Shown in pieces: positions 1 to 64,000 of a stretch of DNA of 64,000 bases (position 1 is its first letter; the number at the start of each line of letters is the position of its first letter). Position numbers and translations under genes: made by a program. The stretch covers positions 112,056-176,055 of the forward strand of contig JARGOX010000013.1 of the NCBI GenBank assembly GCA_029233925.1. Direction: 5' to 3'. The notes beneath the pieces were generated by a model that saw only the letters and a list, made by a program, of their open reading frames with translations, was not told the origin of the DNA and searched no databases. The DNA comes from Rhizobiaceae bacterium. Its GTDB lineage: Bacteria; Pseudomonadota; Alphaproteobacteria; Rhizobiales; Rhizobiaceae.

Positions 1-1076
<1,076 letters not shown>

Positions 1077-1086
1077 TTTGAATCTG

Positions 1087-1114
1087 TGCAAAGTGGCCGA
1101 GAGGCCACTTTGCA
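1087..1114 (+). terminator. perfect 12-bp hairpin between phaA and phaB
   Basis: A perfect inverted repeat (arms 1087-1098 and 1103-1114, GAGA tetraloop) lies between the phaA stop and the phaB ribosome binding site. No T-run follows (TCCTAT), so an intrinsic terminator is doubtful. It is better read as an mRNA processing or stability hairpin that could set the phaA:phaB ratio. The hairpin is directly visible; its role is inferred. Confidence 0.6.
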
Positions 1115-1138
1115 TCCTATCAGCTATTGGGGAGTACC

Positions 1139-1864
1139 ATGAGCAGAGTTGCAGTCGTTACCGGAGGAACACGCGGAATAGGAGCCGCAATTGCCGTTGC
1201 TCTCAAGGAAGCCGGTTATCAGGTCGCCGCAAGTTATGCGGGCAATGACGAGAAGGCCAATGCATTCAAGGCAGAGACCGGTATCGCGGTCTACAAGTGG
1301 GACGTGGGCGACTATCAGGCCTGCGTTGATGGCATTGTACAGGTTGAAGCCGATCTTGGTCCGGTTGAGGTGCTGGTCAACAATGCGGGCATTACCCGTG
1401 ACGCCATGTTCCACAAGATGCTCCCCGAACAGTGGAGTGCGGTGATCAATACGAATCTGACAGGCCTGTTCAACATGACCCATCCGGTCTGGGTTGGCAT
1501 GCGTGATCGCGGCTTTGGCCGGATTATCAATATTTCCTCGATCAATGGCCAAAAAGGCCAGATGGGTCAGGTCAATTATTCAGCCGCCAAAGCAGGTGAC
1601 CTGGGGATGACCAAGGCGCTGGCCCAGGAGGGTGCAGCCAAAGGCATTACGGTCAATGCCATTTGTCCCGGCTATATTGGAACCGAAATGGTGCGTGCCG
1701 TGCCTGAGAAGGTGCTCAATGAGCGTATCATTCCCCAGATTCCCGTGGGACGGCTTGGCGAACCAGAGGAGATCGCCCGTTGCGTGGTCTTTCTGGCATC
1801 CGACGATGCCGGCTTTATCACGGGCTCGACGATCAGCGCCAATGGCGGTCAATATCTCATCTGA
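1139..1864 (+). CDS. phaB: acetoacetyl-CoA reductase
   Basis: NADPH-dependent short-chain dehydrogenase reducing acetoacetyl-CoA to (R)-3-hydroxybutyryl-CoA for PHB synthesis. The product is 241 residues, the usual PhaB length. Visible motifs are the nucleotide-binding TGGTRGIG near residue 9, NNAG, and the catalytic Ser-Tyr-Lys set (ISSING, then NYSAAKAG). The ATG at 1139 was chosen because GGGGAG lies just upstream; an in-frame TTG at 1127 would sit on that site. It is probably cotranscribed with phaA and is followed by a strong terminator. Confidence 0.96.
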   Translation: MSRVAVVTGGTRGIGAAIAVALKEAGYQVAASYAGNDEKANAFKAETGIAVYKWDVGDYQACVDGIVQVEADLGPVEVLVNNAGITRDAMFHKMLPEQWSAVINTNLTGLFNMTHPVWVGMRDRGFGRIINISSINGQKGQMGQVNYSAAKAGDLGMTKALAQEGAAKGITVNAICPGYIGTEMVRAVPEKVLNERIIPQIPVGRLGEPEEIARCVVFLASDDAGFITGSTISANGGQYLI

Positions 1865-1883
1865 TCGTTTTTGATCTGTTTGC

Positions 1884-1918
1884 AAAAGACGGCGTCCATC
1901 GGGCGCAGTCTTTTTTTT
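1884..1918 (+). terminator. rho-independent terminator after phaB
   Basis: AAAAGAC pairs with GTCTTTT, and the inner arms GCGTCC/GGGCGC close on a 3-nt loop with one internal mismatch. A run of eight T follows directly. This is a textbook intrinsic terminator 20 bp after the phaB stop, ending the phaAB unit before the repeat array. Confidence 0.85.
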
Positions 1919-2266
1919 GGCGGTAATTTTACGATCACCTGCTTTGCCTTCGGCCCACCCAACGCAGTGACCGATTCGCCCATTGTCTGCAGCATCGCGT
2001 CTTGCACTGTTGTGCGAGGGCCATGTTTTGGTCAGTTAGCCGTCAAACGTTAACGGCTGGCCGCTTTCTGGTGTGTCGGGTACGCCTGACAGACAGGAAA
2101 ATAGTGTCCGTGTGGGCGGCGGAACGCTAGATGTTGTGAGAACAAAAAGCGAATCTGCCCAGGTCAGTGATTCGTCGCCGATTCGTTCCGCTTTTGGTCG
2201 GAATCCTAACGCAGAAGACGATTTCTGGCGAAATTCTATTCATCAAAAATTTACAAATATCTATTC

Positions 2267-2282
2267 TTAACAAAAGGTTAAC
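2267..2282 (+). promoter_or_regulatory. CtrA-type box, repeat unit 1
   Basis: TTAA-N7-TTAAC (spacer CAAAAGG) at the right end of repeat block 1 matches the consensus of the alphaproteobacterial cell-cycle regulator CtrA. The match is visible; binding is inferred. Confidence 0.65.
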
Positions 2283-2639
2283 GGGTTTTTTGCATCACAA
2301 TGATGCCCTGCCTGATTTGAGCTGACTTGGCTAAAAGATGACTTCTGATTCGCCAATGAGCCCAACCGTGTGTTCTTCCCGATAAACGCATGCCCGCAAT
2401 CGGGTCGTCTGGCTGCCAAAGGTTAACAGCAGGCTCGGTTCCTGTCTGGTGAACGTCTGCGGATTGCGGAAAAATTGTGCCTTCGCCTACGGCTGAACGC
2501 TAGATGTTGTGAGAACAAATACGGAATCTGTACAGGTCGGTGATTCGTCGCTGATTCGTTCCGCTTTTGGTCGAAATCCTAACGCAAAACATGATTTCTG
2601 GCGCATTTGCATTCATCAAAAATTTACAAATATCTTTTC

Positions 2640-2655
2640 TTAACAAAAACTTAAC
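2640..2655 (+). promoter_or_regulatory. CtrA-type box, repeat unit 2
   Basis: TTAA-N7-TTAAC (spacer CAAAAAC) at the same position of repeat block 2, preceded by the same AT-rich tract as in unit 1. Confidence 0.65.
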
Positions 2656-3048
2656 AGGATAGCTCTTCCAGAGCCGATGGGTGGTGCAGGGCGACCCGGA
2701 TGGCTCAAGAAATGCCATTTGCTGCCAGAGTGATTCGCACATTGCCTTTGGTCACGTGATTTCATCGGTTTGTTTGCGCTGTTGCCTGCAATGTCGTCTG
2801 GCAGGGTTTTGGCCGTTTGGCCGCCAAAGGTTAAAATATGGCTGGGTTATGGTCGGGTGTCTGCACCCGATGGTGATTGAAGTTGTGTCTGCGTCCCTGG
2901 CTGAACGCTAGATGTTGTGAGAACAAAAAGCGAATCTGCACAGGTCAGTGATTCGTCGCCGATTCGTTCCGCTTTTGGTCGTATTCCTAATAAATATCAC
3001 TATATATAGGTAGGCATCTGTTAACCGGATATTGAGGAATATTGTTAT

Positions 3049-3063
3049 TTAACAAAAAGTTAA
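3049..3063 (+). promoter_or_regulatory. CtrA-type box, repeat unit 3
   Basis: TTAA-N7-TTAA (spacer CAAAAAG) at the end of block 3. It is retained although the sequence between it and the GANTC triplet has diverged from units 1 and 2, which argues that the box itself is selected. Confidence 0.65.
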
Positions 3064-3378
3064 TGAAGAAATTTCGTGTGGAATCCGCAATGGCGTCAAA
3101 GGTTAAGATTTGAGGAAAATTCGATAAGTTTTCAGCCCCTGTTCCAGCATGAAGATTCAGTATCTAGTGGTAGCCTTCACCGGAAAGGACACATCTTGCC
3201 GTGAACAAAACCTGAATCATCGCGAGTCAGCGATTCGTCGCCGATTCGTTCCACCCCTGTTCCAAATGTTAATGGCCGGCCTTCCAGGGGCTTCAAAGAA
3301 TGTTCGTTTTGCCGTGTGTCACGGTCCATTGTCGTGCTAATAGGCACCCCTTTCCAATGTGAAGATGTTTCCCCAGTC

Positions 3379-6300
3379 ATGTCCCAATCCCCTCCCAGGC
3401 AAGATCAACCCATGATATTCAGCGGCCGCGATGTCGTTGCGGTTCTTGGGCCGACCAATACCGGCAAAACGCATTATGCGATTGAACGCATGGTGGCCCA
3501 TGAGAGCGGTGTCATAGGACTGCCGCTTCGATTGCTGGCACGCGAAGTCTATGAGCGCATTTGTCTGAAAGTCGGTCGCGATAAAGTCGCGCTGGTGACC
3601 GGTGAGGAAAAGATCAGTCCGGCGGGCGCGCGCTATCAGGTCTGCACGGTGGAAGCCATGCCGCAGCAGACGGACGCGGCATTTGTAGCCATCGACGAGG
3701 TTCAACTGGCAGGTGACCTGGAGCGCGGCCATGTGTTCACCGACCGGATTCTCAATTTGCGGGGACGCCAGGAAACCCTGTTGCTGGGTGCTGGAACCAT
3801 GCGCGGCATTCTTGAAAAACTGCTGCCCGGCCTGACCGTGATTTCACGGCCGCGCCTTTCCCATCTTGCCTATGCGGGCGCAAAGAAGATTACGCGGCTG
3901 CCACGCCGGTCCGTCATTGTGGCGTTTTCGGCCGATGAGGTTTACGCCATCGCCGAGCTCATACGTCGCCAGCGCGGTGGCGCAGCTGTTGTTCTGGGCG
4001 CGCTGAGCCCGCGAACCCGCAATGCGCAGGTCGCGCTTTATCAGGCCGGAGATGTCGAATATCTGGTGGCCACCGACGCGATCGGGATGGGGCTCAATCT
4101 GGATGTTGATCATGTGGCATTTGCACAGGACCAGAAGTTTGACGGCTACCAGTATCGCAAATTGAACCCCTCCGAACTGGGACAGGTCGCAGGGCGTGCG
4201 GGTCGACATTTGCGCGATGGTACTTTTGGCGTGACGGGCCGGGTCGATTCGTTTTCGAATGATCTGGTCGAGCGTATTGAAAGCCATGATTTTGCGCCGA
4301 TGAAAGTGTTGCAGTGGCGCAGCAAGCAATTTGATTTCAGTTCTCTGACGTCACTGCAGGCCAGTCTCGACACGACACCGACGCTACCGGGATTGACCCG
4401 GTCCCTGCCGGTTGTCGATCAGCAGGCGCTTGAACATCTGGTGCGCGATCGCGATGTGGTTGATCTGGCGTCGACGCCTGAACGGGTGGAACAGCTCTGG
4501 GATGTATGTGCGCTTCCCGATTATCGCAGGATCACGCCTGCCCAGCATGCGGATATGATATCCACGATCTATGGAGATATTGTGCGCTCCGGCGCTATTC
4601 GCGAAGATTATATTGCCGAACAGATACGCAGGGCTGACCGAACGGACGGTGAGATCGACACTTTATCGGCGCGCATTTCCCAGATAAGAACCTGGACATA
4701 TGCTGCGCACAGACCCGGATGGCTTGCGAATCCGTCACACTGGCAAGAAAAGACTCGAGAAATCGAGGATCGACTGTCAGATGCACTGCATGAGAGGTTG
4801 ACGAAACGCTTCGTTGACCGCAGGACATCTGTGCTCATGAAGCGGTTAAGAGAGAATGCGATGCTTGAAGCTGAAATTGGTGTTGATGGTGATGTTTTTG
4901 TTGAAGGACATCACGTGGGGCAATTGGCGGGATTCCGCTTTACGCTGGACTCAAGTGCAGAGGGGCCGGACGCCAAGGCTGTCCTGGCCGCTGCGCAGAA
5001 ATCTCTGGGGCTGGAATTCGAGGCGCGGGCGGCGCGCCTGCACGCTTCCGGCAATAGCGACTTTGCCCTTGGATCAGACGCTGTTCTACGCTGGATGGGT
5101 GATCCCGTCGCACGATTGACCGATAGCGATTCGATTTTGCGACCGCGATCGATTTTGCTGGCCGACGAACAATTGTCCGCGCAGGCCAGAGACGTTGTTG
5201 TCGCCCGCATCGAGCGTTTCGTGAATCACCATATCAGCACGATCCTCAAGCCGCTGGACGAACTTGCGCGCGCCGAGGATCTGGAGGGACTGGCAAAGGG
5301 ACTGGCCTTCCGGCTGGTTGAAGCCCTGGGAATTCTGTTCCGCCGTGATGTGGCCGATGATGTCAAGGCGCTGGATCAGGATGCCCGTGGATCCTTGCGG
5401 CGTTATGGCGTGCGCTTTGGCGCCTATCACATTTTCATGCCCGCTCTGCTCAAACCGGCGCCCGCAGAATTGATCACATTGCTTTGGTCGCTGCGCAACA
5501 ATGGGTTTGACAAACCGGGCTACGGCGAAATCACCGGAGCACTGGCAGCCGGTCGGACCTCGATTGTGACCGATGCGTCTTTCGAGCGGGAATTCTACCG
5601 GCTTTCAGGCTTCCGCTTTCTGGGCAAGCGCGCAGTGCGCGTCGATATTCTCGAGCGGCTTTCCGATCTGATCCGTCCGCTGTTGCAGTGGAAGCCCAAT
5701 GGTGCCGCGCGTCCGGACGGTGCCTATGATGGCCGCCGTTTTGTCACCACACCCGCCATGTTGTCGATCCTTGGTGCGACGCCGGATGACATAGAGGAAA
5801 TTCTCAAAGGGCTTGGGTATCGTGCCGACACGGTCACCGCCGAGGACGTTTCGGCGCACCTGGCATCCGTGGATGAAAAAATCCTGCAGGCCGAGGCAGC
5901 CAAGGCGGCAGAAGCACAGGCGGCCGCAGTGCAGGCAGAAGAGTCTGCCGCAGCGCCAGCAGAAGAGACCAGTGCTGCAGCGCCGACTGCTGCCGTAGAC
6001 ACGGCACCCGAAGCAACGGCCGCACAGCCGGAGGCCGAACCAGCGAGTGTCGTTTCCAGTGCTGACGCAGACAAAACCGAAACGGCACCTCAAGTCCCCG
6101 CAGCAGATGCAGGAAGCACTTTGGAAGCGGCAGCAGTTTCCGCCGCCCCGGATGGACATACTTCAGATGGTCAAAGCCCAGAGGACCAGGCAGCACATGT
6201 CCCGACATCTGATGGGCAAGCAGACGCCTCAGACGTTGAGGCGCCCAAGCCGGTGCTGTTGTGGCACCCGGCAGGGCGTACCGACAACAATCGCGGACGC

Positions 6301-6579
6301 AACAGGAACCAGCAGAAGCCGAACCAGGGTGCCGGCCGGGGCAACAACAGGAACAACAGCGAAGGTGATCGTTCCGGCAAGCCTCAGAACAGGCCAAATG
6401 ATCGGTCGAACGATCGGGCCAATGACAAACCAAGGGGCAAGGGCGGCTTCAAAGGCAAGTCGCAGAAACCGGCGAAAGGCAATCAGTTCGCTGCACGCCC
6501 ACCGCGCAAGGAAAAACCCATCGATCCGGATTCACCCTTTGCCAAACTCGCTGCCCTCAAGGAGCAGATGAAAAAGTAA
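3379..6579 (+). CDS. SUV3-like DEAD/DEAH-box helicase with basic C-terminal tail
   Basis: Superfamily 2 helicase of 1066 residues, related to mitochondrial RNA helicase SUV3 and annotated MgpS in some rhizobia. Walker A is GPTNTGKTHYAIERM near residue 25. The Walker B region is DEVQLAGD. Conserved helicase motifs continue through ATDAIGMGLNLD and QVAGRAGRH. After the catalytic part comes a long Ala/Glu-rich low-complexity stretch, then an Arg/Asn/Gly/Lys-rich tail typical of an RNA-binding extension. Start choices are GTG 3316, ATG 3379 and ATG 3412. I chose 3379 because the helicase fold begins shortly after; no strong ribosome binding site decides it. Partner and substrate are unknown; the adjacent S4 gene suggests RNA. 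Confidence 0.85.
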   Translation: MSQSPPRQDQPMIFSGRDVVAVLGPTNTGKTHYAIERMVAHESGVIGLPLRLLAREVYERICLKVGRDKVALVTGEEKISPAGARYQVCTVEAMPQQTDAAFVAIDEVQLAGDLERGHVFTDRILNLRGRQETLLLGAGTMRGILEKLLPGLTVISRPRLSHLAYAGAKKITRLPRRSVIVAFSADEVYAIAELIRRQRGGAAVVLGALSPRTRNAQVALYQAGDVEYLVATDAIGMGLNLDVDHVAFAQDQKFDGYQYRKLNPSELGQVAGRAGRHLRDGTFGVTGRVDSFSNDLVERIESHDFAPMKVLQWRSKQFDFSSLTSLQASLDTTPTLPGLTRSLPVVDQQALEHLVRDRDVVDLASTPERVEQLWDVCALPDYRRITPAQHADMISTIYGDIVRSGAIREDYIAEQIRRADRTDGEIDTLSARISQIRTWTYAAHRPGWLANPSHWQEKTREIEDRLSDALHERLTKRFVDRRTSVLMKRLRENAMLEAEIGVDGDVFVEGHHVGQLAGFRFTLDSSAEGPDAKAVLAAAQKSLGLEFEARAARLHASGNSDFALGSDAVLRWMGDPVARLTDSDSILRPRSILLADEQLSAQARDVVVARIERFVNHHISTILKPLDELARAEDLEGLAKGLAFRLVEALGILFRRDVADDVKALDQDARGSLRRYGVRFGAYHIFMPALLKPAPAELITLLWSLRNNGFDKPGYGEITGALAAGRTSIVTDASFEREFYRLSGFRFLGKRAVRVDILERLSDLIRPLLQWKPNGAARPDGAYDGRRFVTTPAMLSILGATPDDIEEILKGLGYRADTVTAEDVSAHLASVDEKILQAEAAKAAEAQAAAVQAEESAAAPAEETSAAAPTAAVDTAPEATAAQPEAEPASVVSSADADKTETAPQVPAADAGSTLEAAAVSAAPDGHTSDGQSPEDQAAHVPTSDGQADASDVEAPKPVLLWHPAGRTDNNRGRNRNQQKPNQGAGRGNNRNNSEGDRSGKPQNRPNDRSNDRANDKPRGKGGFKGKSQKPAKGNQFAARPPRKEKPIDPDSPFAKLAALKEQMKK

Positions 6580-6641
6580 AACGTGCCATTACAGGAGATG
6601 ACGCACTTGAACGTCGGTCAAAATTGCCAGGAGCATCCGCT

Positions 6642-6674
6642 ATGCGATGCGTCTGTCGGGTCCTGAAGCGATGA
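6642..6674 (+). CDS. possible 10-codon leader peptide
   Basis: An ATG at 6642, 8 nt after AGGAG (6629-6633), opens a 10-codon frame (MRCVCRVLKR). Its TGA overlaps the ATG of the S4 gene as ATGA (6671-6674). The ribosome binding site spacing fits this ATG better than the S4 start, so the S4 protein may be made by translational coupling. Too short to assert as a real peptide. Confidence 0.3.
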   Translation: MRCVCRVLKR

Positions 6675-7057
6675 GCGAACAGCGGCAGCGTATTGACAAG
6701 TGGTTGTTTTTTGCGCGCGTTGTGAAATCCCGGTCGCTGGCCGCCAAACTGGCGCAATCGGGTCGGGTGCGGGTCAATGGGGACAAGATCAGCCAGGCCA
6801 GCAGGCAGGTTGTTCCAGGCGAGGTTCTGACCATCACGCTTGAACGGCAGATTCTGATACTGAAAATTCTGGAACCTGGCGAACGGCGTGGGCCCTATGA
6901 AGAGGCAAAGCTTCTTTACGAGGATATCAGTCCACCTCCAGTGACCAACAAGGAAAAACAATTTTCGGGTCAAGCAATCCAGCGTGAAGCTGGCAGTGGC
7001 AGGCCGACAAAGCGTGAGCGACGCGTGCTTGACAAGTGGAATTCATCTGGCGACTGA
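6671..7057 (+). CDS. S4-domain RNA-binding protein (Hsp15-like)
   Basis: Small basic protein of 128 residues with an N-terminal S4 domain (QRIDKWLFFARVVKSRSLAA, then GRVRVNGDKI), as in heat-shock protein Hsp15/HslR, which rescues stalled 50S subunits carrying peptidyl-tRNA. The C-terminal half is charged and probably extended. An alternative start at 6647 adds 8 residues without S4 similarity. It lies 91 bp after the helicase gene in the same direction and is probably cotranscribed. Family is clear; the exact rRNA target is inferred. Confidence 0.85.
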   Translation: MSEQRQRIDKWLFFARVVKSRSLAAKLAQSGRVRVNGDKISQASRQVVPGEVLTITLERQILILKILEPGERRGPYEEAKLLYEDISPPPVTNKEKQFSGQAIQREAGSGRPTKRERRVLDKWNSSGD

Positions 7058-7072
7058 AGTGCCCATGCGACA

Positions 7073-7088
7073 ATTTGTACCAACCGGG
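7073..7088 (+). repeat. 16-bp repeat, copy 1 (upstream of the ferredoxin gene)
   Basis: ATTTGTACCAACCGGG recurs exactly at 7988-8003, upstream of the CarD gene. An exact 16-mer shared by two neighbouring upstream regions is a candidate operator. Confidence 0.5.
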
Positions 7089-7282
7089 CGAATGTTTGCT
7101 TTGCTGCTGATTCTGCGAGATGGATATACCCTTGCGGGGTGGAAAAATTAGAACGCCATTTCTGTAAGATGGGCTCTATCTGTGAGACTGAAGGCGGCAG
7201 TTGGTGGCTGGTCTTGCCAATGCAAAACAAAGCCGCTACCTGACAATGGCATAGAGCCGAGCAAGAATTACCGGAGCCGTCC

Positions 7283-7621
7283 ATGACATATATCGTCACC
7301 GATGATTGCATCAAATGCAAATATACAGATTGCGTGGAAGTATGTCCGGTTGACTGTTTCTACGAGGGCGAGAACATGCTCGTCATTCATCCCGATGAAT
7401 GCATTGATTGTGGCGTTTGCGAGCCTGAATGCCCGGCAGAAGCCATCAAGCCCGACACGGAACCCGGCCTCGACAAATGGCTGCAGATCAATACGGAATA
7501 TGCCGACAAGTGGCCAAACCTGACCGTCAAACGGGATCCGCCAGCCGATGCAGCAAAGTTCGATGGCATGGAAGGCAAGTTCGAAAGATTCTTCTCTTCC
7601 AATCCGGGCGAAGGTGACTGA
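7283..7621 (+). CDS. fdxA: 7Fe-8S ferredoxin FdxA
   Basis: Electron-transfer ferredoxin of 112 residues. The N-terminal half carries the cysteine pattern of a [3Fe-4S] plus [4Fe-4S] protein ([17 protein letters not shown] near residues 9-24, then [12 protein letters not shown] near 40-50). The C-terminal extension ([11 protein letters not shown]) is typical of the FdxA family. The length matches alphaproteobacterial FdxA. It has its own 225-bp upstream region, which includes the 16-bp repeat shared with the CarD gene. The redox partner cannot be read from context. Confidence 0.95.
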
Positions 7622-8038
7622 TCCACGATCGATCTGACACTTTGGGTTTTCATCGTGGCCGCTTGCATCAAGGCATGCCAAGATGAAGTTCCCTTAACCA
7701 GAATATGAAATGACGGCTGGCCTGTCGGGTACTTGTGCGCCAAATTATTGATTTGCACTATATTTTGTGTTATATGTGAACAACTGACCTCAAGCTGGTC
7801 TGATGGGCCAGCCACGATTGCCACGACCACGGAAGATAAACATCCCCGCGAAATCAATCTTTATCGATGACCGATCGAGTGTTCGGCTTTCGGATATTGA
7901 CGGATGTTGTTTGACCCGTGCGCAGTCTGCCTCGCAGGTACAAGTGGCTGAGCCCCGATCGGGTTCAGACACGGGTCCGATGACCGGATTTGTACCAACC
8001 GGGTGGTCGCCGGTTGTAACAGGGAGTATTGGAAGCGT
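7622..8038. other. 417-bp intergenic region upstream of the CarD gene
   Basis: It holds an AT-rich stretch around 7740-7780 that could contain a promoter, the second 16-bp repeat copy and a short inverted repeat just before the CarD start. A 79-codon open frame (7803-8042) ends across the CarD ATG but shows no family features and no good start. Confidence 0.5.
7988..8016 (+). promoter_or_regulatory. 16-bp repeat copy 2 and adjoining inverted repeat before carD
   Basis: ATTTGTACCAACCGGG (7988-8003) is identical to 7073-7088. Its CAACCGG end (7996-8002) is mirrored by CCGGTTG (8010-8016) with a 7-nt spacer, immediately upstream of AGGGAG and the carD ATG. This could be an operator or a 5'-UTR hairpin. 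Function not known. Confidence 0.45.
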
Positions 8039-8638
8039 ATGACAACCCAGCAAAAAAAGCCTTCTCAGCGCCAGGGTTTTAAAACCGGCGAATTTATTGT
8101 CTATCCGGCCCACGGCGTCGGACAAATTGCGACAATTGAAGATCAGGAGGTCGCAGGGCACAAGCTCGAATTGTTTGTTATTGATTTTGACAAGGACAAG
8201 ATGCGGCTCAAGGTACCTGTTGCCAAAGCGCTGTCCATTGGAATGCGGAAACTTTCGGAAACCGATTTTGTCGAACGTGCCTTGAAGGTTGTTCAGGGAC
8301 GGGCGCGCGTCAAACGCACCATGTGGTCGCGTCGTGCCCAGGAATATGATGCCAAAATCAATTCTGGCGATCTGATCTCAATTGCTGAAGTGGTTCGTGA
8401 CCTCTATCGCGCCGACAATCAGCCGGAACAATCCTATTCGGAGCGTCAGCTTTATGAAGCCGCACTGGATCGGATGGCCCGTGAACTTGCGGCGGTCAAC
8501 AAGCTTTCCGATACGGAAGCTGTTCGACTGATTGAGGTCAATTTGAACAAGGGGCCGAAACGTGGCAAGGCAGCAGAAGAAGAAGCCGCCGCTGCGGCTG
8601 CTGCAGCCGATGGCGAAACACAGGAAGCTGCTGCTTAA
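8039..8638 (+). CDS. CarD/CdnL-family transcriptional regulator
   Basis: RNA-polymerase-binding regulator of 199 residues. The N-terminal CarD/TRCF-type RNAP interaction domain spans about residues 15-75 (FKTGEFIVYPAHGVGQI). A helical DNA-contacting domain follows (RRAQEYDAKINSGD, VVRDLYRADNQPEQSYSERQLYEAALDRMARELA). The Ala/Glu-rich tail is disordered. The start at 8039 follows AGGGAG; an upstream in-frame GTG at 8003 lies inside the repeat and is rejected. CarD proteins stabilise open complexes at rRNA and growth promoters. Adjacency to rpoH2 is conserved in rhizobia. Confidence 0.9.
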   Translation: MTTQQKKPSQRQGFKTGEFIVYPAHGVGQIATIEDQEVAGHKLELFVIDFDKDKMRLKVPVAKALSIGMRKLSETDFVERALKVVQGRARVKRTMWSRRAQEYDAKINSGDLISIAEVVRDLYRADNQPEQSYSERQLYEAALDRMARELAAVNKLSDTEAVRLIEVNLNKGPKRGKAAEEEAAAAAAAADGETQEAAA

Positions 8639-8661
8639 ACAATGAATCTGGGAATCTGGAC

Positions 8662-8683
8662 CTGTTCACCGTAAAGTGAACAG
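8662..8683 (+). promoter_or_regulatory. inverted repeat after the CarD gene
   Basis: CTGTTCAC and GTGAACAG form a perfect 8-bp dyad with a 6-nt centre, about 25 bp after the carD stop and upstream of the true terminator. GTGAAC recurs twice more before rpoH2 (near 8794 and 8822). It could be a protein-binding site or part of a processed 3' end. Confidence 0.35.
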
Positions 8684-8720
8684 ATCTGCCGGATACATAT
8701 TCCTCTGAAAATATTTGAAG

Positions 8721-8745
8721 AACCCGGCCATTGGCCGGGTTTTTT
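8721..8745 (+). terminator. rho-independent terminator after the CarD gene
   Basis: AACCCGGCC and GGCCGGGTT form a perfect 9-bp stem with a 3-nt loop, followed by T5. It separates carD from rpoH2. Confidence 0.9.
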
Positions 8746-8888
8746 GCGTTAAAATGACCAGATTTGGAATTCTGGAACGGTTGGTTCCAAATAGTGAACA
8801 CAGCGTTTCCTTGCTTAAAAAGTGAACCGAACTCACGTTTGATGCGTAATCAAAGGTATTAGGCCAATTTTTCATCCGGGAGTGTGAC

Positions 8889-9749
8889 ATGCGTGACGTT
8901 CATGCGGGACAAAGTATGATCAGAGCTGCCTTGGCAGCGCCTTATCTTGAGCGTGATGAGGAGCACGCCTTGGCGGTCAGCTGGAAGGAAAACCGCGATC
9001 AGGAGGCAATGCACAAGATCGCTACGGCGCATATGCGGCTGGTGATTTCGATGGCTGCCAAATTTCGCAATTTCGGTTTGCCAATGAATGATCTCATTCA
9101 GGAGGGCCATGTGGGTCTTCTGGAAGCGGCCGCGCGCTTTGAACCGGATCGCGACGTGCGATTCTCAACCTATGCCACCTGGTGGATCAGAGCCTCCATG
9201 CAGGATTACATCCTGCGCAACTGGTCTATCGTGCGCGGCGGTACAAGTTCTGCTCAAAAAGCCCTGTTTTTCAACCTGCGGCGCCTGCGCGCCAAGCTAT
9301 GGAGCAACCAGGAGGATTTTTCCGAGAGTGCGATGCACCAGGAAATTGCGTTGGCCGTCGGTGTGAATGTCAAAGACGTGGCGGTCATGGATGCGCGGCT
9401 CTCCGGCTCGGATACGTCACTGAATTCACCGGTATCCGATTCCGAATCGCCCGGTTCGGATCGCATTGACTTCCTGAAGAGCGAAGAGCCATTGCCCGAT
9501 GAACAGGTGGGTATCATGATAGACAATGAGAGGCGAACGCAGTGGATCAAATCGGCTTTGGCAAAACTCAATGCAAGGGAAATGCAGATCATTCAGGAGC
9601 GGCGTTTGAGTGATGACGGGGCAACTTTGGAATCGCTCGGCAGCAGCCTTGGCATATCAAAGGAAAGGGTACGGCAGATTGAGAGCCGGGCATTGCAGAA
9701 GCTGAAATGCGCGCTGGAAAAAGACTCGCCCGCCATCACGAGCATATGA
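8889..9749 (+). CDS. rpoH2: RNA polymerase sigma-32 factor (RpoH2 type)
   Basis: Sigma-70-family heat-shock type factor of 286 residues. Region 2 reads MNDLIQEGHVGLLEAAARFE and STYATWWIRASMQDYI. It is followed by the RpoH box (QKALFFNLRR) that distinguishes sigma-32. Region 4 helix-turn-helix is near the C terminus (LGISKERVRQIESRALQKLK). The ATG follows GGGAG. Position after CarD and FdxA matches rpoH2 of rhizobia, where it serves oxidative and general stress rather than classical heat shock. A TGGAAC-N5-GTTCCA dyad lies upstream (8773-8789), but I could not place a convincing EcfG-type promoter. Confidence 0.9.
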   Translation: MRDVHAGQSMIRAALAAPYLERDEEHALAVSWKENRDQEAMHKIATAHMRLVISMAAKFRNFGLPMNDLIQEGHVGLLEAAARFEPDRDVRFSTYATWWIRASMQDYILRNWSIVRGGTSSAQKALFFNLRRLRAKLWSNQEDFSESAMHQEIALAVGVNVKDVAVMDARLSGSDTSLNSPVSDSESPGSDRIDFLKSEEPLPDEQVGIMIDNERRTQWIKSALAKLNAREMQIIQERRLSDDGATLESLGSSLGISKERVRQIESRALQKLKCALEKDSPAITSI

Positions 9750-9921
9750 AGTGCTGGTCCCCAAAGGCAATGCACAGGGGTTCGAAAAGACCTGACGTCT
9801 ATGGGCCTGTTGAAATCAGGGAATTTCAGAAAGATTAAGGTTCTCGAGCAGTGTTAAAAAGATTAATGCAGTTTTAATCCGTTATAGCTAGAACTATTCA
9901 TCAATATTATTGGGGTGATTG

Positions 9922-11880
9922 ATGAATTTGTTTCGCAAATGGCGGTTGTGCTTGAATGCCGGGAAGGCCAATCCGGCTCTGGCGCAAGCGCAAATGCAGT
10001 CATTTTCGAAACAGATGCCGCTCATGTACGTCATCGTCATCATCGATACGATTGCATTGGCCTATGTTCATTATCCCTTCGCCCCGAAATTGCTTAGTCT
10101 TTATTTGCCAGCCGGATTGGTCGCTCTTTCCATCATCAGGATGATCACATACTGGAGCTTTGGTCGAAATCCCCTGTCTGATGACCAGGCGAAAAGCAGA
10201 CTTCGTCAGATGACTGTCCTGGCAGCGGTGTTGGGGGGTATATTTTCGACCTGGACACTGACGTTATACGCCTATGGCAACGCGTATACACAGGTCCAGA
10301 TTCTGCTGATTACCGGCGTGACCTGTTTTGGTATGATTGTCTGCCTCATGCCGCTGTGGAACTCTGCCCTGGTATTGGTTATTTCCACCATAGGTGTCGT
10401 GTCTACATATATGCTTGTGTCCGGCAAAACCGAGTTCATGACCGTAAGCATCAACCTTGTGCTGGTCGCCTGTGTTGTCCTGGTGGTGCTGCACCGATAT
10501 TCGCGGGATTTCGCCCGGCTGGTCGCGCATCAGCAGGCCATGGATACGCGGCAGGAAGAGACGCAGGAGTTGAGTGACAAGAATCTGCGCATGGCCAATC
10601 AGGACAGCCTGACTGATCTGGCAAACCGGCGGCGTTTCTTTTCTGAACTCAAGGCGCGGATAGAGACCGGCCGGGCACGTAAGTTCGGGCTCGCTGTTGC
10701 CGTGCTTGATCTGGATGGGTTCAAACCGATCAATGATATTTACGGCCATGCCGCGGGTGATCGCGTTCTCATCGAAGTGGCCCGCCGGCTGTCCGAATTC
10801 AGTGAGGACGTCTTCGCAACCAGATTGGGCGGCGACGAGTTTGGCCTTGTCATAGAAAACTATGTGACGGATGAAGAACTCATTGAAATGGGTGCATGTA
10901 TTTGCGGGCTCCTTCAGGCGCCAGTCAATACCGGTTCAACCATGGCGCAAATGTCAGGGTCTTTGGGTATCTGCAAGTTTCCAGATAGCGCAGATACAGC
11001 AGAAAAACTCTTCGAATGTGCCGATTATGCGCTCTTTCATGCCAAGTCTCTTTCCCGAGGTCACTCGGTTTTGTTCACGGAGGGACACGGCGAAAAAATT
11101 CGCGATGAGCGCAGCATTGACCGTCGCCTGCAGGATGCGGATCTGGAAAACGAACTGTCAGTAGCGTTTCAATTTGTGGTCGATGACTCCATTGACAAAA
11201 TAGTGGGCGCGGAGGCACTGGCGCGCTGGACAAATCCGGTTCTGGGTTGGGTGTCGCCTGCTGCCTTTATCCCGGCGGCAGAGCGTTCCGGCTCGATCAA
11301 CAGGCTGACGGAAATCATGTTTCGAAAAACCATCGAAGCCGTTGCCCTCTGGCCGGATGATCTTTTTATCTCGTTCAACCTTTCGCCGCACGATATCGCT
11401 GTACCGGAGCACATAAGGCACCTTGCATCACTGGTAGAGCAATCAGGCATCGCGCCACACCGGTTTACGTTTGAGATCACCGAATCATCATTCATGCATG
11501 ATTTTCAACGGGCACTCGAATCACTGCAAATATTGAAGAACCTGGGCTGCAAGATTGCGCTTGATGACTTCGGCACCGGCTTTTCCAGTCTCAGCCATGT
11601 GCGTAATCTGCCCCTGGATCGGCTCAAGGTGGACCGGAGTTTTGTCAATGATATTGAAAGTGATCAGGCATCGCGCGCGGTCGCACGCACGATTATCGAT
11701 CTGTGTCGCAACCTGAAACTTGATTGTATTGTCGAAGGTGTCGAAACCGTCGAACAGTTGCAAATCCTGAAGGAAATCGGTTGCACCAAAATTCAGGGAT
11801 ATCTGTTTAGCCGACCGATGGAGGTTGCCACTGCCATGCAATACGTCAAGGACAACGCCGATATCAGGCAGATCGCCTAA
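9922..11880 (+). CDS. membrane GGDEF-EAL cyclic-di-GMP protein
   Basis: Bifunctional cyclic-di-GMP enzyme of 652 residues. The N-terminal third (about 30-200) has several hydrophobic segments forming a membrane sensor. The GGDEF domain (about 230-390) keeps the active RLGGDEFGLV. The EAL domain (about 410-640) keeps EALARW, the ITES glutamate and DDFGTG, so both activities look possible. The I-site RxxD is not obvious. The ATG at 9922 was preferred over the preceding in-frame TTG because GGGGTG precedes it. It is a single gene, convergent with the M48 protease gene 26 bp away. Target process unknown; motility or adhesion is usual. Confidence 0.9.
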   Translation: MNLFRKWRLCLNAGKANPALAQAQMQSFSKQMPLMYVIVIIDTIALAYVHYPFAPKLLSLYLPAGLVALSIIRMITYWSFGRNPLSDDQAKSRLRQMTVLAAVLGGIFSTWTLTLYAYGNAYTQVQILLITGVTCFGMIVCLMPLWNSALVLVISTIGVVSTYMLVSGKTEFMTVSINLVLVACVVLVVLHRYSRDFARLVAHQQAMDTRQEETQELSDKNLRMANQDSLTDLANRRRFFSELKARIETGRARKFGLAVAVLDLDGFKPINDIYGHAAGDRVLIEVARRLSEFSEDVFATRLGGDEFGLVIENYVTDEELIEMGACICGLLQAPVNTGSTMAQMSGSLGICKFPDSADTAEKLFECADYALFHAKSLSRGHSVLFTEGHGEKIRDERSIDRRLQDADLENELSVAFQFVVDDSIDKIVGAEALARWTNPVLGWVSPAAFIPAAERSGSINRLTEIMFRKTIEAVALWPDDLFISFNLSPHDIAVPEHIRHLASLVEQSGIAPHRFTFEITESSFMHDFQRALESLQILKNLGCKIALDDFGTGFSSLSHVRNLPLDRLKVDRSFVNDIESDQASRAVARTIIDLCRNLKLDCIVEGVETVEQLQILKEIGCTKIQGYLFSRPMEVATAMQYVKDNADIRQIA

Positions 11881-11906
11881 ACCGGTTTAAACATCGGCAA
11901 AACGCC

Positions 11907-13388
11907 TTACCGATCCGTCACGATCTTGACGCTTTGCCCGGTTGAAAGGCTGGCGCCGGACGGCAGAGCATTGAGCAATCGGAAAAGCTCCAATTGCCGG
12001 TTGGTGCCGCGCATCAGACCTGCAAGGGCGGTAATGTTTGTTCCGGGGGTTACCGTCTCAAGGGCAATGCTCAAAGGTTGCAGGGATGCTATTTCCGCAG
12101 ATGTCATTTTCCGGAATGAATTGCGTACCAGCGCGGCTGTGGCCGCAAGCTCGGTGCTGCCGGCGGGCGCTGCCGTCAACAAACGATAGATGCTGGTCTT
12201 GACGCGAATGACGGTGACGTCAAAATCCCATTGATCCGCCGATGCTCTGGCCGTTGCCGCATCCAGGCCGTGGATACGGGTCTTGCGGATGGTTGAAGGA
12301 TCAAGGCCGCTGACCCATCCGCTGGCAATATAATCGGTCAGCGCGGTTCTGCCATTGTCGGAAACACCATCAAAACGAATGGCGATATCGCCCGAACCGG
12401 TCGCCAGAACGGCCTGCGCCGTATTATCGATCTGGAATCCCGTGGGCACGGAGAACTGGATGCCCAGATTGGGATGCAGAAAGGCCAGCCCTCGCACGTA
12501 GCCTTCCTTGGGACTGTCGCCGTACAAAAGCCCGTTGATGGATTCGAGATATTTCTCGCGATCGCGTATGCCGGTTCCCTCCGGCCCGAAGGCGCGGGCG
12601 TGCCGTGTGGCAAGCTCCAGTCGTTTTGGCGCATCGGGATGGCTGGAGAGAAAATCAAGACTTTGGTCATTGTCCACGTCGCCTGCGCGGTAGCGGCTGT
12701 AGGCTTCCATCGACTGCAGGAAACGGCCTGCGGCATAGGGATCGAAGCCTGCTTCGCCAAGCATGCGCACACCAATGACGTCGGCCTGCAGTTCCTGTTG
12801 CCTGGAGAAAGCCGCCAATCTCAGCTTGCTGCGGGCAAGCGCCTTCTGTCCGGATATTTCATTGGACAGAACCTCTGCGGCAACGCGGCTGGCAATGACT
12901 TCGGCCTCCTCTCGCTGTTTTCTCTGAACACCGTGATTGGCTGTTACATGGGCCATTTCATGGGCAATGACAGCTGCCACTTCAGCGGAATCATTGGCCA
13001 AAGCCAGCAATCCACGGGTGATGTAGAGATAACCGCCTGGCAAGGCGAAGGCATTGACGGCCGGAGAATTGAGGATGGTTATGCGGTAGGTCTGTTTCGG
13101 GTTTTCCGAAACAAGCGTCAAGGCGCCGACGATACGGGCAAGCTGACGTTCCACCTTTGCATCGCCGTATTCACCGCCGTAGCTGGCAACGATTCGCGGA
13201 TGTTCACGGGCGCCCACCTGCGAGCGCGGGTCATTTTGTTCAAGCTGACCCACCGTCTGCGGATTCGCCGATGGCTCGAGCGATGTCGGATAGGTTTGGC
13301 CAAGCAGGGACTGGCACCCGCTTATTGTCAGACAAAGTGCTGCAACAACGCAGGATTTCCGGGCAATCAGGCGCAGTTTTTCCCGCAC
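11907..13388 (-). CDS. M48-family metalloprotease, lipoprotein (BepA/YfgC-like)
   Basis: Zinc protease of 493 residues. The N terminus is a lipoprotein signal (hydrophobic stretch ending LTISGC), so the mature protein is probably membrane-anchored in the periplasm. The zinc motif HEMAH lies in VIAHEMAHVTANHG near residue 140, and the third zinc glutamate is probably in RQQELQADVIG. After the catalytic domain comes a roughly 200-residue C-terminal part with a LysM-like end (LQPLSIALETVTPGTN). Homologues act in outer-membrane protein quality control. Single gene on the minus strand. Confidence 0.88.
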   Translation of the reverse strand: MREKLRLIARKSCVVAALCLTISGCQSLLGQTYPTSLEPSANPQTVGQLEQNDPRSQVGAREHPRIVASYGGEYGDAKVERQLARIVGALTLVSENPKQTYRITILNSPAVNAFALPGGYLYITRGLLALANDSAEVAAVIAHEMAHVTANHGVQRKQREEAEVIASRVAAEVLSNEISGQKALARSKLRLAAFSRQQELQADVIGVRMLGEAGFDPYAAGRFLQSMEAYSRYRAGDVDNDQSLDFLSSHPDAPKRLELATRHARAFGPEGTGIRDREKYLESINGLLYGDSPKEGYVRGLAFLHPNLGIQFSVPTGFQIDNTAQAVLATGSGDIAIRFDGVSDNGRTALTDYIASGWVSGLDPSTIRKTRIHGLDAATARASADQWDFDVTVIRVKTSIYRLLTAAPAGSTELAATAALVRNSFRKMTSAEIASLQPLSIALETVTPGTNITALAGLMRGTNRQLELFRLLNALPSGASLSTGQSVKIVTDR

Positions 13389-13485
13389 GGTCGCGGTGCG
13401 CGTGAAGCTGTCATGGGATGAAAATGCAGAAATCGGTTCAACACCTTGTCAATGAACGGTTTCATTACCGCTTTTAGCTGACTTC

Positions 13486-14226
13486 TCAGTCAGCTGGTAG
13501 TCCCGTTTGAGGACTCCTATCCCCCAGATAATCCCCAAGTCCGGGAATATCAAGTCGGTCAAAAAATCCGGATACAGCTCCAGCGGCGACAATCCTGCCG
13601 TCATCAAGGAATACAACCGCGTCAGCAATGTGCAAGGCGTCTTCCGGTTGATGGGTGACGAGCAGCACGGTCATGGCCATCTCGCGCTGCAATTGGCCGA
13701 TCAGATCCAACATGTCACTGCGCAGCCGTGGTCCAAGGGCGGCGAAAGGTTCGTCCAGCAGCAAAACGGGCTTTTGCCGCACCAGGGCGCGGGCAATGGC
13801 AACGCGCTGGCGTTCGCCTCCCGAAAGGGTTCCGGGCATGCGTTTTTCAAAGCCGCTCAGACCGACCCGTTGCAGCGCATCCGTGACCATGGCCCGGTCG
13901 CCGGCATCGGCGACAAGATGGGGCCGAATGCCCAGGGCAATATTTGTCTGGATATCGAGATGGGAGAACAGATTGTTCTCCTGAAAGACCATCGATACCG
14001 GGCGATCCGCAGGGTCGGCATGTGTATAGTCCTCACTGCCGATCCGCACATGGCCGCTGTCCGGCCTTTCGAAACCGGCAACCAGATTGAGCAGGGTTGA
14101 TTTTCCACCGCCCGAGGGGCCGATGATGGCAGTGATTTTTTCCGGCTCGAACCGCACGTCAAAATGCATCGACACATTCGCATGGGCAATGGAGACATTA
14201 TCAATGGTAACCTGCTGGCCGGTCAT
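13486..14226 (-). CDS. thiQ: thiamine ABC transporter ATP-binding protein
   Basis: ABC ATPase of 246 residues that powers thiamine/TPP uptake. Walker A is GPSGGGKST near residue 36, the signature is LSGGERQRVAIARAL and Walker B is LLLDEPFAAL. It overlaps thiP by the ATGA tetranucleotide (14223-14226), so the two are translationally coupled. It is last in the thiBPQ operon under the TPP riboswitch. A small hairpin straddles its stop codon (13476-13495) without a T-run. Confidence 0.93.
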   Translation of the reverse strand: MTGQQVTIDNVSIAHANVSMHFDVRFEPEKITAIIGPSGGGKSTLLNLVAGFERPDSGHVRIGSEDYTHADPADRPVSMVFQENNLFSHLDIQTNIALGIRPHLVADAGDRAMVTDALQRVGLSGFEKRMPGTLSGGERQRVAIARALVRQKPVLLLDEPFAALGPRLRSDMLDLIGQLQREMAMTVLLVTHQPEDALHIADAVVFLDDGRIVAAGAVSGFFDRLDIPGLGDYLGDRSPQTGLPAD

Positions 14227-15875
14227 GTGGCTGTCTCCGTTCTGGCTCGAGGCCTCTCCTGATCGGCAATGACCATCAGGATCAGGCAGACAAGGCCAAG
14301 GATGAGGGCAAGGCCTGCGGCATCATTTGACCGGTAGCTGCCCATGCGCTGCAGCAGCAAATAGGGCAGGGTGACAACGTCCTGGCTGCCAAACAGCGCG
14401 ATGGCGCCAAGGTCGCCCAGCGAAAGCGCCGCTGCAAAGGCGGTGGCAAGCAGAAAGGCCCGGCGCAGGCCCGGCCAGTCGACCAGCAGCAAGCGGCTGA
14501 TGCCGCCTATGCCCAGCGATGCGGTCAGGCGACCTGTTCTGGCCATATGGGTGGTATGGGCCGGTTCCAGAACCCGCATGACGAATGGCAGGGCCATCAG
14601 GGCATTGATGGTAATGACGATGACGGGCGCCAGTGAAAAGACGTCCAGCCGGTTGCGCAGGAGGACAAACCAGCCGGCTCCAAGCACAATGGGCGGCACC
14701 AGAAGGACAAGGCTGGATGCCGCCGCCGCCAGAGCCCGAAACCATCGGGCCCAGCCATTGTGGCTGACCAGCGGCAGGGCCGCATAGCGCGCCCGGATCA
14801 GCACCAGCGCCAGTGTCACGGCGCAAATGGCCGCTAGTGAAGCAATCGCCAGGCTGGTGGTGATGGCGCGCCAGACAATCGTCTCGCTGAACAATTGCTT
14901 GAAATCGGCACTCAACCCGGAAAAGGCAATGGACAGCAGCGGCGTTACGAGAAAAAGCGCCATAAGGATGATCAGACAAAAATCCGCGCTTTGGGCCAGA
15001 TACCCCCGACCGGGAAAACGCCGTGTGGGTTGGCCAAGCGTGGGGGTTTCCTGCGGCGCGCCGCCAATCGATGCCAGCACGGCCAGCAGGATGCCGGTCA
15101 GGAGCAATTGCAGCAGCGCCAGAATGACGGCTCTTTGCGGATCAAAGTCGAAACGAAGCGCCTGATAGATGGCGACTTCTATCGTGGTCGCTGCAGGCCC
15201 GCCGCCAAGCAGCAACACCAGCGTGAAGCTGGTGACGCACAGCATGAAGACCAGCCCGGCAATGCCCGCAATGTGGCTTCGCATGTAGGGCCATTCAATC
15301 AACCGGAAGGTTGCCCATTGGCCCAGGCCCAATTGGCTGGCGTTGCGCCAGTATTCGGATGGCACGCGGTCCAGTTGCGTCAGCAACAGCCGGGTGGCCA
15401 GCGGCATGTTGAAAAATACATGGGCGATCAATATGCCCGGCAATCCATAGATCGAAATGGGATTGTCGAGGCCGCCAGCAAGCAACGCCGTGTTGATGAG
15501 CCCATTTCGCCCCCAGATTTCGATAAGCCCGAGGGCCGCCACGATGGGTGGCAGGCCGATCGGCACGGCCAGCAGGCGCAGCAGCCATTTGCGCCCGAAA
15601 AATGTCTGTCGCCGGGCCAGGGCGCGCGCCAGCGGTATGGCGAGCGCCACAGACAGAACTGTTGAAAGCACCGCCTGCAGCAGGGTGAAGCGGGTGACCC
15701 TCCACACATAGACATTGAAGAATTCGGCGACATTGAAGAACCCGGCATCATCGACCGACAGGTCCGCAGCAGCAATCAGCAGGGCAATGACAGCCGCGCC
15801 AATCACCAGGGCCATGCCGGCCAGCACACCATAGCCGGCGGCAAGGCTCCTGACGGTCTGCCGCCGGGTCAGCAT
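14223..15875 (-). CDS. thiP: thiamine ABC transporter permease
   Basis: Membrane component of 550 residues carrying two fused permease halves, each with about six helices and its own binding-protein-dependent loop (around PPIVAALGLIEIWGRNGLI and LSLGDLGAIALFG). This double-length design is characteristic of ThiP and related FbpB proteins. It starts 6 bp after the thiB stop and overlaps thiQ. Identity as a thiamine transporter rests on thiB, thiQ and the TPP riboswitch as well as the fold. Confidence 0.93.
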   Translation of the reverse strand: MLTRRQTVRSLAAGYGVLAGMALVIGAAVIALLIAAADLSVDDAGFFNVAEFFNVYVWRVTRFTLLQAVLSTVLSVALAIPLARALARRQTFFGRKWLLRLLAVPIGLPPIVAALGLIEIWGRNGLINTALLAGGLDNPISIYGLPGILIAHVFFNMPLATRLLLTQLDRVPSEYWRNASQLGLGQWATFRLIEWPYMRSHIAGIAGLVFMLCVTSFTLVLLLGGGPAATTIEVAIYQALRFDFDPQRAVILALLQLLLTGILLAVLASIGGAPQETPTLGQPTRRFPGRGYLAQSADFCLIILMALFLVTPLLSIAFSGLSADFKQLFSETIVWRAITTSLAIASLAAICAVTLALVLIRARYAALPLVSHNGWARWFRALAAAASSLVLLVPPIVLGAGWFVLLRNRLDVFSLAPVIVITINALMALPFVMRVLEPAHTTHMARTGRLTASLGIGGISRLLLVDWPGLRRAFLLATAFAAALSLGDLGAIALFGSQDVVTLPYLLLQRMGSYRSNDAAGLALILGLVCLILMVIADQERPRARTETAT

Positions 15876-15881
15876 CGGGTT

Positions 15882-16904
15882 TTACTGGCTCATGACGGCA
15901 AGCCACTCGTCAATCCATGCCTTGCGGTTACGGGCCACTTCAGCGGGCGTATAGAGCAGGGTTTTTGGTGGCGTGACCAGTTCGGAAAATGCCGCCGGCA
16001 AAGGCTCGGTTGTCTTGCCGGCCGGGAACATCCAGTTGGTTGTCGGAATGGCGTTTTGAAAGCCCGGTCCGGTCATGAATGTCAGAAATTCCCGGGCCAG
16101 GTCCTTGTCCCTGGCCGATTTCAGCATGGCGGCCACTTCAATCTGCAGATAATGGCCCTCTTCGAAGGATGCGGCCTGATAGCGGTCGGTGTCTTCGGCA
16201 ACCATGTGGTAGGCGGGCGATGTGGTGTAGGAAAACACCATCGGCACTTCGCCGGCGGTAAACAACCCATAGGCCTCGGACCAGCCAGGGGTCACTGTCA
16301 GGACTCTTTTCTGGAGTTTTTTCCAGGCCGCGGGCGCCTCGTCACCATAGACGGACTTGATCCACAGAAGCAGGCCAAGGCCCGGTGTCGAGGTGCGCGG
16401 ATCCTGAATGGCGATCTTGGTTTCGGGATCGCCTTCCACCAGTTCTTTCAGGCTGGCTGGCGGTGTGGCCAGTGCCTCGGTGTCATAGACGACCGCGAAA
16501 TAACCAAAATCATAGGGGATAAAGATGTCGTCGCTCCAGCCATTGGGCACGGCAACCTGTGTCTGGTCTGTGCCGCTTTTGGCAAACAGGCCTGTCTTTT
16601 TGGCTTCTGTGACCAGATTGGTGTCCAGTCCCAGCACGATATCAGCCTTGGTGCTGGCGCCTTCGAGCTTCAGACGGTTAAGCAGCGCCACACCATCGGC
16701 AATGCCAACCCAGTTCAAGGTGCAGTCGCACTGTTCTTCAAAAGCGGTTTTGACAAGGGGCCCCGGACCCCAGTCCGAAACGAAGCTGTCATAGGTGTAG
16801 ACCGTCAACTCCCGGTCAGCCGCCATCGGGCTGGTCAAAAGGGACGAGGCCGTCAGCAGGGCCGCGGCAAGGGTGATGGAATGGAATAGAGATTTCATGG
16901 GCAT
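15882..16904 (-). CDS. thiB: thiamine-binding periplasmic protein
   Basis: Periplasmic thiamine/TPP-binding protein of 340 residues with a cleavable signal peptide ([18 protein letters not shown]), followed by the family start [18 protein letters not shown]. The ATG at 16904 was chosen because AGGAGG lies 5 nt upstream. An open frame running to 17030 would read through the riboswitch and is rejected. First gene of thiBPQ, it donates substrate to ThiP/ThiQ. Confidence 0.95.
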
Positions 16905-16951
16905 AAGCGCCTCCTGTGATTGAAAGAAAAGGAAAAAGCCGCTTATGGCGT

Positions 16952-17036
16952 CTAATCCCTCCGCCGGTATGAGCCGGATCAGGTTCTTCGGGTTGGCAAA
17001 GCCTCTCAGCAGACCACAAATGGCCGGCACCCCGTT
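16952..17036 (-). ncRNA. TPP riboswitch (THI element)
   Basis: The minus strand shows the thi-box hallmarks in order: GGGGTGCC, CTGAGA, then ACCTGATCCGG followed by ATACCGGCGGAGGGA. It lies 48 nt upstream of the thiB start, in the leader of thiBPQ. A T-rich stretch (GCGGCTTTTTCC) lies between aptamer and ribosome binding site and could belong to the expression platform. Expected to repress the importer when TPP is abundant. Confidence 0.95.
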
Positions 17037-17108
17037 AGAGCAAGTACCGTCTTAATATGCGTTATCGGCGCTGGCAAGTGCCTGAAAAGCTGCTATGTGC
17101 ATCGCAAG

Positions 17109-17762
17109 ATGATCAGACAGAACACATTTTTGATCCTGCTTGGCGGGAATCTCGACAAAACCGAGCGCCTGGAGCAGCAGATCGCCGGGGCGCGGGTGAT
17201 TGCTGCCGATGGCGGCATGCGCCACGCGCAGATGCTTTCGGTTGCACCGGAGCTGTGGGTGGGTGATTTTGATTCCTCGCCGGAGCAACTCATCGAGGCC
17301 TGGCCGGATACGCATCGCAAGCCCTATCCCGCGGCCAAGAATCTGACCGATGGCGAGATTGCTGTGGAAGAGGCCCTGGCGCTTGGCGCCGAACGGATCA
17401 TCATGGCTGGCGCCCTGGGCGGGGAACGCAGCGATCATGCATTCATGCACATGACCTTCGCCTGCGCTCTCAGCCAGCGGGGCATTGATGTTCTGCTGAC
17501 ATCGGGAACAGAAGAGGCCTGGCCGCTCTTGACCGGCAGCCGCACCTTTGATTTGCCGCCGTCATCGCTTTTTTCAATCTTGAATTTTGCGGATGTTTCC
17601 GGTTTGCACATCACGGGCGCCCGTTATGAATTGCAGGCTTTCGAACTGGAATTCGGATCGTCGCGTACACTTTCCAATGTGGCTGAAGGTCCGGTCACCA
17701 TATCTTTGAAGTCCGGGTCGGCTCTGTTGCTGTCACGTCCATTCGATCAATCAGGCAGGTAA
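17109..17762 (+). CDS. thiamine pyrophosphokinase
   Basis: Converts thiamine to TPP with ATP. The 217-residue product shows the family motifs AADGGMRHA, VGDFDS, KNLTDGEIAVEEAL and GALGGERSDH. The ATG at 17109 is preferred; a GTG at 17097 would add four residues and neither has a clear ribosome binding site. It diverges from the thiBPQ riboswitch operon, so imported thiamine and its activation are encoded back to back. It is followed by an ABC-F gene 2 bp later. Confidence 0.9.
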   Translation: MIRQNTFLILLGGNLDKTERLEQQIAGARVIAADGGMRHAQMLSVAPELWVGDFDSSPEQLIEAWPDTHRKPYPAAKNLTDGEIAVEEALALGAERIIMAGALGGERSDHAFMHMTFACALSQRGIDVLLTSGTEEAWPLLTGSRTFDLPPSSLFSILNFADVSGLHITGARYELQAFELEFGSSRTLSNVAEGPVTISLKSGSALLLSRPFDQSGR

Positions 17763-17764
17763 AT

Positions 17765-19582
17765 ATGGCTCCGCCGATTCTCAAACTCGATCACATTGCA
17801 TTGACCTTTGGCGGCACACCGCTGCTGGCTGATGTCGACCTGCAGGTGGAGCCGGATGACCGGATCTGCCTCGTCGGGCGCAACGGGTCCGGAAAATCGA
17901 CCCTGATGAAAATTGCCGCCGGTATCGTCGAAGCGCAGTCGGGTGAGATCTTCAAACACCCTTCTGCAACCGTGCGCTATCTGGAGCAGGCGCCGGATTT
18001 TGAGGGTTTTTCAACAGTCCAGGCCTATGCGGAAGCCGGCATGGGGCCGGGCGATGATGCTCACAGAGTGACCTATCTGCTGGAGAACCTCGGACTGACA
18101 GGTGAGGAAGATCCGCAGCAATTGTCGGGCGGAGAAGCGCGCCGCGCAGCGCTGGTGCGGGTGCTTGCTCCGCAACCGGATGTCCTGCTGCTTGATGAGC
18201 CGACGAACCATCTCGACCTGCCAACCATTGAATGGCTCGAAAACGAACTGAAGCGCACCCGGGGCGCCCTTGTGGTGATCTCCCATGACCGGCGTTTTCT
18301 GGAGAATGTATCGCGGTCGACCATCTGGCTGGATCGCGGTGTGGCGCGCCGGTTGAATGAAGGTTTTGGCGGATTCGAGGCCTGGCGTGACCGGGTACTC
18401 GAGGAAGAGGAAATTGAACAGCACAAGCTGGGCCGTGCTGTCCAGCGCGAAGAACATTGGCTGCGCTATGGCGTCACGGCACGCCGCAAGCGCAATGTGC
18501 GCCGCCTTTCGGAACTCCATGACATGCGGTCGCGTTTTCGCGATCACAAGCGCCCCACCGGCTCCATCGAGGTGACCGCATCGCAGATACGCGAATCGGG
18601 AAAGCTTGTCATCGAGGCGGAAGGGATTGGCAAATCCTATGGGGACAGGGCAATTGTGGAGGATTTTTCTATCCGCATTCACCGGGGTGACCGCATCGGT
18701 CTGGTGGGGCCCAATGGCGCCGGCAAGACGACCCTTTTGAAGATGTTGACGGGGCAGATTGAGCCCGACAGCGGCACCATCCGTCTGGGCGCCAATCTGG
18801 AAATCGCGACGCTTGATCAAAAACGCGATGATCTTGATCTGAACAGAACCCTGGAGGATTTTCTGACCGACGGGCGCGGCAGCACGCTGCTGGTCAATGG
18901 CGAGCAGCGCCATGTCACGGGCTATATGAAAGATTTTCTGTTCCAGCCCGAACAGGCGCGCACGCCCATCCGTGATTTGTCCGGCGGCGAACGGGCGCGG
19001 CTGATCCTGGCGCGCAATCTGGCAAAACCTGCCAATCTGATCATTCTTGATGAGCCGACCAATGATCTCGACATGGAAACGCTGGACCTGTTGCAGGAGA
19101 TTGTTGCAGGCTTTGCCGGAACCGTCATTCTGGTCAGTCATGACCGTGACTTTCTTGACCGCACGGTAACCTCCACCATCGCTCCGGCCAATTCCGCAGC
19201 ACCCGATGGTCACTGGCTGCTTTATGCCGGCGGTTATACGGACATGTTGGCGCAACGCGGGCAGGCGGCCATTGCCGCAAAGCAGGCCCGTGAAAAAACC
19301 GCTGGCAAGACGCAAACTTCAAAACCTGCGGAGCAAAAAAGCAAATTGTCTTACAAGCAGAAATTTGCACTGGAGAGCCTGCCGGGGAAGATCAGCGAAT
19401 CGGAAAGCAAGGCCGAAGCGCTGGAGAAAAAACTGGCGGATCAGAAATTTTTTGCCCGTGACCCGGAAGGTTTCAACAGGACAGCTGCAGACCTGGCGGG
19501 CCTGCGCGAAAAGCTGGCGAAAATGGAAGAAGAATGGCTGGAACTGGAAATGCTGCGCGAAGCGCTTGAAAGCAGCGATTGA
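17765..19582 (+). CDS. ABC-F family ATPase (Uup-like)
   Basis: Soluble protein of 605 residues with two ABC nucleotide-binding domains and no membrane segments. Domain 1 has GRNGSGKST, LSGGEARRAAL and DEPTNHLD; domain 2 has GPNGAGKTT, LSGGERARLILA and DEPTNDLD. A linker separates them, and the C-terminal charged coiled coil (about 520-600) is typical of Uup. ABC-F proteins act on ribosomes or branched DNA rather than in transport. It starts 2 bp after the kinase stop and is probably cotranscribed. Uup is the best subfamily match. Confidence 0.85.
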   Translation: MAPPILKLDHIALTFGGTPLLADVDLQVEPDDRICLVGRNGSGKSTLMKIAAGIVEAQSGEIFKHPSATVRYLEQAPDFEGFSTVQAYAEAGMGPGDDAHRVTYLLENLGLTGEEDPQQLSGGEARRAALVRVLAPQPDVLLLDEPTNHLDLPTIEWLENELKRTRGALVVISHDRRFLENVSRSTIWLDRGVARRLNEGFGGFEAWRDRVLEEEEIEQHKLGRAVQREEHWLRYGVTARRKRNVRRLSELHDMRSRFRDHKRPTGSIEVTASQIRESGKLVIEAEGIGKSYGDRAIVEDFSIRIHRGDRIGLVGPNGAGKTTLLKMLTGQIEPDSGTIRLGANLEIATLDQKRDDLDLNRTLEDFLTDGRGSTLLVNGEQRHVTGYMKDFLFQPEQARTPIRDLSGGERARLILARNLAKPANLIILDEPTNDLDMETLDLLQEIVAGFAGTVILVSHDRDFLDRTVTSTIAPANSAAPDGHWLLYAGGYTDMLAQRGQAAIAAKQAREKTAGKTQTSKPAEQKSKLSYKQKFALESLPGKISESESKAEALEKKLADQKFFARDPEGFNRTAADLAGLREKLAKMEEEWLELEMLREALESSD

Positions 19583-19690
19583 AGACGCACTTGTAGCGGG
19601 TATTGGTCCAGCGGTTTTCCGTCATCACATGGTTCTATTTGATGACAATCCGCTGTAGGGTCCGAAAAAAATTTGCGAAAGATGGAAAAC

Positions 19691-20533
19691 ATGCGGTTTG
19701 AAGGTACAAAAGCCTATATTGCGGAAAAAGATCTGACGGTTGCGGTCAATGCCGCCATCACCTTGGAGCGGCCTCTGCTGGTCAAGGGAGAGCCCGGCAC
19801 GGGCAAGACAGAGCTTGCCAAACAGATTGCCGAAGCGCTTGGTCTGGAATTGTTCGAGTGGCACATCAAGTCCACCACCAAGGCGCAGCAAGGGCTTTAC
19901 GAATATGATGCCGTCTCGCGGCTGCGTGACAGCCAGCTTGGCGACGGACGCGTCAATGATGTGGCCAATTACATCAAGCGCGGCAAATTGTGGGAGGCCT
20001 TTGCATCCGACAAGAAGGTCGTGCTGCTGATCGACGAAATCGACAAGGCCGATATCGAGTTTCCCAACGACCTGTTGCAGGAACTCGACAAGATGGAGTT
20101 CTTTGTCTACGAGACCGGCGAAACCGTGAAGGCCATTCAGCGGCCCGTCGTCATCATCACCTCGAACAATGAAAAGGAACTGCCTGACGCATTCCTGCGG
20201 CGGTGCTTTTTTCACTTCATCAAGTTCCCCGATCTGGAGACCCTGCAGCGGATTGTCGATGTGCATTATCCGGGCATCAAGCAGGATCTGGTGCGCGCGG
20301 CGCTGACGCAGTTTTACGAAGTGCGCGATGTTCCCGGCCTGAAGAAGAAACCTTCCACATCGGAGGCGCTCGACTGGATCCGTCTGCTGGTTTCAGATGA
20401 TGTCGATCCCGCCGACCTGCGCGGCAATGCCAACAATGCGCTGCCCAAATTGCACGGTGCCTTGCTCAAGAACGAGCAGGATGTGCATCTGTTCGAAAGG
20501 CTGGCCTTCATGGCACGGCGCAACGGTGGCTGA
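19691..20533 (+). CDS. MoxR-family AAA+ ATPase
   Basis: AAA+ ATPase of 280 residues. Walker A is GEPGTGKTELA near residue 37, Walker B is VLLIDEIDKAD, sensor 1 is ITSNNEKELPDAFLRRC. MoxR proteins work as chaperones with VWA-domain partners. The likely partner is the VWA/CoxE-like gene at 22068-23252, separated here by metA and a GNAT gene. ATG codons at 19682 and 19691 are both possible; the family usually begins with MRFEG. Confidence 0.9.
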   Translation: MRFEGTKAYIAEKDLTVAVNAAITLERPLLVKGEPGTGKTELAKQIAEALGLELFEWHIKSTTKAQQGLYEYDAVSRLRDSQLGDGRVNDVANYIKRGKLWEAFASDKKVVLLIDEIDKADIEFPNDLLQELDKMEFFVYETGETVKAIQRPVVIITSNNEKELPDAFLRRCFFHFIKFPDLETLQRIVDVHYPGIKQDLVRAALTQFYEVRDVPGLKKKPSTSEALDWIRLLVSDDVDPADLRGNANNALPKLHGALLKNEQDVHLFERLAFMARRNGG

Positions 20534-20604
20534 TGCCGATCGATCGTTCCCTCTCAACTTTCCACGCGTATTTGTGAAACGCGCCACAAGCAGTCCATAG
20601 TCCC

Positions 20605-21549
20605 ATGCCCATCAAGATCCCTGACCAGTTGCCGGCCCGAAAGACCCTCGAACACGAGGGTGTGACGATCATGACGGATTCGGCCGCCATCCGGCAGGAT
20701 ATCCGTCCCTTGCAGATTGGCCTGCTCAATCTGATGCCGGACAAGATCCGCACGGAGGTGCAGATTGCCCGGCTGATCGGCGCGACGCCGCTGCAGGTGG
20801 AGCTGTCGCTGGTGCGCATTGGCGAGCACAAGGCAAAAAACACTTCCGAAGAACATCTGCTGGCCTTCTATGACACCTGGGAAGAGGTTCAGCACCGCAA
20901 GTTTGACGGCTTCATCATCACCGGTGCGCCGATCGAACTGCTGGATTTCGAAGAGGTGGCCTATTGGGACAAGATGACCCAGATTCTGGACTGGACGACG
21001 ACCAATGTGCATTCCAGCTTCAACATCTGCTGGGGCGCGATGGCCGCCATTCATCATTTTCACGGGGTGCCCAAATACACTTTGGACAAGAAGGCTTTCG
21101 GCGTTTACCGGCACCACATCCTGAGACCCTCATCGCCCTATCTGAACGGGTTTTCCGATGATTTCCAGATTCCGGTTTCCCGCTGGACCGAAATCCGTGA
21201 CAAGGATATCGATCCGGCTTCCGGCCTCGAAGTGCTGATGAAATCCGACGAGACGGGCGTGTGTTTCGTGCATGAGGAATTGTGCAACCGGCTGTATATT
21301 TTCAATCATATCGAATATGATTCATTCTCGCTGGGAGAGGAATACCAGCGCGATGTCAGCCAGGGCAAAGCCATCGAGATTCCGCATAATTATTTCCCCG
21401 ATGATGATCCGACGCGCAAACCCCTGAACCGCTGGCGCAGCCATGCCCATCTGCTGTTCGGAAACTGGATCAACACGATTTACCAGACGACCTGTTTTGA
21501 CCTGAACGATATCGGCAAGGATCGCAAGTTGCCAGGGGCCGTGTCATGA
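20605..21549 (+). CDS. metA: homoserine O-acetyltransferase of the MetA family
   Basis: First committed step of methionine synthesis: acylates homoserine. The product is 314 residues, usual for MetA. The acyl-enzyme cysteine is Cys142 (FNICWGAM). The residue that sets acyl-CoA choice is Glu111 (TGAPIELL), where E. coli has glycine. Published work on the family links glutamate here to acetyl-CoA, so acetyl transfer is predicted despite the succinyltransferase name often given. It overlaps the GNAT gene by ATGA. No SAM-II riboswitch was recognised in the short upstream region. Confidence 0.93.
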
Positions 21550-21998
21550 CAGGCCCATTGATCAGACCGCTGGCAAAGGCGGACGCGGTGCAATGGCGGC
21601 GTCTTTGGGGTGATTATCTTGCCTTTTACGAGACCAGCGTGGGTGAAGATGTCTATCAGACAACTTTTGAGCGGCTGCTGTCGGGCGCTGACAACGAATA
21701 TTGCGCCCTTGTCGCCGAGCAGGATGGTCACTTGACCGGGCTGGTCCATTTTCTTTTTCATCGCCATTGCTGGCGTATCGAAAATGTCTGTTATCTTCAG
21801 GATCTCTATGCCGATCCGCAGGTCCGCGGGACCGGTGTGGGACGCGCGTTGATCGAGGCTGTCTATCGCCGGGCTGACGAGGCTGGTTGCCCCTCGGTTT
21901 ACTGGCTCACGCAGGATTTCAACGAAACGGCGCGGCATCTCTATGATCGTGTTGCTGAAAAGACGCCGTTCATCAAATATGTGCGCGCACAAACGTAA
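21546..21998 (+). CDS. GNAT-family N-acetyltransferase
   Basis: Acetyltransferase of 150 residues with the acetyl-CoA-binding motif ([20 protein letters not shown] near residue 95) and the preceding beta strands of the GNAT fold. The start overlaps the metA stop (ATGA), implying coupling. Substrate unknown; adjacency to metA does not by itself indicate a methionine role. Confidence 0.88.
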
Positions 21999-22067
21999 GA
22001 TTGTGACAATGGGTTTTGGTTTGACTGCCTGGCGAACCATTTACCGCAAGATGAAAGGGCTCAACGG

Positions 22068-23252
22068 ATGTTCCTACCCTTTTTCCTCGAACTGAAAGCC
22101 GCAAAGCTTCCGGTCTCGCTGCGCGAATATCTGACCCTGCTGGAAGGCATGGATGCGCAATTGGTCAATTATGATGTGGAGGGTTTCTACTATCTGGCCA
22201 GAGCGGCGCTGATCAAGGATGAACGCTATATCGACCGGTTCGACCAGGTCTTTGCCCATGCTTTTCGCGGTGTCGAGGCCGTTTCCGGCGAGGCGGGCGC
22301 CGAGGTCACCGAATTGCCCGAGGAATGGCTGAAAAGGCTGGCGGAAAAACATCTGAGCGAGGAAGAAAAGAAGCTGGTTGAAAGCCTTGGCGGCTTCGAC
22401 AAGCTGATGGAGACGCTGAAAAAGCGGCTTGAAGAACAAAAGGGCAGGCATCAGGGCGGCAGCAAATGGATCGGCACGGCCGGGACTTCGCCCTTTGGCG
22501 CCTATGGCTACAATCCCGAGGGCATCCGCATTGGCCAGGATGAAAGCCGCCATCGCCGGGCCGTGAAGGTCTGGGACAAACGCGAATTCCGCAATTTTGA
22601 CGATTCCGTCGAACTGGGCACCCGTAATATCAAGGTGGCGCTGAAACGGCTGCGGCGCTGGATCCGTTCGGGCGCTGACGAGGAATTTGACCTGTCGGGC
22701 ACCATTCGCTCGACAGCCGAACACGGCTATCTCGACGTTCAGACCCGGCCCGAAAGACGCAATGCCCTGAAGCTTTTGATGTTCTTCGATGTCGGCGGTT
22801 CCATGGATGATCACATCAAGGTGGTCGAGGAATTGTTTTCCGCCGCGCGGATGGAATTCAAGCAGCTTGAATATTATTATTTTCACAATTGCCTCTATGA
22901 GGGCGTCTGGAAGGACAATAGCCGACGACGCAGCGAGGTCCTGTCGACCTATGATGTGTTGCGCACCTATGGCTCCGATTACCGGGTGATCTTCGTCGGC
23001 GATGCCTCGATGAGTCCCTATGAGATCGTCTATCCGGGCGGTGCCGTCGAACATTGGAACGAGGAAGCCGGTCAGGTCTGGCTGGGCCGCGTGCTGGATC
23101 ATTTTTCCAAAGCTGTCTGGATCAATCCGACGCAGGAAAAGAACTGGGGCTACACCCATTCCATCGGCCTGATCAAGCAGATCTTTGCCGACCGGATGTT
23201 CCCCTTGACGCTGTCCGGGCTGGATGCGGCGACAAGGGAATTATCCCGCTGA
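22068..23252 (+). CDS. VWA-domain protein, CoxE-like
   Basis: Soluble protein of 394 residues. Its C-terminal half is a von Willebrand A fold with the metal-site motif written DVGGSM (DxGxS instead of the usual DxSxS). The N-terminal half is charged and helical (AEKHLSEEEKKLVESLGGF). Such proteins usually pair with a MoxR ATPase in the same operon; here that gene is 1.5 kb upstream. GAAAGGG before the ATG gives a plausible ribosome binding site. Client complex unknown. Confidence 0.85.
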   Translation: MFLPFFLELKAAKLPVSLREYLTLLEGMDAQLVNYDVEGFYYLARAALIKDERYIDRFDQVFAHAFRGVEAVSGEAGAEVTELPEEWLKRLAEKHLSEEEKKLVESLGGFDKLMETLKKRLEEQKGRHQGGSKWIGTAGTSPFGAYGYNPEGIRIGQDESRHRRAVKVWDKREFRNFDDSVELGTRNIKVALKRLRRWIRSGADEEFDLSGTIRSTAEHGYLDVQTRPERRNALKLLMFFDVGGSMDDHIKVVEELFSAARMEFKQLEYYYFHNCLYEGVWKDNSRRRSEVLSTYDVLRTYGSDYRVIFVGDASMSPYEIVYPGGAVEHWNEEAGQVWLGRVLDHFSKAVWINPTQEKNWGYTHSIGLIKQIFADRMFPLTLSGLDAATRELSR

Positions 23253-23334
23253 TGGTGATTGTTGTTCGGCGCGGCCAGTTTGAATGGCGCGCGGTCTGCA
23301 TTAGAGCATGGCTGCAAGAAAACGGGGGTGTTGC

Positions 23335-24342
23335 ATGAAGGTGACCAAGGAATTGTTCGGCAGGACATCGCAGGGCACGGATGTCCACCGCGTCAAGCTG
23401 ACAGGCGGCGGTTTGACGGCGCATGTGATGAGTTGGGGCGCGGCCCTTCAGGATCTGCGGATGGATGGTTTCCAGGCGCCCCTGGTTCTGGGTTTTGCGG
23501 AATTCGACCCCTATCCGGCCCATTCACCCTATTTCGGCGCAACGCCCGGACGGTATGCCAATCGCATTGCCGGTGGCCGCTTTGAACTGGACGGCGCAAC
23601 CTACCAGCTTGATCGCAACGAAAAGGGCAAGCACCACCTGCATGGCGGGTCTGACGGCTTCGCCAGCCAGGTCTGGCAGATCGCCGATCTCGGCACGGAC
23701 TTCGTGCGCTTCGAGCTCGATGATCCGGACGGGCATATGGGCTATCCGGGACGCTGCAGGGCAGCCTGCACCTATCGCTTGAAGCCGGACGGCGTTCTGA
23801 GTCTTGTCCATGAGGCCGAGACCGACAAACCGACCCTGTGCAACATGGCCCACCATAGCTATTTCAACCTGGATGGCGATGAGGACATCCTTTATCATGA
23901 CATCTTTGTGGCGGCTGATCATTACCTGCCGGTTGATGCGGAATTGATCCCGACCGGCGAGGTGCGACCTGTTAGAGGAACGGACTTCGAATTCAGCGAA
24001 ATGCGCCCCATGGTTGCGCAATCGCCGATGGGCTATGACCACAATTTCTGCCTGTCTGATCGGCGGGTGGAGAAACGGCCTGTGGCGCTGGTGCGCAGCC
24101 CGCGTTCCGGCGTGACCATGAATGTGTGGACTGGCGAACCGGGCCTGCAGTTCTACACCGGGGGCAGCATTGCCGTGCCCGTGCCGGGACTGATGGGGCA
24201 GCCCTATGGCGCCCATGCCGGTTTCTGTCTTGAAAGTCAGGTCTGGCCGGATTCCCCCAACCACAGCCATTTTCCAAGCGCGGTCCTGCGGCCCGGCGAG
24301 AAGCTTGTGCAGGAAACGGATTATGTTTTTTCGCGCACCTAG
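23335..24342 (+). CDS. aldose 1-epimerase family protein
   Basis: Galactose-mutarotase-fold enzyme of 335 residues that interconverts alpha and beta sugar anomers. Motifs are TPGRYANRIAGGRFELDG near residue 70, the catalytic histidine region (CNMAHHSYFNLDG near 175) and a conserved glutamate near the C terminus (FCLESQVWPDSPNH). The ATG at 23335 follows GGGGGTG; an upstream frame from 23308 adds nine unrelated residues. Monogenic, with no sugar operon nearby, so the substrate is open. Confidence 0.88.
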   Translation: MKVTKELFGRTSQGTDVHRVKLTGGGLTAHVMSWGAALQDLRMDGFQAPLVLGFAEFDPYPAHSPYFGATPGRYANRIAGGRFELDGATYQLDRNEKGKHHLHGGSDGFASQVWQIADLGTDFVRFELDDPDGHMGYPGRCRAACTYRLKPDGVLSLVHEAETDKPTLCNMAHHSYFNLDGDEDILYHDIFVAADHYLPVDAELIPTGEVRPVRGTDFEFSEMRPMVAQSPMGYDHNFCLSDRRVEKRPVALVRSPRSGVTMNVWTGEPGLQFYTGGSIAVPVPGLMGQPYGAHAGFCLESQVWPDSPNHSHFPSAVLRPGEKLVQETDYVFSRT

Positions 24343-24413
24343 AGGGTTTTGTGGGCGCAGGTTGGGGACGGCTTGATTGTCGTGGTCCAAAAAGGGCGAC
24401 GATCCGGATCTTG

Positions 24414-24758
24414 CTAGCTGTTCTTGCCTTTGCCTTTGCCTTTGCCCTTGTTCTTGTCTGGGCGCGGATTGGTGATCGCCTCGCGCGGCAGACCGTGCTG
24501 TTTGGAAGGGCCGGTATGATCGAGGTCGAGCGGGCCTGTCAGTTCGCCGAGTGCGATCAATATGTCTCTCAACAAACCGGTCTCTTCTCCCGGCATGCCT
24601 TCTTCAAGCGCGACCGCTTCCTCGGATGCGTTATATTCCCAACGGCGCAGAACCTCGATCTTCTGATCGACTGTCAGCGCGGGTGAACTGATCACCGCCT
24701 CGGGTGTCTCAAAAGCCGTCTCGGGCGCCATCATGGCACGTTCGAATAATTCATTCAT
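24414..24758 (-). CDS. conserved-type hypothetical protein with Lys/Gly tail
   Basis: Small protein of 114 residues. A helical acidic part (DQKIEVLRRWEYNASEEAVALEEG) is followed by a lysine-glycine repeat tail (KGKGKGKGK). No family function recognised. The start at 24758 was chosen because the frame further upstream has no protein-like composition. It stands alone, convergent with the epimerase gene. Confidence 0.6.
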   Translation of the reverse strand: MNELFERAMMAPETAFETPEAVISSPALTVDQKIEVLRRWEYNASEEAVALEEGMPGEETGLLRDILIALGELTGPLDLDHTGPSKQHGLPREAITNPRPDKNKGKGKGKGKNS

Positions 24759-25080
24759 TGGACAATGCGCCTTTTCCTGACTGCGAGACCTCACAAGACG
24801 TGCTGGCGGCTTCCCTTGTGCCCTGCCTGCGCCCCTACGTGTATATCCTCTGACATTTAGCGGTTTTAGGTGGCCAAAATTTGATCGCTGTCTAACAGCA
24901 AACGAAAAGATGGGAATGCTGCCGCGCAGATCATGGCAGATGCAGTGCGGCCTTGATTGCGCTATGTTGTCCATTCGTGTCGCACGGGCATTGGGCAAGA
25001 CGTTCGACAGGGGCCCTATGGGGCTTGCGGATGCTTGCGTGCAGGCGCTGGGAGCACTTCAGAAATTATCGGAGGGGTAA
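24759..25080. other. 322-bp intergenic region
   Basis: Divergent spacer between the hypothetical gene (minus) and the racemase-like gene (plus). Apart from the racemase ribosome binding site (CGGAGGGG just before 25081), I see no repeat, hairpin or coding sequence. Confidence 0.5.
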
Positions 25081-25782
25081 ATGCATATCGGACTTATCGG
25101 CGGAATCGGGGTTGCAGCCAGCGTCGTCTATTATCAGCGTCTTGTCGCGGCAATGGAGGCGAAGGGCGCGTCCCTGCGCATGACCCTGTCGCATGGGGAC
25201 ATACAGACGCTGATTGCCAACAATCTTGCCGACCTGCGCCAGCCGCAGGCCGAGATTTTCGCGCAACAGGTGGGCGAACTCAAGGCTGCCGGGGCGCAGG
25301 TGGCGGCGCTGACATCGCTTGGCGCGCATTATTGCTTCGCGGAGCTTGAGGCCCTGTCGCCCCTGCCACTGGTGTCCGGCGTCGCCCCGCTCGATAGCTA
25401 TTTCGTCAGCCAAGGCCTACGGCGCGTCGGTCTTCTGGGAACGCGCGTGGTGATGCGCACCCGGCTTTACGGCCAGCTTGCCCGAACGCAAGCAGTCGCT
25501 CTGGACGATGACATCGAGGCGCTCGCGCAGAGCTATCAGGAGGTCGCCGTTGCTGGCCATTGCACCCCTTCCCAGCGCCAGAGGTTTCTGGACGCCGGCC
25601 GGCGGATGGTGGAGGAGCAAGGCGCCGAAGCCGTTGTCCTTGCCGGCACCGACCTGAACCTCGCTTTCGACGGGCAGGATCCGGGCTACAGGGTGATCGA
25701 TGCGCTGGACGTCCATGTCGATGTGCTGGCGCGCCTGGCGGCGGGAAAAAAGAGTCTCGCGGAGGTGAGCGGCAAGGGTTGA
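25081..25782 (+). CDS. Asp/Glu racemase-fold protein lacking both catalytic cysteines
   Basis: Protein of 233 residues with the aspartate/glutamate racemase fold: N-terminal IGLIGGIGVAASVVYYQRLV, and the two domain motifs that normally carry the cysteine pair. In the first the usual C(T/N)NTMH-type motif is LTSLGAH (Cys replaced by Thr). In the second the usual GCTE is LAGTDL (Cys replaced by Gly). Two-base racemisation is therefore unlikely, and a lyase, isomerase or binding role is possible. Strong ribosome binding site (GGAGGGG). A LysR gene lies convergently 176 bp downstream. Confidence 0.75.
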   Translation: MHIGLIGGIGVAASVVYYQRLVAAMEAKGASLRMTLSHGDIQTLIANNLADLRQPQAEIFAQQVGELKAAGAQVAALTSLGAHYCFAELEALSPLPLVSGVAPLDSYFVSQGLRRVGLLGTRVVMRTRLYGQLARTQAVALDDDIEALAQSYQEVAVAGHCTPSQRQRFLDAGRRMVEEQGAEAVVLAGTDLNLAFDGQDPGYRVIDALDVHVDVLARLAAGKKSLAEVSGKG

Positions 25783-25958
25783 GATCGGGTGTTCGAGACA
25801 GAGGAGCAAGCCCACCTCATTGATCGCTGCAGGACAGGGATACCAGGTTGAACTGAATTGGTCCGGCATTTGCGGACAGGTTTGCTGCTTGGCCAGGATG
25901 CACCTGCGTGAATGATGAGAGGTAAAGCAAACTGGCGTCGCACAATCTTGCGCGCTGA

Positions 25959-26813
25959 TCACGCGCCCTCAAAGGCCCTATGGATCGCGGCTTTCATGGC
26001 CAGGATCGGCGGCGTGGCGGCGTCGGGGCGCTGGCCCAGCACGAGGCTGGAGACCGGCATTGCGTCAAATCCCTCCCGGGGCCCGAGTTGCCGTAAATCG
26101 GGGCTCATGCTCGTTTCGCCCAGCAGGCCGATGGCAATGCCCGCTTCGAGGGCTGCGGCGACGCCTGCAACGCTTTGGCTGGAATAGACGATCCGATAGG
26201 GGCGCTGCCTCTTGCGCAGGGCCTCAAGGGCGGCATCACGCCACCAGCAATCCCGGTCGAACAGGGCCACGGGAAGCGGATCGCGGCCCATCAGGTCGTG
26301 GTGGCGCGACACCATCCAGCAGGTGCGCTCGCGGCGCAGAACGTCAAGCCCCGGCAGCGGTTGCGCCACCTCGTAGATGGCCAGGTCGAGGCGGCCTGCG
26401 GCGAGCGCCGCCGGAAACCCGGTGCTGAGCGCGCAGGTGACGTCGAGATCGACCAGCGGATGGGATTGCGCGAATGCGCCGACAATACGCGACAGCACCT
26501 CCTTGCTCTGGTCGTCGGGGATGCCGAGGCGCAGGGCGCCATGCAGATCATCCGCGGTCAGGTCGCGCAGCGCCGTATCCAGCCTTCTGGTGACATCGCG
26601 CGCCACCGGCAGCAGGCGTTCGCCCGCCGCACTCAGCACAACGCCGCGTCCGTGCCTTTCAAAGACCGGTTGACCCAGCACATCCTCCAGCTTGCGGATC
26701 TGCAGACTCGCGGCCGATTGTGACCTGTGGATACGCGCTGCGCCTTCGGTGACACTGCCCGCATCGGCCACCGCCAGAAAGGTGCGCAACAGGTCGCTGT
26801 TCAATTGATCCAT
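25959..26813 (-). CDS. LysR-family transcriptional regulator
   Basis: Regulator of 284 residues with an N-terminal winged helix (LLRTFLAVADAGSVTEGAARI and RSQSAASLQIRKLEDVLG) and a C-terminal ligand-binding domain. It diverges from the permease gene at 26905 across 91 bp, the usual arrangement for a LysR protein controlling its neighbour. Effector unknown. Confidence 0.9.
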   Translation of the reverse strand: MDQLNSDLLRTFLAVADAGSVTEGAARIHRSQSAASLQIRKLEDVLGQPVFERHGRGVVLSAAGERLLPVARDVTRRLDTALRDLTADDLHGALRLGIPDDQSKEVLSRIVGAFAQSHPLVDLDVTCALSTGFPAALAAGRLDLAIYEVAQPLPGLDVLRRERTCWMVSRHHDLMGRDPLPVALFDRDCWWRDAALEALRKRQRPYRIVYSSQSVAGVAAALEAGIAIGLLGETSMSPDLRQLGPREGFDAMPVSSLVLGQRPDAATPPILAMKAAIHRAFEGA

Positions 26814-26904
26814 TGGAAAAACTCATTGCTGAATGCTGAATAACCCGTTTCACTTATGCCAGAGGATGCGCCATTTTCAAAGCAGCAACCACAGGAGGTC
26901 AGAA

Positions 26905-27927
26905 TTGTCGGATCAAACACAAAGCGGCAGCGGATTCCGTTTCAAGCCATTGCTGATGACCGCCGCGCTTGGCCTGGCGATTGCCGGGGCCTCGATCTGG
27001 CCAGGCCCGGCCTGGGAGATGGTGCAATTTGTCGCCATGGGGCTGGTCTCGGTGGCGCCTCTTGTCCTGGTGGGCATTCTTCTGGCCGCATGGATCATGG
27101 CCAGCGGGGCCGACGCGCCGATCGCCCGGGCCTTTCAGGGACGGATGGTTCCCGCGATCTTTCTGGCCTCGCTCATCGGTGCGATCACACCGGTCTGCGG
27201 CGTGACGGTTCTGCCCTTGATGGCCGGGCTGCTGGCCGCCGGGATACCGCTGGCGCCGATCATGGCCTTCTGGCTATCCTCACCGATTACCGATCCGGCC
27301 ATGCTTGCAACCACGGCGGCAACCCTTGGGATTGGCTTTGCTGTCGGCAAGACGATGGCCGCCTTTGGCCTTGGCCTGTGGGGTGGCGCGATTACCGCGC
27401 TGTTTTCCGCCCAGCCCTGGGTGCGGGTGCCGCTGCGTCACAACGCGCTTGTCGGCAGCCTGTCGCAGAGCAATTGCGGCGCGCCCCTGCCTTTCGATGC
27501 GCGGATCTGGAAAGATGCTGCTCGGCGGGCCGTGTTTCGTCAGAATTTTGCCGCCACGACGCGGCTTATTCTGATCTGTCTCATCCCGGCCTTTGCTGCG
27601 GAATATCTGCTCAATGCCCTGCTGCAGCCCCAGGCCCTGTCGGCCTATATGGGTGCGGATGTCTGGTGGGCGATCCCTTTCGCGGTGTTTGTTGGCGCGC
27701 CGGCCTATCTGGATGGCTATGCGGCGCTGCCGCTGACCCGTGGCCTGATGGACCACGGCATGGCACCCGGCGCGGCCATGGCCTTCCTTGTCTCCGGCGG
27801 CGTCGTCAGCATCTGGGGCGCCATGGCGATCTTTCCGGTTCTGAGGCTCAAACCCTTCCTGCTCTATCTGGCGCTCGCCGTCACAGGCTCATTTGCCGCC
27901 GGCTATGTCTTTGATTGGGTGGTGTGA
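26905..27927 (+). CDS. permease of the YraQ/ArsP (DUF318) type
   Basis: Integral membrane protein of 340 residues with about eight hydrophobic segments in two repeated halves. The first contains the conserved ITPVCGVTVLPLMAGLLAAGIPL loop with a cysteine. TTG at 26905 was chosen because AGGAGG lies 6 nt upstream. An ATG at 26833 would add 24 residues unlike the family and would pass through that site. Controlled presumably by the divergent LysR. Its last 68 bp are duplicated at 45,762. Substrate unknown; the fold is shared with arsenical and redox-related permeases. Confidence 0.8.
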   Translation: MSDQTQSGSGFRFKPLLMTAALGLAIAGASIWPGPAWEMVQFVAMGLVSVAPLVLVGILLAAWIMASGADAPIARAFQGRMVPAIFLASLIGAITPVCGVTVLPLMAGLLAAGIPLAPIMAFWLSSPITDPAMLATTAATLGIGFAVGKTMAAFGLGLWGGAITALFSAQPWVRVPLRHNALVGSLSQSNCGAPLPFDARIWKDAARRAVFRQNFAATTRLILICLIPAFAAEYLLNALLQPQALSAYMGADVWWAIPFAVFVGAPAYLDGYAALPLTRGLMDHGMAPGAAMAFLVSGGVVSIWGAMAIFPVLRLKPFLLYLALAVTGSFAAGYVFDWVV

Positions 27928-27930
27928 GGG
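27863..27930 (+). repeat. permease 3' end, intact copy of the duplicated 68 bp
   Basis: The final 21 codons, the stop and three following bases match 45,762-45,829 at 63 of 68 positions in the same orientation. Being at the 3' end of an intact gene, it resembles an integration target restored by an incoming element. Confidence 0.75.
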
Positions 27931-28001
27931 CGTCCTGCACAGTGGAAAACCAGAAAGGCTCAATTTTGTAATATTTGCAATTGGCAGAACTATGAGCATC
28001 T

Positions 28002-28487
28002 TCAAAGAACGCGGTAGACGTTGATGGCAATGCCACCGCTGAAAGGCGCGAGAGATGCTACAAAAACATGTTCTCGCAACCACTGATATCGGCCGTCAGA
28101 GACTTCGAAACGAGGTGAAGCCCGAAAATAGTATTCTGACGGGTCCACTTTTTTGCCTGCGCGTAGTCTATTCATCACTTCGGCACTGGAAACCCGCAGG
28201 CCCTCATTGATGATGCGAATGAACACGCCGTCGTTGGTTTCAATGGAGTAACTTGCCCTGATCTCGGACGATCCGTCTTTTCGTATGACAGGCCAGTCCG
28301 AACCACCCGGCAAAATTTTTCCAGAAATCCGCTCCCCCTCCAGCATTCCTCCCAAAATGGGAATATGGAGAAGTTCACCGTAAAGACCCGAGCCGCCGCT
28401 TTTTGGCGCGCTGATTTCAGCGGTAATGGAAAATTCGAATTCCAGAGATGGCGTGACGGGGTGAGGGATGCCTTTACTCACTCTCAT
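28002..28487 (-). CDS. DUF3237-family protein
   Basis: Protein of 161 residues matching the DUF3237 beta-barrel family: LEFEFSITAEI at the start, a GGRxxG-like turn (GGMLEGERISGKILPGGSDW near residue 47), and RASPRFEVSDGRYQWL near the C terminus. No enzymatic role is established. Its start overlaps the stop of the upstream hydrolase (ATGA at 28484-28487), so the two are coupled in the TetR operon. Confidence 0.8.
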   Translation of the reverse strand: MRVSKGIPHPVTPSLEFEFSITAEISAPKSGGSGLYGELLHIPILGGMLEGERISGKILPGGSDWPVIRKDGSSEIRASYSIETNDGVFIRIINEGLRVSSAEVMNRLRAGKKVDPSEYYFRASPRFEVSDGRYQWLREHVFVASLAPFSGGIAINVYRVL

Positions 28488-29419
28488 TTGTCATTGACTT
28501 CCTTGAGCCAGGCCGACATTTTTTTGAGCTTGTCCATGCTCTCACCACAATATTCCATTGCTCTGAGGTATCCATGGATCAGGCCATTGCCGGAATCAAG
28601 TTCAACCGGCACGCCAGCTTTGATCAGTGCCTTGGCATAGGCTATGCCGCTATCGCGCAGAGGGTCATGTTCGGCGACCGCAATAAAGGCAGCCGGCAGG
28701 TTCGAATGGTCGCTGGCAACCAGGGGTGCCACAAGTGGATTTGTCTCAAGCTCTTTTTCATCAGGGCTATACATGCGATTGATGAATTCCATACCTTGCG
28801 TTTTGATCAAAGGCCCATCGGCGTTTTCAGTGTAAGATGGACGTGCACGATCAAAGTCACAGGCAGGATAAACAAGCAGTTGCGCATTGAGCTTTTCCGG
28901 CGCGTCCCGAAACATGATACATAGAGCCGCCGCAAGGTTGGCTCCTGCGCTGTCACCGCCGATTGAGACTTTCTCGATATTGATTTTCAGATCGACATCA
29001 TTTTTGAACGCCCATTCAATCACTGCGGCGCATTGCGTTATCGCGGCAGGAAACGGATGCTCGGGGGCCAATGCATAATCGATGCTAATGACAGTTTGCT
29101 TGTTGAAAGAAGCAATCCGGGAAGTAATGTCCCAGTGGGTTTCCGGGCTGCCCTGCATCCATGCCCCACCATGCATATAGATGAGGCAAGGTTGGCTTGC
29201 GTCAGACTTGTACCTGAACACTCTGACGCGAACTTTGCCTGCTTCGCTGTTGATTAGGTGCACTGAATCACAATCGACATCCAAAGGGCTGGGAAGCCGC
29301 ATATCCCTGGCAATTGCTTCAAAATGACAGCGGCGCGCCGCAGCGTCAGCGTTCGGGGGCAGATCAGCCCATTTGTTGTCCCACACTTCAAGAAAGGAAT
29401 TCAGTTCAGGATTTATCAT
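28484..29419 (-). CDS. alpha/beta hydrolase, hormone-sensitive-lipase family
   Basis: Esterase of 311 residues with the HSL-family oxyanion motif HGGAW (about residue 80), nucleophile GGDSAGAN (about 150), and probable Asp/His in AEHDPLRDSG and GLIHGYL. The ATG near 29419 follows GGAG by 6 nt and overlaps the end of the tetR gene by about 14 bp, tying the three genes into one unit. In this context an ester of shikimate, quinate or a related plant phenolic is a plausible substrate, but that is inference. Confidence 0.85.
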   Translation of the reverse strand: MINPELNSFLEVWDNKWADLPPNADAAARRCHFEAIARDMRLPSPLDVDCDSVHLINSEAGKVRVRVFRYKSDASQPCLIYMHGGAWMQGSPETHWDITSRIASFNKQTVISIDYALAPEHPFPAAITQCAAVIEWAFKNDVDLKINIEKVSIGGDSAGANLAAALCIMFRDAPEKLNAQLLVYPACDFDRARPSYTENADGPLIKTQGMEFINRMYSPDEKELETNPLVAPLVASDHSNLPAAFIAVAEHDPLRDSGIAYAKALIKAGVPVELDSGNGLIHGYLRAMEYCGESMDKLKKMSAWLKEVNDK

Positions 29420-30137
29420 TTTCAGCTCCGAGTTCGTTTTTTTGTTCATTTGAATTTTCCGGCAACAGAACAAATCGCAAAATCATGTTTATGCAGTTTT
29501 GGCGCAGCTGCTTTTGACCGTTTGGTTGATAAAGCGCATCGCCAAACAGGTTTGAAAAGGTTGGCTGATTGGAAACGTTAAAGAAGGAGAATGCGCTGAT
29601 TTGCCAATGGAGCATCAAAGGATCAAGGTCTTCGCGAAACTGACCCAGTTTGGTGCCGCGACGGCATAATTTTTCCAGTTCCTCAATGGCAGCGTTGTTC
29701 AGTTTCTGAATCGATTCAAGTTGCGCCAAATTTTCTGCCTGATGGATGTTTTCAATCATTACCAATCGAATGAAATCAGGATGGCTGACGTGATGGTCAA
29801 ACGTGAAGGCGACCAGTTTGACCATCGCGTCGACCGGTTGCAAATGATCAAGCTCCAGTGCGTTTTCCGCCTCGCGAACCTCTCTGTAGGCTTCTTCCAA
29901 GACCGTTTGATAAAGTCCAAGCTTGTCGCCAAAATAGTAATAGATCATGCGTTTTGAGGTTTTTGTCTTCTCGGCAATCTCATCAATGCGGGCCCCGGAC
30001 AGTCCTTTGGCTGCAAATTCGGCCAGCGCAACCTTCAGAATATTGGCTTGGACTTTTTCGGGATTTCGTTTCCGCAATTGCGTTTCAGCAATTATGCCTT
30101 CTAGGGCAATTGGACCTTTTCCATGAATTTCACCCAT
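29406..30137 (-). CDS. TetR-family transcriptional regulator
   Basis: Repressor-type regulator of 243 residues. The N-terminal helix-turn-helix lies near residues 30-75 (ALAEFAAKGLSGARIDEIA, KTKTSKRMIYYYFGDKLGLY). The C-terminal domain is helical and ligand-binding. It diverges from the shikimate dehydrogenase gene, and two 18-bp direct repeats lie in the shared promoter region. It is first in a unit with the hydrolase and DUF3237 genes, so it likely controls both directions. Effector probably shikimate, dehydroshikimate or protocatechuate. Confidence 0.9.
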   Translation of the reverse strand: MGEIHGKGPIALEGIIAETQLRKRNPEKVQANILKVALAEFAAKGLSGARIDEIAEKTKTSKRMIYYYFGDKLGLYQTVLEEAYREVREAENALELDHLQPVDAMVKLVAFTFDHHVSHPDFIRLVMIENIHQAENLAQLESIQKLNNAAIEELEKLCRRGTKLGQFREDLDPLMLHWQISAFSFFNVSNQPTFSNLFGDALYQPNGQKQLRQNCINMILRFVLLPENSNEQKNELGAENDKS

Positions 30138-30160
30138 AAAATCATATCCTTATCCGCTTT

Positions 30161-30210
30161 TTAACCGTTTAGTACAAAGCTATTGACAGCTATTAACTAT
30201 TTAGTACAAA
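30161..30210. promoter_or_regulatory. paired 18-bp repeats, probable TetR operators
   Basis: TTAACCGTTTAGTACAAA (30161-30178) and TTAACTATTTAGTACAAA (30193-30210) are near-identical direct repeats 32 bp apart, about three helical turns. They lie in the 120-bp divergent promoter between the TetR gene and the shikimate dehydrogenase gene. The core TTTAGTACAAA has a GTAC centre. Binding by the TetR protein is inferred. Confidence 0.7.
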
Positions 30211-30257
30211 ATAACTCATCGTCTTTTGCAGTCAAGAGATGATGGGAGGAAATACCA

Positions 30258-31160
30258 TTGAACGTCACATCAGAAAATCTGATAAATCCCAATGCCGTTG
30301 ATCTGTCCGTGCTGGTGGGTCTTGTGGGATGTGGCATCACCAAATCCCGCACCCCAGCCATGCATATGCGCGAAGGCCAACGCTTGGGTATTCCATATAT
30401 CTACAAATTTCTGGATATGGATTTGTCGGATATTGGAGACTTGGCATCGGTGATAGATCGCGCTCAGTTTTTCGGGTTTGCCGGCCTCAACATTACTTTT
30501 CCCTTCAAACAACAGGTTCTGGCATTGCTTGATGAAGTTTCAGCCGATGCAGAACGGATTGGTTCTGTGAATACGGTCGTGTTCAAGAACGGCAAGAGGA
30601 TCGGGTACAATACGGATTTCTTCGGTTTTGCGGAAAATGTTGGCATTGGGCTTGGGGATATTTCCGGCAAAGTGGTTCTGCAGATTGGTGCTGGTGGAGC
30701 GGGGTTATCGGTCGCATGGGCCCTGGCGCATTGCAAGATTGAAAAATTGCTCATTCGCGACACGGACGGGGAGAAAGCCAAATCGCTTGCAGACAATCTT
30801 GCCAGCCAGATCAAGACAGAAATTGTTTCCGAACAGATGATCAAAACGGCTGCGCAGGAAGCCGATGGTATTGTCAATGCGACACCTGTGGGAATGGCAT
30901 CCCTGCCGGGATTGCCGATTTCTGGCCAATACATCGAGAGCCGCCATTTCGTGGCCGATATCATCTATTTCCCGATTGAAACAGAATTGTTGAAAGCCGC
31001 CCGCAAGATCGGCTGCAGGACTCTTTCCGGAGAAGGAATGGCAGTGTTTCAAGCGATGAAAGCGTTTGAACTGTTTAGCGGGCAGAAACCTGACTCAGTT
31101 GAAATGAAAAGGACTTTCAAGTCGTTCGACCAAGTTTCCGTTGTTGGATCAACGGAGTGA
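30258..31160 (+). CDS. shikimate/quinate dehydrogenase (AroE family, catabolic type)
   Basis: Oxidises shikimate (or quinate) to the 3-dehydro compound. The 300-residue product shows substrate motif KSRTPAMHM near residue 30, where biosynthetic AroE usually has SLSPxxHN. The catalytic lysine is in NITFPFKQ and the aspartate in GYNTDFFGF. A dinucleotide motif (GAGGAGLSVAWAL) is near residue 145. The SRTP variant and the TRAP/dehydratase neighbours point to catabolism. Start is a TTG at 30258 after GGGAGGA. It is first of a plus-strand operon under the TetR repeats. Confidence 0.85.
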   Translation: MNVTSENLINPNAVDLSVLVGLVGCGITKSRTPAMHMREGQRLGIPYIYKFLDMDLSDIGDLASVIDRAQFFGFAGLNITFPFKQQVLALLDEVSADAERIGSVNTVVFKNGKRIGYNTDFFGFAENVGIGLGDISGKVVLQIGAGGAGLSVAWALAHCKIEKLLIRDTDGEKAKSLADNLASQIKTEIVSEQMIKTAAQEADGIVNATPVGMASLPGLPISGQYIESRHFVADIIYFPIETELLKAARKIGCRTLSGEGMAVFQAMKAFELFSGQKPDSVEMKRTFKSFDQVSVVGSTE

Positions 31161-31228
31161 CAGGATTGAAGCCAATCCAAATTTACCGCTGAAAAGCAAA
31201 CGAAACGCATCAAGTGGAGGATTTCAAA

Positions 31229-32221
31229 ATGCGTAAACTAACCAAAATACTAACCGGTAGCGTGGCATTGCTGGGAATGGCCATTGCAGCCAATATATCG
31301 TTCGCACAAAGCAAGGTCGAACTGATTTATTCAGATACCGTTTCCGAAAATGATATTCGTACGACAACACTCCGTGAGGCGTTCGGTGCCTGCCTTGGCG
31401 ATGGGTTCGATTTCAAATCCTATCACGGCGCCACCCTATTCAAACAGGGTACAGAATTGACCGCCATGCAGCGCGGCAATCTGGATATGGCAAATCTCGC
31501 AATTTTTGATTTTTACAATCAGGTTCCCTCAACAACCATTCTTGGAACACCGTTCCTGTTCCGTGATTACGAACACATGCGTGCTGTTTACAATAGCGAT
31601 GTGCTAGATGAGATGCTGGCCGAGATTGAAGAAAAAGCCAAGGTCAAAATTCTGGCCTTTCCTTATATTGGCGCACGTCATCTCGGCTACAAAGGCGACA
31701 AGCAGATTATGACTCCCGCTGATCTTGAAGGTGTCAAATTGCGCATGCCTCCAGGCGAAGGCTGGCAGTTTGTCGGAACTGCAATGGGCGCGACGCCGGT
31801 CCCAGTGCCTTTCTCTGAAGTCTATACGGCCCTTCAGACAGGCGCCATTGACGGACAGGATAACGGCTTCCCAGCGACACGCTCAATGAAGTTTGACGAA
31901 GTGATCAATCATATTGGCAAGACTGCCCATCTGATTGCTGCAAATGAGTTCACGATTTCACTTTCAAAATGGAACTCCTTGTCTGCAGCACAACAGGCAA
32001 AAATGCAGGAATGCGCCAAGAACTTTGAGGCAGCGCTCGACGGGATCACGCTCGAACAGGAAATATCTCTTGAAGCCGATATGAAATCAAATGGCGTCGA
32101 TGTGTATACGCCCGACAATGCGGCGTTTCAGACCCATGTGTTCAAAGTTTATCAGGATTCTGAATATTCAAAGGATTGGCCAGCCGGCCTGATCGAAAAA
32201 ATTGGTGCCGTCGGTAAATAA
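31229..32221 (+). CDS. TRAP transporter substrate-binding protein (DctP family)
   Basis: Periplasmic binding protein of 330 residues with a signal peptide (LLGMAIAANISFAQS) and DctP features: the arginine-containing LRMPPGEGWQFVGTAMGATPVPVPFSEVY near residue 170, then ALQTGAIDGQDN. ATG at 31229 is placed by GGAGG 8 nt upstream. A strong hairpin follows its stop. By operon it should bind shikimate, quinate or a similar carboxylate. Confidence 0.92.
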   Translation: MRKLTKILTGSVALLGMAIAANISFAQSKVELIYSDTVSENDIRTTTLREAFGACLGDGFDFKSYHGATLFKQGTELTAMQRGNLDMANLAIFDFYNQVPSTTILGTPFLFRDYEHMRAVYNSDVLDEMLAEIEEKAKVKILAFPYIGARHLGYKGDKQIMTPADLEGVKLRMPPGEGWQFVGTAMGATPVPVPFSEVYTALQTGAIDGQDNGFPATRSMKFDEVINHIGKTAHLIAANEFTISLSKWNSLSAAQQAKMQECAKNFEAALDGITLEQEISLEADMKSNGVDVYTPDNAAFQTHVFKVYQDSEYSKDWPAGLIEKIGAVGK

Positions 32222-32227
32222 TTCGAA

Positions 32228-32254
32228 ATGGGGCGGGCAATCAACCCGCCCCAT
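32228..32254 (+). terminator. GC-rich hairpin between dctP and dctQ
   Basis: ATGGGGCGGG and CCCGCCCCAT form a perfect 10-bp stem with a 7-nt loop, directly after the binding-protein gene. Only a weak T-containing tail follows. Such intercistronic hairpins often allow extra expression of the binding protein relative to the membrane genes. Confidence 0.7.
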
Positions 32255-32280
32255 TCTTCAATTCCTCCCAGGGCAATGGC

Positions 32281-32802
32281 ATGGAAAAATATCATAAGGT
32301 TGGAGAGGTGATTAAGCGATTGGCAGACCATTTTGGTGCCTTTCTCCTTGGCAGCATGTTTCTGGTTTTTATCCTGCAAATCATCTTCCGATATTTTCTA
32401 GACTTGCCCGTCGGATGGACTGTGGAATGGGTCACAATTGCCTGGCTGTGGGTCATTCTTTTTACATTTGCGTTTGTTATTCCGACCGGTGACATGATCC
32501 GGCTGGATATTGTTTACAGTGCCGTTCCACGCTCAGTTCGTCGCATATTCGATGTCTTTGCAGGGCTTGCCTGTGCTGCAATTTTCATTTGGACACTGCC
32601 AAATGCATGGGAATATGTCAGCTTTATGCAGATTGAGCGCACAGCATATATGCGCATTCCATTCAGCTGGGTTTTTGCAATCTACATTCCGTTTCACGTT
32701 GCCGTGATTTTCAGGATGTTGTTGATGGCATGGGGTGGAATTTCAGGAACGCGCAAGCCCGGAGATCTTGGGCTTCATCCAGAGACCCACGACTATGACT
32801 GA
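32281..32802 (+). CDS. TRAP transporter small membrane subunit (DctQ family)
   Basis: Four-helix membrane protein of 173 residues, with hydrophobic segments near 17-40, 48-70, 90-110 and 130-155 and the family signature around FRYFLDLPVGWTVEWVTIAWLW. Its end overlaps the DctM start by 8 bp (ATGACTGA), so translation is coupled. Confidence 0.9.
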   Translation: MEKYHKVGEVIKRLADHFGAFLLGSMFLVFILQIIFRYFLDLPVGWTVEWVTIAWLWVILFTFAFVIPTGDMIRLDIVYSAVPRSVRRIFDVFAGLACAAIFIWTLPNAWEYVSFMQIERTAYMRIPFSWVFAIYIPFHVAVIFRMLLMAWGGISGTRKPGDLGLHPETHDYD

Positions 32803-34090
32803 TCCATTCACCCTCTCCACGATCCTGATTCTTGTCTTGGCTATTTCAGGTCTTTCGGTCGGACTGGCCATGATGTGTGGAACATTCCTTTATCTGATGA
32901 TGAAAGGTTTTGACCCCTCAATAGCCTCGGAAACTCTCCTCCAAGGCCTGTTCAATGGCTATACGCTTTTGGCTATCCCATTGTTCATCCTGGCGGCCGA
33001 TTTGATGAATATCGGTAGTCTTGCGGACCGTTTATTACGTTTTTGTCAGGCATTGGTGGGGCGATTTCGTGGTGGGCTTGGTCATGTGAATGTCGTTTCT
33101 TCGGTGATTTTTTCTGGCATGTCCGGTTCGGCCGTTGCCGATGCCGTCGGCATGGGAAAAATCATTATCACTTTGATGACCAAAGATGGAAAATACACGC
33201 CAAGCTATGCAGCGGCGATAACAGCAGCGACGGCTACCATTGGGCCGATAATACCGCCGTCAATCCCGATGGTGCTTTATGCGCTCGTCTCTGACCAATC
33301 AGTTGGTTACCTGTTTGCCGCCGGTATGGCGCCTGGTCTGTTGATGGCTTTCGTCATGGGGCTGATGAACTTCGCCATTGCCCGCAAGCGCAATTTCCCG
33401 GTTGATGAAGCGATACCGCTTCGAGAGCTACCGGGCATTACATGGCGTGCTTTTCCCGCACTTATGCTGCCGGTCATTCTATTGGGCGGCATCTATGGCG
33501 GCATCATGACCCCAACAGAAGCAGCAGCAGTTGCGGCCGCCTATGCGCTGGTCATTTCAATCATTCTCTACCGCTCTGTGACTTTCGGGCAATTCTGGGA
33601 CACATTGAAATCGGGATCACGGTCGGCCGGGTCTATCGGCGTTCTCATAGCTGGATCACTTACATTCAACTATGTCATAACCCGAGAGAATATCCCGAAT
33701 GCACTGGCCGATTTCCTGGCTTATATGGAACTGTCTCAGTTCGGCTTTCTGGTTGCGGTCAATCTTCTTGTCCTGTTGCTGGGTTGTGTCCTTGAAGGCG
33801 GTGCAATCTTGTTGATTGTCGTTCCACTGCTTATTCCTGCCGCTCAGGCGGTCGGTGTGGATCTGGTTCATTTTGGAGTGATTGTTGTCGTCAATGCCAT
33901 GTTGGGTTTGATTACTCCACCCTATGGCCTGTTGTTATTCATCGTTGCCAACATCACCAAACAACCGGTCGGGGCGGTTATCAGAGATATTTGGCCCTTC
34001 ATTCTGGCTTTGATGGCAGCTTTGGTGGTGATCACCTTTGTGCCCGATTTTGTGCTCTTCCTACCGCGTTTGCTCGGATATCAAGGATAG
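32795..34090 (+). CDS. TRAP transporter large permease (DctM family)
   Basis: Main permease of 431 residues with about 12 hydrophobic segments. Family motifs include FSGMSGSAVADAVGMG near residue 105 and GPIIPPSIPMVLY near 150. The start at 32795 overlaps dctQ. With DctP and DctQ it forms a sodium- or proton-driven secondary importer in the cytoplasmic membrane. The dehydratase gene follows 8 bp later. Confidence 0.93.
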   Translation: MTDPFTLSTILILVLAISGLSVGLAMMCGTFLYLMMKGFDPSIASETLLQGLFNGYTLLAIPLFILAADLMNIGSLADRLLRFCQALVGRFRGGLGHVNVVSSVIFSGMSGSAVADAVGMGKIIITLMTKDGKYTPSYAAAITAATATIGPIIPPSIPMVLYALVSDQSVGYLFAAGMAPGLLMAFVMGLMNFAIARKRNFPVDEAIPLRELPGITWRAFPALMLPVILLGGIYGGIMTPTEAAAVAAAYALVISIILYRSVTFGQFWDTLKSGSRSAGSIGVLIAGSLTFNYVITRENIPNALADFLAYMELSQFGFLVAVNLLVLLLGCVLEGGAILLIVVPLLIPAAQAVGVDLVHFGVIVVVNAMLGLITPPYGLLLFIVANITKQPVGAVIRDIWPFILALMAALVVITFVPDFVLFLPRLLGYQG

Positions 34091-34098
34091 ATGAAGCG

Positions 34099-35985
34099 AT
34101 GAAAACATCGATAGCCACTGTTTCAATATCGGGAAATCTGCCTGAAAAACTGGAAGCAATTGCAAAGGCCGGTTTTGATGGTATCGAGATCTTCGAACAG
34201 GACTTCATTGCCCATGACGGAGATCCACGAGAAGTGGGTGATCTGATCCGTTCCATGGGCCTTGAGATTACGTTATTTCAGCCGTTTCGTGATTTCGAAG
34301 GATTGCCTGATACGCTTCGCGCCAAAGCGTTTGATCGGGCTGAGCGAAAGTTTGACCTTATGCAGGAACTGGGTACTGATCTGGTCTTGATCTGCTCTTC
34401 CTGCCACCCCGAAGCTGTCGGCGGTATTGACCGCGCAGCCAGAGATTTTCACGCGCTGGGTGAGCGTGCCGCCAAACGCGATCTTCGGGTGGGTTACGAG
34501 GCCCTGGCGTGGGGGCGCCATGTCAATGATCATCGCGATGCCTGGGAAGTCGTGCGCCGCGCTGATCACGCAAATGTCGGCTTGATCCTTGACAGTTTTC
34601 ATACGTTGGGACGCAAGATCGATCCTGAAACGATCCGACGTATTCCCGGGGATAAAATATTCTTTGTCCAACTTGCAGATGCACCTGTGATTGATATGGA
34701 TCTGCTCTATTGGTCACGTCATTTTCGCAACATGCCGGGTGAGGGCGATTTGCCGGTGAAAGATTTTATGCGCGCGGTCATGGCGACCGGATATAGCGGA
34801 CCCGTTTCCCTGGAAATCTTCAACGATCAGTTTCGGGGCGGAAGCCCCAATACAATAGCGGCTGATGGCTATCGCTCCCTGATTGCACTGATGGATGATG
34901 TCCGCAACGAGGAACAAGGTGTCGATATTGATCTTCCAGACATACCTGCACGGACGGATGTCTCTGGGGTTGCCTTCGTTGAGTTCGCAACTCTCGGGGG
35001 TGAGGCAAAAGCACTGGAAGCACTGCTGCCAACACTTGGGTTTGAACTGGCTGGCAAACACATCAGCAAGAAGCTGCAGCTGTGGCAGCAAAATGATATC
35101 CGAATTGTCCTGAATTTAGAAAATACAGGTCATGCGCATAGTGCATTCGTCATGCATGGAACAACAGTCTGTGATATTGGTCTTTCGGTTGGAGACGCCA
35201 AAGCAACAGTCAAGCGGGCATCCCTGCTGGGAGCAAAACCTTTCAATCAGCCAATCGGTCCAGGTGAACTGAACCTGCCAGCTATCAGGGGGTTGGGGGG
35301 AAGCGTTCTGCATTTTCTTGATGATGCCACTGGCCTGAACAAGGTATGGGAAGTCGAATTCGATACCCATTCTCTTGCCGCTCAGGGCGCTGGTTTGAAA
35401 AGGATTGACCATTTGGCGCAAACAATGAGCTATGATGAAATGCTCAGCTGGGCATTGTTCTACACCACTCTTTTCGACATGCAGAAAACGCTGATGGTTG
35501 ATGTGGTTGACCCGGACGGTCTGGTGCGCTCACAGGGTATGGAAGCAAAAGATGGCGCGTTAAGGATCACCCTCAATGGAGCAGAAACGCATCGTACCCT
35601 GGCAGGCAACTTCCTTGCAGACAGTTTTGGGGCATCCGTTCAACATATCGCCCTCGCCACTGATGACATGTTCGAGACAGCAGAAAAGCTGAAAACACTT
35701 GATTTTGATAGTCTCACAATGTCCAAAAATTATTACGCGGATTTGACAGCCCGATTTGATCTTGATTCCGGGTTTGTTGCAAGATTGTCGTCGCTGAATA
35801 TTCTATATGACGAAGATGCAGGGGGCCGTTATCTGCAGCTCTATTCAAAGCCCTTTGCCGGCGGCATGTTCTTCGAAATTGTTGAACGGCAGAAAAAATA
35901 CTCAGGATACGGCGCTCCCAATGCACCATTTCGGATTGCTGCTCAAAAGAGATTGGCAAGACCCAAAGGCATGCCCCGAATATAA
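34099..35985 (+). CDS. 3-dehydroshikimate dehydratase fused to HPPD-like domain
   Basis: Two-domain enzyme of 628 residues, organised like QuiC1 of pseudomonads. Residues 1-280 form a xylose-isomerase-type barrel (AKAGFDGIEIFEQDF, YEALAWGRHVNDHRDAW, LILDSFHTLG, VSLEIFNDQFRG) that dehydrates 3-dehydroshikimate to protocatechuate. Residues about 300-620 are a vicinal-oxygen-chelate domain like 4-hydroxyphenylpyruvate dioxygenase. The three metal ligands are apparently kept: His near 438 (RIDHLAQ), His near 516 (VQHIALATDD) and Glu near 593 (FFEIVERQ). ATG 34099 is 8 bp after the DctM stop. No dehydroquinate dehydratase is nearby, so shikimate is the simpler substrate of the operon. Confidence 0.88.
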   Translation: MKTSIATVSISGNLPEKLEAIAKAGFDGIEIFEQDFIAHDGDPREVGDLIRSMGLEITLFQPFRDFEGLPDTLRAKAFDRAERKFDLMQELGTDLVLICSSCHPEAVGGIDRAARDFHALGERAAKRDLRVGYEALAWGRHVNDHRDAWEVVRRADHANVGLILDSFHTLGRKIDPETIRRIPGDKIFFVQLADAPVIDMDLLYWSRHFRNMPGEGDLPVKDFMRAVMATGYSGPVSLEIFNDQFRGGSPNTIAADGYRSLIALMDDVRNEEQGVDIDLPDIPARTDVSGVAFVEFATLGGEAKALEALLPTLGFELAGKHISKKLQLWQQNDIRIVLNLENTGHAHSAFVMHGTTVCDIGLSVGDAKATVKRASLLGAKPFNQPIGPGELNLPAIRGLGGSVLHFLDDATGLNKVWEVEFDTHSLAAQGAGLKRIDHLAQTMSYDEMLSWALFYTTLFDMQKTLMVDVVDPDGLVRSQGMEAKDGALRITLNGAETHRTLAGNFLADSFGASVQHIALATDDMFETAEKLKTLDFDSLTMSKNYYADLTARFDLDSGFVARLSSLNILYDEDAGGRYLQLYSKPFAGGMFFEIVERQKKYSGYGAPNAPFRIAAQKRLARPKGMPRI

Positions 35986-36203
35986 AGGCAAAGCGGTCCT
36001 TCAATATCCAGGAAGTTCAGAACAGTCCGTGACCAAATGGAAGTATTTGATGTCAGCCGTCTGAGGTCGTCACCAGCATCCTTATGCCGACATATGCAGG
36101 CCAATGCTGCTGTTCACCATTGGGTCAACATGCTGCCGTGCAGCTTTCCCCTATCTGCCATTTTTGGGCAGCCTTTAGAAGGCGAAATCCGGCTGCGTGG
36201 ATA

Positions 36204-39200
36204 TCAAACCCTGCTGCCAAAAAGCGCGGTCAAATCATCTTCGGTCAATCCCATTGGCCCGCCGCTGGCGCCTTCAAACAGGGCATCCGCCAGCGCCTGT
36301 TTGCGCGCCTGCATGTCCTGAATGGCACTTTCAACTGTTCCGGAGGTGTAGAGGCGATGCACAAAAACCGGCTTGTCCTGCCCGATGCGGTGGGCGCGGT
36401 CCATGGCCTGGCGCTCTACCGCAGGGTTCCACCAGGGATCATACAGAATGACCGTATCAGCGGCGGTCAGGTTCAGGCCGGTGCCGCCTGCCTTGAGGCT
36501 GATCAGGAAAATCCGGGCGTCGCCCGATTGGAACCGGTCGATTTCGGCTGGACGATCCCGCGTCTGGCCGTGCAGCATCGCGTAGGACCAACCTCTTGAC
36601 TGGACTTCGGCTTCGATCAACCGAAGCATCTCGACGAATTGTGAGAAAACCAGAACCTTTCGTCCCTCGCTCATCAGTTCCTGCAGAATTTCCATGAGGC
36701 GGGAAAACTTTGCGCTCTCCTTCACCTGGGCGGCGGCCTCCAGTTTGACCAGCTTTGGATCACAACAGACCTGCCGCAGCTTCAGCAGAGCGTCCAGCAC
36801 GGTTATGCGTGAGCCGGCCAAGCCCTTTTTCGACAGCGCTTCGCGCACGCGCTCATCCATGGCGCCGCGTACGCTTTCATAGAGGGCGGCCTGTTTGCCG
36901 GTAAGGGCAATGGTTTCGTCGATGATTGTTTTTGGCGGCAGGTCCTCGGCGACCTCATCCTTTGTGCGGCGCAAGAGGAAGGGTTTGACCCGGTTTGACA
37001 ACAGCCGCTGTTGCACCTGATCCCCATATTGTTCGATGGGTTTGCGATATTCGGCAGCAAAGCTTTTCCGATCGCCCAAAAATCCGGGTATGAGCCAATC
37101 ATAGAGCGCCCACAGTTCAGTCAGATTGTTTTCTACCGGCGTGCCGGTGAGCGCAATGCGTTGACGCGCCCTGATATCCCGAATGCGTTTTGCCACGCTG
37201 GAGGCAGGGTTTTTGACGGCCTGAGCCTCGTCCAGAATCGCCAGATCAAAATCATGAGCGAACAATTGCTCACCGTCACGATTGATCAGCGGATAGGTGG
37301 TAATCACAAGATGTGCATCCGGGATCCGGTGAAATTGCTGGCGCCGATCGGGCCCGTGCAAGGTCAGCAGCTTCAGGTCCGGGGCAAAGCGCCTGGCTTC
37401 GGTTTGCCAATTGGCGATTAGGCTTGTCGGGACCACCAGCAGGCTGGGGCGATCTGTTTCTTTTTCAAGATGGCGATGGGCCAGCAAGGCTAGGGTTTGA
37501 ACCGTCTTTCCAAGCCCCATATCATCGGCAAGAATGCCGCCGAACCCGATATCGCTCAAGGCCTTGAGCCATCCGTAGCCGATCCGCTGATAGGGGCGAA
37601 GCTCGGCCTTCAGGCTCGTGGGGGGAATGTCATCGCCAATTGTCGCCAGATCCTGCAGACGTTTGCCAAGCTCCAGCAACTCAGAGCCGCCCCGCCATGG
37701 TGCGCCACACCCATCCAGAGCCTCGGCCAATTGCCGGGCGCGGCCTGCTTCGGCCTGATGAAACTGTGTCATTCCCTGGATTTCGAGAAATGCCTCGACA
37801 AAGCCGGTCAGTTTCGCGCCGGAAACCGGCACCAAAGTTCCATTCGGCAGATTCTGATACAGGACGACATCTGCCAGGTGGCTTTTCAGGTCAAACCCTT
37901 TGGGCAATTCGCCAAATTCATCCAGCGGCAAAGAGGCGATGATCTGCATGATTGTTGGCGTCACATCCAGCGCGGTTCCGTCAATATCAAGTTGCAGGCT
38001 CAGCGAGAACCAATCCTGCCCCGACGGTTCAATCATTGTCTGGAAACGGGCATCACCTTTGTAAATATGGACGGGCCAGCTTTCATCGATCTCGATTGTA
38101 AAGCCAAATGCACGGAGACGGGGCAATCCTTCGGCCATGAAATCCAGAACACAGGAACGGCTCTCCGGATCTTCCGGGGATATCCCGGGCAGGATGATGC
38201 TGACCGCCTTCATGGGTTCTGGAACACGTCCGTGTATGTCCAGAACATCGGGATGATAGCCTTCGAATTCATCCGTGATGATTTCAAGCTGCTCAGCAAG
38301 GCGCCTCTCCGCTTTAAAATTGCGTCGAATGATGCGGATCTGGTCCTTGATGCGATGACGGATGTCATCCCCGCTACCGGGCGCAAGGGAAGTCTCGATC
38401 TCGCCATAGGTTATCTGAGCGCGTATACAGGGGTAGATAACCTCCTGCCGCATCGCCATTCCACGCCCTAAATAGGCAAAGGGCTGTTCCAGCCGTTTAT
38501 GTCCGAATAATGTGAGTTTCATGGAAGGCTGCAGATCGGTGATTTCGCGAACGTCAACGGGCTTTGGTTTTGGAATGGCATCGGCATGCTCTGTCAGAAT
38601 TTCCGACACCCTGGCAACCGCCTCTGCGGGAACGATGGGCGCGGAAGCCAGGGCAAGCATCGTATTGGCGGGCATATTGGAATTTACAAACCCGATGGCG
38701 CCGCTTTCCGTGTCCATGAAGACGGGGTCCGGAAAGGGCAGGAGAAGCAGCCGATGTCCATCCGGATCATGGGTGACGAGCGTCTGGTTACCCTGAGCGT
38801 CAATGCGCCACTGGAATGCAACAGGCCTCGCTTCAGTCCACGCCAATGTCGGGCCGTGGATCGTTTCCGCTCTGGCGCGACCGGTCGCGACGATTTGCTG
38901 GAGCAGCGTGCGCAGTGTCTCGCCCTGCGGCCATTCAAATGTCGCAGGATAGGTGTTGGTGGACAGAAATCGCAACTGTGCAATGATAATGGCGTCTTCA
39001 ATTGTCGCGCCTGAAAGTGTGCGGGAAAGGTCATGGTAGCCAGCCAGTTCCTGAAAGTTTTTCCCGATATTGCCGTCTTTCTTCACATAGGCTTTGTAAG
39101 GCGTTATCTCTGCCAGACCCATCCGACTGCGCCGAAAGACGTAAAACAACTGATCGGTGGATTTTTTTGGCGTTTTCCCGGTTGAGGACGACGCCTCCGG

Positions 39201-39617
39201 GGTGCTGAACCGGTCAAGCCAGGCGCTCACCGGAACGGGCAGCTTCGCCCCAGACTGTTCCTCGGACTGCGTCTCGAATTGGGCACCATTGTGATTTTGG
39301 GTTGCCGCAGGCTCCGTGGGCGCATCGACAGATCGCCGTGCTGCTTCCAGCAGGATTGCCACCACATGTTTGCAATTGAACCCGACCGGGCATGCGCAAT
39401 GCCCATGAACATGCGACAGGTGGCCATTGGATCCACTGCGCAGCGTCACGTCAACCGAATAGATTCGCCCTCCGGACCCGGAAACGCGACCGACAATCCG
39501 GTCTCCTGCTTCCCACTGAAAGGCCGAAACCTTTCCTCTTGAAAAATAGGCAACGCCGCGTTTGTAATAGGCGGGGTCGTCAATCACCCGGGAAATGTCT
39601 GATCGCGTTATTCTCAT
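36204..39617 (-). CDS. SNF2-family DEAD/DEAH helicase with SWIM zinc finger
   Basis: Large Swi2/Snf2 ATPase of about 1137 residues. An N-terminal SWIM finger (CxC then CKHVVAILLEAA, near residue 65) precedes a long unannotated middle region. The SNF2 motor occupies the C-terminal 480 residues: Walker A region DDMGLGKTVQTLALLAH, Walker B DEAQAVKN, LTGTPVENNL, and helicase motifs SLKAGGTGLNLTAADTVILYDPWWNPAVE and RAHRIGQ. Start uncertain: 39617 or 39626 fit the family, and the frame runs to 39713. Bacterial SNF2 proteins recycle RNA polymerase or act in genome defence; a standalone role is not evident. Monocistronic. Confidence 0.87.
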   Translation of the reverse strand: MRITRSDISRVIDDPAYYKRGVAYFSRGKVSAFQWEAGDRIVGRVSGSGGRIYSVDVTLRSGSNGHLSHVHGHCACPVGFNCKHVVAILLEAARRSVDAPTEPAATQNHNGAQFETQSEEQSGAKLPVPVSAWLDRFSTPEASSSTGKTPKKSTDQLFYVFRRSRMGLAEITPYKAYVKKDGNIGKNFQELAGYHDLSRTLSGATIEDAIIIAQLRFLSTNTYPATFEWPQGETLRTLLQQIVATGRARAETIHGPTLAWTEARPVAFQWRIDAQGNQTLVTHDPDGHRLLLLPFPDPVFMDTESGAIGFVNSNMPANTMLALASAPIVPAEAVARVSEILTEHADAIPKPKPVDVREITDLQPSMKLTLFGHKRLEQPFAYLGRGMAMRQEVIYPCIRAQITYGEIETSLAPGSGDDIRHRIKDQIRIIRRNFKAERRLAEQLEIITDEFEGYHPDVLDIHGRVPEPMKAVSIILPGISPEDPESRSCVLDFMAEGLPRLRAFGFTIEIDESWPVHIYKGDARFQTMIEPSGQDWFSLSLQLDIDGTALDVTPTIMQIIASLPLDEFGELPKGFDLKSHLADVVLYQNLPNGTLVPVSGAKLTGFVEAFLEIQGMTQFHQAEAGRARQLAEALDGCGAPWRGGSELLELGKRLQDLATIGDDIPPTSLKAELRPYQRIGYGWLKALSDIGFGGILADDMGLGKTVQTLALLAHRHLEKETDRPSLLVVPTSLIANWQTEARRFAPDLKLLTLHGPDRRQQFHRIPDAHLVITTYPLINRDGEQLFAHDFDLAILDEAQAVKNPASSVAKRIRDIRARQRIALTGTPVENNLTELWALYDWLIPGFLGDRKSFAAEYRKPIEQYGDQVQQRLLSNRVKPFLLRRTKDEVAEDLPPKTIIDETIALTGKQAALYESVRGAMDERVREALSKKGLAGSRITVLDALLKLRQVCCDPKLVKLEAAAQVKESAKFSRLMEILQELMSEGRKVLVFSQFVEMLRLIEAEVQSRGWSYAMLHGQTRDRPAEIDRFQSGDARIFLISLKAGGTGLNLTAADTVILYDPWWNPAVERQAMDRAHRIGQDKPVFVHRLYTSGTVESAIQDMQARKQALADALFEGASGGPMGLTEDDLTALFGSRV

Positions 39618-39859
39618 ACGCCACATTTTGTGTCTGAAGTGGAATTGGTCAAGAAAAACCATTGCAATCTTCAGGCTTTTCGCCCGCGTCATGTGGATTG
39701 GGCGCAAGGCCAAACCCTGTGCAGATCATGGACGTTCGCTCACGGGATGCAGGTTTGCTGCGGGCACAGCAATGCCGGAGATTTGCGTATATCACCCCAG
39801 GGAATTGGGCCTGGTATCAGGGGAAGGTTTGAAAGCGTGTCGAGCAAAAATGTAATTCT

Positions 39860-39884
39860 CCCTGCCCCTGCAAAACGGGCAGGG
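39860..39884 (-). terminator. hairpin between AraC and SNF2 genes
   Basis: CCCTGCCC and GGGCAGGG form a perfect 8-bp stem with a 9-nt loop, 27 bp after the stop of the minus-strand AraC gene. On the minus strand TTACATTTTT follows about 6 nt later, so it may terminate that gene. Confidence 0.55.
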
Positions 39885-39910
39885 GCCCCTGCGCAGCGGT
39901 CTCACAGAAT

Positions 39911-40966
39911 TCAGGTCGCCTGCCTGGTTGTCGCCGCCCCTATTCTTTGTGTCTGCAGGGTTTCATTGGGGCTCTCTCCATAGCGTTGTTTGTAATCAAC
40001 GGAAAAGCGCCCGAAGTGCGCGAAGCCAACGCGCTCACAAATGTCACCAATTCTTTCATCCGACGAGGCGTTCGCCAACAGGTGCCGCGCTTCGCGGAGG
40101 CGCGTTTCACGCAGGAATTGCTGCGGTGTTTGTCCAAGCTCAGCCTTGAATCCCAATTGCAGACTGCGCGTCGAGATTTGCAGCATCTCGGCGATCTTGC
40201 CAATCATCATCGGTTCGCCAAGGTTGTCACGAATGTATTGCACCGCTCTTTTCACATGGACGTTGGTGGCGTGAAAACAGCCTTCGGCGATCAGCGTGCT
40301 GATGTCGTTTGGCTGGCAAAACAGAAAGTTCTCTATCAATTGTTCTTCGACAAGGACCTGCGTGTGCAGGTTGCCTTGATCATAGATCACATTCCTCTCG
40401 GCCAGGGAACAACAGGTGCGCAGCCTTTGCACCCAATGGCGCACATCTGCCGCATTCTGGTTGACCGCTGTCTGGAAGGTGACGGGTTGGTTGAGTGTCC
40501 GGCCAACAAGGCGCTCTGCAATGCGGTGCAGACAGGCCGCATCAATTTGCAGCAAAAGTTGTGAACAGCCTTCGCGCCAGCGCATTGACGTGTGGCGATG
40601 GGGATTCAGGACACTCCCAAGTCCCGGGCCGGTGTCAACGTCCCCATCGGAATTATTGATTTGCGCATGTCCGGCGAGCGGAATCTGAATCAGGTAAAAT
40701 GTCCCCAATTCTCCCGGTTCGATTTTGACATCGGCCCCATAACGGATGATGTTGAGCGATGTGGTCAGACCTTCGACCCGGTTGTGAACCGCATCAAAAT
40801 GACCTTTTGCAGTGACCTGTTCCAGCCGATGATCGCAGAATTTTCGAGCCACGATTGCGCGCGCCTCATCCACGTCGCTGGATTGAAAAAGACAATTCTT
40901 CGCCAGTGGCAAAGCAGCCTTGTCGATTCTTGTCATGTCTACACGCGTTTCTCCCAACACATGCAT
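39911..40966 (-). CDS. AraC-family transcriptional regulator
   Basis: Regulator of 351 residues. The N-terminal ligand domain resembles the AraC_binding_2/FeaR type (YGADVKIEPGELGTFYLIQIPLAGHAQI near residue 80). The C-terminal double helix-turn-helix reads MIGKIAEMLQISTRSLQLGF and IGDICERVGFAHFGRFSVDY. An internal ATG at 40936 is an alternative start. It diverges from the cupin/monooxygenase pair and probably controls it. Confidence 0.88.
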   Translation of the reverse strand: MHVLGETRVDMTRIDKAALPLAKNCLFQSSDVDEARAIVARKFCDHRLEQVTAKGHFDAVHNRVEGLTTSLNIIRYGADVKIEPGELGTFYLIQIPLAGHAQINNSDGDVDTGPGLGSVLNPHRHTSMRWREGCSQLLLQIDAACLHRIAERLVGRTLNQPVTFQTAVNQNAADVRHWVQRLRTCCSLAERNVIYDQGNLHTQVLVEEQLIENFLFCQPNDISTLIAEGCFHATNVHVKRAVQYIRDNLGEPMMIGKIAEMLQISTRSLQLGFKAELGQTPQQFLRETRLREARHLLANASSDERIGDICERVGFAHFGRFSVDYKQRYGESPNETLQTQRIGAATTRQAT

Positions 40967-41079
40967 AGCACATTTGGCGCCTCGCGCCGAATTGCCGCGG
41001 AATTTGATTTCGCATTCCGGATAACGGCTTTGGCCTGTCAGCGTTAGCCTTTGTCACGTCAACGAACAGGGAGATGACA

Positions 41080-41544
41080 ATGTATAATGGACAAGGGGTT
41101 ACCGGTTCAAGCGAAGCGCTGGGCGGCGCCGCATGGAATGTGGTGGGGCACACCTATACCCCCAAACTTTTGTCGGACAATGCTTTTATCTGGCACGCCG
41201 TCGTTCCGCCCGAGACATTTGTGCCACCGCATGTTCATCCAATGCAGGATGAATGGATCTACGTTCTCGAAGGCAATCTGGAAGTGGATTTCGGATACGA
41301 AGAGGGCAATGTCATTGCCAACAGGGCTGGCCCGGGCGACATGGTTCGCATGCCAATGGGCGTGGCGCATGGCGTTTACAACCGGTCGGGAAAAGAGGCG
41401 ACCTGCGTCTTTGGTGTATCGCCTTCCGGGAAGATCTTTGAACTGTTCGGGGCTCTGGACGGTGTCACCGATCCCGACGAACTGGTTCGTCTTTCCGCCC
41501 GGCACGAGGTGAATTTCCTGCCGCCCCCACCGGGCGCAGAATGA
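41080..41544 (+). CDS. cupin-domain protein
   Basis: Single-domain cupin of 154 residues. The metal-site motifs are visible: PPHVHPMQDEWIYVLEGNLEVD near residue 50 (HxH..E) and GDMVRMPMGVAHGVYN near 90 (second His). ATG at 41080 sits 7 nt after GGGAG; an ATG at 41074 would lie directly on that site. It overlaps or abuts the monooxygenase gene. Catalytic or sensory role unknown. Confidence 0.85.
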   Translation: MYNGQGVTGSSEALGGAAWNVVGHTYTPKLLSDNAFIWHAVVPPETFVPPHVHPMQDEWIYVLEGNLEVDFGYEEGNVIANRAGPGDMVRMPMGVAHGVYNRSGKEATCVFGVSPSGKIFELFGALDGVTDPDELVRLSARHEVNFLPPPPGAE

Positions 41545-41555
41545 GGAGCGCTCCC

Positions 41556-43043
41556 ATGGTTAAATGTAAAACCGTCGCAGTGATCGGCGGCGGCGTCTCC
41601 GGACTTGCCGCAGCCAAAGCTTTCGACGAACGTGGCCACAAGGTGATTGGCTTTGAAAGCAGTCATGACTTCGGCGGGGTGTGGGAACCATCCCGCAGCT
41701 ACCCCGGGGTGCAGACCCAATCACCCAAAGAGCTCTATCGCTATACCGATATGGCGATGCCGGACGACTACCCCCAATGGCCCAAGGGCCCGCAGGTGCA
41801 TGCCTATCTGCATTCCTATGCCGACAAGCACAAGCTGGGGCGCCTTTTTCACCTGAACACCAAAGTGACGGGCATGGAGCGGCGCGCTGACGGTCAAGCG
41901 GGCTGGACCTTGACGCTGGAAAACGCCGGCAGCACCCGGACGCAGGACTTTGACTTTGTCGCCGTGTGCACAGGTCAGTTTTCCTACAAGAACACACTCA
42001 CCCACCCGGGTCAGGAGGAATTCGTCGCGCAAAGCGGGCAGGTGATGCATTCATCAGACTACACCGACCCGGAGATCGCCCGGGGCAAACATGTGGTCGT
42101 GCTCGGGGGGTCAAAATCTTCGACCGATATTGCCGTGAACGCGGTTCAGCACGGCGCCGAACAGGTGACGATGGTCTATCGCAAAAATGTTTGGCGGATC
42201 CCCTATTTCATTGGTGGCATAAACTTCAAGCGGCTTTTGTACATGCGGGCGCAGGAGATGCAGTTCAACAGCTGGGGCCGCGGGCCGCTCAAGAAGCTGT
42301 TTGCTGCGGTCACAAAACCTCTTGTCTGGGCCAATTTCCGCGGGCTCGAGACCATGTTGAAGATGCAACTTGGTTTGAAAAAGTGGAATATGGTGCCCGA
42401 TATGCCGATCGAGAAAGAGGCCTGTTGCTCTTTGCCTCTCGTGACGCCGGGATTCTTCGAGGCGCTGAAAACGGGCAAACTGCGCACGGTTCTTGGCACT
42501 TACCAGCAGTATGTCGGCGACAGTGTGATGCTGACGACGGGCGAAAAACTGCGCTGTGATGTGTCGGTTCTGGCCGTGGGGTGGAAGCTCGGTGTCCCTG
42601 TCTTGCCGGATGAATATCGCGAGAAGCTGGTCGCCAAGGATGGGCAGTATCGGGTCTATCGCCTTGCCGTCAATCCGGACCTGCCGGACATGGGCTTTGT
42701 CGGGTTCAATTCCAGCTTCTGCACCATTCTGTCAGCCGAGATGATCGCCTCCTGGCTGGTGCGTTTTGCTGACGGTCAATTGGTCAACCAACCGAGCGAC
42801 GCGGCGATGCGGAGCAATATCGAGATGATGCTGAACTGGCGCCGCAACGAACGCCCCTCCGCAAAGGTCTACGGTGGGCTGTGTTCGGCGCCGTTTCACT
42901 TCAAGCATTTTGATGAATTGCTGGCGGATATGGGGGCTGGAAAGGCCAAAAGGTCAAACCCTTTGGCCGAGCAGTTCTCCTTTCCAAATGCTGATGCCTA
43001 CGGTGAATTCCTGGCCTCAACGCCGCAATACACGGCAGGATAA
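41556..43043 (+). CDS. flavin-containing monooxygenase
   Basis: FAD/NADPH monooxygenase of 495 residues. FAD motif is VIGGGVSGLAAAKAF at the N terminus and the NADPH motif is VVLGGSKSSTDIA near residue 190. The FMO/Baeyer-Villiger-type fingerprint (HPGQEEFVAQSGQVMHSSDY) lies between them. ATG at 41556 is 7 nt after AGGAG; the ATG at 41541 overlaps the cupin stop. Operon with the cupin gene. Probable N-, S- or Baeyer-Villiger oxygenation; substrate unknown. Confidence 0.87.
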   Translation: MVKCKTVAVIGGGVSGLAAAKAFDERGHKVIGFESSHDFGGVWEPSRSYPGVQTQSPKELYRYTDMAMPDDYPQWPKGPQVHAYLHSYADKHKLGRLFHLNTKVTGMERRADGQAGWTLTLENAGSTRTQDFDFVAVCTGQFSYKNTLTHPGQEEFVAQSGQVMHSSDYTDPEIARGKHVVVLGGSKSSTDIAVNAVQHGAEQVTMVYRKNVWRIPYFIGGINFKRLLYMRAQEMQFNSWGRGPLKKLFAAVTKPLVWANFRGLETMLKMQLGLKKWNMVPDMPIEKEACCSLPLVTPGFFEALKTGKLRTVLGTYQQYVGDSVMLTTGEKLRCDVSVLAVGWKLGVPVLPDEYREKLVAKDGQYRVYRLAVNPDLPDMGFVGFNSSFCTILSAEMIASWLVRFADGQLVNQPSDAAMRSNIEMMLNWRRNERPSAKVYGGLCSAPFHFKHFDELLADMGAGKAKRSNPLAEQFSFPNADAYGEFLASTPQYTAG

Positions 43044-43176
43044 CGTCCGGTGTAACGAGCCTTCGACAATCCCGGGGCGGTTCAACCCGGGGCATGTCGA
43101 AGGCTCTGACCCGCGTTCCAGGCGGATCGACTCACTGGATCACCAACAGAGTGGTTCAATCAAAGCCAGACATGCT

Positions 43177-44571
43177 CTACGCCTTCGGTGCGATATTCTG
43201 ATTGAAGCGGAACCGGTTTTTCGGATCGTATCTGGTCTTGATCTCGACAAGCCGTTGATAGTTCGGACCGAAACTTGTCCGCGTCAACGCCGCGTTGTCC
43301 TCACCATGTCCCGGAAAATTCAGGTAGGCACGCCCATGATGGCCAAATTCTTCGTAATTGGACCAGCCATCCCGAGACCAGGCAATGTTTGCCGCATCGT
43401 CACCGGGATCGGTCCAGACGCTATCGAGTGAATACATCCATCCCATGGATCGGTCGCCAAAGGCGGTGGCGTCCGCTGCAACGGCGGCGGTTGCGCCACC
43501 AAAGTTCCAAAGCGATGAGAGTGAATTGTCCGAAGGCGCTGCCAGGGCATTGGCCATGGCAAGGTCAATCATCTCGTCTGTCAGCTCTGTCAGATAGCGG
43601 GCTTTCCAGTAGCAGCGAAAATCGCCGGCAGGCATGAGCGTATCGAACAATTGTTGCACATCGCAGTAATTCATCCGCCCGGAAAAATCAGCCGACATTG
43701 CGCCAAGTTCGCGAAGGGGCTGAAGCAGCGCTTCACCTTCAGCGGCGTCACCATTGTAGACGCAAGCCAGTGTAAAGACACGGCTGCCCCAGTGTTCCTC
43801 GGGGAAATCCTCTCCCCCTGCGGTGGAAAACTCGCAAAGCGAGGCAACCCTATCGCCATGTTTGGCGAGAAAGTTGCGCCACGCACGAATTGGTTCGGGC
43901 CCGTCTTCAACCAGGTAGATGGGAGCCGCGAACATGACTTCGGGGCCTATGGGGTGCAGCGCGAATTCGAATTGCACCACGACGCCGAAGTTGCCGCCCC
44001 CACCCTGCAGAGCCCAAAGCAACTCGGGGTTTTCGTCTGCACTGGTATGGATAAGCCTGCCATCTGCGGTGACCACGTCAGCGCCTAGCAAATTGTCGAT
44101 CGCCAGACCGTGCTGCGCGCGCAGCCAGCCAATGCCACCCGATAGCGTCAGGCCCGCCACGCCGGTGTCGGAAATCAGACCACCGGGGGTTGCAAGCCCA
44201 TGCTTCTGTGTCGCTGCATCCACATCACGCCACAGCGCGCCGCCTTGCACCTTTGCCACCTGCGCAGATGCATCAACCGTCACTGCGCGCATCAGCGAAA
44301 GGTCGATCACCACACCGCCATCACAGACCCCATGCCCGGCAACATTGTGTCCGCCGCCACGAATAGCGATGGGCAGGTCACGGGCAGCTGCGAGCTTGAC
44401 CGCTGCTTGCACATCGCCGGCATGCCTGCATTGCGCGATCAGTGCCGGATGACGATCTATCATCGCATTCCAGACACCCCGCGCACCATCAAATCGCGGG
44501 TCTTCGGGGCCAATCATTTCGCCATCAAACTCAAGTGACAGCCTATCCAAACTCTTCCTGTAGTCATTCAT
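43177..44571 (-). CDS. FAD-binding oxidoreductase, berberine-bridge-enzyme type
   Basis: FAD-linked oxidase of 464 residues (PCMH/FAD_binding_4 fold plus C-terminal BBE domain). The FAD-anchoring motif is IAIRGGGHNVAGHGVCDGG near residue 60, with the histidine position used for covalent flavin in this family. The BBE end is AYLNFPGHGE and FDPK-like YDPKNRFRFNQNI. The start at 44571 follows a GGAAG site. It diverges from the GlxA-type regulator gene and is convergent with the monooxygenase gene. Substrate unknown; alcohols or sugar hydroxyls are typical. Confidence 0.88.
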   Translation of the reverse strand: MNDYRKSLDRLSLEFDGEMIGPEDPRFDGARGVWNAMIDRHPALIAQCRHAGDVQAAVKLAAARDLPIAIRGGGHNVAGHGVCDGGVVIDLSLMRAVTVDASAQVAKVQGGALWRDVDAATQKHGLATPGGLISDTGVAGLTLSGGIGWLRAQHGLAIDNLLGADVVTADGRLIHTSADENPELLWALQGGGGNFGVVVQFEFALHPIGPEVMFAAPIYLVEDGPEPIRAWRNFLAKHGDRVASLCEFSTAGGEDFPEEHWGSRVFTLACVYNGDAAEGEALLQPLRELGAMSADFSGRMNYCDVQQLFDTLMPAGDFRCYWKARYLTELTDEMIDLAMANALAAPSDNSLSSLWNFGGATAAVAADATAFGDRSMGWMYSLDSVWTDPGDDAANIAWSRDGWSNYEEFGHHGRAYLNFPGHGEDNAALTRTSFGPNYQRLVEIKTRYDPKNRFRFNQNIAPKA

Positions 44572-44712
44572 CCTGTGCTTCCTTTCAAAATGCACTTTGA
44601 TGCTATGCCGACACATCGGCCTGGCAGAGTGGCATTTTGGCCAGGCACAAGGCATACTGGACACCTGCCCATGGCAAACCTGTCACAACCGTGCGCAATT
44701 GGACAAAGATCA

Positions 44713-45753
44713 ATGATGAGCAAAGCCGGCAAGCCCCTGATCGTGCTGCTCGCTGCACCGGAAACATCAGCCTCCGTGCTCTACGGTTTGTATGATGTCC
44801 TGCTCTCCGTCGGCGCCGTTTATTGTGACATGGTCTCGGGATCGCCGGGTGACGCGCTGCTGGACATCAGGATTGCTTCGGCGGACGGAAGACCATTTCA
44901 CTGTGTCGGGAATATTCCGGTTGAACCGCATATGTCGGTTGCCAATCAGCCGACACCCGATGCCGTTGTCATTTGTGACATGTATACGTCGATCTATGAT
45001 GTACCGAAGGGCCGATACCCCCGTGAAATCGCCTGGCTGCAGAAGATGCACGCAAATGGCGCCATGCTCACGTCCGTCTGTTCAGGATCGCTGCTTCTTG
45101 CGGAAACAGGGCTCCTGGACGGGAAACAGGCGACAGCGCATTGGGCCTACCGTGACATGTTTCAACGCCACTATCCAAAAGTCTCCTTTCGCAATGAATC
45201 CATTCTGTGTCTGGCCGCCGAAGCAGATCGCATCGTGACGGCAGGTGGTGTCAGCGCCTGGCATGATCTGGCTGTCTATTTGATCGCCAGGTTCTGCGGG
45301 TACCGGCATGCGATTGAAACCGCGAAGGTGTTTTTGATCAGCGGCCACTCTGAAGGCCAGTCGCCTTACGCAGTCATGACCCGTCCAATGGAAACCTCAG
45401 ATGCGCAAATTTCTGACTGCCAGGTCTGGATCGCTGACAATTACGCGCGCGCCAGGCCGGTCGAACAAATGGTTGCCCGATCCGGCCTGAACCCGCGTAC
45501 GTTTTCGCGCCGATTTCGTTCTGCCACTGGCTTTGCGCCCATCGAATATGTGCAGGCGCTCAGGATAGAAGAAGCCAAGCAGATGCTCGAAACCGATGTG
45601 ATTTCAGTGGACGAGGTTGGCGGTTCAGTTGGTTATGAAGACCCGGCATCGTTTCGCAGGCTATTCAAACGCGGCGTTGGTCTGTCACCAGCGGCCTATC
45701 GAAAGAAATTCCAACGCATCTCGCAGATCGCCAGACCCATTGCGGCGGGGTGA
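44713..45753 (+). CDS. GlxA-type AraC-family regulator (DJ-1/PfpI plus AraC)
   Basis: Regulator of 346 residues. The N-terminal DJ-1/PfpI-like domain has the nucleophile-elbow region TSVCSGSLLLAETGLLDG near residue 120. The C-terminal AraC helix-turn-helix reads VEQMVARSGLNPRTFSRRFRSATGFAP and SVDEVGGSVGYEDPASFRRLFKRGVGLSP. It diverges from the BBE-type oxidase gene and likely regulates it. The gene stops 8 bp before the duplicated permease tail, placing a recombination junction right at its 3' end. Confidence 0.88.
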   Translation: MMSKAGKPLIVLLAAPETSASVLYGLYDVLLSVGAVYCDMVSGSPGDALLDIRIASADGRPFHCVGNIPVEPHMSVANQPTPDAVVICDMYTSIYDVPKGRYPREIAWLQKMHANGAMLTSVCSGSLLLAETGLLDGKQATAHWAYRDMFQRHYPKVSFRNESILCLAAEADRIVTAGGVSAWHDLAVYLIARFCGYRHAIETAKVFLISGHSEGQSPYAVMTRPMETSDAQISDCQVWIADNYARARPVEQMVARSGLNPRTFSRRFRSATGFAPIEYVQALRIEEAKQMLETDVISVDEVGGSVGYEDPASFRRLFKRGVGLSPAAYRKKFQRISQIARPIAAG

Positions 45754-45761
45754 TGGCGTGG

Positions 45762-45829
45762 TCTATCTGGCGCTGGCCGTCACAGGGTCACTTGCCGCCG
45801 GCCATGTCTTCGATTGGGTGGTGTGAGGG
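45762..45829 (+). pseudogene. orphan 3' end of the YraQ/ArsP-type permease gene
   Basis: These 68 bp match 27,863-27,930 at 63 positions and encode the permease C terminus (YLALAVTGSLAAGHVFDWVV, then TGA). No other part of the permease gene is present. Same orientation as the intact gene. It marks the right edge of an 18-kb accessory block. Confidence 0.8.
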
Positions 45830-45856
45830 GCAGGGTGCGTGGGCGGCAAATCGGGA

Positions 45857-46213
45857 TCAGTCCGATGAACCGGCGTGGCGCGGTGCGGCTTTCGTCAGGG
45901 TGCGACGCAACTTCTCATCCAGCAGTGCAACAAGTTCCGGCTGCATGAATTCATATTGATCCGGCACGTCCAGACAGACCAGCCGCTTGCCATTGATCAG
46001 CGCGCCATATTGCCGCTTGAGGCGCGACAGCTGCCTTTTTTCCATGACGGCAATCGTGTCCGCCCACTTGATGTGCTCAAGGTTCAGGCGTTCGTCTGCA
46101 TCATTGCTCAGACCGGCATAATCCGTTTCAACCGCAAAGAGCCTCGATGCCACATCCGCGGCAGTCGGACTTCTCTTGCGCGCCTTGCCGCAGATGAAAA
46201 GGATATTGGCCAT
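45857..46213 (-). CDS. low-molecular-weight protein-tyrosine-phosphatase-like protein
   Basis: Small protein of 118 residues with the phosphatase loop C-x5-R-S (FICGKARKRSPTAADV near residue 8) at the N terminus, as in the LMW-PTP and arsenate-reductase fold. The expected DPF/DPY-type general-acid motif is not clear; DVPDQYEF near residue 83 may serve. The start at 46213 gives the typical MANILFIC N terminus. Convergent with the orphan permease tail. Confidence 0.8.
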   Translation of the reverse strand: MANILFICGKARKRSPTAADVASRLFAVETDYAGLSNDADERLNLEHIKWADTIAVMEKRQLSRLKRQYGALINGKRLVCLDVPDQYEFMQPELVALLDEKLRRTLTKAAPRHAGSSD

Positions 46214-46505
46214 GGTGACACTCCGGGGTGGGAATTGGCGGATGATCTTTGCAGTCACACCTGTTGATGGCAAGGATGGGGTAAATTGGTCAATTTGTCA
46301 CCCGGAGTGATGGGCAGCAAGGCGTTCTTCGCCAGATCTTCTCATTCAGGCATTTGCGGCCCTTTCCAATGGGGCGAGCCGCTGCGGTGCAGCGTCATCA
46401 AGCGGACCTCGGTTACGCAGGAATGGGACACAATTGGACATGCGGGGCAACTTTTTGAGGGTACGCAAACATTGCTGTGCATCAGCAGGGGGCATGATGA
46501 GGCAC

Positions 46506-47375
46506 TCAGTCCGAACCTAACGTCCCCAGCCAATCCAAAAACACACCGAGCCGGCGCAGGCCAGAGATGCGGGTCAGGTAAAGGGCGGTAACGTCGAGCG
46601 GCTCGGAAAGCAGCTGACCCGGAAAGAGTTCGACCAGACGGCCCGCGGCAATATCCTTCACAATCATAAAGTCGGAGAAACGCGCAATGCCAAGGCCGCC
46701 CAGCACCAGTTGACGTACCGCCTCACCATTGCCGGCAGTGATTGCGGTGGGCACGGCAATCGGTTCCGTATGGCCTGCAAAACACAACGTGTTGATGTGC
46801 TCGGGCATCGCAAAACGCACTTGTTCCAGGTGTGCGAGATCCGCGGGCGTTTCGGGCCAGCCGTGGCGGTCCAGATACAGCGGCGTGGCCACCAGCTTCC
46901 ACGGCGTCCGCCCCAGCCGGCGATGCAACATCTCGCTGTTGGGAAGGCGGCCCAATCGAATGGCGACATCTGCGTGACTGCCGATCAGATCAACCAGCGT
47001 ATCGGTCATGTCGATCGACAATTTGATGCCTGGATACTGCGCATGGAATTCGGCCAAGCGCGGCGCGAGCACATGCATCACATATGGAACAGGCGCATTC
47101 ACGCGCAGCGGTCCAGCGGGGACCTGCCCGCTTGTCGCTATCTCTTGCAGGCCTTCACTGCGGTCCAGAATCTCGCGGGCCTCGGCCAGAACGGCGGCAC
47201 CTTCGGGCGTGATCTCGATTGAACGCGTGGTCCGGCGCAGCAGTGTGACATTCAGTTGCTCTTCCAGCCGTGTGACCGCACGGCTTAGCGTTGATGCGGA
47301 CACGCCCCTGCGCCGCGCAGATTCAGCAAACCCACCATCGTCAACAATGCCAACAAAAGCGGCAAGGTCGCCCAT
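46506..47375 (-). CDS. LysR-family transcriptional regulator
   Basis: Regulator of 289 residues with an N-terminal winged helix (LAAFVGIVDDGGFAESARRRG, SASTLSRAVTRLEEQLNVTLLRRTTRSIEIT) and a substrate-binding-like effector domain. The start at 47375 gives the family N terminus; the longer upstream frame has no similarity. It diverges from the MFS exporter gene across 109 bp and probably regulates it. Confidence 0.9.
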   Translation of the reverse strand: MGDLAAFVGIVDDGGFAESARRRGVSASTLSRAVTRLEEQLNVTLLRRTTRSIEITPEGAAVLAEAREILDRSEGLQEIATSGQVPAGPLRVNAPVPYVMHVLAPRLAEFHAQYPGIKLSIDMTDTLVDLIGSHADVAIRLGRLPNSEMLHRRLGRTPWKLVATPLYLDRHGWPETPADLAHLEQVRFAMPEHINTLCFAGHTEPIAVPTAITAGNGEAVRQLVLGGLGIARFSDFMIVKDIAAGRLVELFPGQLLSEPLDVTALYLTRISGLRRLGVFLDWLGTLGSD

Positions 47376-47484
47376 CCGAAGTAATTCGTGCGGATTGTGC
47401 AATGATCCATTCCAGACATGTCTGTTCTCGCAACAGATAGCTGCTGGCATAGACGGTGTCGACATCAAATTAATGGAGATACCA

Positions 47485-48666
47485 ATGCCACTTGCTTTAT
47501 GGGCGCTAACAATCGCCGCTTTCGCCGTCGGAACGACCGAGTTCGTTATCGTTGGCCTGCTTCCCACCATTGCCGCTGATCTGGGCGTTTCTATTCCTTC
47601 TGCTGGCCTGCTGGTCAGTCTTTACGCACTTGGCGTGACGATTGGCGCGCCAGTGTTGACCGCTATGGCCGACCGCGTGCCTCGCAAAACGCTTCTGCTG
47701 CTGTTGCTGGCGCTTTTCACGCTTGGCAATGCCTATGCAGCCTTTGCACCTGATTATGGCAGCCTGGTCGCTGCGCGCTTTATCACAGGCCTGGCCCACG
47801 GAGTATTCTTTGCCATCGCCTCGACCATCGCCACTGATTTGGTGGAGCGTGAAAAGGAAAGTTCGGCCATTGCATTGGTGTTCCTTGGTTTGACAGTGGC
47901 CTTGGTCACAGGCGTGCCTTTGGGAACTTTGATTGGCCAGAATTTTGGCTGGCAGTCCACCTTCCTTGGCGTCGTCGTGCTCGGAGTGATCGGCTTCATT
48001 GCATCGGCCATCCTGGTGCCTGCCAATCTCACCCGCACCGCGTCAACCGGAATTACAGCGCAACTACAGGTGCTGACTTCACCCCGTCTTCTGCTGGTGT
48101 ATCTGATCACAGCTGTTGGCTATGGCGGTAACTTCATCGCCTTCACCTTTCTTGCGCCAATGCTGAACGAAGTCACTGGTCTGTCTGCGGGTGCAATCAG
48201 CCTTGTGCTGCTGCTCTATGGCGCATCTGTTGCGGTCGGGAACATCGCTGGCGGCAAGCTTGCTGACCGCATCGGTGCCGTGTCGGCCTTGACGACGATC
48301 TTTGCCGGTCTTGCAATTTCACTGGTGGCGCTTGGTGCGACCCTTACCAGTCCGATTGCAGCCATCGCGGTTGCGGCATTTTGGGGCGGCTTTGCTTTCG
48401 CCAACGTACCTCCGCTGCAATCCTATGTTGTACAGATCGCACGCGAGGTTTCTCCGGGTGCCGTCGATGTCGCCTCTGGCCTGAATATCGGCGCGTTCAA
48501 TCTGGGCATCGCTGGTGGTGCATGGGTCGGTGGGCTTGTTGTGGAAGGCATTGGACTGGCCGCTGCGCCCTACATCGCCGCTGGGGTGGTTGCTGTCGGG
48601 ATCGTTCTGGTGCGCCTCTCTGGTCGACTAAACGCTGCCGTGCCCCAGATGGTCGCTGCCGAATAG
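47485..48666 (+). CDS. MFS transporter, DHA1-type (AraJ-like)
   Basis: Twelve-helix major facilitator of 393 residues. The N terminus matches the AraJ/YdhP group (ALTIAAFAVGTTEFVIVGLLP). The loop 2-3 motif is ADRVPRKTLL, and helix 5 has the antiporter-like LVTGVPLGTLIG. ATG at 47485 lies 6 nt after GGAG; the long frame from 47008 is antisense to the LysR gene and rejected. Likely efflux of a small molecule sensed by the LysR protein. Confidence 0.9.
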   Translation: MPLALWALTIAAFAVGTTEFVIVGLLPTIAADLGVSIPSAGLLVSLYALGVTIGAPVLTAMADRVPRKTLLLLLLALFTLGNAYAAFAPDYGSLVAARFITGLAHGVFFAIASTIATDLVEREKESSAIALVFLGLTVALVTGVPLGTLIGQNFGWQSTFLGVVVLGVIGFIASAILVPANLTRTASTGITAQLQVLTSPRLLLVYLITAVGYGGNFIAFTFLAPMLNEVTGLSAGAISLVLLLYGASVAVGNIAGGKLADRIGAVSALTTIFAGLAISLVALGATLTSPIAAIAVAAFWGGFAFANVPPLQSYVVQIAREVSPGAVDVASGLNIGAFNLGIAGGAWVGGLVVEGIGLAAAPYIAAGVVAVGIVLVRLSGRLNAAVPQMVAAE

Positions 48667-48674
48667 CCCCTCTT

Positions 48675-48703
48675 GCCCTGCCGCATCACCGATGAGGCAG
48701 GGC
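48675..48703 (+). terminator. hairpin after the MFS gene
   Basis: GCCCTGCC pairs with GGCAGGGC, with an inner CATC/GATG extension across one mismatch and a 3-nt loop. No T-run follows, so termination strength is uncertain. Confidence 0.5.
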
Positions 48704-49107
48704 GCTTGGCAAACCCGGAGATACGCGCGTCCGGGTGGAGTCCATTGCCCCCATGTCCTGCGGTTGACTTGCGGGACCACCCGCCAATGTCGGCAGTCTC
48801 TTCCAAAACCCTGTTGGCTTGCACAAGCGGCGAGAGTCGGGTTTCCACTTTATGGACTGCAATCCCACAATAAAACGCATCAAAGCCTCAGCTTATCAAT
48901 CCCCATCACCCCCTCCGCCTGCCGCGCAGCGATATGGGCCTCCACGTCCTCCAGCAAGGCCGCAGGTGCGATTTTGGCTTTACTGACCTTCGTTGGCGGT
49001 GCGGCACGTGGAGCAAATCTCGTCAATCTGTTGGTCGGTTACAACCAAATTTGACATCACAATAAATATGGGTTACGTAACTAATAATAATAGTTATGGA
49101 GATCATT
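48704..49107. other. 404-bp gene-free region before the orphan cassette
   Basis: It contains the left chaC-derived repeat (48,861-48,962) and then a transition to AT-rich DNA (49,050-49,100) that probably holds the promoter of the first cassette gene. No other feature seen. Confidence 0.55.
48861..48962 (-). pseudogene. orphan chaC 3' end, left flank repeat of the cassette
   Basis: On the minus strand this encodes ALLEDVEAHIAARQAEGVMG plus a short tail and stop. It parallels the C terminus of the intact ChaC protein (ALLKEVEAHIAARQVDGVLG). Homology with 52,531-52,652 continues past the stop into the 3' flank. In the best 45-bp core 42 positions match. The remainder of chaC is absent here. 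Confidence 0.75.
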
Positions 49108-49755
49108 ATGCCGCCTCTGAACAACGCCGAAAAACAAGCCCGCTTCCGCAAGAAAGAAGAATTGAAGAAATTCGCTGCTCAGTGCCTCAAGGATGCCTAT
49201 CACGGTGCCATTCAACATGGAGCGAAAGGGCCTGCCCTTCTGGCTCAGCTAAAGAGCATGGCGGACTTGCCGTCTGGTTGGACGGATGAAGACTTTGAGC
49301 ACGCTGTTGAGCGGATCAAGCAACTCCGCATGGATCTAATCGACCCGGACAATGATCTCGATAACGACGTACATGATGCGCTTGGCTCCTTCGAAGAATT
49401 CGGACGAACACCAGATTCTTTGAAGCACAGAAGGGACACGCATCAAGCAATAGAGGATACGAGGGCGCTGGCCACCCATCTGATATCGGCACTGGAATTG
49501 ACTAAACTGAGCAATGGAGAACGCGCCGCCGCTTTGATGGAAGCTATGCGGCATGTCGGACGGTCGCTTGCAAATGAGCGGCCTTTGAGAAAGTCGAATG
49601 CGACCACAGTCTGCCTTTCGATACTACCGCCGCAGTATCAGCGCCCGGAGTGGTTTTCTGATTCGTTTGCCGAATGGCTCGCGTACAGACTTGGTACAGA
49701 AGACGCCAAGAACGATCTTGGCAAGAAAATCCTCGACTTCAATTACGGGTTCTGA
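49108..49755 (+). CDS. hypothetical protein, orphan cassette gene 1
   Basis: Protein of 215 residues, mostly helical and charged (NNAEKQARFRKKEELKKFAA at the start). No family recognised. ATG 49108 is favoured over 49096 because GGAG precedes it by 7 nt. It ends 3 bp before the HNH gene, so the two are cotranscribed. Base composition is visibly more AT-rich than the surrounding core genes. Confidence 0.7.
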   Translation: MPPLNNAEKQARFRKKEELKKFAAQCLKDAYHGAIQHGAKGPALLAQLKSMADLPSGWTDEDFEHAVERIKQLRMDLIDPDNDLDNDVHDALGSFEEFGRTPDSLKHRRDTHQAIEDTRALATHLISALELTKLSNGERAAALMEAMRHVGRSLANERPLRKSNATTVCLSILPPQYQRPEWFSDSFAEWLAYRLGTEDAKNDLGKKILDFNYGF

Positions 49756-49758
49756 CTC

Positions 49759-50745
49759 ATGCAATACAGTAACGCTTTCGCCGAAGGTACAAACCTGTTG
49801 GACACCTTTGACCAAGAAATCCAAGTTGAATATCGGGAGGAACGATACTGGGTGCGGGACAATGGTGCCGTATTCCGATTGAATCAGTTTCGCAAAAGAG
49901 CACGCCCACTTGATAAACAGTGGACCTTTGGCAGGCAAAATCCGTCAGCCGGATACATGCACTTGGCTGGCATACCTGTACATCGGGTTGTTTGTAGCGC
50001 GTTTCACGGTACCCCCCCCTCAAATCAGCATGTGGTGGATCACATCGACACCAACCGGGCAAACAATCGACCAGAAAATCTAAGATGGGTTACACGGCTT
50101 GAGAATGTACTGCTTAATCCAATATCGGCACGTCGGATCACGCTTGTCTATGGCTCGTTTGAAGCATTTTTTGAGAACCCAAATTGCGCCCAAGGTGGGA
50201 CGGAGTTTCCGGATATTTCGTGGATGCGTACCGTCAGTGAGAATGAAGCTGCAGAGGCCAAACATCGACTTCGACGTTGGGCTCAAAGCGGATCGGTGCC
50301 CAGCGGTGGTGCACTGGGGGAATGGCTATACGGTACGAGAGAGCGCGCCAATTTTGAACCGGAACAGGAAGAATATGAGTCCCTGACGCCGTCTGTCGTT
50401 CAAGTGCGCTGGAAGGTTCCCTCAGAGTTTCCCTGCTGTCCAGCTACTGTTACGGAAGATGCTTTGGAGAAATACGCTGAGTGTCTTTCCTTCGGAACTG
50501 TGTTTGTTCGAAATGGCTGCTACCATGGGCTTGTTGTACAAAGTGAGCTTGGCGAAGACGGGCTGGTCGTGCTTTCGCACAGTCCGTCAGGTGTCAAAGA
50601 TTGGGCTGTTGCTCATATCTCAACGGTCGATGAGTTGTTTTACCACAAAAGCTTCGGGACGTTCTTTACATTGCAGGGCGCCCTGAAGGCGTTCTGCGAA
50701 CTCAGCGGTGAAAGTCTTGATGATTCGATTGACGACTATCGCTGA
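49759..50745 (+). CDS. HNH endonuclease-like protein, orphan cassette gene 2
   Basis: Protein of 328 residues. Residues about 75-115 carry an HNH-type nuclease core: VHRVVCSAFHG, then HVVDHIDTNRANNRPENLRWVT, with the VDHID and NxxxNLRW spacing of phage and homing HNH enzymes. The N-terminal 60 residues resemble the DNA-contacting leader of such proteins (YWVRDNGAVFRLN). The C-terminal 200 residues match nothing I recognise. It could be a homing or mobile-element nuclease or a defence effector. Confidence 0.72.
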   Translation: MQYSNAFAEGTNLLDTFDQEIQVEYREERYWVRDNGAVFRLNQFRKRARPLDKQWTFGRQNPSAGYMHLAGIPVHRVVCSAFHGTPPSNQHVVDHIDTNRANNRPENLRWVTRLENVLLNPISARRITLVYGSFEAFFENPNCAQGGTEFPDISWMRTVSENEAAEAKHRLRRWAQSGSVPSGGALGEWLYGTRERANFEPEQEEYESLTPSVVQVRWKVPSEFPCCPATVTEDALEKYAECLSFGTVFVRNGCYHGLVVQSELGEDGLVVLSHSPSGVKDWAVAHISTVDELFYHKSFGTFFTLQGALKAFCELSGESLDDSIDDYR

Positions 50746-50956
50746 GAATTGGCTTTAGGCTGCAAAGCTGGCCTGCGCTGTGCAGAGCGTGATCCGCACG
50801 AGCCAAACAAACCAGTGTGCGCTCGCCATCTGTTGCTGACCTTCAACACAGCACCTCGTGCCGCCATGCAGATTTATCAAAACTCGACTAGCTGCTTAGT
50901 TTTTGTGATAACTTGTTTCCGCGATAGTTGATAAGACACTGAAAGGATTTGGGGGC

Positions 50957-51334
50957 GTGGCCGTGCAAGACTTCGAATTGGTAATGGATGTAATCGCGCG
51001 GCTGCCCAACGGAACTTCCATTCCAAAGCCGCAGTCAAATGAAAGCTCGAAAATATTCGGGTGGGGAAGGCGTCGTGGCGAAAAAGCTCTTGTTTATGCA
51101 ATGCCAAACCACAAGACACCGGAAAAGCCTCATAAGAAGGGTATCACGATTACGGAATTCAAACTGGCCTACGATGTCTTGCTATCGACTGGAAAGTTCA
51201 CGCGGGCTTGGTTCGAGATTCACATGCCAGAGTGCAACAATGAAGGCGGCTGTAATTTCACTTCAATTGGCGGTGTTTTTGAGCTTGTCGGTGTGGCTGA
51301 GTACGTGGCCAGAGGGGGGTACCAAAGGAGATAA
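50957..51334 (+). CDS. hypothetical protein, orphan cassette gene 3
   Basis: Protein of 125 residues with a central ITEFKLAYDVLLSTGKFTRAWFE stretch and two cysteines (ECNNEGGC). No family recognised. Start is GTG at 50957 after GGGGG; another GTG follows two codons later. It stands 211 bp after the HNH gene in the same direction, with its own upstream region. Confidence 0.5.
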   Translation: MAVQDFELVMDVIARLPNGTSIPKPQSNESSKIFGWGRRRGEKALVYAMPNHKTPEKPHKKGITITEFKLAYDVLLSTGKFTRAWFEIHMPECNNEGGCNFTSIGGVFELVGVAEYVARGGYQRR

Positions 51335-51491
51335 TGCCATTGCGTATGTCCGGTGCTTCGGGCCCTAGTCTGCTGCTCAGTCTATCCATTGTCTCTGAAA
51401 TACCATTTCTCTAAAGCGGACAATTAGTTCCTTCCTTGGCTGTTACACCGCCATTCCTGCAAATCTCCCTTAATGTCTAAGTTCTAGTTGG

Positions 51492-52286
51492 ATGCCAACG
51501 GTTGCTAAATTGTCGGTTTTGTTCCAAATTGAAGTGGACAGCTTAACCGGCAGGTGGTGCGAGTTGCAGGTGATACTGAGAATATTTTGTTGGTCCGGGG
51601 CGGTCTACTTCATCGCAATTGCCAATCTAGCATACTCGTTTCCCCCAAATCTATTGGGTTCAGCGGGAGTTGCACTTTTTATGGCGATCGTGCTGTTTCT
51701 CCTACCATTTGCAAAAAGCCTCAGTGTATCAGGCCTATTTTCCTACCAAGCAAAGATCGAAGAAATCAAGAAAGATGTGTCCGAATTTAAATCGGAGACA
51801 CGCGATTTGATCAATATACAGAACGCTCTAATTTCCAACGTAACGAACAGTCAGACCACTCACAACGTGTTCAACATTCCCTCTTGGACAGACGCACGGA
51901 GTGCTGAAAAGGAGCTTGGTGAAACTGGACGCCCATCGGTAACACCGGAGAGGTCAGAAAAAATTGAACTCGCGATTTCAAATGGACCCGCTGCGATCAA
52001 CGTTGAACTCGCAAGAACACGTATGGAAATAGAGGCAATACTTCGCAAAAAAATGGGTCGCCGCACTTCCTTAGGCGGCAAACGCGATATCAAATATATT
52101 TCGCTAATGGGCTTGTGGCGTGAGTTCTTGAAGCAAAACACGGATAAAGCCAACTATGATGCGGCGATGAGGTATGTAGTTGATATCTGCAATGCAGCAA
52201 TACACGGTCAGAATGTACCGCAGGGGCATGCAATTGAGGCTCTTCAAATGGGTGAAGAGTTGATATCCGCATTAGACGCAGTTTGA
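51492..52286 (+). CDS. two-helix membrane protein with HEPN/DUF4145-like tail, orphan cassette gene 4
   Basis: Protein of 264 residues. Hydrophobic segments near 27-50 and 55-77 form a membrane anchor. A charged, probably coiled-coil stretch spans about 84-115 (AKIEEIKKDVSEFKSET). The helical C-terminal domain ends with CNAAIHGQNV near residue 240. NxxxHG at that place recalls DUF4145/HEPN-type domains found in several defence and RNA-cleaving systems, but the full Rx4-6H motif is not clear. Function unknown. Confidence 0.6.
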   Translation: MPTVAKLSVLFQIEVDSLTGRWCELQVILRIFCWSGAVYFIAIANLAYSFPPNLLGSAGVALFMAIVLFLLPFAKSLSVSGLFSYQAKIEEIKKDVSEFKSETRDLINIQNALISNVTNSQTTHNVFNIPSWTDARSAEKELGETGRPSVTPERSEKIELAISNGPAAINVELARTRMEIEAILRKKMGRRTSLGGKRDIKYISLMGLWREFLKQNTDKANYDAAMRYVVDICNAAIHGQNVPQGHAIEALQMGEELISALDAV

Positions 52287-52587
52287 CTATTTTCAAATCT
52301 ACAGACTTCTGGCAGCGACTGGCTGAATTTGGGCTTGCGGAAACTATATTTTAGATAAGTGAGACGCTTCTATTCAGGCCAACGAATGGCGGCTTTTATC
52401 AGTTAGGAGTAGATGGTGTTGCAGCGGGCCAATGGCAGCTCGCCGCCCAATTCGGTGATAACCTGCATTGCAGCGAATTCATTGGGTCAGCTCAAAACCG
52501 CCGCTTGACGTATCCGTCTTCATAAATTCCGATCCCACGATGAAAGGCATTGAAACTTCAGTCCAGCAACCAGCCCCCATCACCCCA
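52287..52587. other. 301-bp spacer between cassette gene 4 and chaC
   Basis: It contains most of the right chaC-flank repeat, which begins at 52,531. The left part (52,287-52,530) shows no gene, hairpin or recognised site. Confidence 0.5.
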
Positions 52588-52652
52588 TCACCCCAAAACC
52601 CCATCCACCTGCCGCGCAGCGATATGCGCCTCCACTTCCTTCAGCAAGGCCG
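52531..52652 (-). repeat. right flank repeat of the cassette (chaC 3' end and 3' flank)
   Basis: Same orientation as 48,861-48,962 and similar along its length, with about 20 extra bases near 52,580. It includes the last 21 codons of the intact chaC gene. The pair brackets 3.57 kb holding the four cassette genes. Confidence 0.72.
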
Positions 52653-53340
52653 AGCAGTCCTTGTCGACGATGCCGAGTGCGGTGAATTGGTTGACGACGT
52701 TTTGCAGGTATTCCAGGCTGGTGCCGATGAAGCCTGAGCCGGTGCTCAGGAGTTCGATCTGTTCTTGGCGCGTCACATGCGTGTGTATGGAGGCGGCGCT
52801 GTGGTCTGCGACGAAGGTGAGGGTGCGTTGGGGCTTGCCGTCCACCAGGGCAGTGGCGAGTGTGGGGACATAGGATCTGCCGATCATTTCGCGCCGCCAG
52901 AGGATTTCGGTTTCCGTTTCGAGGTTTTGCCGGGCGATGCGATAGGCAAGGCCCTCGCATCCATCGCCCTGGTCAAGCGCTGCCATCAGGCCGGGAATCT
53001 CGCGGGTGCCGCGTGCGCCCCAGGTGTCCTTGAGGATGAACCGGCGGGCATAATCGGGCAGCCGGGCACGGCGCACCTCGGTGAAGAGGAAGGCGGGGTC
53101 CCACATCAGCGAGCCATAGGCAAAGACCCACAGGTCGCCATCGCCATGTTGATCCAGCATCTGCTTGCGGGACGCCTGGCGCTGCGCGTCCGAGCGCAGT
53201 TCATCCAGCACCCAATGAAGCTCCGGGCGCTGCTTCAAAACCTCCCGGACGTTGAAATCCCGAAAGTAGGATGTCAGCGGATCGATGATCCGGCCGCGCA
53301 ATTCTGGATGATGATGAAAGGGATCCTGCGTTGACTGCAT
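52588..53340 (-). CDS. chaC: glutathione-specific gamma-glutamylcyclotransferase (ChaC family)
   Basis: Degrades glutathione to 5-oxoproline and Cys-Gly in the cytoplasm. The 250-residue product has the cyclotransferase substrate motif VFAYGSLMWDP near residue 72, and GLAYRIA and EMIGRSYVP further on. An N-terminal extension precedes the fold. Start options are 53340, 53358 and 53361; the first gives MQSTQDP and follows AAAGGA. Its 3' end is the right repeat of the cassette. Confidence 0.87.
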   Translation of the reverse strand: MQSTQDPFHHHPELRGRIIDPLTSYFRDFNVREVLKQRPELHWVLDELRSDAQRQASRKQMLDQHGDGDLWVFAYGSLMWDPAFLFTEVRRARLPDYARRFILKDTWGARGTREIPGLMAALDQGDGCEGLAYRIARQNLETETEILWRREMIGRSYVPTLATALVDGKPQRTLTFVADHSAASIHTHVTRQEQIELLSTGSGFIGTSLEYLQNVVNQFTALGIVDKDCSALLKEVEAHIAARQVDGVLG

Positions 53341-53535
53341 TGCCTGTGTTCCTTTCATCATCCGCCTGTCTCGCGCTGAGGTGCGGGCAGCGCGCTTGCG
53401 CGATGGAGCCACGTCACGGTGGCAATGGCAATAGCATTCAGGCATCAATTCGCAGGAAAGAAGAAAAGCCGGGATCGGGACGATGCGCAGGCTTTCACTT
53501 AAGACGTCAGGCAGCAGATGTCCCGACCCTGACCA

Positions 53536-55164
53536 TCACAGCCGTTCTTCCGGCGCTGATGCATTGCGGCGTGCGTCCTTGAGGATCATGCCGGCGCCCT
53601 TGTCGGCGATCATCAGCGTGGCGGCGTTGGTATTGGCCGAGGTGATTTTCGGCATGACGGAGGCATCGATGACCCGCAGCGCCTCAACCCCGCGCACCCG
53701 CAATTGCGGATCGAGCACGGCGCCGGCATCGCTGCCCATCCGGCAGGTGCCGACGGGGTGAAACACCGTGCCGCCCTGGGTGCGGATTGCATCGAGGATC
53801 TGCGCGTCGCTCTGCCGGTCGGCGCCTATGACATTTTCCCTGTCCCAGAGCGGACGGAAGGCCTTTTGCTCGTGGATGTCGCGCAATATCCGGACACCGT
53901 CGACCATGACGGCGCGGTCCAGAGCCGTTGACAGATAATTGGGGGCAATGCGCGGTTGCCGGGCCGGATCGGGCGACTGGATGTGCACCGCGCCGCGGCT
54001 TTCCGGGTGGCATTGCCAGAAGGAGGCGGTAAAGCCGGAATAGCGGTGCAGGGGCGTGCCCGGCTTGTCGACGGACAGCGGCATGACATTGAACTGAATA
54101 TCGGGCCGCCCGTCTGCGGCGTAGCGGGTGCAGGCGCCGCCGCCGACCTGCCCGGCCCCGACGGTCAGAGGGCCGGTGCCCTTGGCCAGCCAGTCCAGCC
54201 CCATTTTGGCCAGTTTCAGCGGGTTGCGCACATCGTCATTCAGCGAGATTTTTTGGTTCAGCTTTAACAACAGGCGGATCTGATAGTGGTCCTGCAGGTT
54301 CTCGCCGACCTCGGGAGAAACGGCGACGATGGGAATGCCGTGTTCTTTCAGCAGGGCCTCGGGGCCGATCCCCGACAATTGCAGGATCTGCGGAGTCTGC
54401 AGGGCGCCCGCACACAGAATCACCTCGCATCGCGACCGGGCACTGTGGCTTTGCCCCTCGCGACTCCAGGTCACGCCGGTTGCGCGTCCGTGCTCGATCT
54501 CGACGCGTGAGACGAGAGCCTTTGTGATGAGGGTGAGGTTTGGTCGTTTGAGGGCAGGGCGCAGAAAGGCCGCTGCCGCACTGGCGCGAAACCGTCTGCC
54601 AATGCTCAGGTGATAGGCGCCGACGCCATGGGTTGTCTCGCCGTTGAAATCCCCATTGGCGGGCAGTCCGTATTGCTGCGCGGCTTCCACCCAGGCCCGG
54701 CAGGCGGCATTGTCGTTGCGCAGGGTGGAGACGGGCAATTCGCCGTTGCGCCCGTGGTAACGGTCTTCGCCGCCCTGAAAATTTTCCAGCCGGCGGAAAT
54801 GCGGCAGGATGTCCTCATAGGACCAGCCCTTCGCGCCGAGGGACTGCCAATCATCAAAATCTTCGTGCTGGCCCCTGATATAGACCAATCCATTGATGGA
54901 GCTCGACCCGCCGACAATCCGGCCGCGCGGCCAGGCGATGCCGCGATGGCCGTCTCCCTCAGAAGGTTCGGTCTCGAACACCCGCGAAAAACGCGGATCA
55001 TAGATTGCCTTGAAATAGCCAACGGGCAGCTTCAGCCAGAAATTGCGGTCATGGCCGCCCGCTTCCAGCAGCAGAACCCGGCAGTCGGGATCGGCCGACA
55101 GCCGATTGGCGACAATGCAGCCGGCGGAGCCTGAGCCGACGATGATGTAATCATAGTCGCTCAT
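53536..55164 (-). CDS. GMC-family oxidoreductase (choline/alcohol dehydrogenase type)
   Basis: FAD enzyme of 542 residues. FAD motif is VGSGSAGCIVANRLS at the N terminus, GMC signature is GRIVGGSSSINGLVYIRG near residue 80. The C-terminal catalytic pair is His in HPVGTCRMG and Asn in TSANTNAAT. It oxidises an alcohol to a carbonyl. It overlaps the enolase-superfamily gene by ATGA (55161-55164), so it belongs to the operon at 53.5-61.7 kb. Choline is not implied by this context; a sugar-derived alcohol is likelier. Confidence 0.88.
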   Translation of the reverse strand: MSDYDYIIVGSGSAGCIVANRLSADPDCRVLLLEAGGHDRNFWLKLPVGYFKAIYDPRFSRVFETEPSEGDGHRGIAWPRGRIVGGSSSINGLVYIRGQHEDFDDWQSLGAKGWSYEDILPHFRRLENFQGGEDRYHGRNGELPVSTLRNDNAACRAWVEAAQQYGLPANGDFNGETTHGVGAYHLSIGRRFRASAAAAFLRPALKRPNLTLITKALVSRVEIEHGRATGVTWSREGQSHSARSRCEVILCAGALQTPQILQLSGIGPEALLKEHGIPIVAVSPEVGENLQDHYQIRLLLKLNQKISLNDDVRNPLKLAKMGLDWLAKGTGPLTVGAGQVGGGACTRYAADGRPDIQFNVMPLSVDKPGTPLHRYSGFTASFWQCHPESRGAVHIQSPDPARQPRIAPNYLSTALDRAVMVDGVRILRDIHEQKAFRPLWDRENVIGADRQSDAQILDAIRTQGGTVFHPVGTCRMGSDAGAVLDPQLRVRGVEALRVIDASVMPKITSANTNAATLMIADKGAGMILKDARRNASAPEERL

Positions 55165-56321
55165 GCCGGGGCGCCGCCTGCAATGCCCAAGGCTTTCAGA
55201 CGTTCGAATGCATGGGCAAGGCCGAGCCCCGGCGCATCATCGAGGGTGAGTTCGCCATCGGTCACCATGGCCGGAAAAAGCGCGCTCCTGAGGACATTTT
55301 CATTGGCATCGATCTCCAGCAGGCCATCGCCGCCAACGGCGGCCAGCAGATGCGCCGAAGCGGCCAGGCCGATGCCGCCGCCCAGATAATGCGGGCAATA
55401 AAGCTTGCCGGCCGCAATCGCCTCGCGTGCCACGGGCAGCACGCCGCTGATCCCGCCCCATTTGCACAGGTCGGGCTGGATGACGCCATAGGCATTGCCG
55501 GTGATCGCCCGGCCGAATTCCTGTGCGTTCATCATGTTTTCGCCTGCCGCCAGCGGGATGGACGTTGCGGCGGCCAGCCGCTGCCAGTCTTCCGGCGGGC
55601 TGGTCGCCATCATCGGTTCTTCCAGCCAGCGCAGCGGCCAGGCTTGCAGATCCGGCACAATCTCCAGTGCTTCGTTCAGGCTCCAGGCCTGATTGGCATC
55701 GACCATCAGGCACTCATTTTCTGAAAGTGATGCGCTGATGCGGGCAATATTGTCCAGATCGCTGCTGCGATCAAAGCCGATCTTCAATTTGAAGGCGCGG
55801 TGGCCTTCGCTGCGGCAGCGTTCCACCGTCTGGACGGCCTGCGCCGGGTTGATGCCGCTGGCATAGGTGGGGATTTTTGCTGTGTCGCCGCCCAACAGCC
55901 GATAGAGCGGCAGGCCCGCGCGGCGGGCCACCAGGTCCCAAAGGGCGATATCCATGCCGGCGAGCGATTGCGCCACCGGCCCGGCCTCGCCCGACTGGAT
56001 CGCCAGCCTGGCAAATTGCCCATCCAGCGCCGCAAAACATTGTTGCGGGCTGTCGAATGATGCGCCGATGAGCGCCGGGAAGAGCACGGTTTCCAGCAGG
56101 CGGGCGCGGTGTTCGGCGCCGCAGGCGGGAAAATTGCACCAGACTTCACCCAGGCCCCGGTTGCCTTGCGTATCCTCAATCTCGACGAAGACGGCGGACC
56201 GGTCAAACATGGTGCCGAATGATGTCTTCACCGGAATGGCGCAGGCAACCCGCATGACGATTGCCTCGGCGCGCGCGATGGTGAAAGACAGATCACCATC
56301 AGCAAAGGTCGGTGACTTCAT
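55161..56321 (-). CDS. enolase-superfamily enzyme (mandelate racemase/muconate lactonizing type)
   Basis: Protein of 386 residues. The catalytic lysine pair is in FKLKIGFD, metal ligands are in VDANQAW, LEEPM and AGENM, and a histidine lies in CPHYLGGGIG, the mandelate-racemase-like set used by sugar-acid dehydratases. ATG at 56321 gives MKSPTFADGD; 56330 is an alternative. It sits about 10 bp after the nucleoside hydrolase gene and overlaps the GMC gene. Likely an acid-sugar dehydratase or epimerase; substrate not assignable from sequence. Confidence 0.85.
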   Translation of the reverse strand: MKSPTFADGDLSFTIARAEAIVMRVACAIPVKTSFGTMFDRSAVFVEIEDTQGNRGLGEVWCNFPACGAEHRARLLETVLFPALIGASFDSPQQCFAALDGQFARLAIQSGEAGPVAQSLAGMDIALWDLVARRAGLPLYRLLGGDTAKIPTYASGINPAQAVQTVERCRSEGHRAFKLKIGFDRSSDLDNIARISASLSENECLMVDANQAWSLNEALEIVPDLQAWPLRWLEEPMMATSPPEDWQRLAAATSIPLAAGENMMNAQEFGRAITGNAYGVIQPDLCKWGGISGVLPVAREAIAAGKLYCPHYLGGGIGLAASAHLLAAVGGDGLLEIDANENVLRSALFPAMVTDGELTLDDAPGLGLAHAFERLKALGIAGGAPA

Positions 56322-56331
56322 CCCAGGCATT

Positions 56332-57441
56332 TCAGGGCGCGGTCGACAGGGCGCGATAAAGATCCTCGAAGATGGCGTCGCGGTTGAGGTCAAAGGCTTC
56401 CAGCATCCTGTGCCGGTCCTCATCATGCTCCCAATAGAGGTCGTCATTCAGGATAGGCGCGCGCGTCAGATGGGTGCTGACGTATTTTTCGTCAAACAGC
56501 CATGCGACATTGATGATGTCCCAGATGACCCAGGTCTTGGTCTCCGGCTCGGTGATGGCAAACATCTCGTGCAGCGGATTGTTGGTGTAGAGGTGCCAGA
56601 GATAGTCGCCGATCGCGCCCTTGCCCTTGACGAATTTTTCCATCTCCGGATGGGAGATCTTCAGCTGCGCGCCGACATGATAGCCGGGCAGATAGACGTG
56701 GGGCACGCCACATTCGAACAGCAGTTGCGAGGCCAGCCTGTCCTGCACCAAATTGAGCGATGGCAGGTTGCAGAAGGGCGCATAGCTGGGGAAGGACGCG
56801 GTCCATACCACCACGATATTGTCGATGATGTCGGGCGCCAGCAGCAGGGCGGAGGCAATATTGGTCAGGGCGCCCATGGCCAGAATATAGAGCGGACCAT
56901 CGTCGCGTTTGCGTGCCTGATTGATGATGAATTGTACCGAGGGTGAATCGATCGGCTTGTCCAGGTCGCTCAGATAGGTCGGCGCGCCGCGAAACACCTT
57001 GCCTTCGGATGGCACGCCACATTTGTCAAAGACCCGCAGGATCTCCTGATAGGAAAGTTCGGCGCCTTCGGTCGGGTTGACGAAACGCACGTCTTCGGCT
57101 TTCCGGCCGGTTTTTATGATGCGTTCGGCCCAGCCGCCCAGGCCGCCCATGAAGGTCTCTTCAACGGCGTTTTTCGGGCCGCCATTGCGCAGGATCTGCA
57201 CCGACCTGATCAGATTGTCGCGGTGATGCTGAAAGGAAAAGGGCACGGCGGTGACGCCTTCCAAACGCAGTCTGCCCGGCGACAGAAGGGCCCAGGCGAG
57301 CGCATATTGGTCGTCAATCTCATTGGCCGTATCGGTGTCGATGATGACGCGGGCATTGGCGCCGGGCCGCGCCAGACGCGCCTGCATGAGCGCATCATCC
57401 AGCACGGGGAAGCGGGATTTTATGTCAAAAACGGATGTCAT
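56332..57441 (-). CDS. nucleoside hydrolase (IUNH family)
   Basis: N-ribohydrolase of 369 residues. The calcium-binding active-site motif DTDTANEIDDQYALAWAL lies near residue 36, and a second conserved region (LAMGALTNIASALLLAPDI) near 180. Longer than classic 310-residue enzymes. It lies 10 bp after the permease gene in one operon with an ABC importer, so the imported compound may be a nucleoside or glycoside. Confidence 0.87.
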   Translation of the reverse strand: MTSVFDIKSRFPVLDDALMQARLARPGANARVIIDTDTANEIDDQYALAWALLSPGRLRLEGVTAVPFSFQHHRDNLIRSVQILRNGGPKNAVEETFMGGLGGWAERIIKTGRKAEDVRFVNPTEGAELSYQEILRVFDKCGVPSEGKVFRGAPTYLSDLDKPIDSPSVQFIINQARKRDDGPLYILAMGALTNIASALLLAPDIIDNIVVVWTASFPSYAPFCNLPSLNLVQDRLASQLLFECGVPHVYLPGYHVGAQLKISHPEMEKFVKGKGAIGDYLWHLYTNNPLHEMFAITEPETKTWVIWDIINVAWLFDEKYVSTHLTRAPILNDDLYWEHDEDRHRMLEAFDLNRDAIFEDLYRALSTAP

Positions 57442-57450
57442 AAGCGTTCC

Positions 57451-58314
57451 TTAATTTCCAAAGCCCTTGCCAAAGGCCTCTTCCTTGATGAAGCGCTCGG
57501 TGACGAGCAGCAGGATGATGCCGGGCACGGTGACGAGCAAAGTGATGCCGGCCGCCGATGCATCCAGCGTGCCGCCTGCAATCTTGGAGAACAGCAGCGT
57601 TGGCAGGGTGATGATCTTGCCCTGGCCCAGAAAGAAGGTGAGCAGGAAGATATTGGTCGAGACGAGGAAGGTGAAAAGCGCCCCGGCGACGACGCCGGGG
57701 ATCAGCATCGGCAAGGTGACCAGCCGCAGCACCTGCCAGCGGTTGGCCCCCAGAATCATCGCCTGTTCCTCGAAGTCCCTGCCCAGACCCTGATAGACGG
57801 CGGTGAGCATGCGGATCATGTAGGGGATGGTCGGGATCAGATGGGCAATGATGATGCCGATGTAGCTGCCGGCCAGTCCGAGCCGGATGAAGATCATCAA
57901 GAGCGCGATGCCGATGGCCGCTTCCGGCACGATCAGCGGCATGGACAGAAAGAATTCGAAGGCCGGTTTGCCGCGAAAGTTCTCGCGGGCCAGCACCCGG
58001 GCCGCCGGCAGACAGATGGCCAGGCAGATCACGGTGACGACAAGGCCGATGAACACGGTGTTGATCGTCGCTTCCAGCATGCGGCTGTAGGGCGACAGGA
58101 CATAATCCCAGGCCAGCGGCAGCATGGATTTTTCCCGTTGCTCCAGCCACCAGGTGCTGGGCAGCAGATCAGGCCAGGCCCAGCGAAAGGCAAAGCTTTG
58201 TATGATCAGCGGAATGAACGGCCCGAGGATAAATCCGGCAAACAGCAGGAGATAGATCTTCTGAAAGGGCGACAGGCGCGTGTTCAGCGCGGATGTGGCT
58301 TTGCGGCGACGCAT
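57451..58314 (-). CDS. ABC transporter permease (PotC/YnjC type)
   Basis: Six-helix permease of 287 residues with the EAA loop (EEQAMILGANRWQVLRLVTLPML near residue 195). ATG at 58314 is placed by GGGAGG upstream and follows the previous permease stop at once. Pairs with the second permease, YnjB-like binding protein and ATPase. Confidence 0.88.
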   Translation of the reverse strand: MRRRKATSALNTRLSPFQKIYLLLFAGFILGPFIPLIIQSFAFRWAWPDLLPSTWWLEQREKSMLPLAWDYVLSPYSRMLEATINTVFIGLVVTVICLAICLPAARVLARENFRGKPAFEFFLSMPLIVPEAAIGIALLMIFIRLGLAGSYIGIIIAHLIPTIPYMIRMLTAVYQGLGRDFEEQAMILGANRWQVLRLVTLPMLIPGVVAGALFTFLVSTNIFLLTFFLGQGKIITLPTLLFSKIAGGTLDASAAGITLLVTVPGIILLLVTERFIKEEAFGKGFGN

Positions 58315-58315
58315 C

Positions 58316-59227
58316 TCAGTTCCTCCCGATGCGCCGCTCATAGCGACGATAGAGTGCCAGATATGTGAAGAGGATTCCGCTGGCGATCAGGGCGATCGAT
58401 ACAACGGTTGCCATGCCCTGAAGCTGCAGGGTGTAATCCGCGTCATTGAAGTATCGCCAGGCGACCACAGGCAGCGTATCGGGGTAGCCGCCGCCCAGAA
58501 TGAAGGGGGCTTCAAAGGCGCCGATATTGAAGGCGAAGATGATCAGGGTCGACGAGACGATGCCGGGCAGGATCTGCGGCAGTGTCACCTGGAAAAAGGT
58601 CTGCCAGCGGCTGGCGCCCAAAATGGTCGCGGCTTCTTCCGTCTCGCGGCCCACACCAAGCAGCACCGCATAGATGGTCAGCGTGACAAAGGGGGCCTGT
58701 TTCCACACATAGACAGCGATGATGCCCCAGCCGTAGTGGGTCTTGAGGATCTGCGGGAATTCGGAGGGGTCGCTGATCAATCCGGCAAAGGCGGCCAGAC
58801 GCGACAGCATGCCGCCATTGCCGAGCATGATGACGGCCAGGGCGATGCCGACCGTATAGGGGATCATCAGCGGCAGTTTGTAGAGATATTTATACAGCGA
58901 TTTGCCGGGAAACATGCGCACCATGGCCAGCGCCAGCAGGACGCCCATAACGAGCGAGATGAAGGTGGCCATCAGGGCGTAATAGAGTGTCAGCGCCAGC
59001 GATTGCCAGAAGGAATAGGATCCCCAGAGCGCGCCGAAATAGCTGAAATCGGGGAATGTGTTGACGCCAAACCAGGGCGCAAAGCCCAGTGATTGCAGGA
59101 CTGCCAGAACCAGGGCGCCGCCAAACAGGATCGTCAGGACGGAAAAGACCGGCAGCAGTTGCAGCATCATCCAAAGGCGTTCACGGCGGTGACGGGCCAG
59201 TTCGGGAGGCTTGGGGTTTTTCATCAC
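58316..59227 (-). CDS. ABC transporter permease (PotB type)
   Basis: Six-helix permease of 303 residues with the EAA loop ETEEAATILGASRWQTFFQVTLPQI near residue 205. Second integral subunit of the importer. It lies 63 bp after the binding-protein gene and directly before the other permease gene. Confidence 0.88.
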   Translation of the reverse strand: MMKNPKPPELARHRRERLWMMLQLLPVFSVLTILFGGALVLAVLQSLGFAPWFGVNTFPDFSYFGALWGSYSFWQSLALTLYYALMATFISLVMGVLLALAMVRMFPGKSLYKYLYKLPLMIPYTVGIALAVIMLGNGGMLSRLAAFAGLISDPSEFPQILKTHYGWGIIAVYVWKQAPFVTLTIYAVLLGVGRETEEAATILGASRWQTFFQVTLPQILPGIVSSTLIIFAFNIGAFEAPFILGGGYPDTLPVVAWRYFNDADYTLQLQGMATVVSIALIASGILFTYLALYRRYERRIGRN

Positions 59228-59290
59228 ACGCGCCTTGTAAAGAAAGGAAGGGCAGCGCCCCGGAACAAATTCCGGAGCGCCACAGGGAGA

Positions 59291-60640
59291 CTATTTGGAC
59301 AGGTTCTCCACAGCACGCTTGACGATCACATCGATCGGATCGGTGCTGTCGCGTTCGATATATTCGAGCCATGTGGCTTCGATGACATCGACCAGCGTCG
59401 CGTTGGTGTCTGGTGCGGCATTGGCATCCAGATCGGCCTGGGTGAGACCAACCAAACCGGGTGAGGCTGCTGCCAGGCTTGCCGCTTCAGCTTCGCTCAG
59501 CTTCCAGGGATCGATACCGGGAGGCATGCCTGTTCCCTGCAATTTGCTCGTCTGGGATTCCACCGATGACATGTAGTTGGTCATGATCAGGGCCGCTGCG
59601 GGGTTGGGCGCATTGGCCGGAATGGCAAGATAGTTCTTGTTCTTGATCATGTTGCCTTCGGGGAAGACGAACTGTTCCGCAGCTTCCGGATAGGTGCCCT
59701 GGGCAAGGCCCGTGGCGACCGCAAACATGCCGAACTTGCAGTTGAAATCAACTTCGCCGTTGAGGAACATGCCGTCCAGCGCAGAAGGATCTTCCGGATA
59801 GCGCGGGGTGCCGCCATTGGCATCCAGCAGGACGGGCTCGAGCGCCTTGAGGTATTCCAGACCCGGCGTGATCAGTCGCGCCAGTTCCTCGGCGCCAATC
59901 ACATCGATGGATTCCTGGAACGCCGCAGCGCCCGTGCCGTCGGGATTATGCGCATAGATGGTGGCCTGAACGAATGTGTTGCCGATATAGTGCGGCGGCT
60001 TCACATAGGTGAACTTGCCGGGGGTCTTGTCGAGATAGGCCTTGAGTTCGGCAAAGGTGTGCGGCACGTCAGCGGCCGCGACGCGGTCCGTGTTGACGGC
60101 GCAGACATATTGCTCGCCGGACCATGGCACTTCCGCGCCACCCGTTTCGACACCAAAGTCACGCAGGTTCATCTGGGAGCGTGGGTCTTCGGCGTTCCAT
60201 TCGATGAATTTGCTGTTGGGCAATTTGGGTGCAAATGCGCCAAACAGGGCATTCTGCCGCTTCAGCGTGGCGAAGTTTTCGCCGTTCAGCCAGATGGCGT
60301 CAACACTGCCTTCGCCAGGGCCCTTGCCGGCAGCCATTTCGGCCAGGACAAGATCAACGGCGTCTTTTGTGCCGGTGATGCGCACGGGGTTCAAGGTGAC
60401 ACCCTCTTCGGCCAGGGCCGGCGCTACGGTGCGGTCCATCCAGATGTTGATCGGATCGCTGCCACCCCAATAGTAGAGGTTTACAGTGCCTTCCTTCTTG
60501 GCGCGTTCCTGAACGGCCTGCCAATCCACATTGCCTGCGATAAAGCCATCGCGGAAGGCGGTGGCTTCGGGATCTTCGGCCATTGCCCCACCAGCCACAA
60601 GGCTGACGGAGAGCGAAAGGCCTATAAAGAGTTTTTTCAT
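59291..60640 (-). CDS. ABC transporter substrate-binding protein (YnjB-like)
   Basis: Periplasmic protein of 449 residues with an N-terminal signal peptide (LFIGLSLSVSLVAGGAMA). It resembles the YnjB group: WQAVQERAKKEGTVNLYYWGG, then AIWLNGENFATLKRQ and PWSGEQYVCAVNTDR. Longer than spermidine-binding PotD. YnjB-type ligands are poorly known. First membrane-system gene after the ATPase (22 bp). Confidence 0.87.
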   Translation of the reverse strand: MKKLFIGLSLSVSLVAGGAMAEDPEATAFRDGFIAGNVDWQAVQERAKKEGTVNLYYWGGSDPINIWMDRTVAPALAEEGVTLNPVRITGTKDAVDLVLAEMAAGKGPGEGSVDAIWLNGENFATLKRQNALFGAFAPKLPNSKFIEWNAEDPRSQMNLRDFGVETGGAEVPWSGEQYVCAVNTDRVAAADVPHTFAELKAYLDKTPGKFTYVKPPHYIGNTFVQATIYAHNPDGTGAAAFQESIDVIGAEELARLITPGLEYLKALEPVLLDANGGTPRYPEDPSALDGMFLNGEVDFNCKFGMFAVATGLAQGTYPEAAEQFVFPEGNMIKNKNYLAIPANAPNPAAALIMTNYMSSVESQTSKLQGTGMPPGIDPWKLSEAEAASLAAASPGLVGLTQADLDANAAPDTNATLVDVIEATWLEYIERDSTDPIDVIVKRAVENLSK

Positions 60641-60662
60641 GCTTTTTCCTCCAGTTGTCGTC

Positions 60663-61721
60663 TTAAGCCGCTTCTGGAATGAGCCAGATGCGGTCCGGTT
60701 GTATATTCAGCCAGACCTGTTGTCCGATCTCGACCAAACGCCGTGATTGTTCGGTCACGATGATTTTCTCATCACCACAGGTGACCGAATAGTTGACTGT
60801 TGCGCCGAAAAACTCGCGGGCCGTAACGACACCGGCGAATGTATTGTCGGCGGGGGCCTCTTCGGCAGTCAGCAACAGATCGATGACTTCACTGCGCAAA
60901 ATGACCGAGGCATTGCGCGAGCCCTGGCCAATTTCGTCCGGGCCAAGCTTCAGGGTGGTGAAGCTGGTTTGCGCCTGCCCGGAGGCATCGACTTTTGCGG
61001 TGAAAATATTGGTCGCGCCCATGAAGTCGGCAATCTTGATGCTGTTGGGGCGCTGATAGAGCGCATCGGGCGCATCATATTGCGCCAGATGACCATCAAA
61101 GATCACCGCGACCCGGTCGGCCAGTTCCATCGCCTCGACCTGATCGTGGGTCACGAAGATCGTGGTGATGCCCAGGCGCTTTTGCAGGGCGCGGATAAAG
61201 CGCCGCATTTCGCCGCGCAACTTGGTGTCGAGATTGGCCAGCGGCTCGTCCATCATCAGGACAGAGGGCTTGGTGATCAGGGTGCGGGCAATGGCGACAC
61301 GCTGCATCTGTCCACCCGATAGCTGGGCGGGAAAACGATGGCGGAATTCGTTCAATTGCACGACGTCGAGAATTTCCTGCAGGCGCTCTTCGATTTCCGG
61401 GCGCGGCGTGCCTCTGACCTTCAGGCCGAAAGCGACGTTCTTTTCCACCGACATATGGGGAAACAGGGCGTAGCGCTGGAACACCATGCCGACGTTGCGG
61501 TCCTGCACCGGCACTTCCGAGACATCCTTGTCGTCGAACAGGATGCTGCCGAAGGAGGGCACTTCCAGACCTGAAATCATCCGCAGGGTTGTTGTCTTGC
61601 CGCAGCCGGAAGGGCCGAGCAAAGCAACCAGTTCGCCGGATGCGATTTCAAGATCAATGTTCTCGATTGCGGTGAAAGCACCGAAATCTTTTCGAACTCC
61701 CTTGAGTTGGACCTTGGTCAA
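60663..61721 (-). CDS. ABC transporter ATP-binding protein (PotA/FbpC type)
   Basis: ABC ATPase of 352 residues: Walker A GPSGCGKTT near residue 37, signature LSGGQMQRVAIARTL, Walker B VLMMDEPLANLD, then a C-terminal TOBE domain from about 240. Start lies 34 bp downstream of the perfect GntR-type palindrome. First gene of the transporter and catabolic operon. Confidence 0.92.
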   Translation of the reverse strand: MTKVQLKGVRKDFGAFTAIENIDLEIASGELVALLGPSGCGKTTTLRMISGLEVPSFGSILFDDKDVSEVPVQDRNVGMVFQRYALFPHMSVEKNVAFGLKVRGTPRPEIEERLQEILDVVQLNEFRHRFPAQLSGGQMQRVAIARTLITKPSVLMMDEPLANLDTKLRGEMRRFIRALQKRLGITTIFVTHDQVEAMELADRVAVIFDGHLAQYDAPDALYQRPNSIKIADFMGATNIFTAKVDASGQAQTSFTTLKLGPDEIGQGSRNASVILRSEVIDLLLTAEEAPADNTFAGVVTAREFFGATVNYSVTCGDEKIIVTEQSRRLVEIGQQVWLNIQPDRIWLIPEAA

Positions 61722-61754
61722 CGCCTACTCCCTATTGGCGAAATGATAGCAATC

Positions 61755-61772
61755 AATTTGTTAATACAAATT
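61755..61772. promoter_or_regulatory. perfect palindrome, probable GntR/HutC operator
   Basis: AATTTGT-TAAT-ACAAATT, an 18-bp perfect dyad whose GT-N4-AC core fits operators of the HutC subfamily of GntR regulators. It lies between the isomerase-fold gene and the ATPase gene, in the promoter region of the latter. The regulator is probably the GntR/UTRA protein at the right window edge. Confidence 0.75.
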
Positions 61773-61819
61773 ATCGGGTTCATGCTGCGCCTTGTCAACA
61801 CAAAAGATAGGCAACATGC

Positions 61820-63235
61820 CTAAAATGACGGCAAACCGTCGTGGGCGGGCAACACGCCCAGCGGTTGCATGGCGCACCAGGCGCCAAATTCCTCGAATGT
61901 GGAGCGCCAGTTTCCGGGCACCAGAACAAAGTGGTGCTCCAGTCCATGTTCCATGACGGTGGTGACGATATCGGCTGCCGTGCAGGGTCCGGTGCGGCTG
62001 GAAAAATCGCCAACCCAGCCGCGACAGCCGGTAAAGCCCGATTGCGCATGGGCCCCGACATGGCCGGCAATTGCAAATTGCGCCTCGCCGTGACGGGCAA
62101 CGCGCACCACCGTGACGTCTCCCTCGGCAAATTCATAATCGGCAATGGCGCCGAAAATCGGACCTTCCGGCGTGCCGCGCCCGATCATCGGATGGTTGAT
62201 CCAGGTGGGGGCCTTGCCGGCCATGTAAAGCGGGCCGCCGCCGCCGTGCCACATCAGGATCTGATCATTCTCCAGATCCGGCGAGGTCATGTCCAGCAGG
62301 CAGCCCAATTTACCGGTCATCGCCCTGATGGCCAATTGGGTCACAGCGCCCAGAATATCGCCTTCGGAGGCGACGGGAAGCCGGTCGACCTCCTCCAGCC
62401 AGCTGAAGGCGGCGCCCGGATGCATGCCGGGATCGGCCTGCAGGGCCGGCCAGTCCGACACCGTCAGCGCATCGTTATGGCCGTCGCGGGCAATGGCGCG
62501 CAGCGCCAGGGCCGCGCGCGCCGTCAGGTCCATTTGCGCGTCGGACACACCATCGACGGCGGCAGCAGCCGTCATCAGGGCCAGTTCGTCAGCGACCGCA
62601 TCAGGGGCAAAGCCGCGCATGCGGCCGGTCATGCCATGGATATCGATATGTTCAACGCTGACGCCGAGGGCGCGCATCAGCCGGTCGGAGGAGACCTCCA
62701 TATTGTAGAACGTCGGCGCCAGACCGCCGACCATGCCGATCCGCGCGCCAAGCAGCGCCTGGCGGGCACTCAGGGCGCGAAAGCTCTGTGTCAGCCGGGC
62801 CTGCAGGGCGGGATCCTGCGGTGCGCCGTGATACCATTGCACCGGATGTTTGTGCAGATCGCGCACGCCGCGCACAATCGACATCGACATGTTGAGCGAT
62901 ACGAAATTGTTCAGTTGCACATCGCCGGTGAGCACGGGTTCGGGCGTCGACCATACGCCCATCGGGATGTTGTAGCGGGCGATTTCCCGCGCCACATCGC
63001 CCATGGTAAAGCCGCCATGCAGCAGCAGGATGAAATCCGCGCCCTTAGCCAGACAGGCGTCCACAGCCCGGCGTGCATCGGCCCCATCGATGGGGATATC
63101 CGGCGCCTCGACGATTGTCAGGCCTTCGCGCGACGCCAATTCATCCAGCATCGCCCGGGCAGCGTCAAAGACACCATGCTTTTTGGGGAAATAGCTGGGA
63201 AGCGAGGCGTTGATGAGGCCGATTGTCAAAGCCAT
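61820..63235 (-). CDS. L-fucose/L-arabinose isomerase-fold protein
   Basis: Protein of 471 residues. The N-terminal part is a Rossmann-like domain (ADFILLLHGGFTMGDVAREIARY) followed by MGVWSTPEPVLTGDVQLNNFVSLNMSMS, as in the fucose/arabinose isomerase superfamily. Metal residues may lie in DMTSPDLENDQILMWHGGGG near residue 320. It is not a clear FucI or AraA. It is the first full gene after the GntR regulator (17-bp gap). Likely interconverts an aldose/ketose of the operon's substrate. Confidence 0.75.
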   Translation of the reverse strand: MALTIGLINASLPSYFPKKHGVFDAARAMLDELASREGLTIVEAPDIPIDGADARRAVDACLAKGADFILLLHGGFTMGDVAREIARYNIPMGVWSTPEPVLTGDVQLNNFVSLNMSMSIVRGVRDLHKHPVQWYHGAPQDPALQARLTQSFRALSARQALLGARIGMVGGLAPTFYNMEVSSDRLMRALGVSVEHIDIHGMTGRMRGFAPDAVADELALMTAAAAVDGVSDAQMDLTARAALALRAIARDGHNDALTVSDWPALQADPGMHPGAAFSWLEEVDRLPVASEGDILGAVTQLAIRAMTGKLGCLLDMTSPDLENDQILMWHGGGGPLYMAGKAPTWINHPMIGRGTPEGPIFGAIADYEFAEGDVTVVRVARHGEAQFAIAGHVGAHAQSGFTGCRGWVGDFSSRTGPCTAADIVTTVMEHGLEHHFVLVPGNWRSTFEEFGAWCAMQPLGVLPAHDGLPSF

Positions 63236-63252
63236 GTCTGGGTTCCTGTCTG

Positions 63253-63999
63253 TTACGCGCCGGTTTTCTGAGGGCTGCCGCCGGTGAGGTCAAAATTGAT
63301 GGGGCCTTCGCGATAGACCTGATCGAAAAAAACCGGATTGTCGTCGAGATCAAAGGCGGTGCAGGCCTGGGAGAGAATGGCCACATTCGACTGGATGCCC
63401 AGATGGGCGGCAATATCCGGCGAGGCGATCACGCTGTCGACGGTTTCGCAGGCGCGTTTCCATTCCAGGCCAAAGCGGTTCATCAGGATGCGCAGGATCG
63501 ATTGATTTTGCCCGGTCTCGGGAAAATCATCGACGCTCAATCCCTGCACCAGACGTTCCGGAATCCAGGTCAGCGTCAGCAATCGCGGCTTGCCGTCAAC
63601 GGTGCGCACGCGGCGCACAAGCACCAGTGGTTCGTCAAACAGGGATTGAACCGTTGCGGGAAGATCATCGGTATGACGCTCGATGCCGATCAGCCGCGCA
63701 CCGGGAATGCGTCCTTCGGTCAGCACCTGATCGGTGAAAGAGACGAGACAGGTTGAAGAGGGCGGCGACAGGGTCGAGACGATGTAGCCGCTGCCCTGCC
63801 GGGAGGTCAGATAGCCGGCATGCACCAGAAGCTCAAGGGCCTTGCGCACGGTGACGCGGCTCACCTTGAAGGTTTTCGACAGGGCGTCTTCGGTGGGCAG
63901 GCGGGTGCCGACCGAATACATGCCCGCATCAATGCGGCCCAGCAATTCATCATGAACGGTCTGGTATTTGGGTACAGTTTGATGGTTGGCTACTGGCGA
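63253..63999 (-). CDS. GntR-family regulator with UTRA domain, 5' truncated
   Basis: Winged-helix regulator. The helix-turn-helix (GTRLPTEDALSKTFKVSRVTVRKALELLV) is followed by a UTRA ligand domain (about 75-230), as in the HutC subfamily. A TTG at 63945 is the first start-like codon, but the frame stays open to the window edge and reads PKYQTVHDELLGRIDAG there, the normal GntR N-terminal helix. The true start therefore lies beyond the window. Probable repressor of the downstream operon through the palindrome at 61755. Confidence 0.85.
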   Translation of the reverse strand, partial: SPVANHQTVPKYQTVHDELLGRIDAGMYSVGTRLPTEDALSKTFKVSRVTVRKALELLVHAGYLTSRQGSGYIVSTLSPPSSTCLVSFTDQVLTEGRIPGARLIGIERHTDDLPATVQSLFDEPLVLVRRVRTVDGKPRLLTLTWIPERLVQGLSVDDFPETGQNQSILRILMNRFGLEWKRACETVDSVIASPDIAAHLGIQSNVAILSQACTAFDLDDNPVFFDQVYREGPINFDLTGGSPQKTGA

Positions 64000-64000
64000 G

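Follow-up and report, generated by a model that had tools for sequence, protein, structure and literature searches.

Between phaB and a gene for a Suv3-like helicase, the window (by which we mean the whole stretch of 64,000 nucleotides analyzed here) carries at positions 1973-3252 a tandem array of four units, whose starts lie 373, 408, and 282 bp apart and each of which ends in a 77-nt core that precedes the same helicase gene in relatives well beyond the family. Our reading, to which we assign a probability of roughly 45%, is that the array is a cis-regulatory DNA module, engaged by several proteins and read through its CcrM/GcrA methylation state, which ancestrally served the helicase locus and has been amplified in this lineage. 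The block may thus represent an undescribed control element coupling this point of the chromosome to the cell cycle. Its defined 77-bp sequence gives a starting point for finding out what reads the GANTC state outside Caulobacter, and the element makes the Suv3-like helicase a possible cell-cycle target, a link that we did not find in the literature searched: nothing in the open-licence literature, taken without supplements, was recognized as a description of the element, and no helicase is named in the main texts of the CtrA, GcrA, and methylation papers that were searched by term.

Repeat units and site statistics in the window

A repeat search of the array returns 188-nt copies three times in register, at 2098-2285, 2471-2658, and 2879-3066 (100, 85, and 68% identity to the first), as well as a 70-nt block four times, starting at 2140, 2513, 2921, and 3203. 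Delimiting each unit from three bases 5′ of its GTTAA box through the end of the 77-nt core gives 166 nt for each of units 1-3 and 176 nt for unit 4 (Table 1). The equal length of three copies noted in the preliminary description (there "161-bp" blocks) is therefore reproduced on the present cut, and its count of "three full, one decayed" holds for the number of units but not for the state of the last, as unit 4 is not decayed but of a helicase-proximal type, with the best family-model score of the four (74.5 bits vs 68.8-70.7 bits for units 1-3). The cores of units 1-3 share 67-72 of 77 positions among themselves, and unit 4 shares 52-54 of 77 with them.

Table 1. Positions in the window of the array units, their motifs, and the flanking genes
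Feature	Coordinates	Strand	Remarks
phaB	1139..1864	+	upstream neighbor in most family loci
Unit 1, distal type	2046..2211	+	GTTAA box then core 2135-2211; GANTC at 2151, 2169, 2180, 2201
Central GATTCGTCnnnGATTCGTTC block, unit 1	2169..2188	+	same block in units 2-4 from 2542, 2950, 3232
TTAA-N7-TTAA 3′ of unit 1	2267..2281	+	CtrA-type box, motif match
Unit 2, distal type	2419..2584	+	core 2508-2584; GANTC at 2524, 2542, 2553
TTAA-N7-TTAA 3′ of unit 2	2640..2654	+	CtrA-type box, motif match
Unit 3, distal type	2827..2992	+	core 2916-2992; GANTC at 2932, 2950, 2961
TTAA-N7-TTAA 3′ of unit 3	3049..3063	+	CtrA-type box, motif match
Unit 4, proximal type	3099..3274	+	core 3198-3274; GANTC at 3154, 3214, 3224, 3232, 3243
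Suv3-like helicase gene	3412..6579	+	DEXQc_Suv3 + Helicase_C; conserved downstream neighbor

Only one open reading frame within the array reaches 80 aa, a minus-strand frame of exactly that length, and the region holds a single promoter-like match (2809-2837; 1.7 expected), with none at any core. Searching the genome's own sequence with the 188-nt query matched four places, every one in the array; the 20-nt centre has four exact matches, again all in the array, and nine more with three mismatches (two for a reversed control pattern). No scattered copies were found elsewhere in the genome by this genome-wide match search, so that the element is a single locus and not the randomly scattered repeat family that had been considered at the outset. 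Elsewhere in the window, an ordinary TPP riboswitch lies at 16939-17044 on the minus strand (60.5 bits, above the Rfam gathering score).

GANTC is rare over the 64-kb window (118 sites vs 282 in shuffles) and dense in the array, where 19 lie within 1.28 kb although the density in the remainder of the window predicts 2.0 (Poisson P about 8e-13); the units hold 3-5 sites each, and in a scan of the 64 kb the 12 GANTC-densest 1,280-bp windows all overlap the array. The array is thus non-random in its richness in CcrM-type sites, as first proposed. The consensus of the CtrA-type box is TTAA-N7-TTAA, which occurs four times in the window against 0.14 expected from shuffles, three of the four being inside the array; the remaining one (9863-9877) lies between a sigma-factor ORF (8889-9749) and an ORF that begins at 9919.

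The conserved core, its distribution, and its helicase linkage

The anatomy of the core was read from a census of 117 distinct cores, obtained from the 119 hits that 70 loci yielded at E<0.01, with L072 and L119 left out. Units are about 160-175 bp long and consist of a GTTAA box followed by a core of the form GAAC-N7-GAA ... GTCAG[C/T]GATTCG-N5-G-NTTCGTTC-N7-GNTC ... TTAAC. Its strongest block, [C/T]GATTCG, stands at the core centre, is identical in 117/117 counted cores, and fits YGAKTCK, so that the centre is probably a methylation site of CcrM type in the sequence context that the literature gives for GcrA. In 63/117 cores GATTC recurs 11 bp further on, always as [C/T]GATTCG, and TTAA occurs near +37 in 70/117. 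TTAA clusters a second time around -119/-129 in the family loci and around -118/-127 in the order loci, which marks out a unit of about 160 bp; this cluster is absent in the class loci. By their sequence, the GAAC/GTTC and TTAA boxes look like sites of one or two further DNA-binding proteins.

The invariance of GATTCG is in part a matter of ascertainment, because model selection favors it. When the same 70 loci are searched at E<10, 21 of 146 hits are without GATTCG, and among the 15 listed, 14 are the reverse complement of the core and one is a degenerate distal unit of L036, whose centre reads CGAGTCG (still YGAKTCK) and which at E 0.013 falls below the cut of the census. Two further loci have lost the central site: L157 has lost the left arm as well and retains the right arm and the second GATTC, and in L158 the core centre reads GACTTG. 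Nor is the spacing absolutely fixed, since L154 and L159 are one base short between the left box and GATTCG. Among individual loci, L113 and L114, from genomes of 1.3-1.4 Mb, have the core ending 71-73 nt from the helicase start and GATTCG flanked, as judged by eye, by inverted repeats of 8 and 6 bp. L148 (G684), a marginal core match (E 1e-3), has GATTCG three times, spaced by exactly 11 bp, some 220-242 nt upstream of the start of the helicase gene.

Two sequence models were used to follow the core among genomes, namely a sequence-only family model built from 56 family cores (the degenerate L036 distal unit excluded) and a wider model (alignment A3) of 74 cores, which combines 46/56 family cores with 28/29 prepared order cores. 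Confinement to one strain, raised in the preliminary description, does not describe what was found: the family model matched 182/247 family genomes (83/109 genera) and 245/347 genomes drawn from the order, and the wider model matched 37/385 genomes drawn from the class, namely four genomes of the order, including the one studied here, and 33 from outside it, one of which (G652, locus L119; E 1e-3, no helicase) we judged to be a chance match. A few of the 182 family matches are probably chance as well, as G030 and G072, with matches near E 1e-4, have no core upstream of the helicase gene; plain DNA comparison matched 23 of 61 relatives, one of them by chance (L026). These sequence searches leave it well supported that the element occurs in many alphaproteobacterial families inside and outside the order, at a single locus, and that it has been amplified in tandem here.

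Matches number up to five per genome in the family and order searches. At E<0.01, two or more cores are present in 22/26 family and 13/18 order loci, and one core in 25/25 class loci, so that the type of unit 4, the helicase-proximal one, is probably ancestral. A second, distal unit is usual in the Hyphomicrobiales, and in the present lineage this distal unit was amplified in tandem to three: four units, three of them distal, occur both in the window and in its close relative G002, and each of the six other genus members searched has two matches.

In 67 of the 70 loci examined, the gene downstream of the core is this helicase, a linkage that, together with the depth of conservation, goes beyond the preliminary description. 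The helicase is Suv3-like (PF22527 and PF00271). The core lies upstream of the gene and on its strand in 26/26 family loci used (the window and 25 others; L026 and L035, which have no helicase, were left out, L026 being judged a chance match within a coding ORF) and in 18/19 order loci, and among the class loci (L094-L118, of which L103 is from the window's own order) the core precedes the helicase on its strand within 0.9 kb in 23/25. A helicase is present in 24 class loci, and in 16 of these the distance from the end of the core to the helicase start is 71-160 nt (starts extrapolated from alignments). Upstream neighbors, named by eye, vary among loci while the helicase stays. Two replicons carrying the locus deserve a remark: NZ_CP072868.1 (L038), the 489-kb "plasmid p3" of Rhizobium sp. 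NLR16a, has a phaAB-helicase-fdxA-CarD-sigma-32 locus with three units, and CP090106.1 (L036, L051, L052), of 3.7 Mb and entitled "plasmid pSymB" of S. meliloti, looks like a mislabeled chromosome, since its core genes include parAB, mnmEG, and one for sigma-32.

Loss of the element was followed in 26 family genomes picked for having no match (20) or a weak match (6), of which 24 have the helicase. Among the 23 usable upstream regions, five have a core at E 1e-4 or better and one has a remnant at 0.04; in the other 17 of these 23, picked as they were for absent or weak matches, no core was found at E 0.5. Rearrangement is not the sole route to loss, since phaB is still upstream in the element-free L160, L162, and L165.

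Candidate readers of the core

All 36 genomes of the class draw in which the element is credible encode GcrA (best E 8.5e-35 or lower), and 35 of the 36 encode a RAMA domain, which we take to be the CcrM C-terminus. The RAMA domain does not discriminate, because it is near-universal and is also present in most element-negative genomes (37/44, comprising 19/19 GcrA-positive and 18/25 GcrA-negative ones, with G652 counted here). Among 246 helicase-bearing class genomes scored for GcrA at E<1e-32, with kinship uncorrected, 35 have both a core match and GcrA, one has only the match (the chance match), 62 have only GcrA, and 148 have neither. The association of element and GcrA is therefore weakened, being confounded by kinship and faced with 62 helicase genomes that have a strong GcrA match and no core match.

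The motif YGAKTCK is given for GcrA-activated sites in PMC7987155 and PMC8725594, and it is the Haakonsen 2015 motif as quoted in papers that cite that study. GcrA prefers methylated over unmethylated GANTC, as do its S. meliloti and Brucella orthologues, according to PMC3667746. PMC7987155 adds that YGAKTCK does not by its presence alone serve as an effective proxy of GcrA regulation, that there is almost no extended site preference in Brevundimonas, and that GcrA targets are extensively rewired between close relatives. Given this reported rewiring, one would not expect a non-coding element centred on a methylation-type site to keep to one locus across families and orders. The GcrA/CcrM-controlled promoters of Caulobacter genes such as ctrA, mipZ, and podJ resemble the element in having a CcrM-type site in the YGAKTCK context upstream of a gene in genomes that encode GcrA; they differ in that the element's putative site lies within a 77-nt composite that is conserved across the class and repeated in tandem, whereas GcrA targets are reported to be rewired (PMC7987155). 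MucR is a further candidate reader: in Caulobacter and S. meliloti, it protects the GANTC sites of its targets from CcrM (PMC5172544).

In the mechanism that we propose, replication would leave the core GANTC sites hemimethylated, CcrM would re-methylate them late in the cell cycle, and GcrA with RNA polymerase, or a competing protein, would read the methylation state, such that the locus, ancestrally the Suv3-like helicase gene, would be expressed in step with fork passage. The sequences themselves show the anatomy and conservation of the element, its linkage to the helicase, and the presence of GcrA and CcrM-type genes; the methylation of these sites, the binding of GcrA or CtrA, and any effect on transcription or other function we infer.

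In Caulobacter, Cori and other CtrA-bound regions combine TTAA boxes with GANTC sites. The element is like them in its TTAA boxes, the perfect TTAA-N7-TTAA of the window, and the presence of GANTC in the same block, and it differs from Cori in not lying at hemE, in the window's lack of DnaA boxes, and in the rarity of full boxes among relatives. Full TTAA-N7-TTAA boxes are a local feature, present in 7/26 family loci and not conserved in most relatives; TTAA stands more often as a single half-box, near -119/-129 and +37. CtrA is a plausible binder of the TTAA boxes. Of the CtrA and CcrM combination first proposed for the array, the CcrM part is supported by the core centre and the CtrA part, in its full-box form, does not extend to most relatives; the suggestion of a cell-cycle regulatory array is likewise sustained on its CcrM side, by a site in YGAKTCK context, and weak on its CtrA side.

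Competing explanations

The alternative that survives best, although we regard it as unlikely, is an autonomous chromosomal site concerned with the titration or sensing of CtrA, GcrA, or DnaA, with replication timing, or with chromosome organization, to which the helicase would merely be the usual neighbor. It draws on three lineages that keep cores without an adjacent helicase, which argue that the element may not serve solely as the promoter of that gene. In L105 (G640), the core is kept and no helicase is found in the genome at E 1e-20; by eye, an open frame begins a few bases downstream and a divergent frame resembles the acyl-CoA-dehydrogenase-like neighbor of other loci. In L096 (G786), 4.7 kb separate the core from the helicase, as compared to 122 nt in L097 of the same family. 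In G335, two cores in L072 and two in L179 have no helicase in the 92 kb read, and those of L179 sit where a DUF3108 gene and an Exo_endo_phos (exonuclease-III-like) gene converge, between their ends, with a ParA-type gene (Pfam) and, by eye, parB, rsmG, and mnmG frames adjoining. A helicase-linked copy may exist in G335, as four of the five matches in the genome were located. The unit is possibly dispersed in that lineage, where two of the four helicase-free cores lie beside the ParA-type gene.

An autonomous site would also accord with the tandem copies of most family and order loci and with the several matches in some genomes, against which stand the single copy in all 25 class loci and the one gene that lies downstream in 67/70 loci. 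Its position on the chromosome is similarly two-sided. The usual marker of the alphaproteobacterial origin is hemE, from which the element is less than 18% of the genome length away in 23/25 single-contig genomes (related genomes, with lengths partly rounded and a second, nearer hemE in G064), but the distance spans 37 kb to 2.3 Mb over all 25; in S. meliloti Ak57, the element is about 100 kb from parAB-mnmEG. Five distinct TTATCCACA DnaA boxes lie within 400 bp of cores (L017, L074, L082, L101, and L102), the flanks having two in 271 kb, although these are mostly coding and hence no matched control; most loci have no such box, and none of three consensus patterns was found from -400 to +200 of the window's cores. 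The absence of the element from many relatives argues in addition that it is not essential. An origin-like role, one of the early suggestions, was rejected in the sense of oriC, since in none of the 25 genomes is the element at hemE and most loci, that of the window among them, lack a DnaA box; it is kept only within the autonomous-site reading.

Known sites of this kind include datA, a chromosomal titration or checkpoint site. A second is crtS, so described in PMC11711613. The element resembles both in being a conserved, possibly autonomous, non-coding locus found once per chromosome, and differs in being usually linked to the helicase, missing in many relatives, and without a known binder. 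A more specific proposal, that the element is an autonomous CcrM-sensing nucleoprotein control site of the alphaproteobacterial chromosome, usually placed before the Suv3-like helicase gene, which would report fork passage or titrate cell-cycle regulators and whose copy number would be tuned by tandem duplication, seems to us rather doubtful.

It is about equally doubtful that the element is an operator for a LexA-like or other regulator, in which the paired GAAC-N7-GAA and GTTC-N7-GTTC would be the real sites and GANTC would be incidental. The alphaproteobacterial LexA (SOS) box is GAAC-N7-GAAC. The left arm of the core reads GAAC-N7-GAA in 90/117 cores and the right arm exactly GTTC-N7-GTTC in 56/117; in addition, GATTCGTnnnnGATTCGT in the core is an 11-bp direct repeat, and cores match their own reverse complement weakly, which makes the core an imperfect inverted repeat. 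The exact GAAC-N7-GAAC is, on the other hand, limited to 12/117 cores, the right arm of distal units is mostly GGTC, GATC, or GGCC, and the conservation of GATTCG exceeds that of the boxes. An 11-bp periodicity of conservation, as for boxes on one helix face, was not significant (724/5000 permutations as high). The element is like LexA boxes in its GAAC/GTTC half-sites and their 11-bp spacing, and unlike them in its degenerate second half-site, in a central GATTCG that falls outside such a box, and in being confined to a single locus; a LexA box alone would not account for the composite at one genomic place. The genome's own lexA promoter (L086) does contain GAAC-N7-GAAC, which favors the operator; there it is accompanied by an inverted GTTC-N7-GTTT and then GATTCG, a layout loosely like that of the element.

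That the units belong to leader RNAs or small RNAs, the latter having been among the first suggestions, is improbable, and a structured RNA was rejected, its pairing being negative or mixed against controls and matched by no Rfam family (1800-3500, up to E=1). The family cores can be drawn as a hairpin around GATTCG, and a 10-bp version of it in 56 family cores has 458 paired cells vs 452 ± 2.4 in shuffles (reached by 13/500) and 12 double changes vs 9.5 ± 1.9; its commonest combination at one pair is, however, A-C. In the 74 cores of A3, the informative part is the inner helix alone: 70.8% of its cells pair, and the covariation was reached by 1/500 shuffles, yet it was equalled when the partner was slid by +3. 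RNAalifold on 57 cores gave 5 pairs with no compensatory change, and the top 40 covarying column pairs of the 117 cores form no consistent helix, the top mutual-information pairs mostly reflecting length variation left of the core. A terminator-like stem past phaB (1892-1906, then T) belongs to a class no more numerous in the region than in shuffles.

A neutral tandem repeat without function is the weakest reading and hardly credible, for although recent tandem duplication is plain in the four units of the window and G002 as against the two matches in each of six genus members, the 77-nt core is conserved at one locus across families and orders, on which ground this reading was already disfavored.
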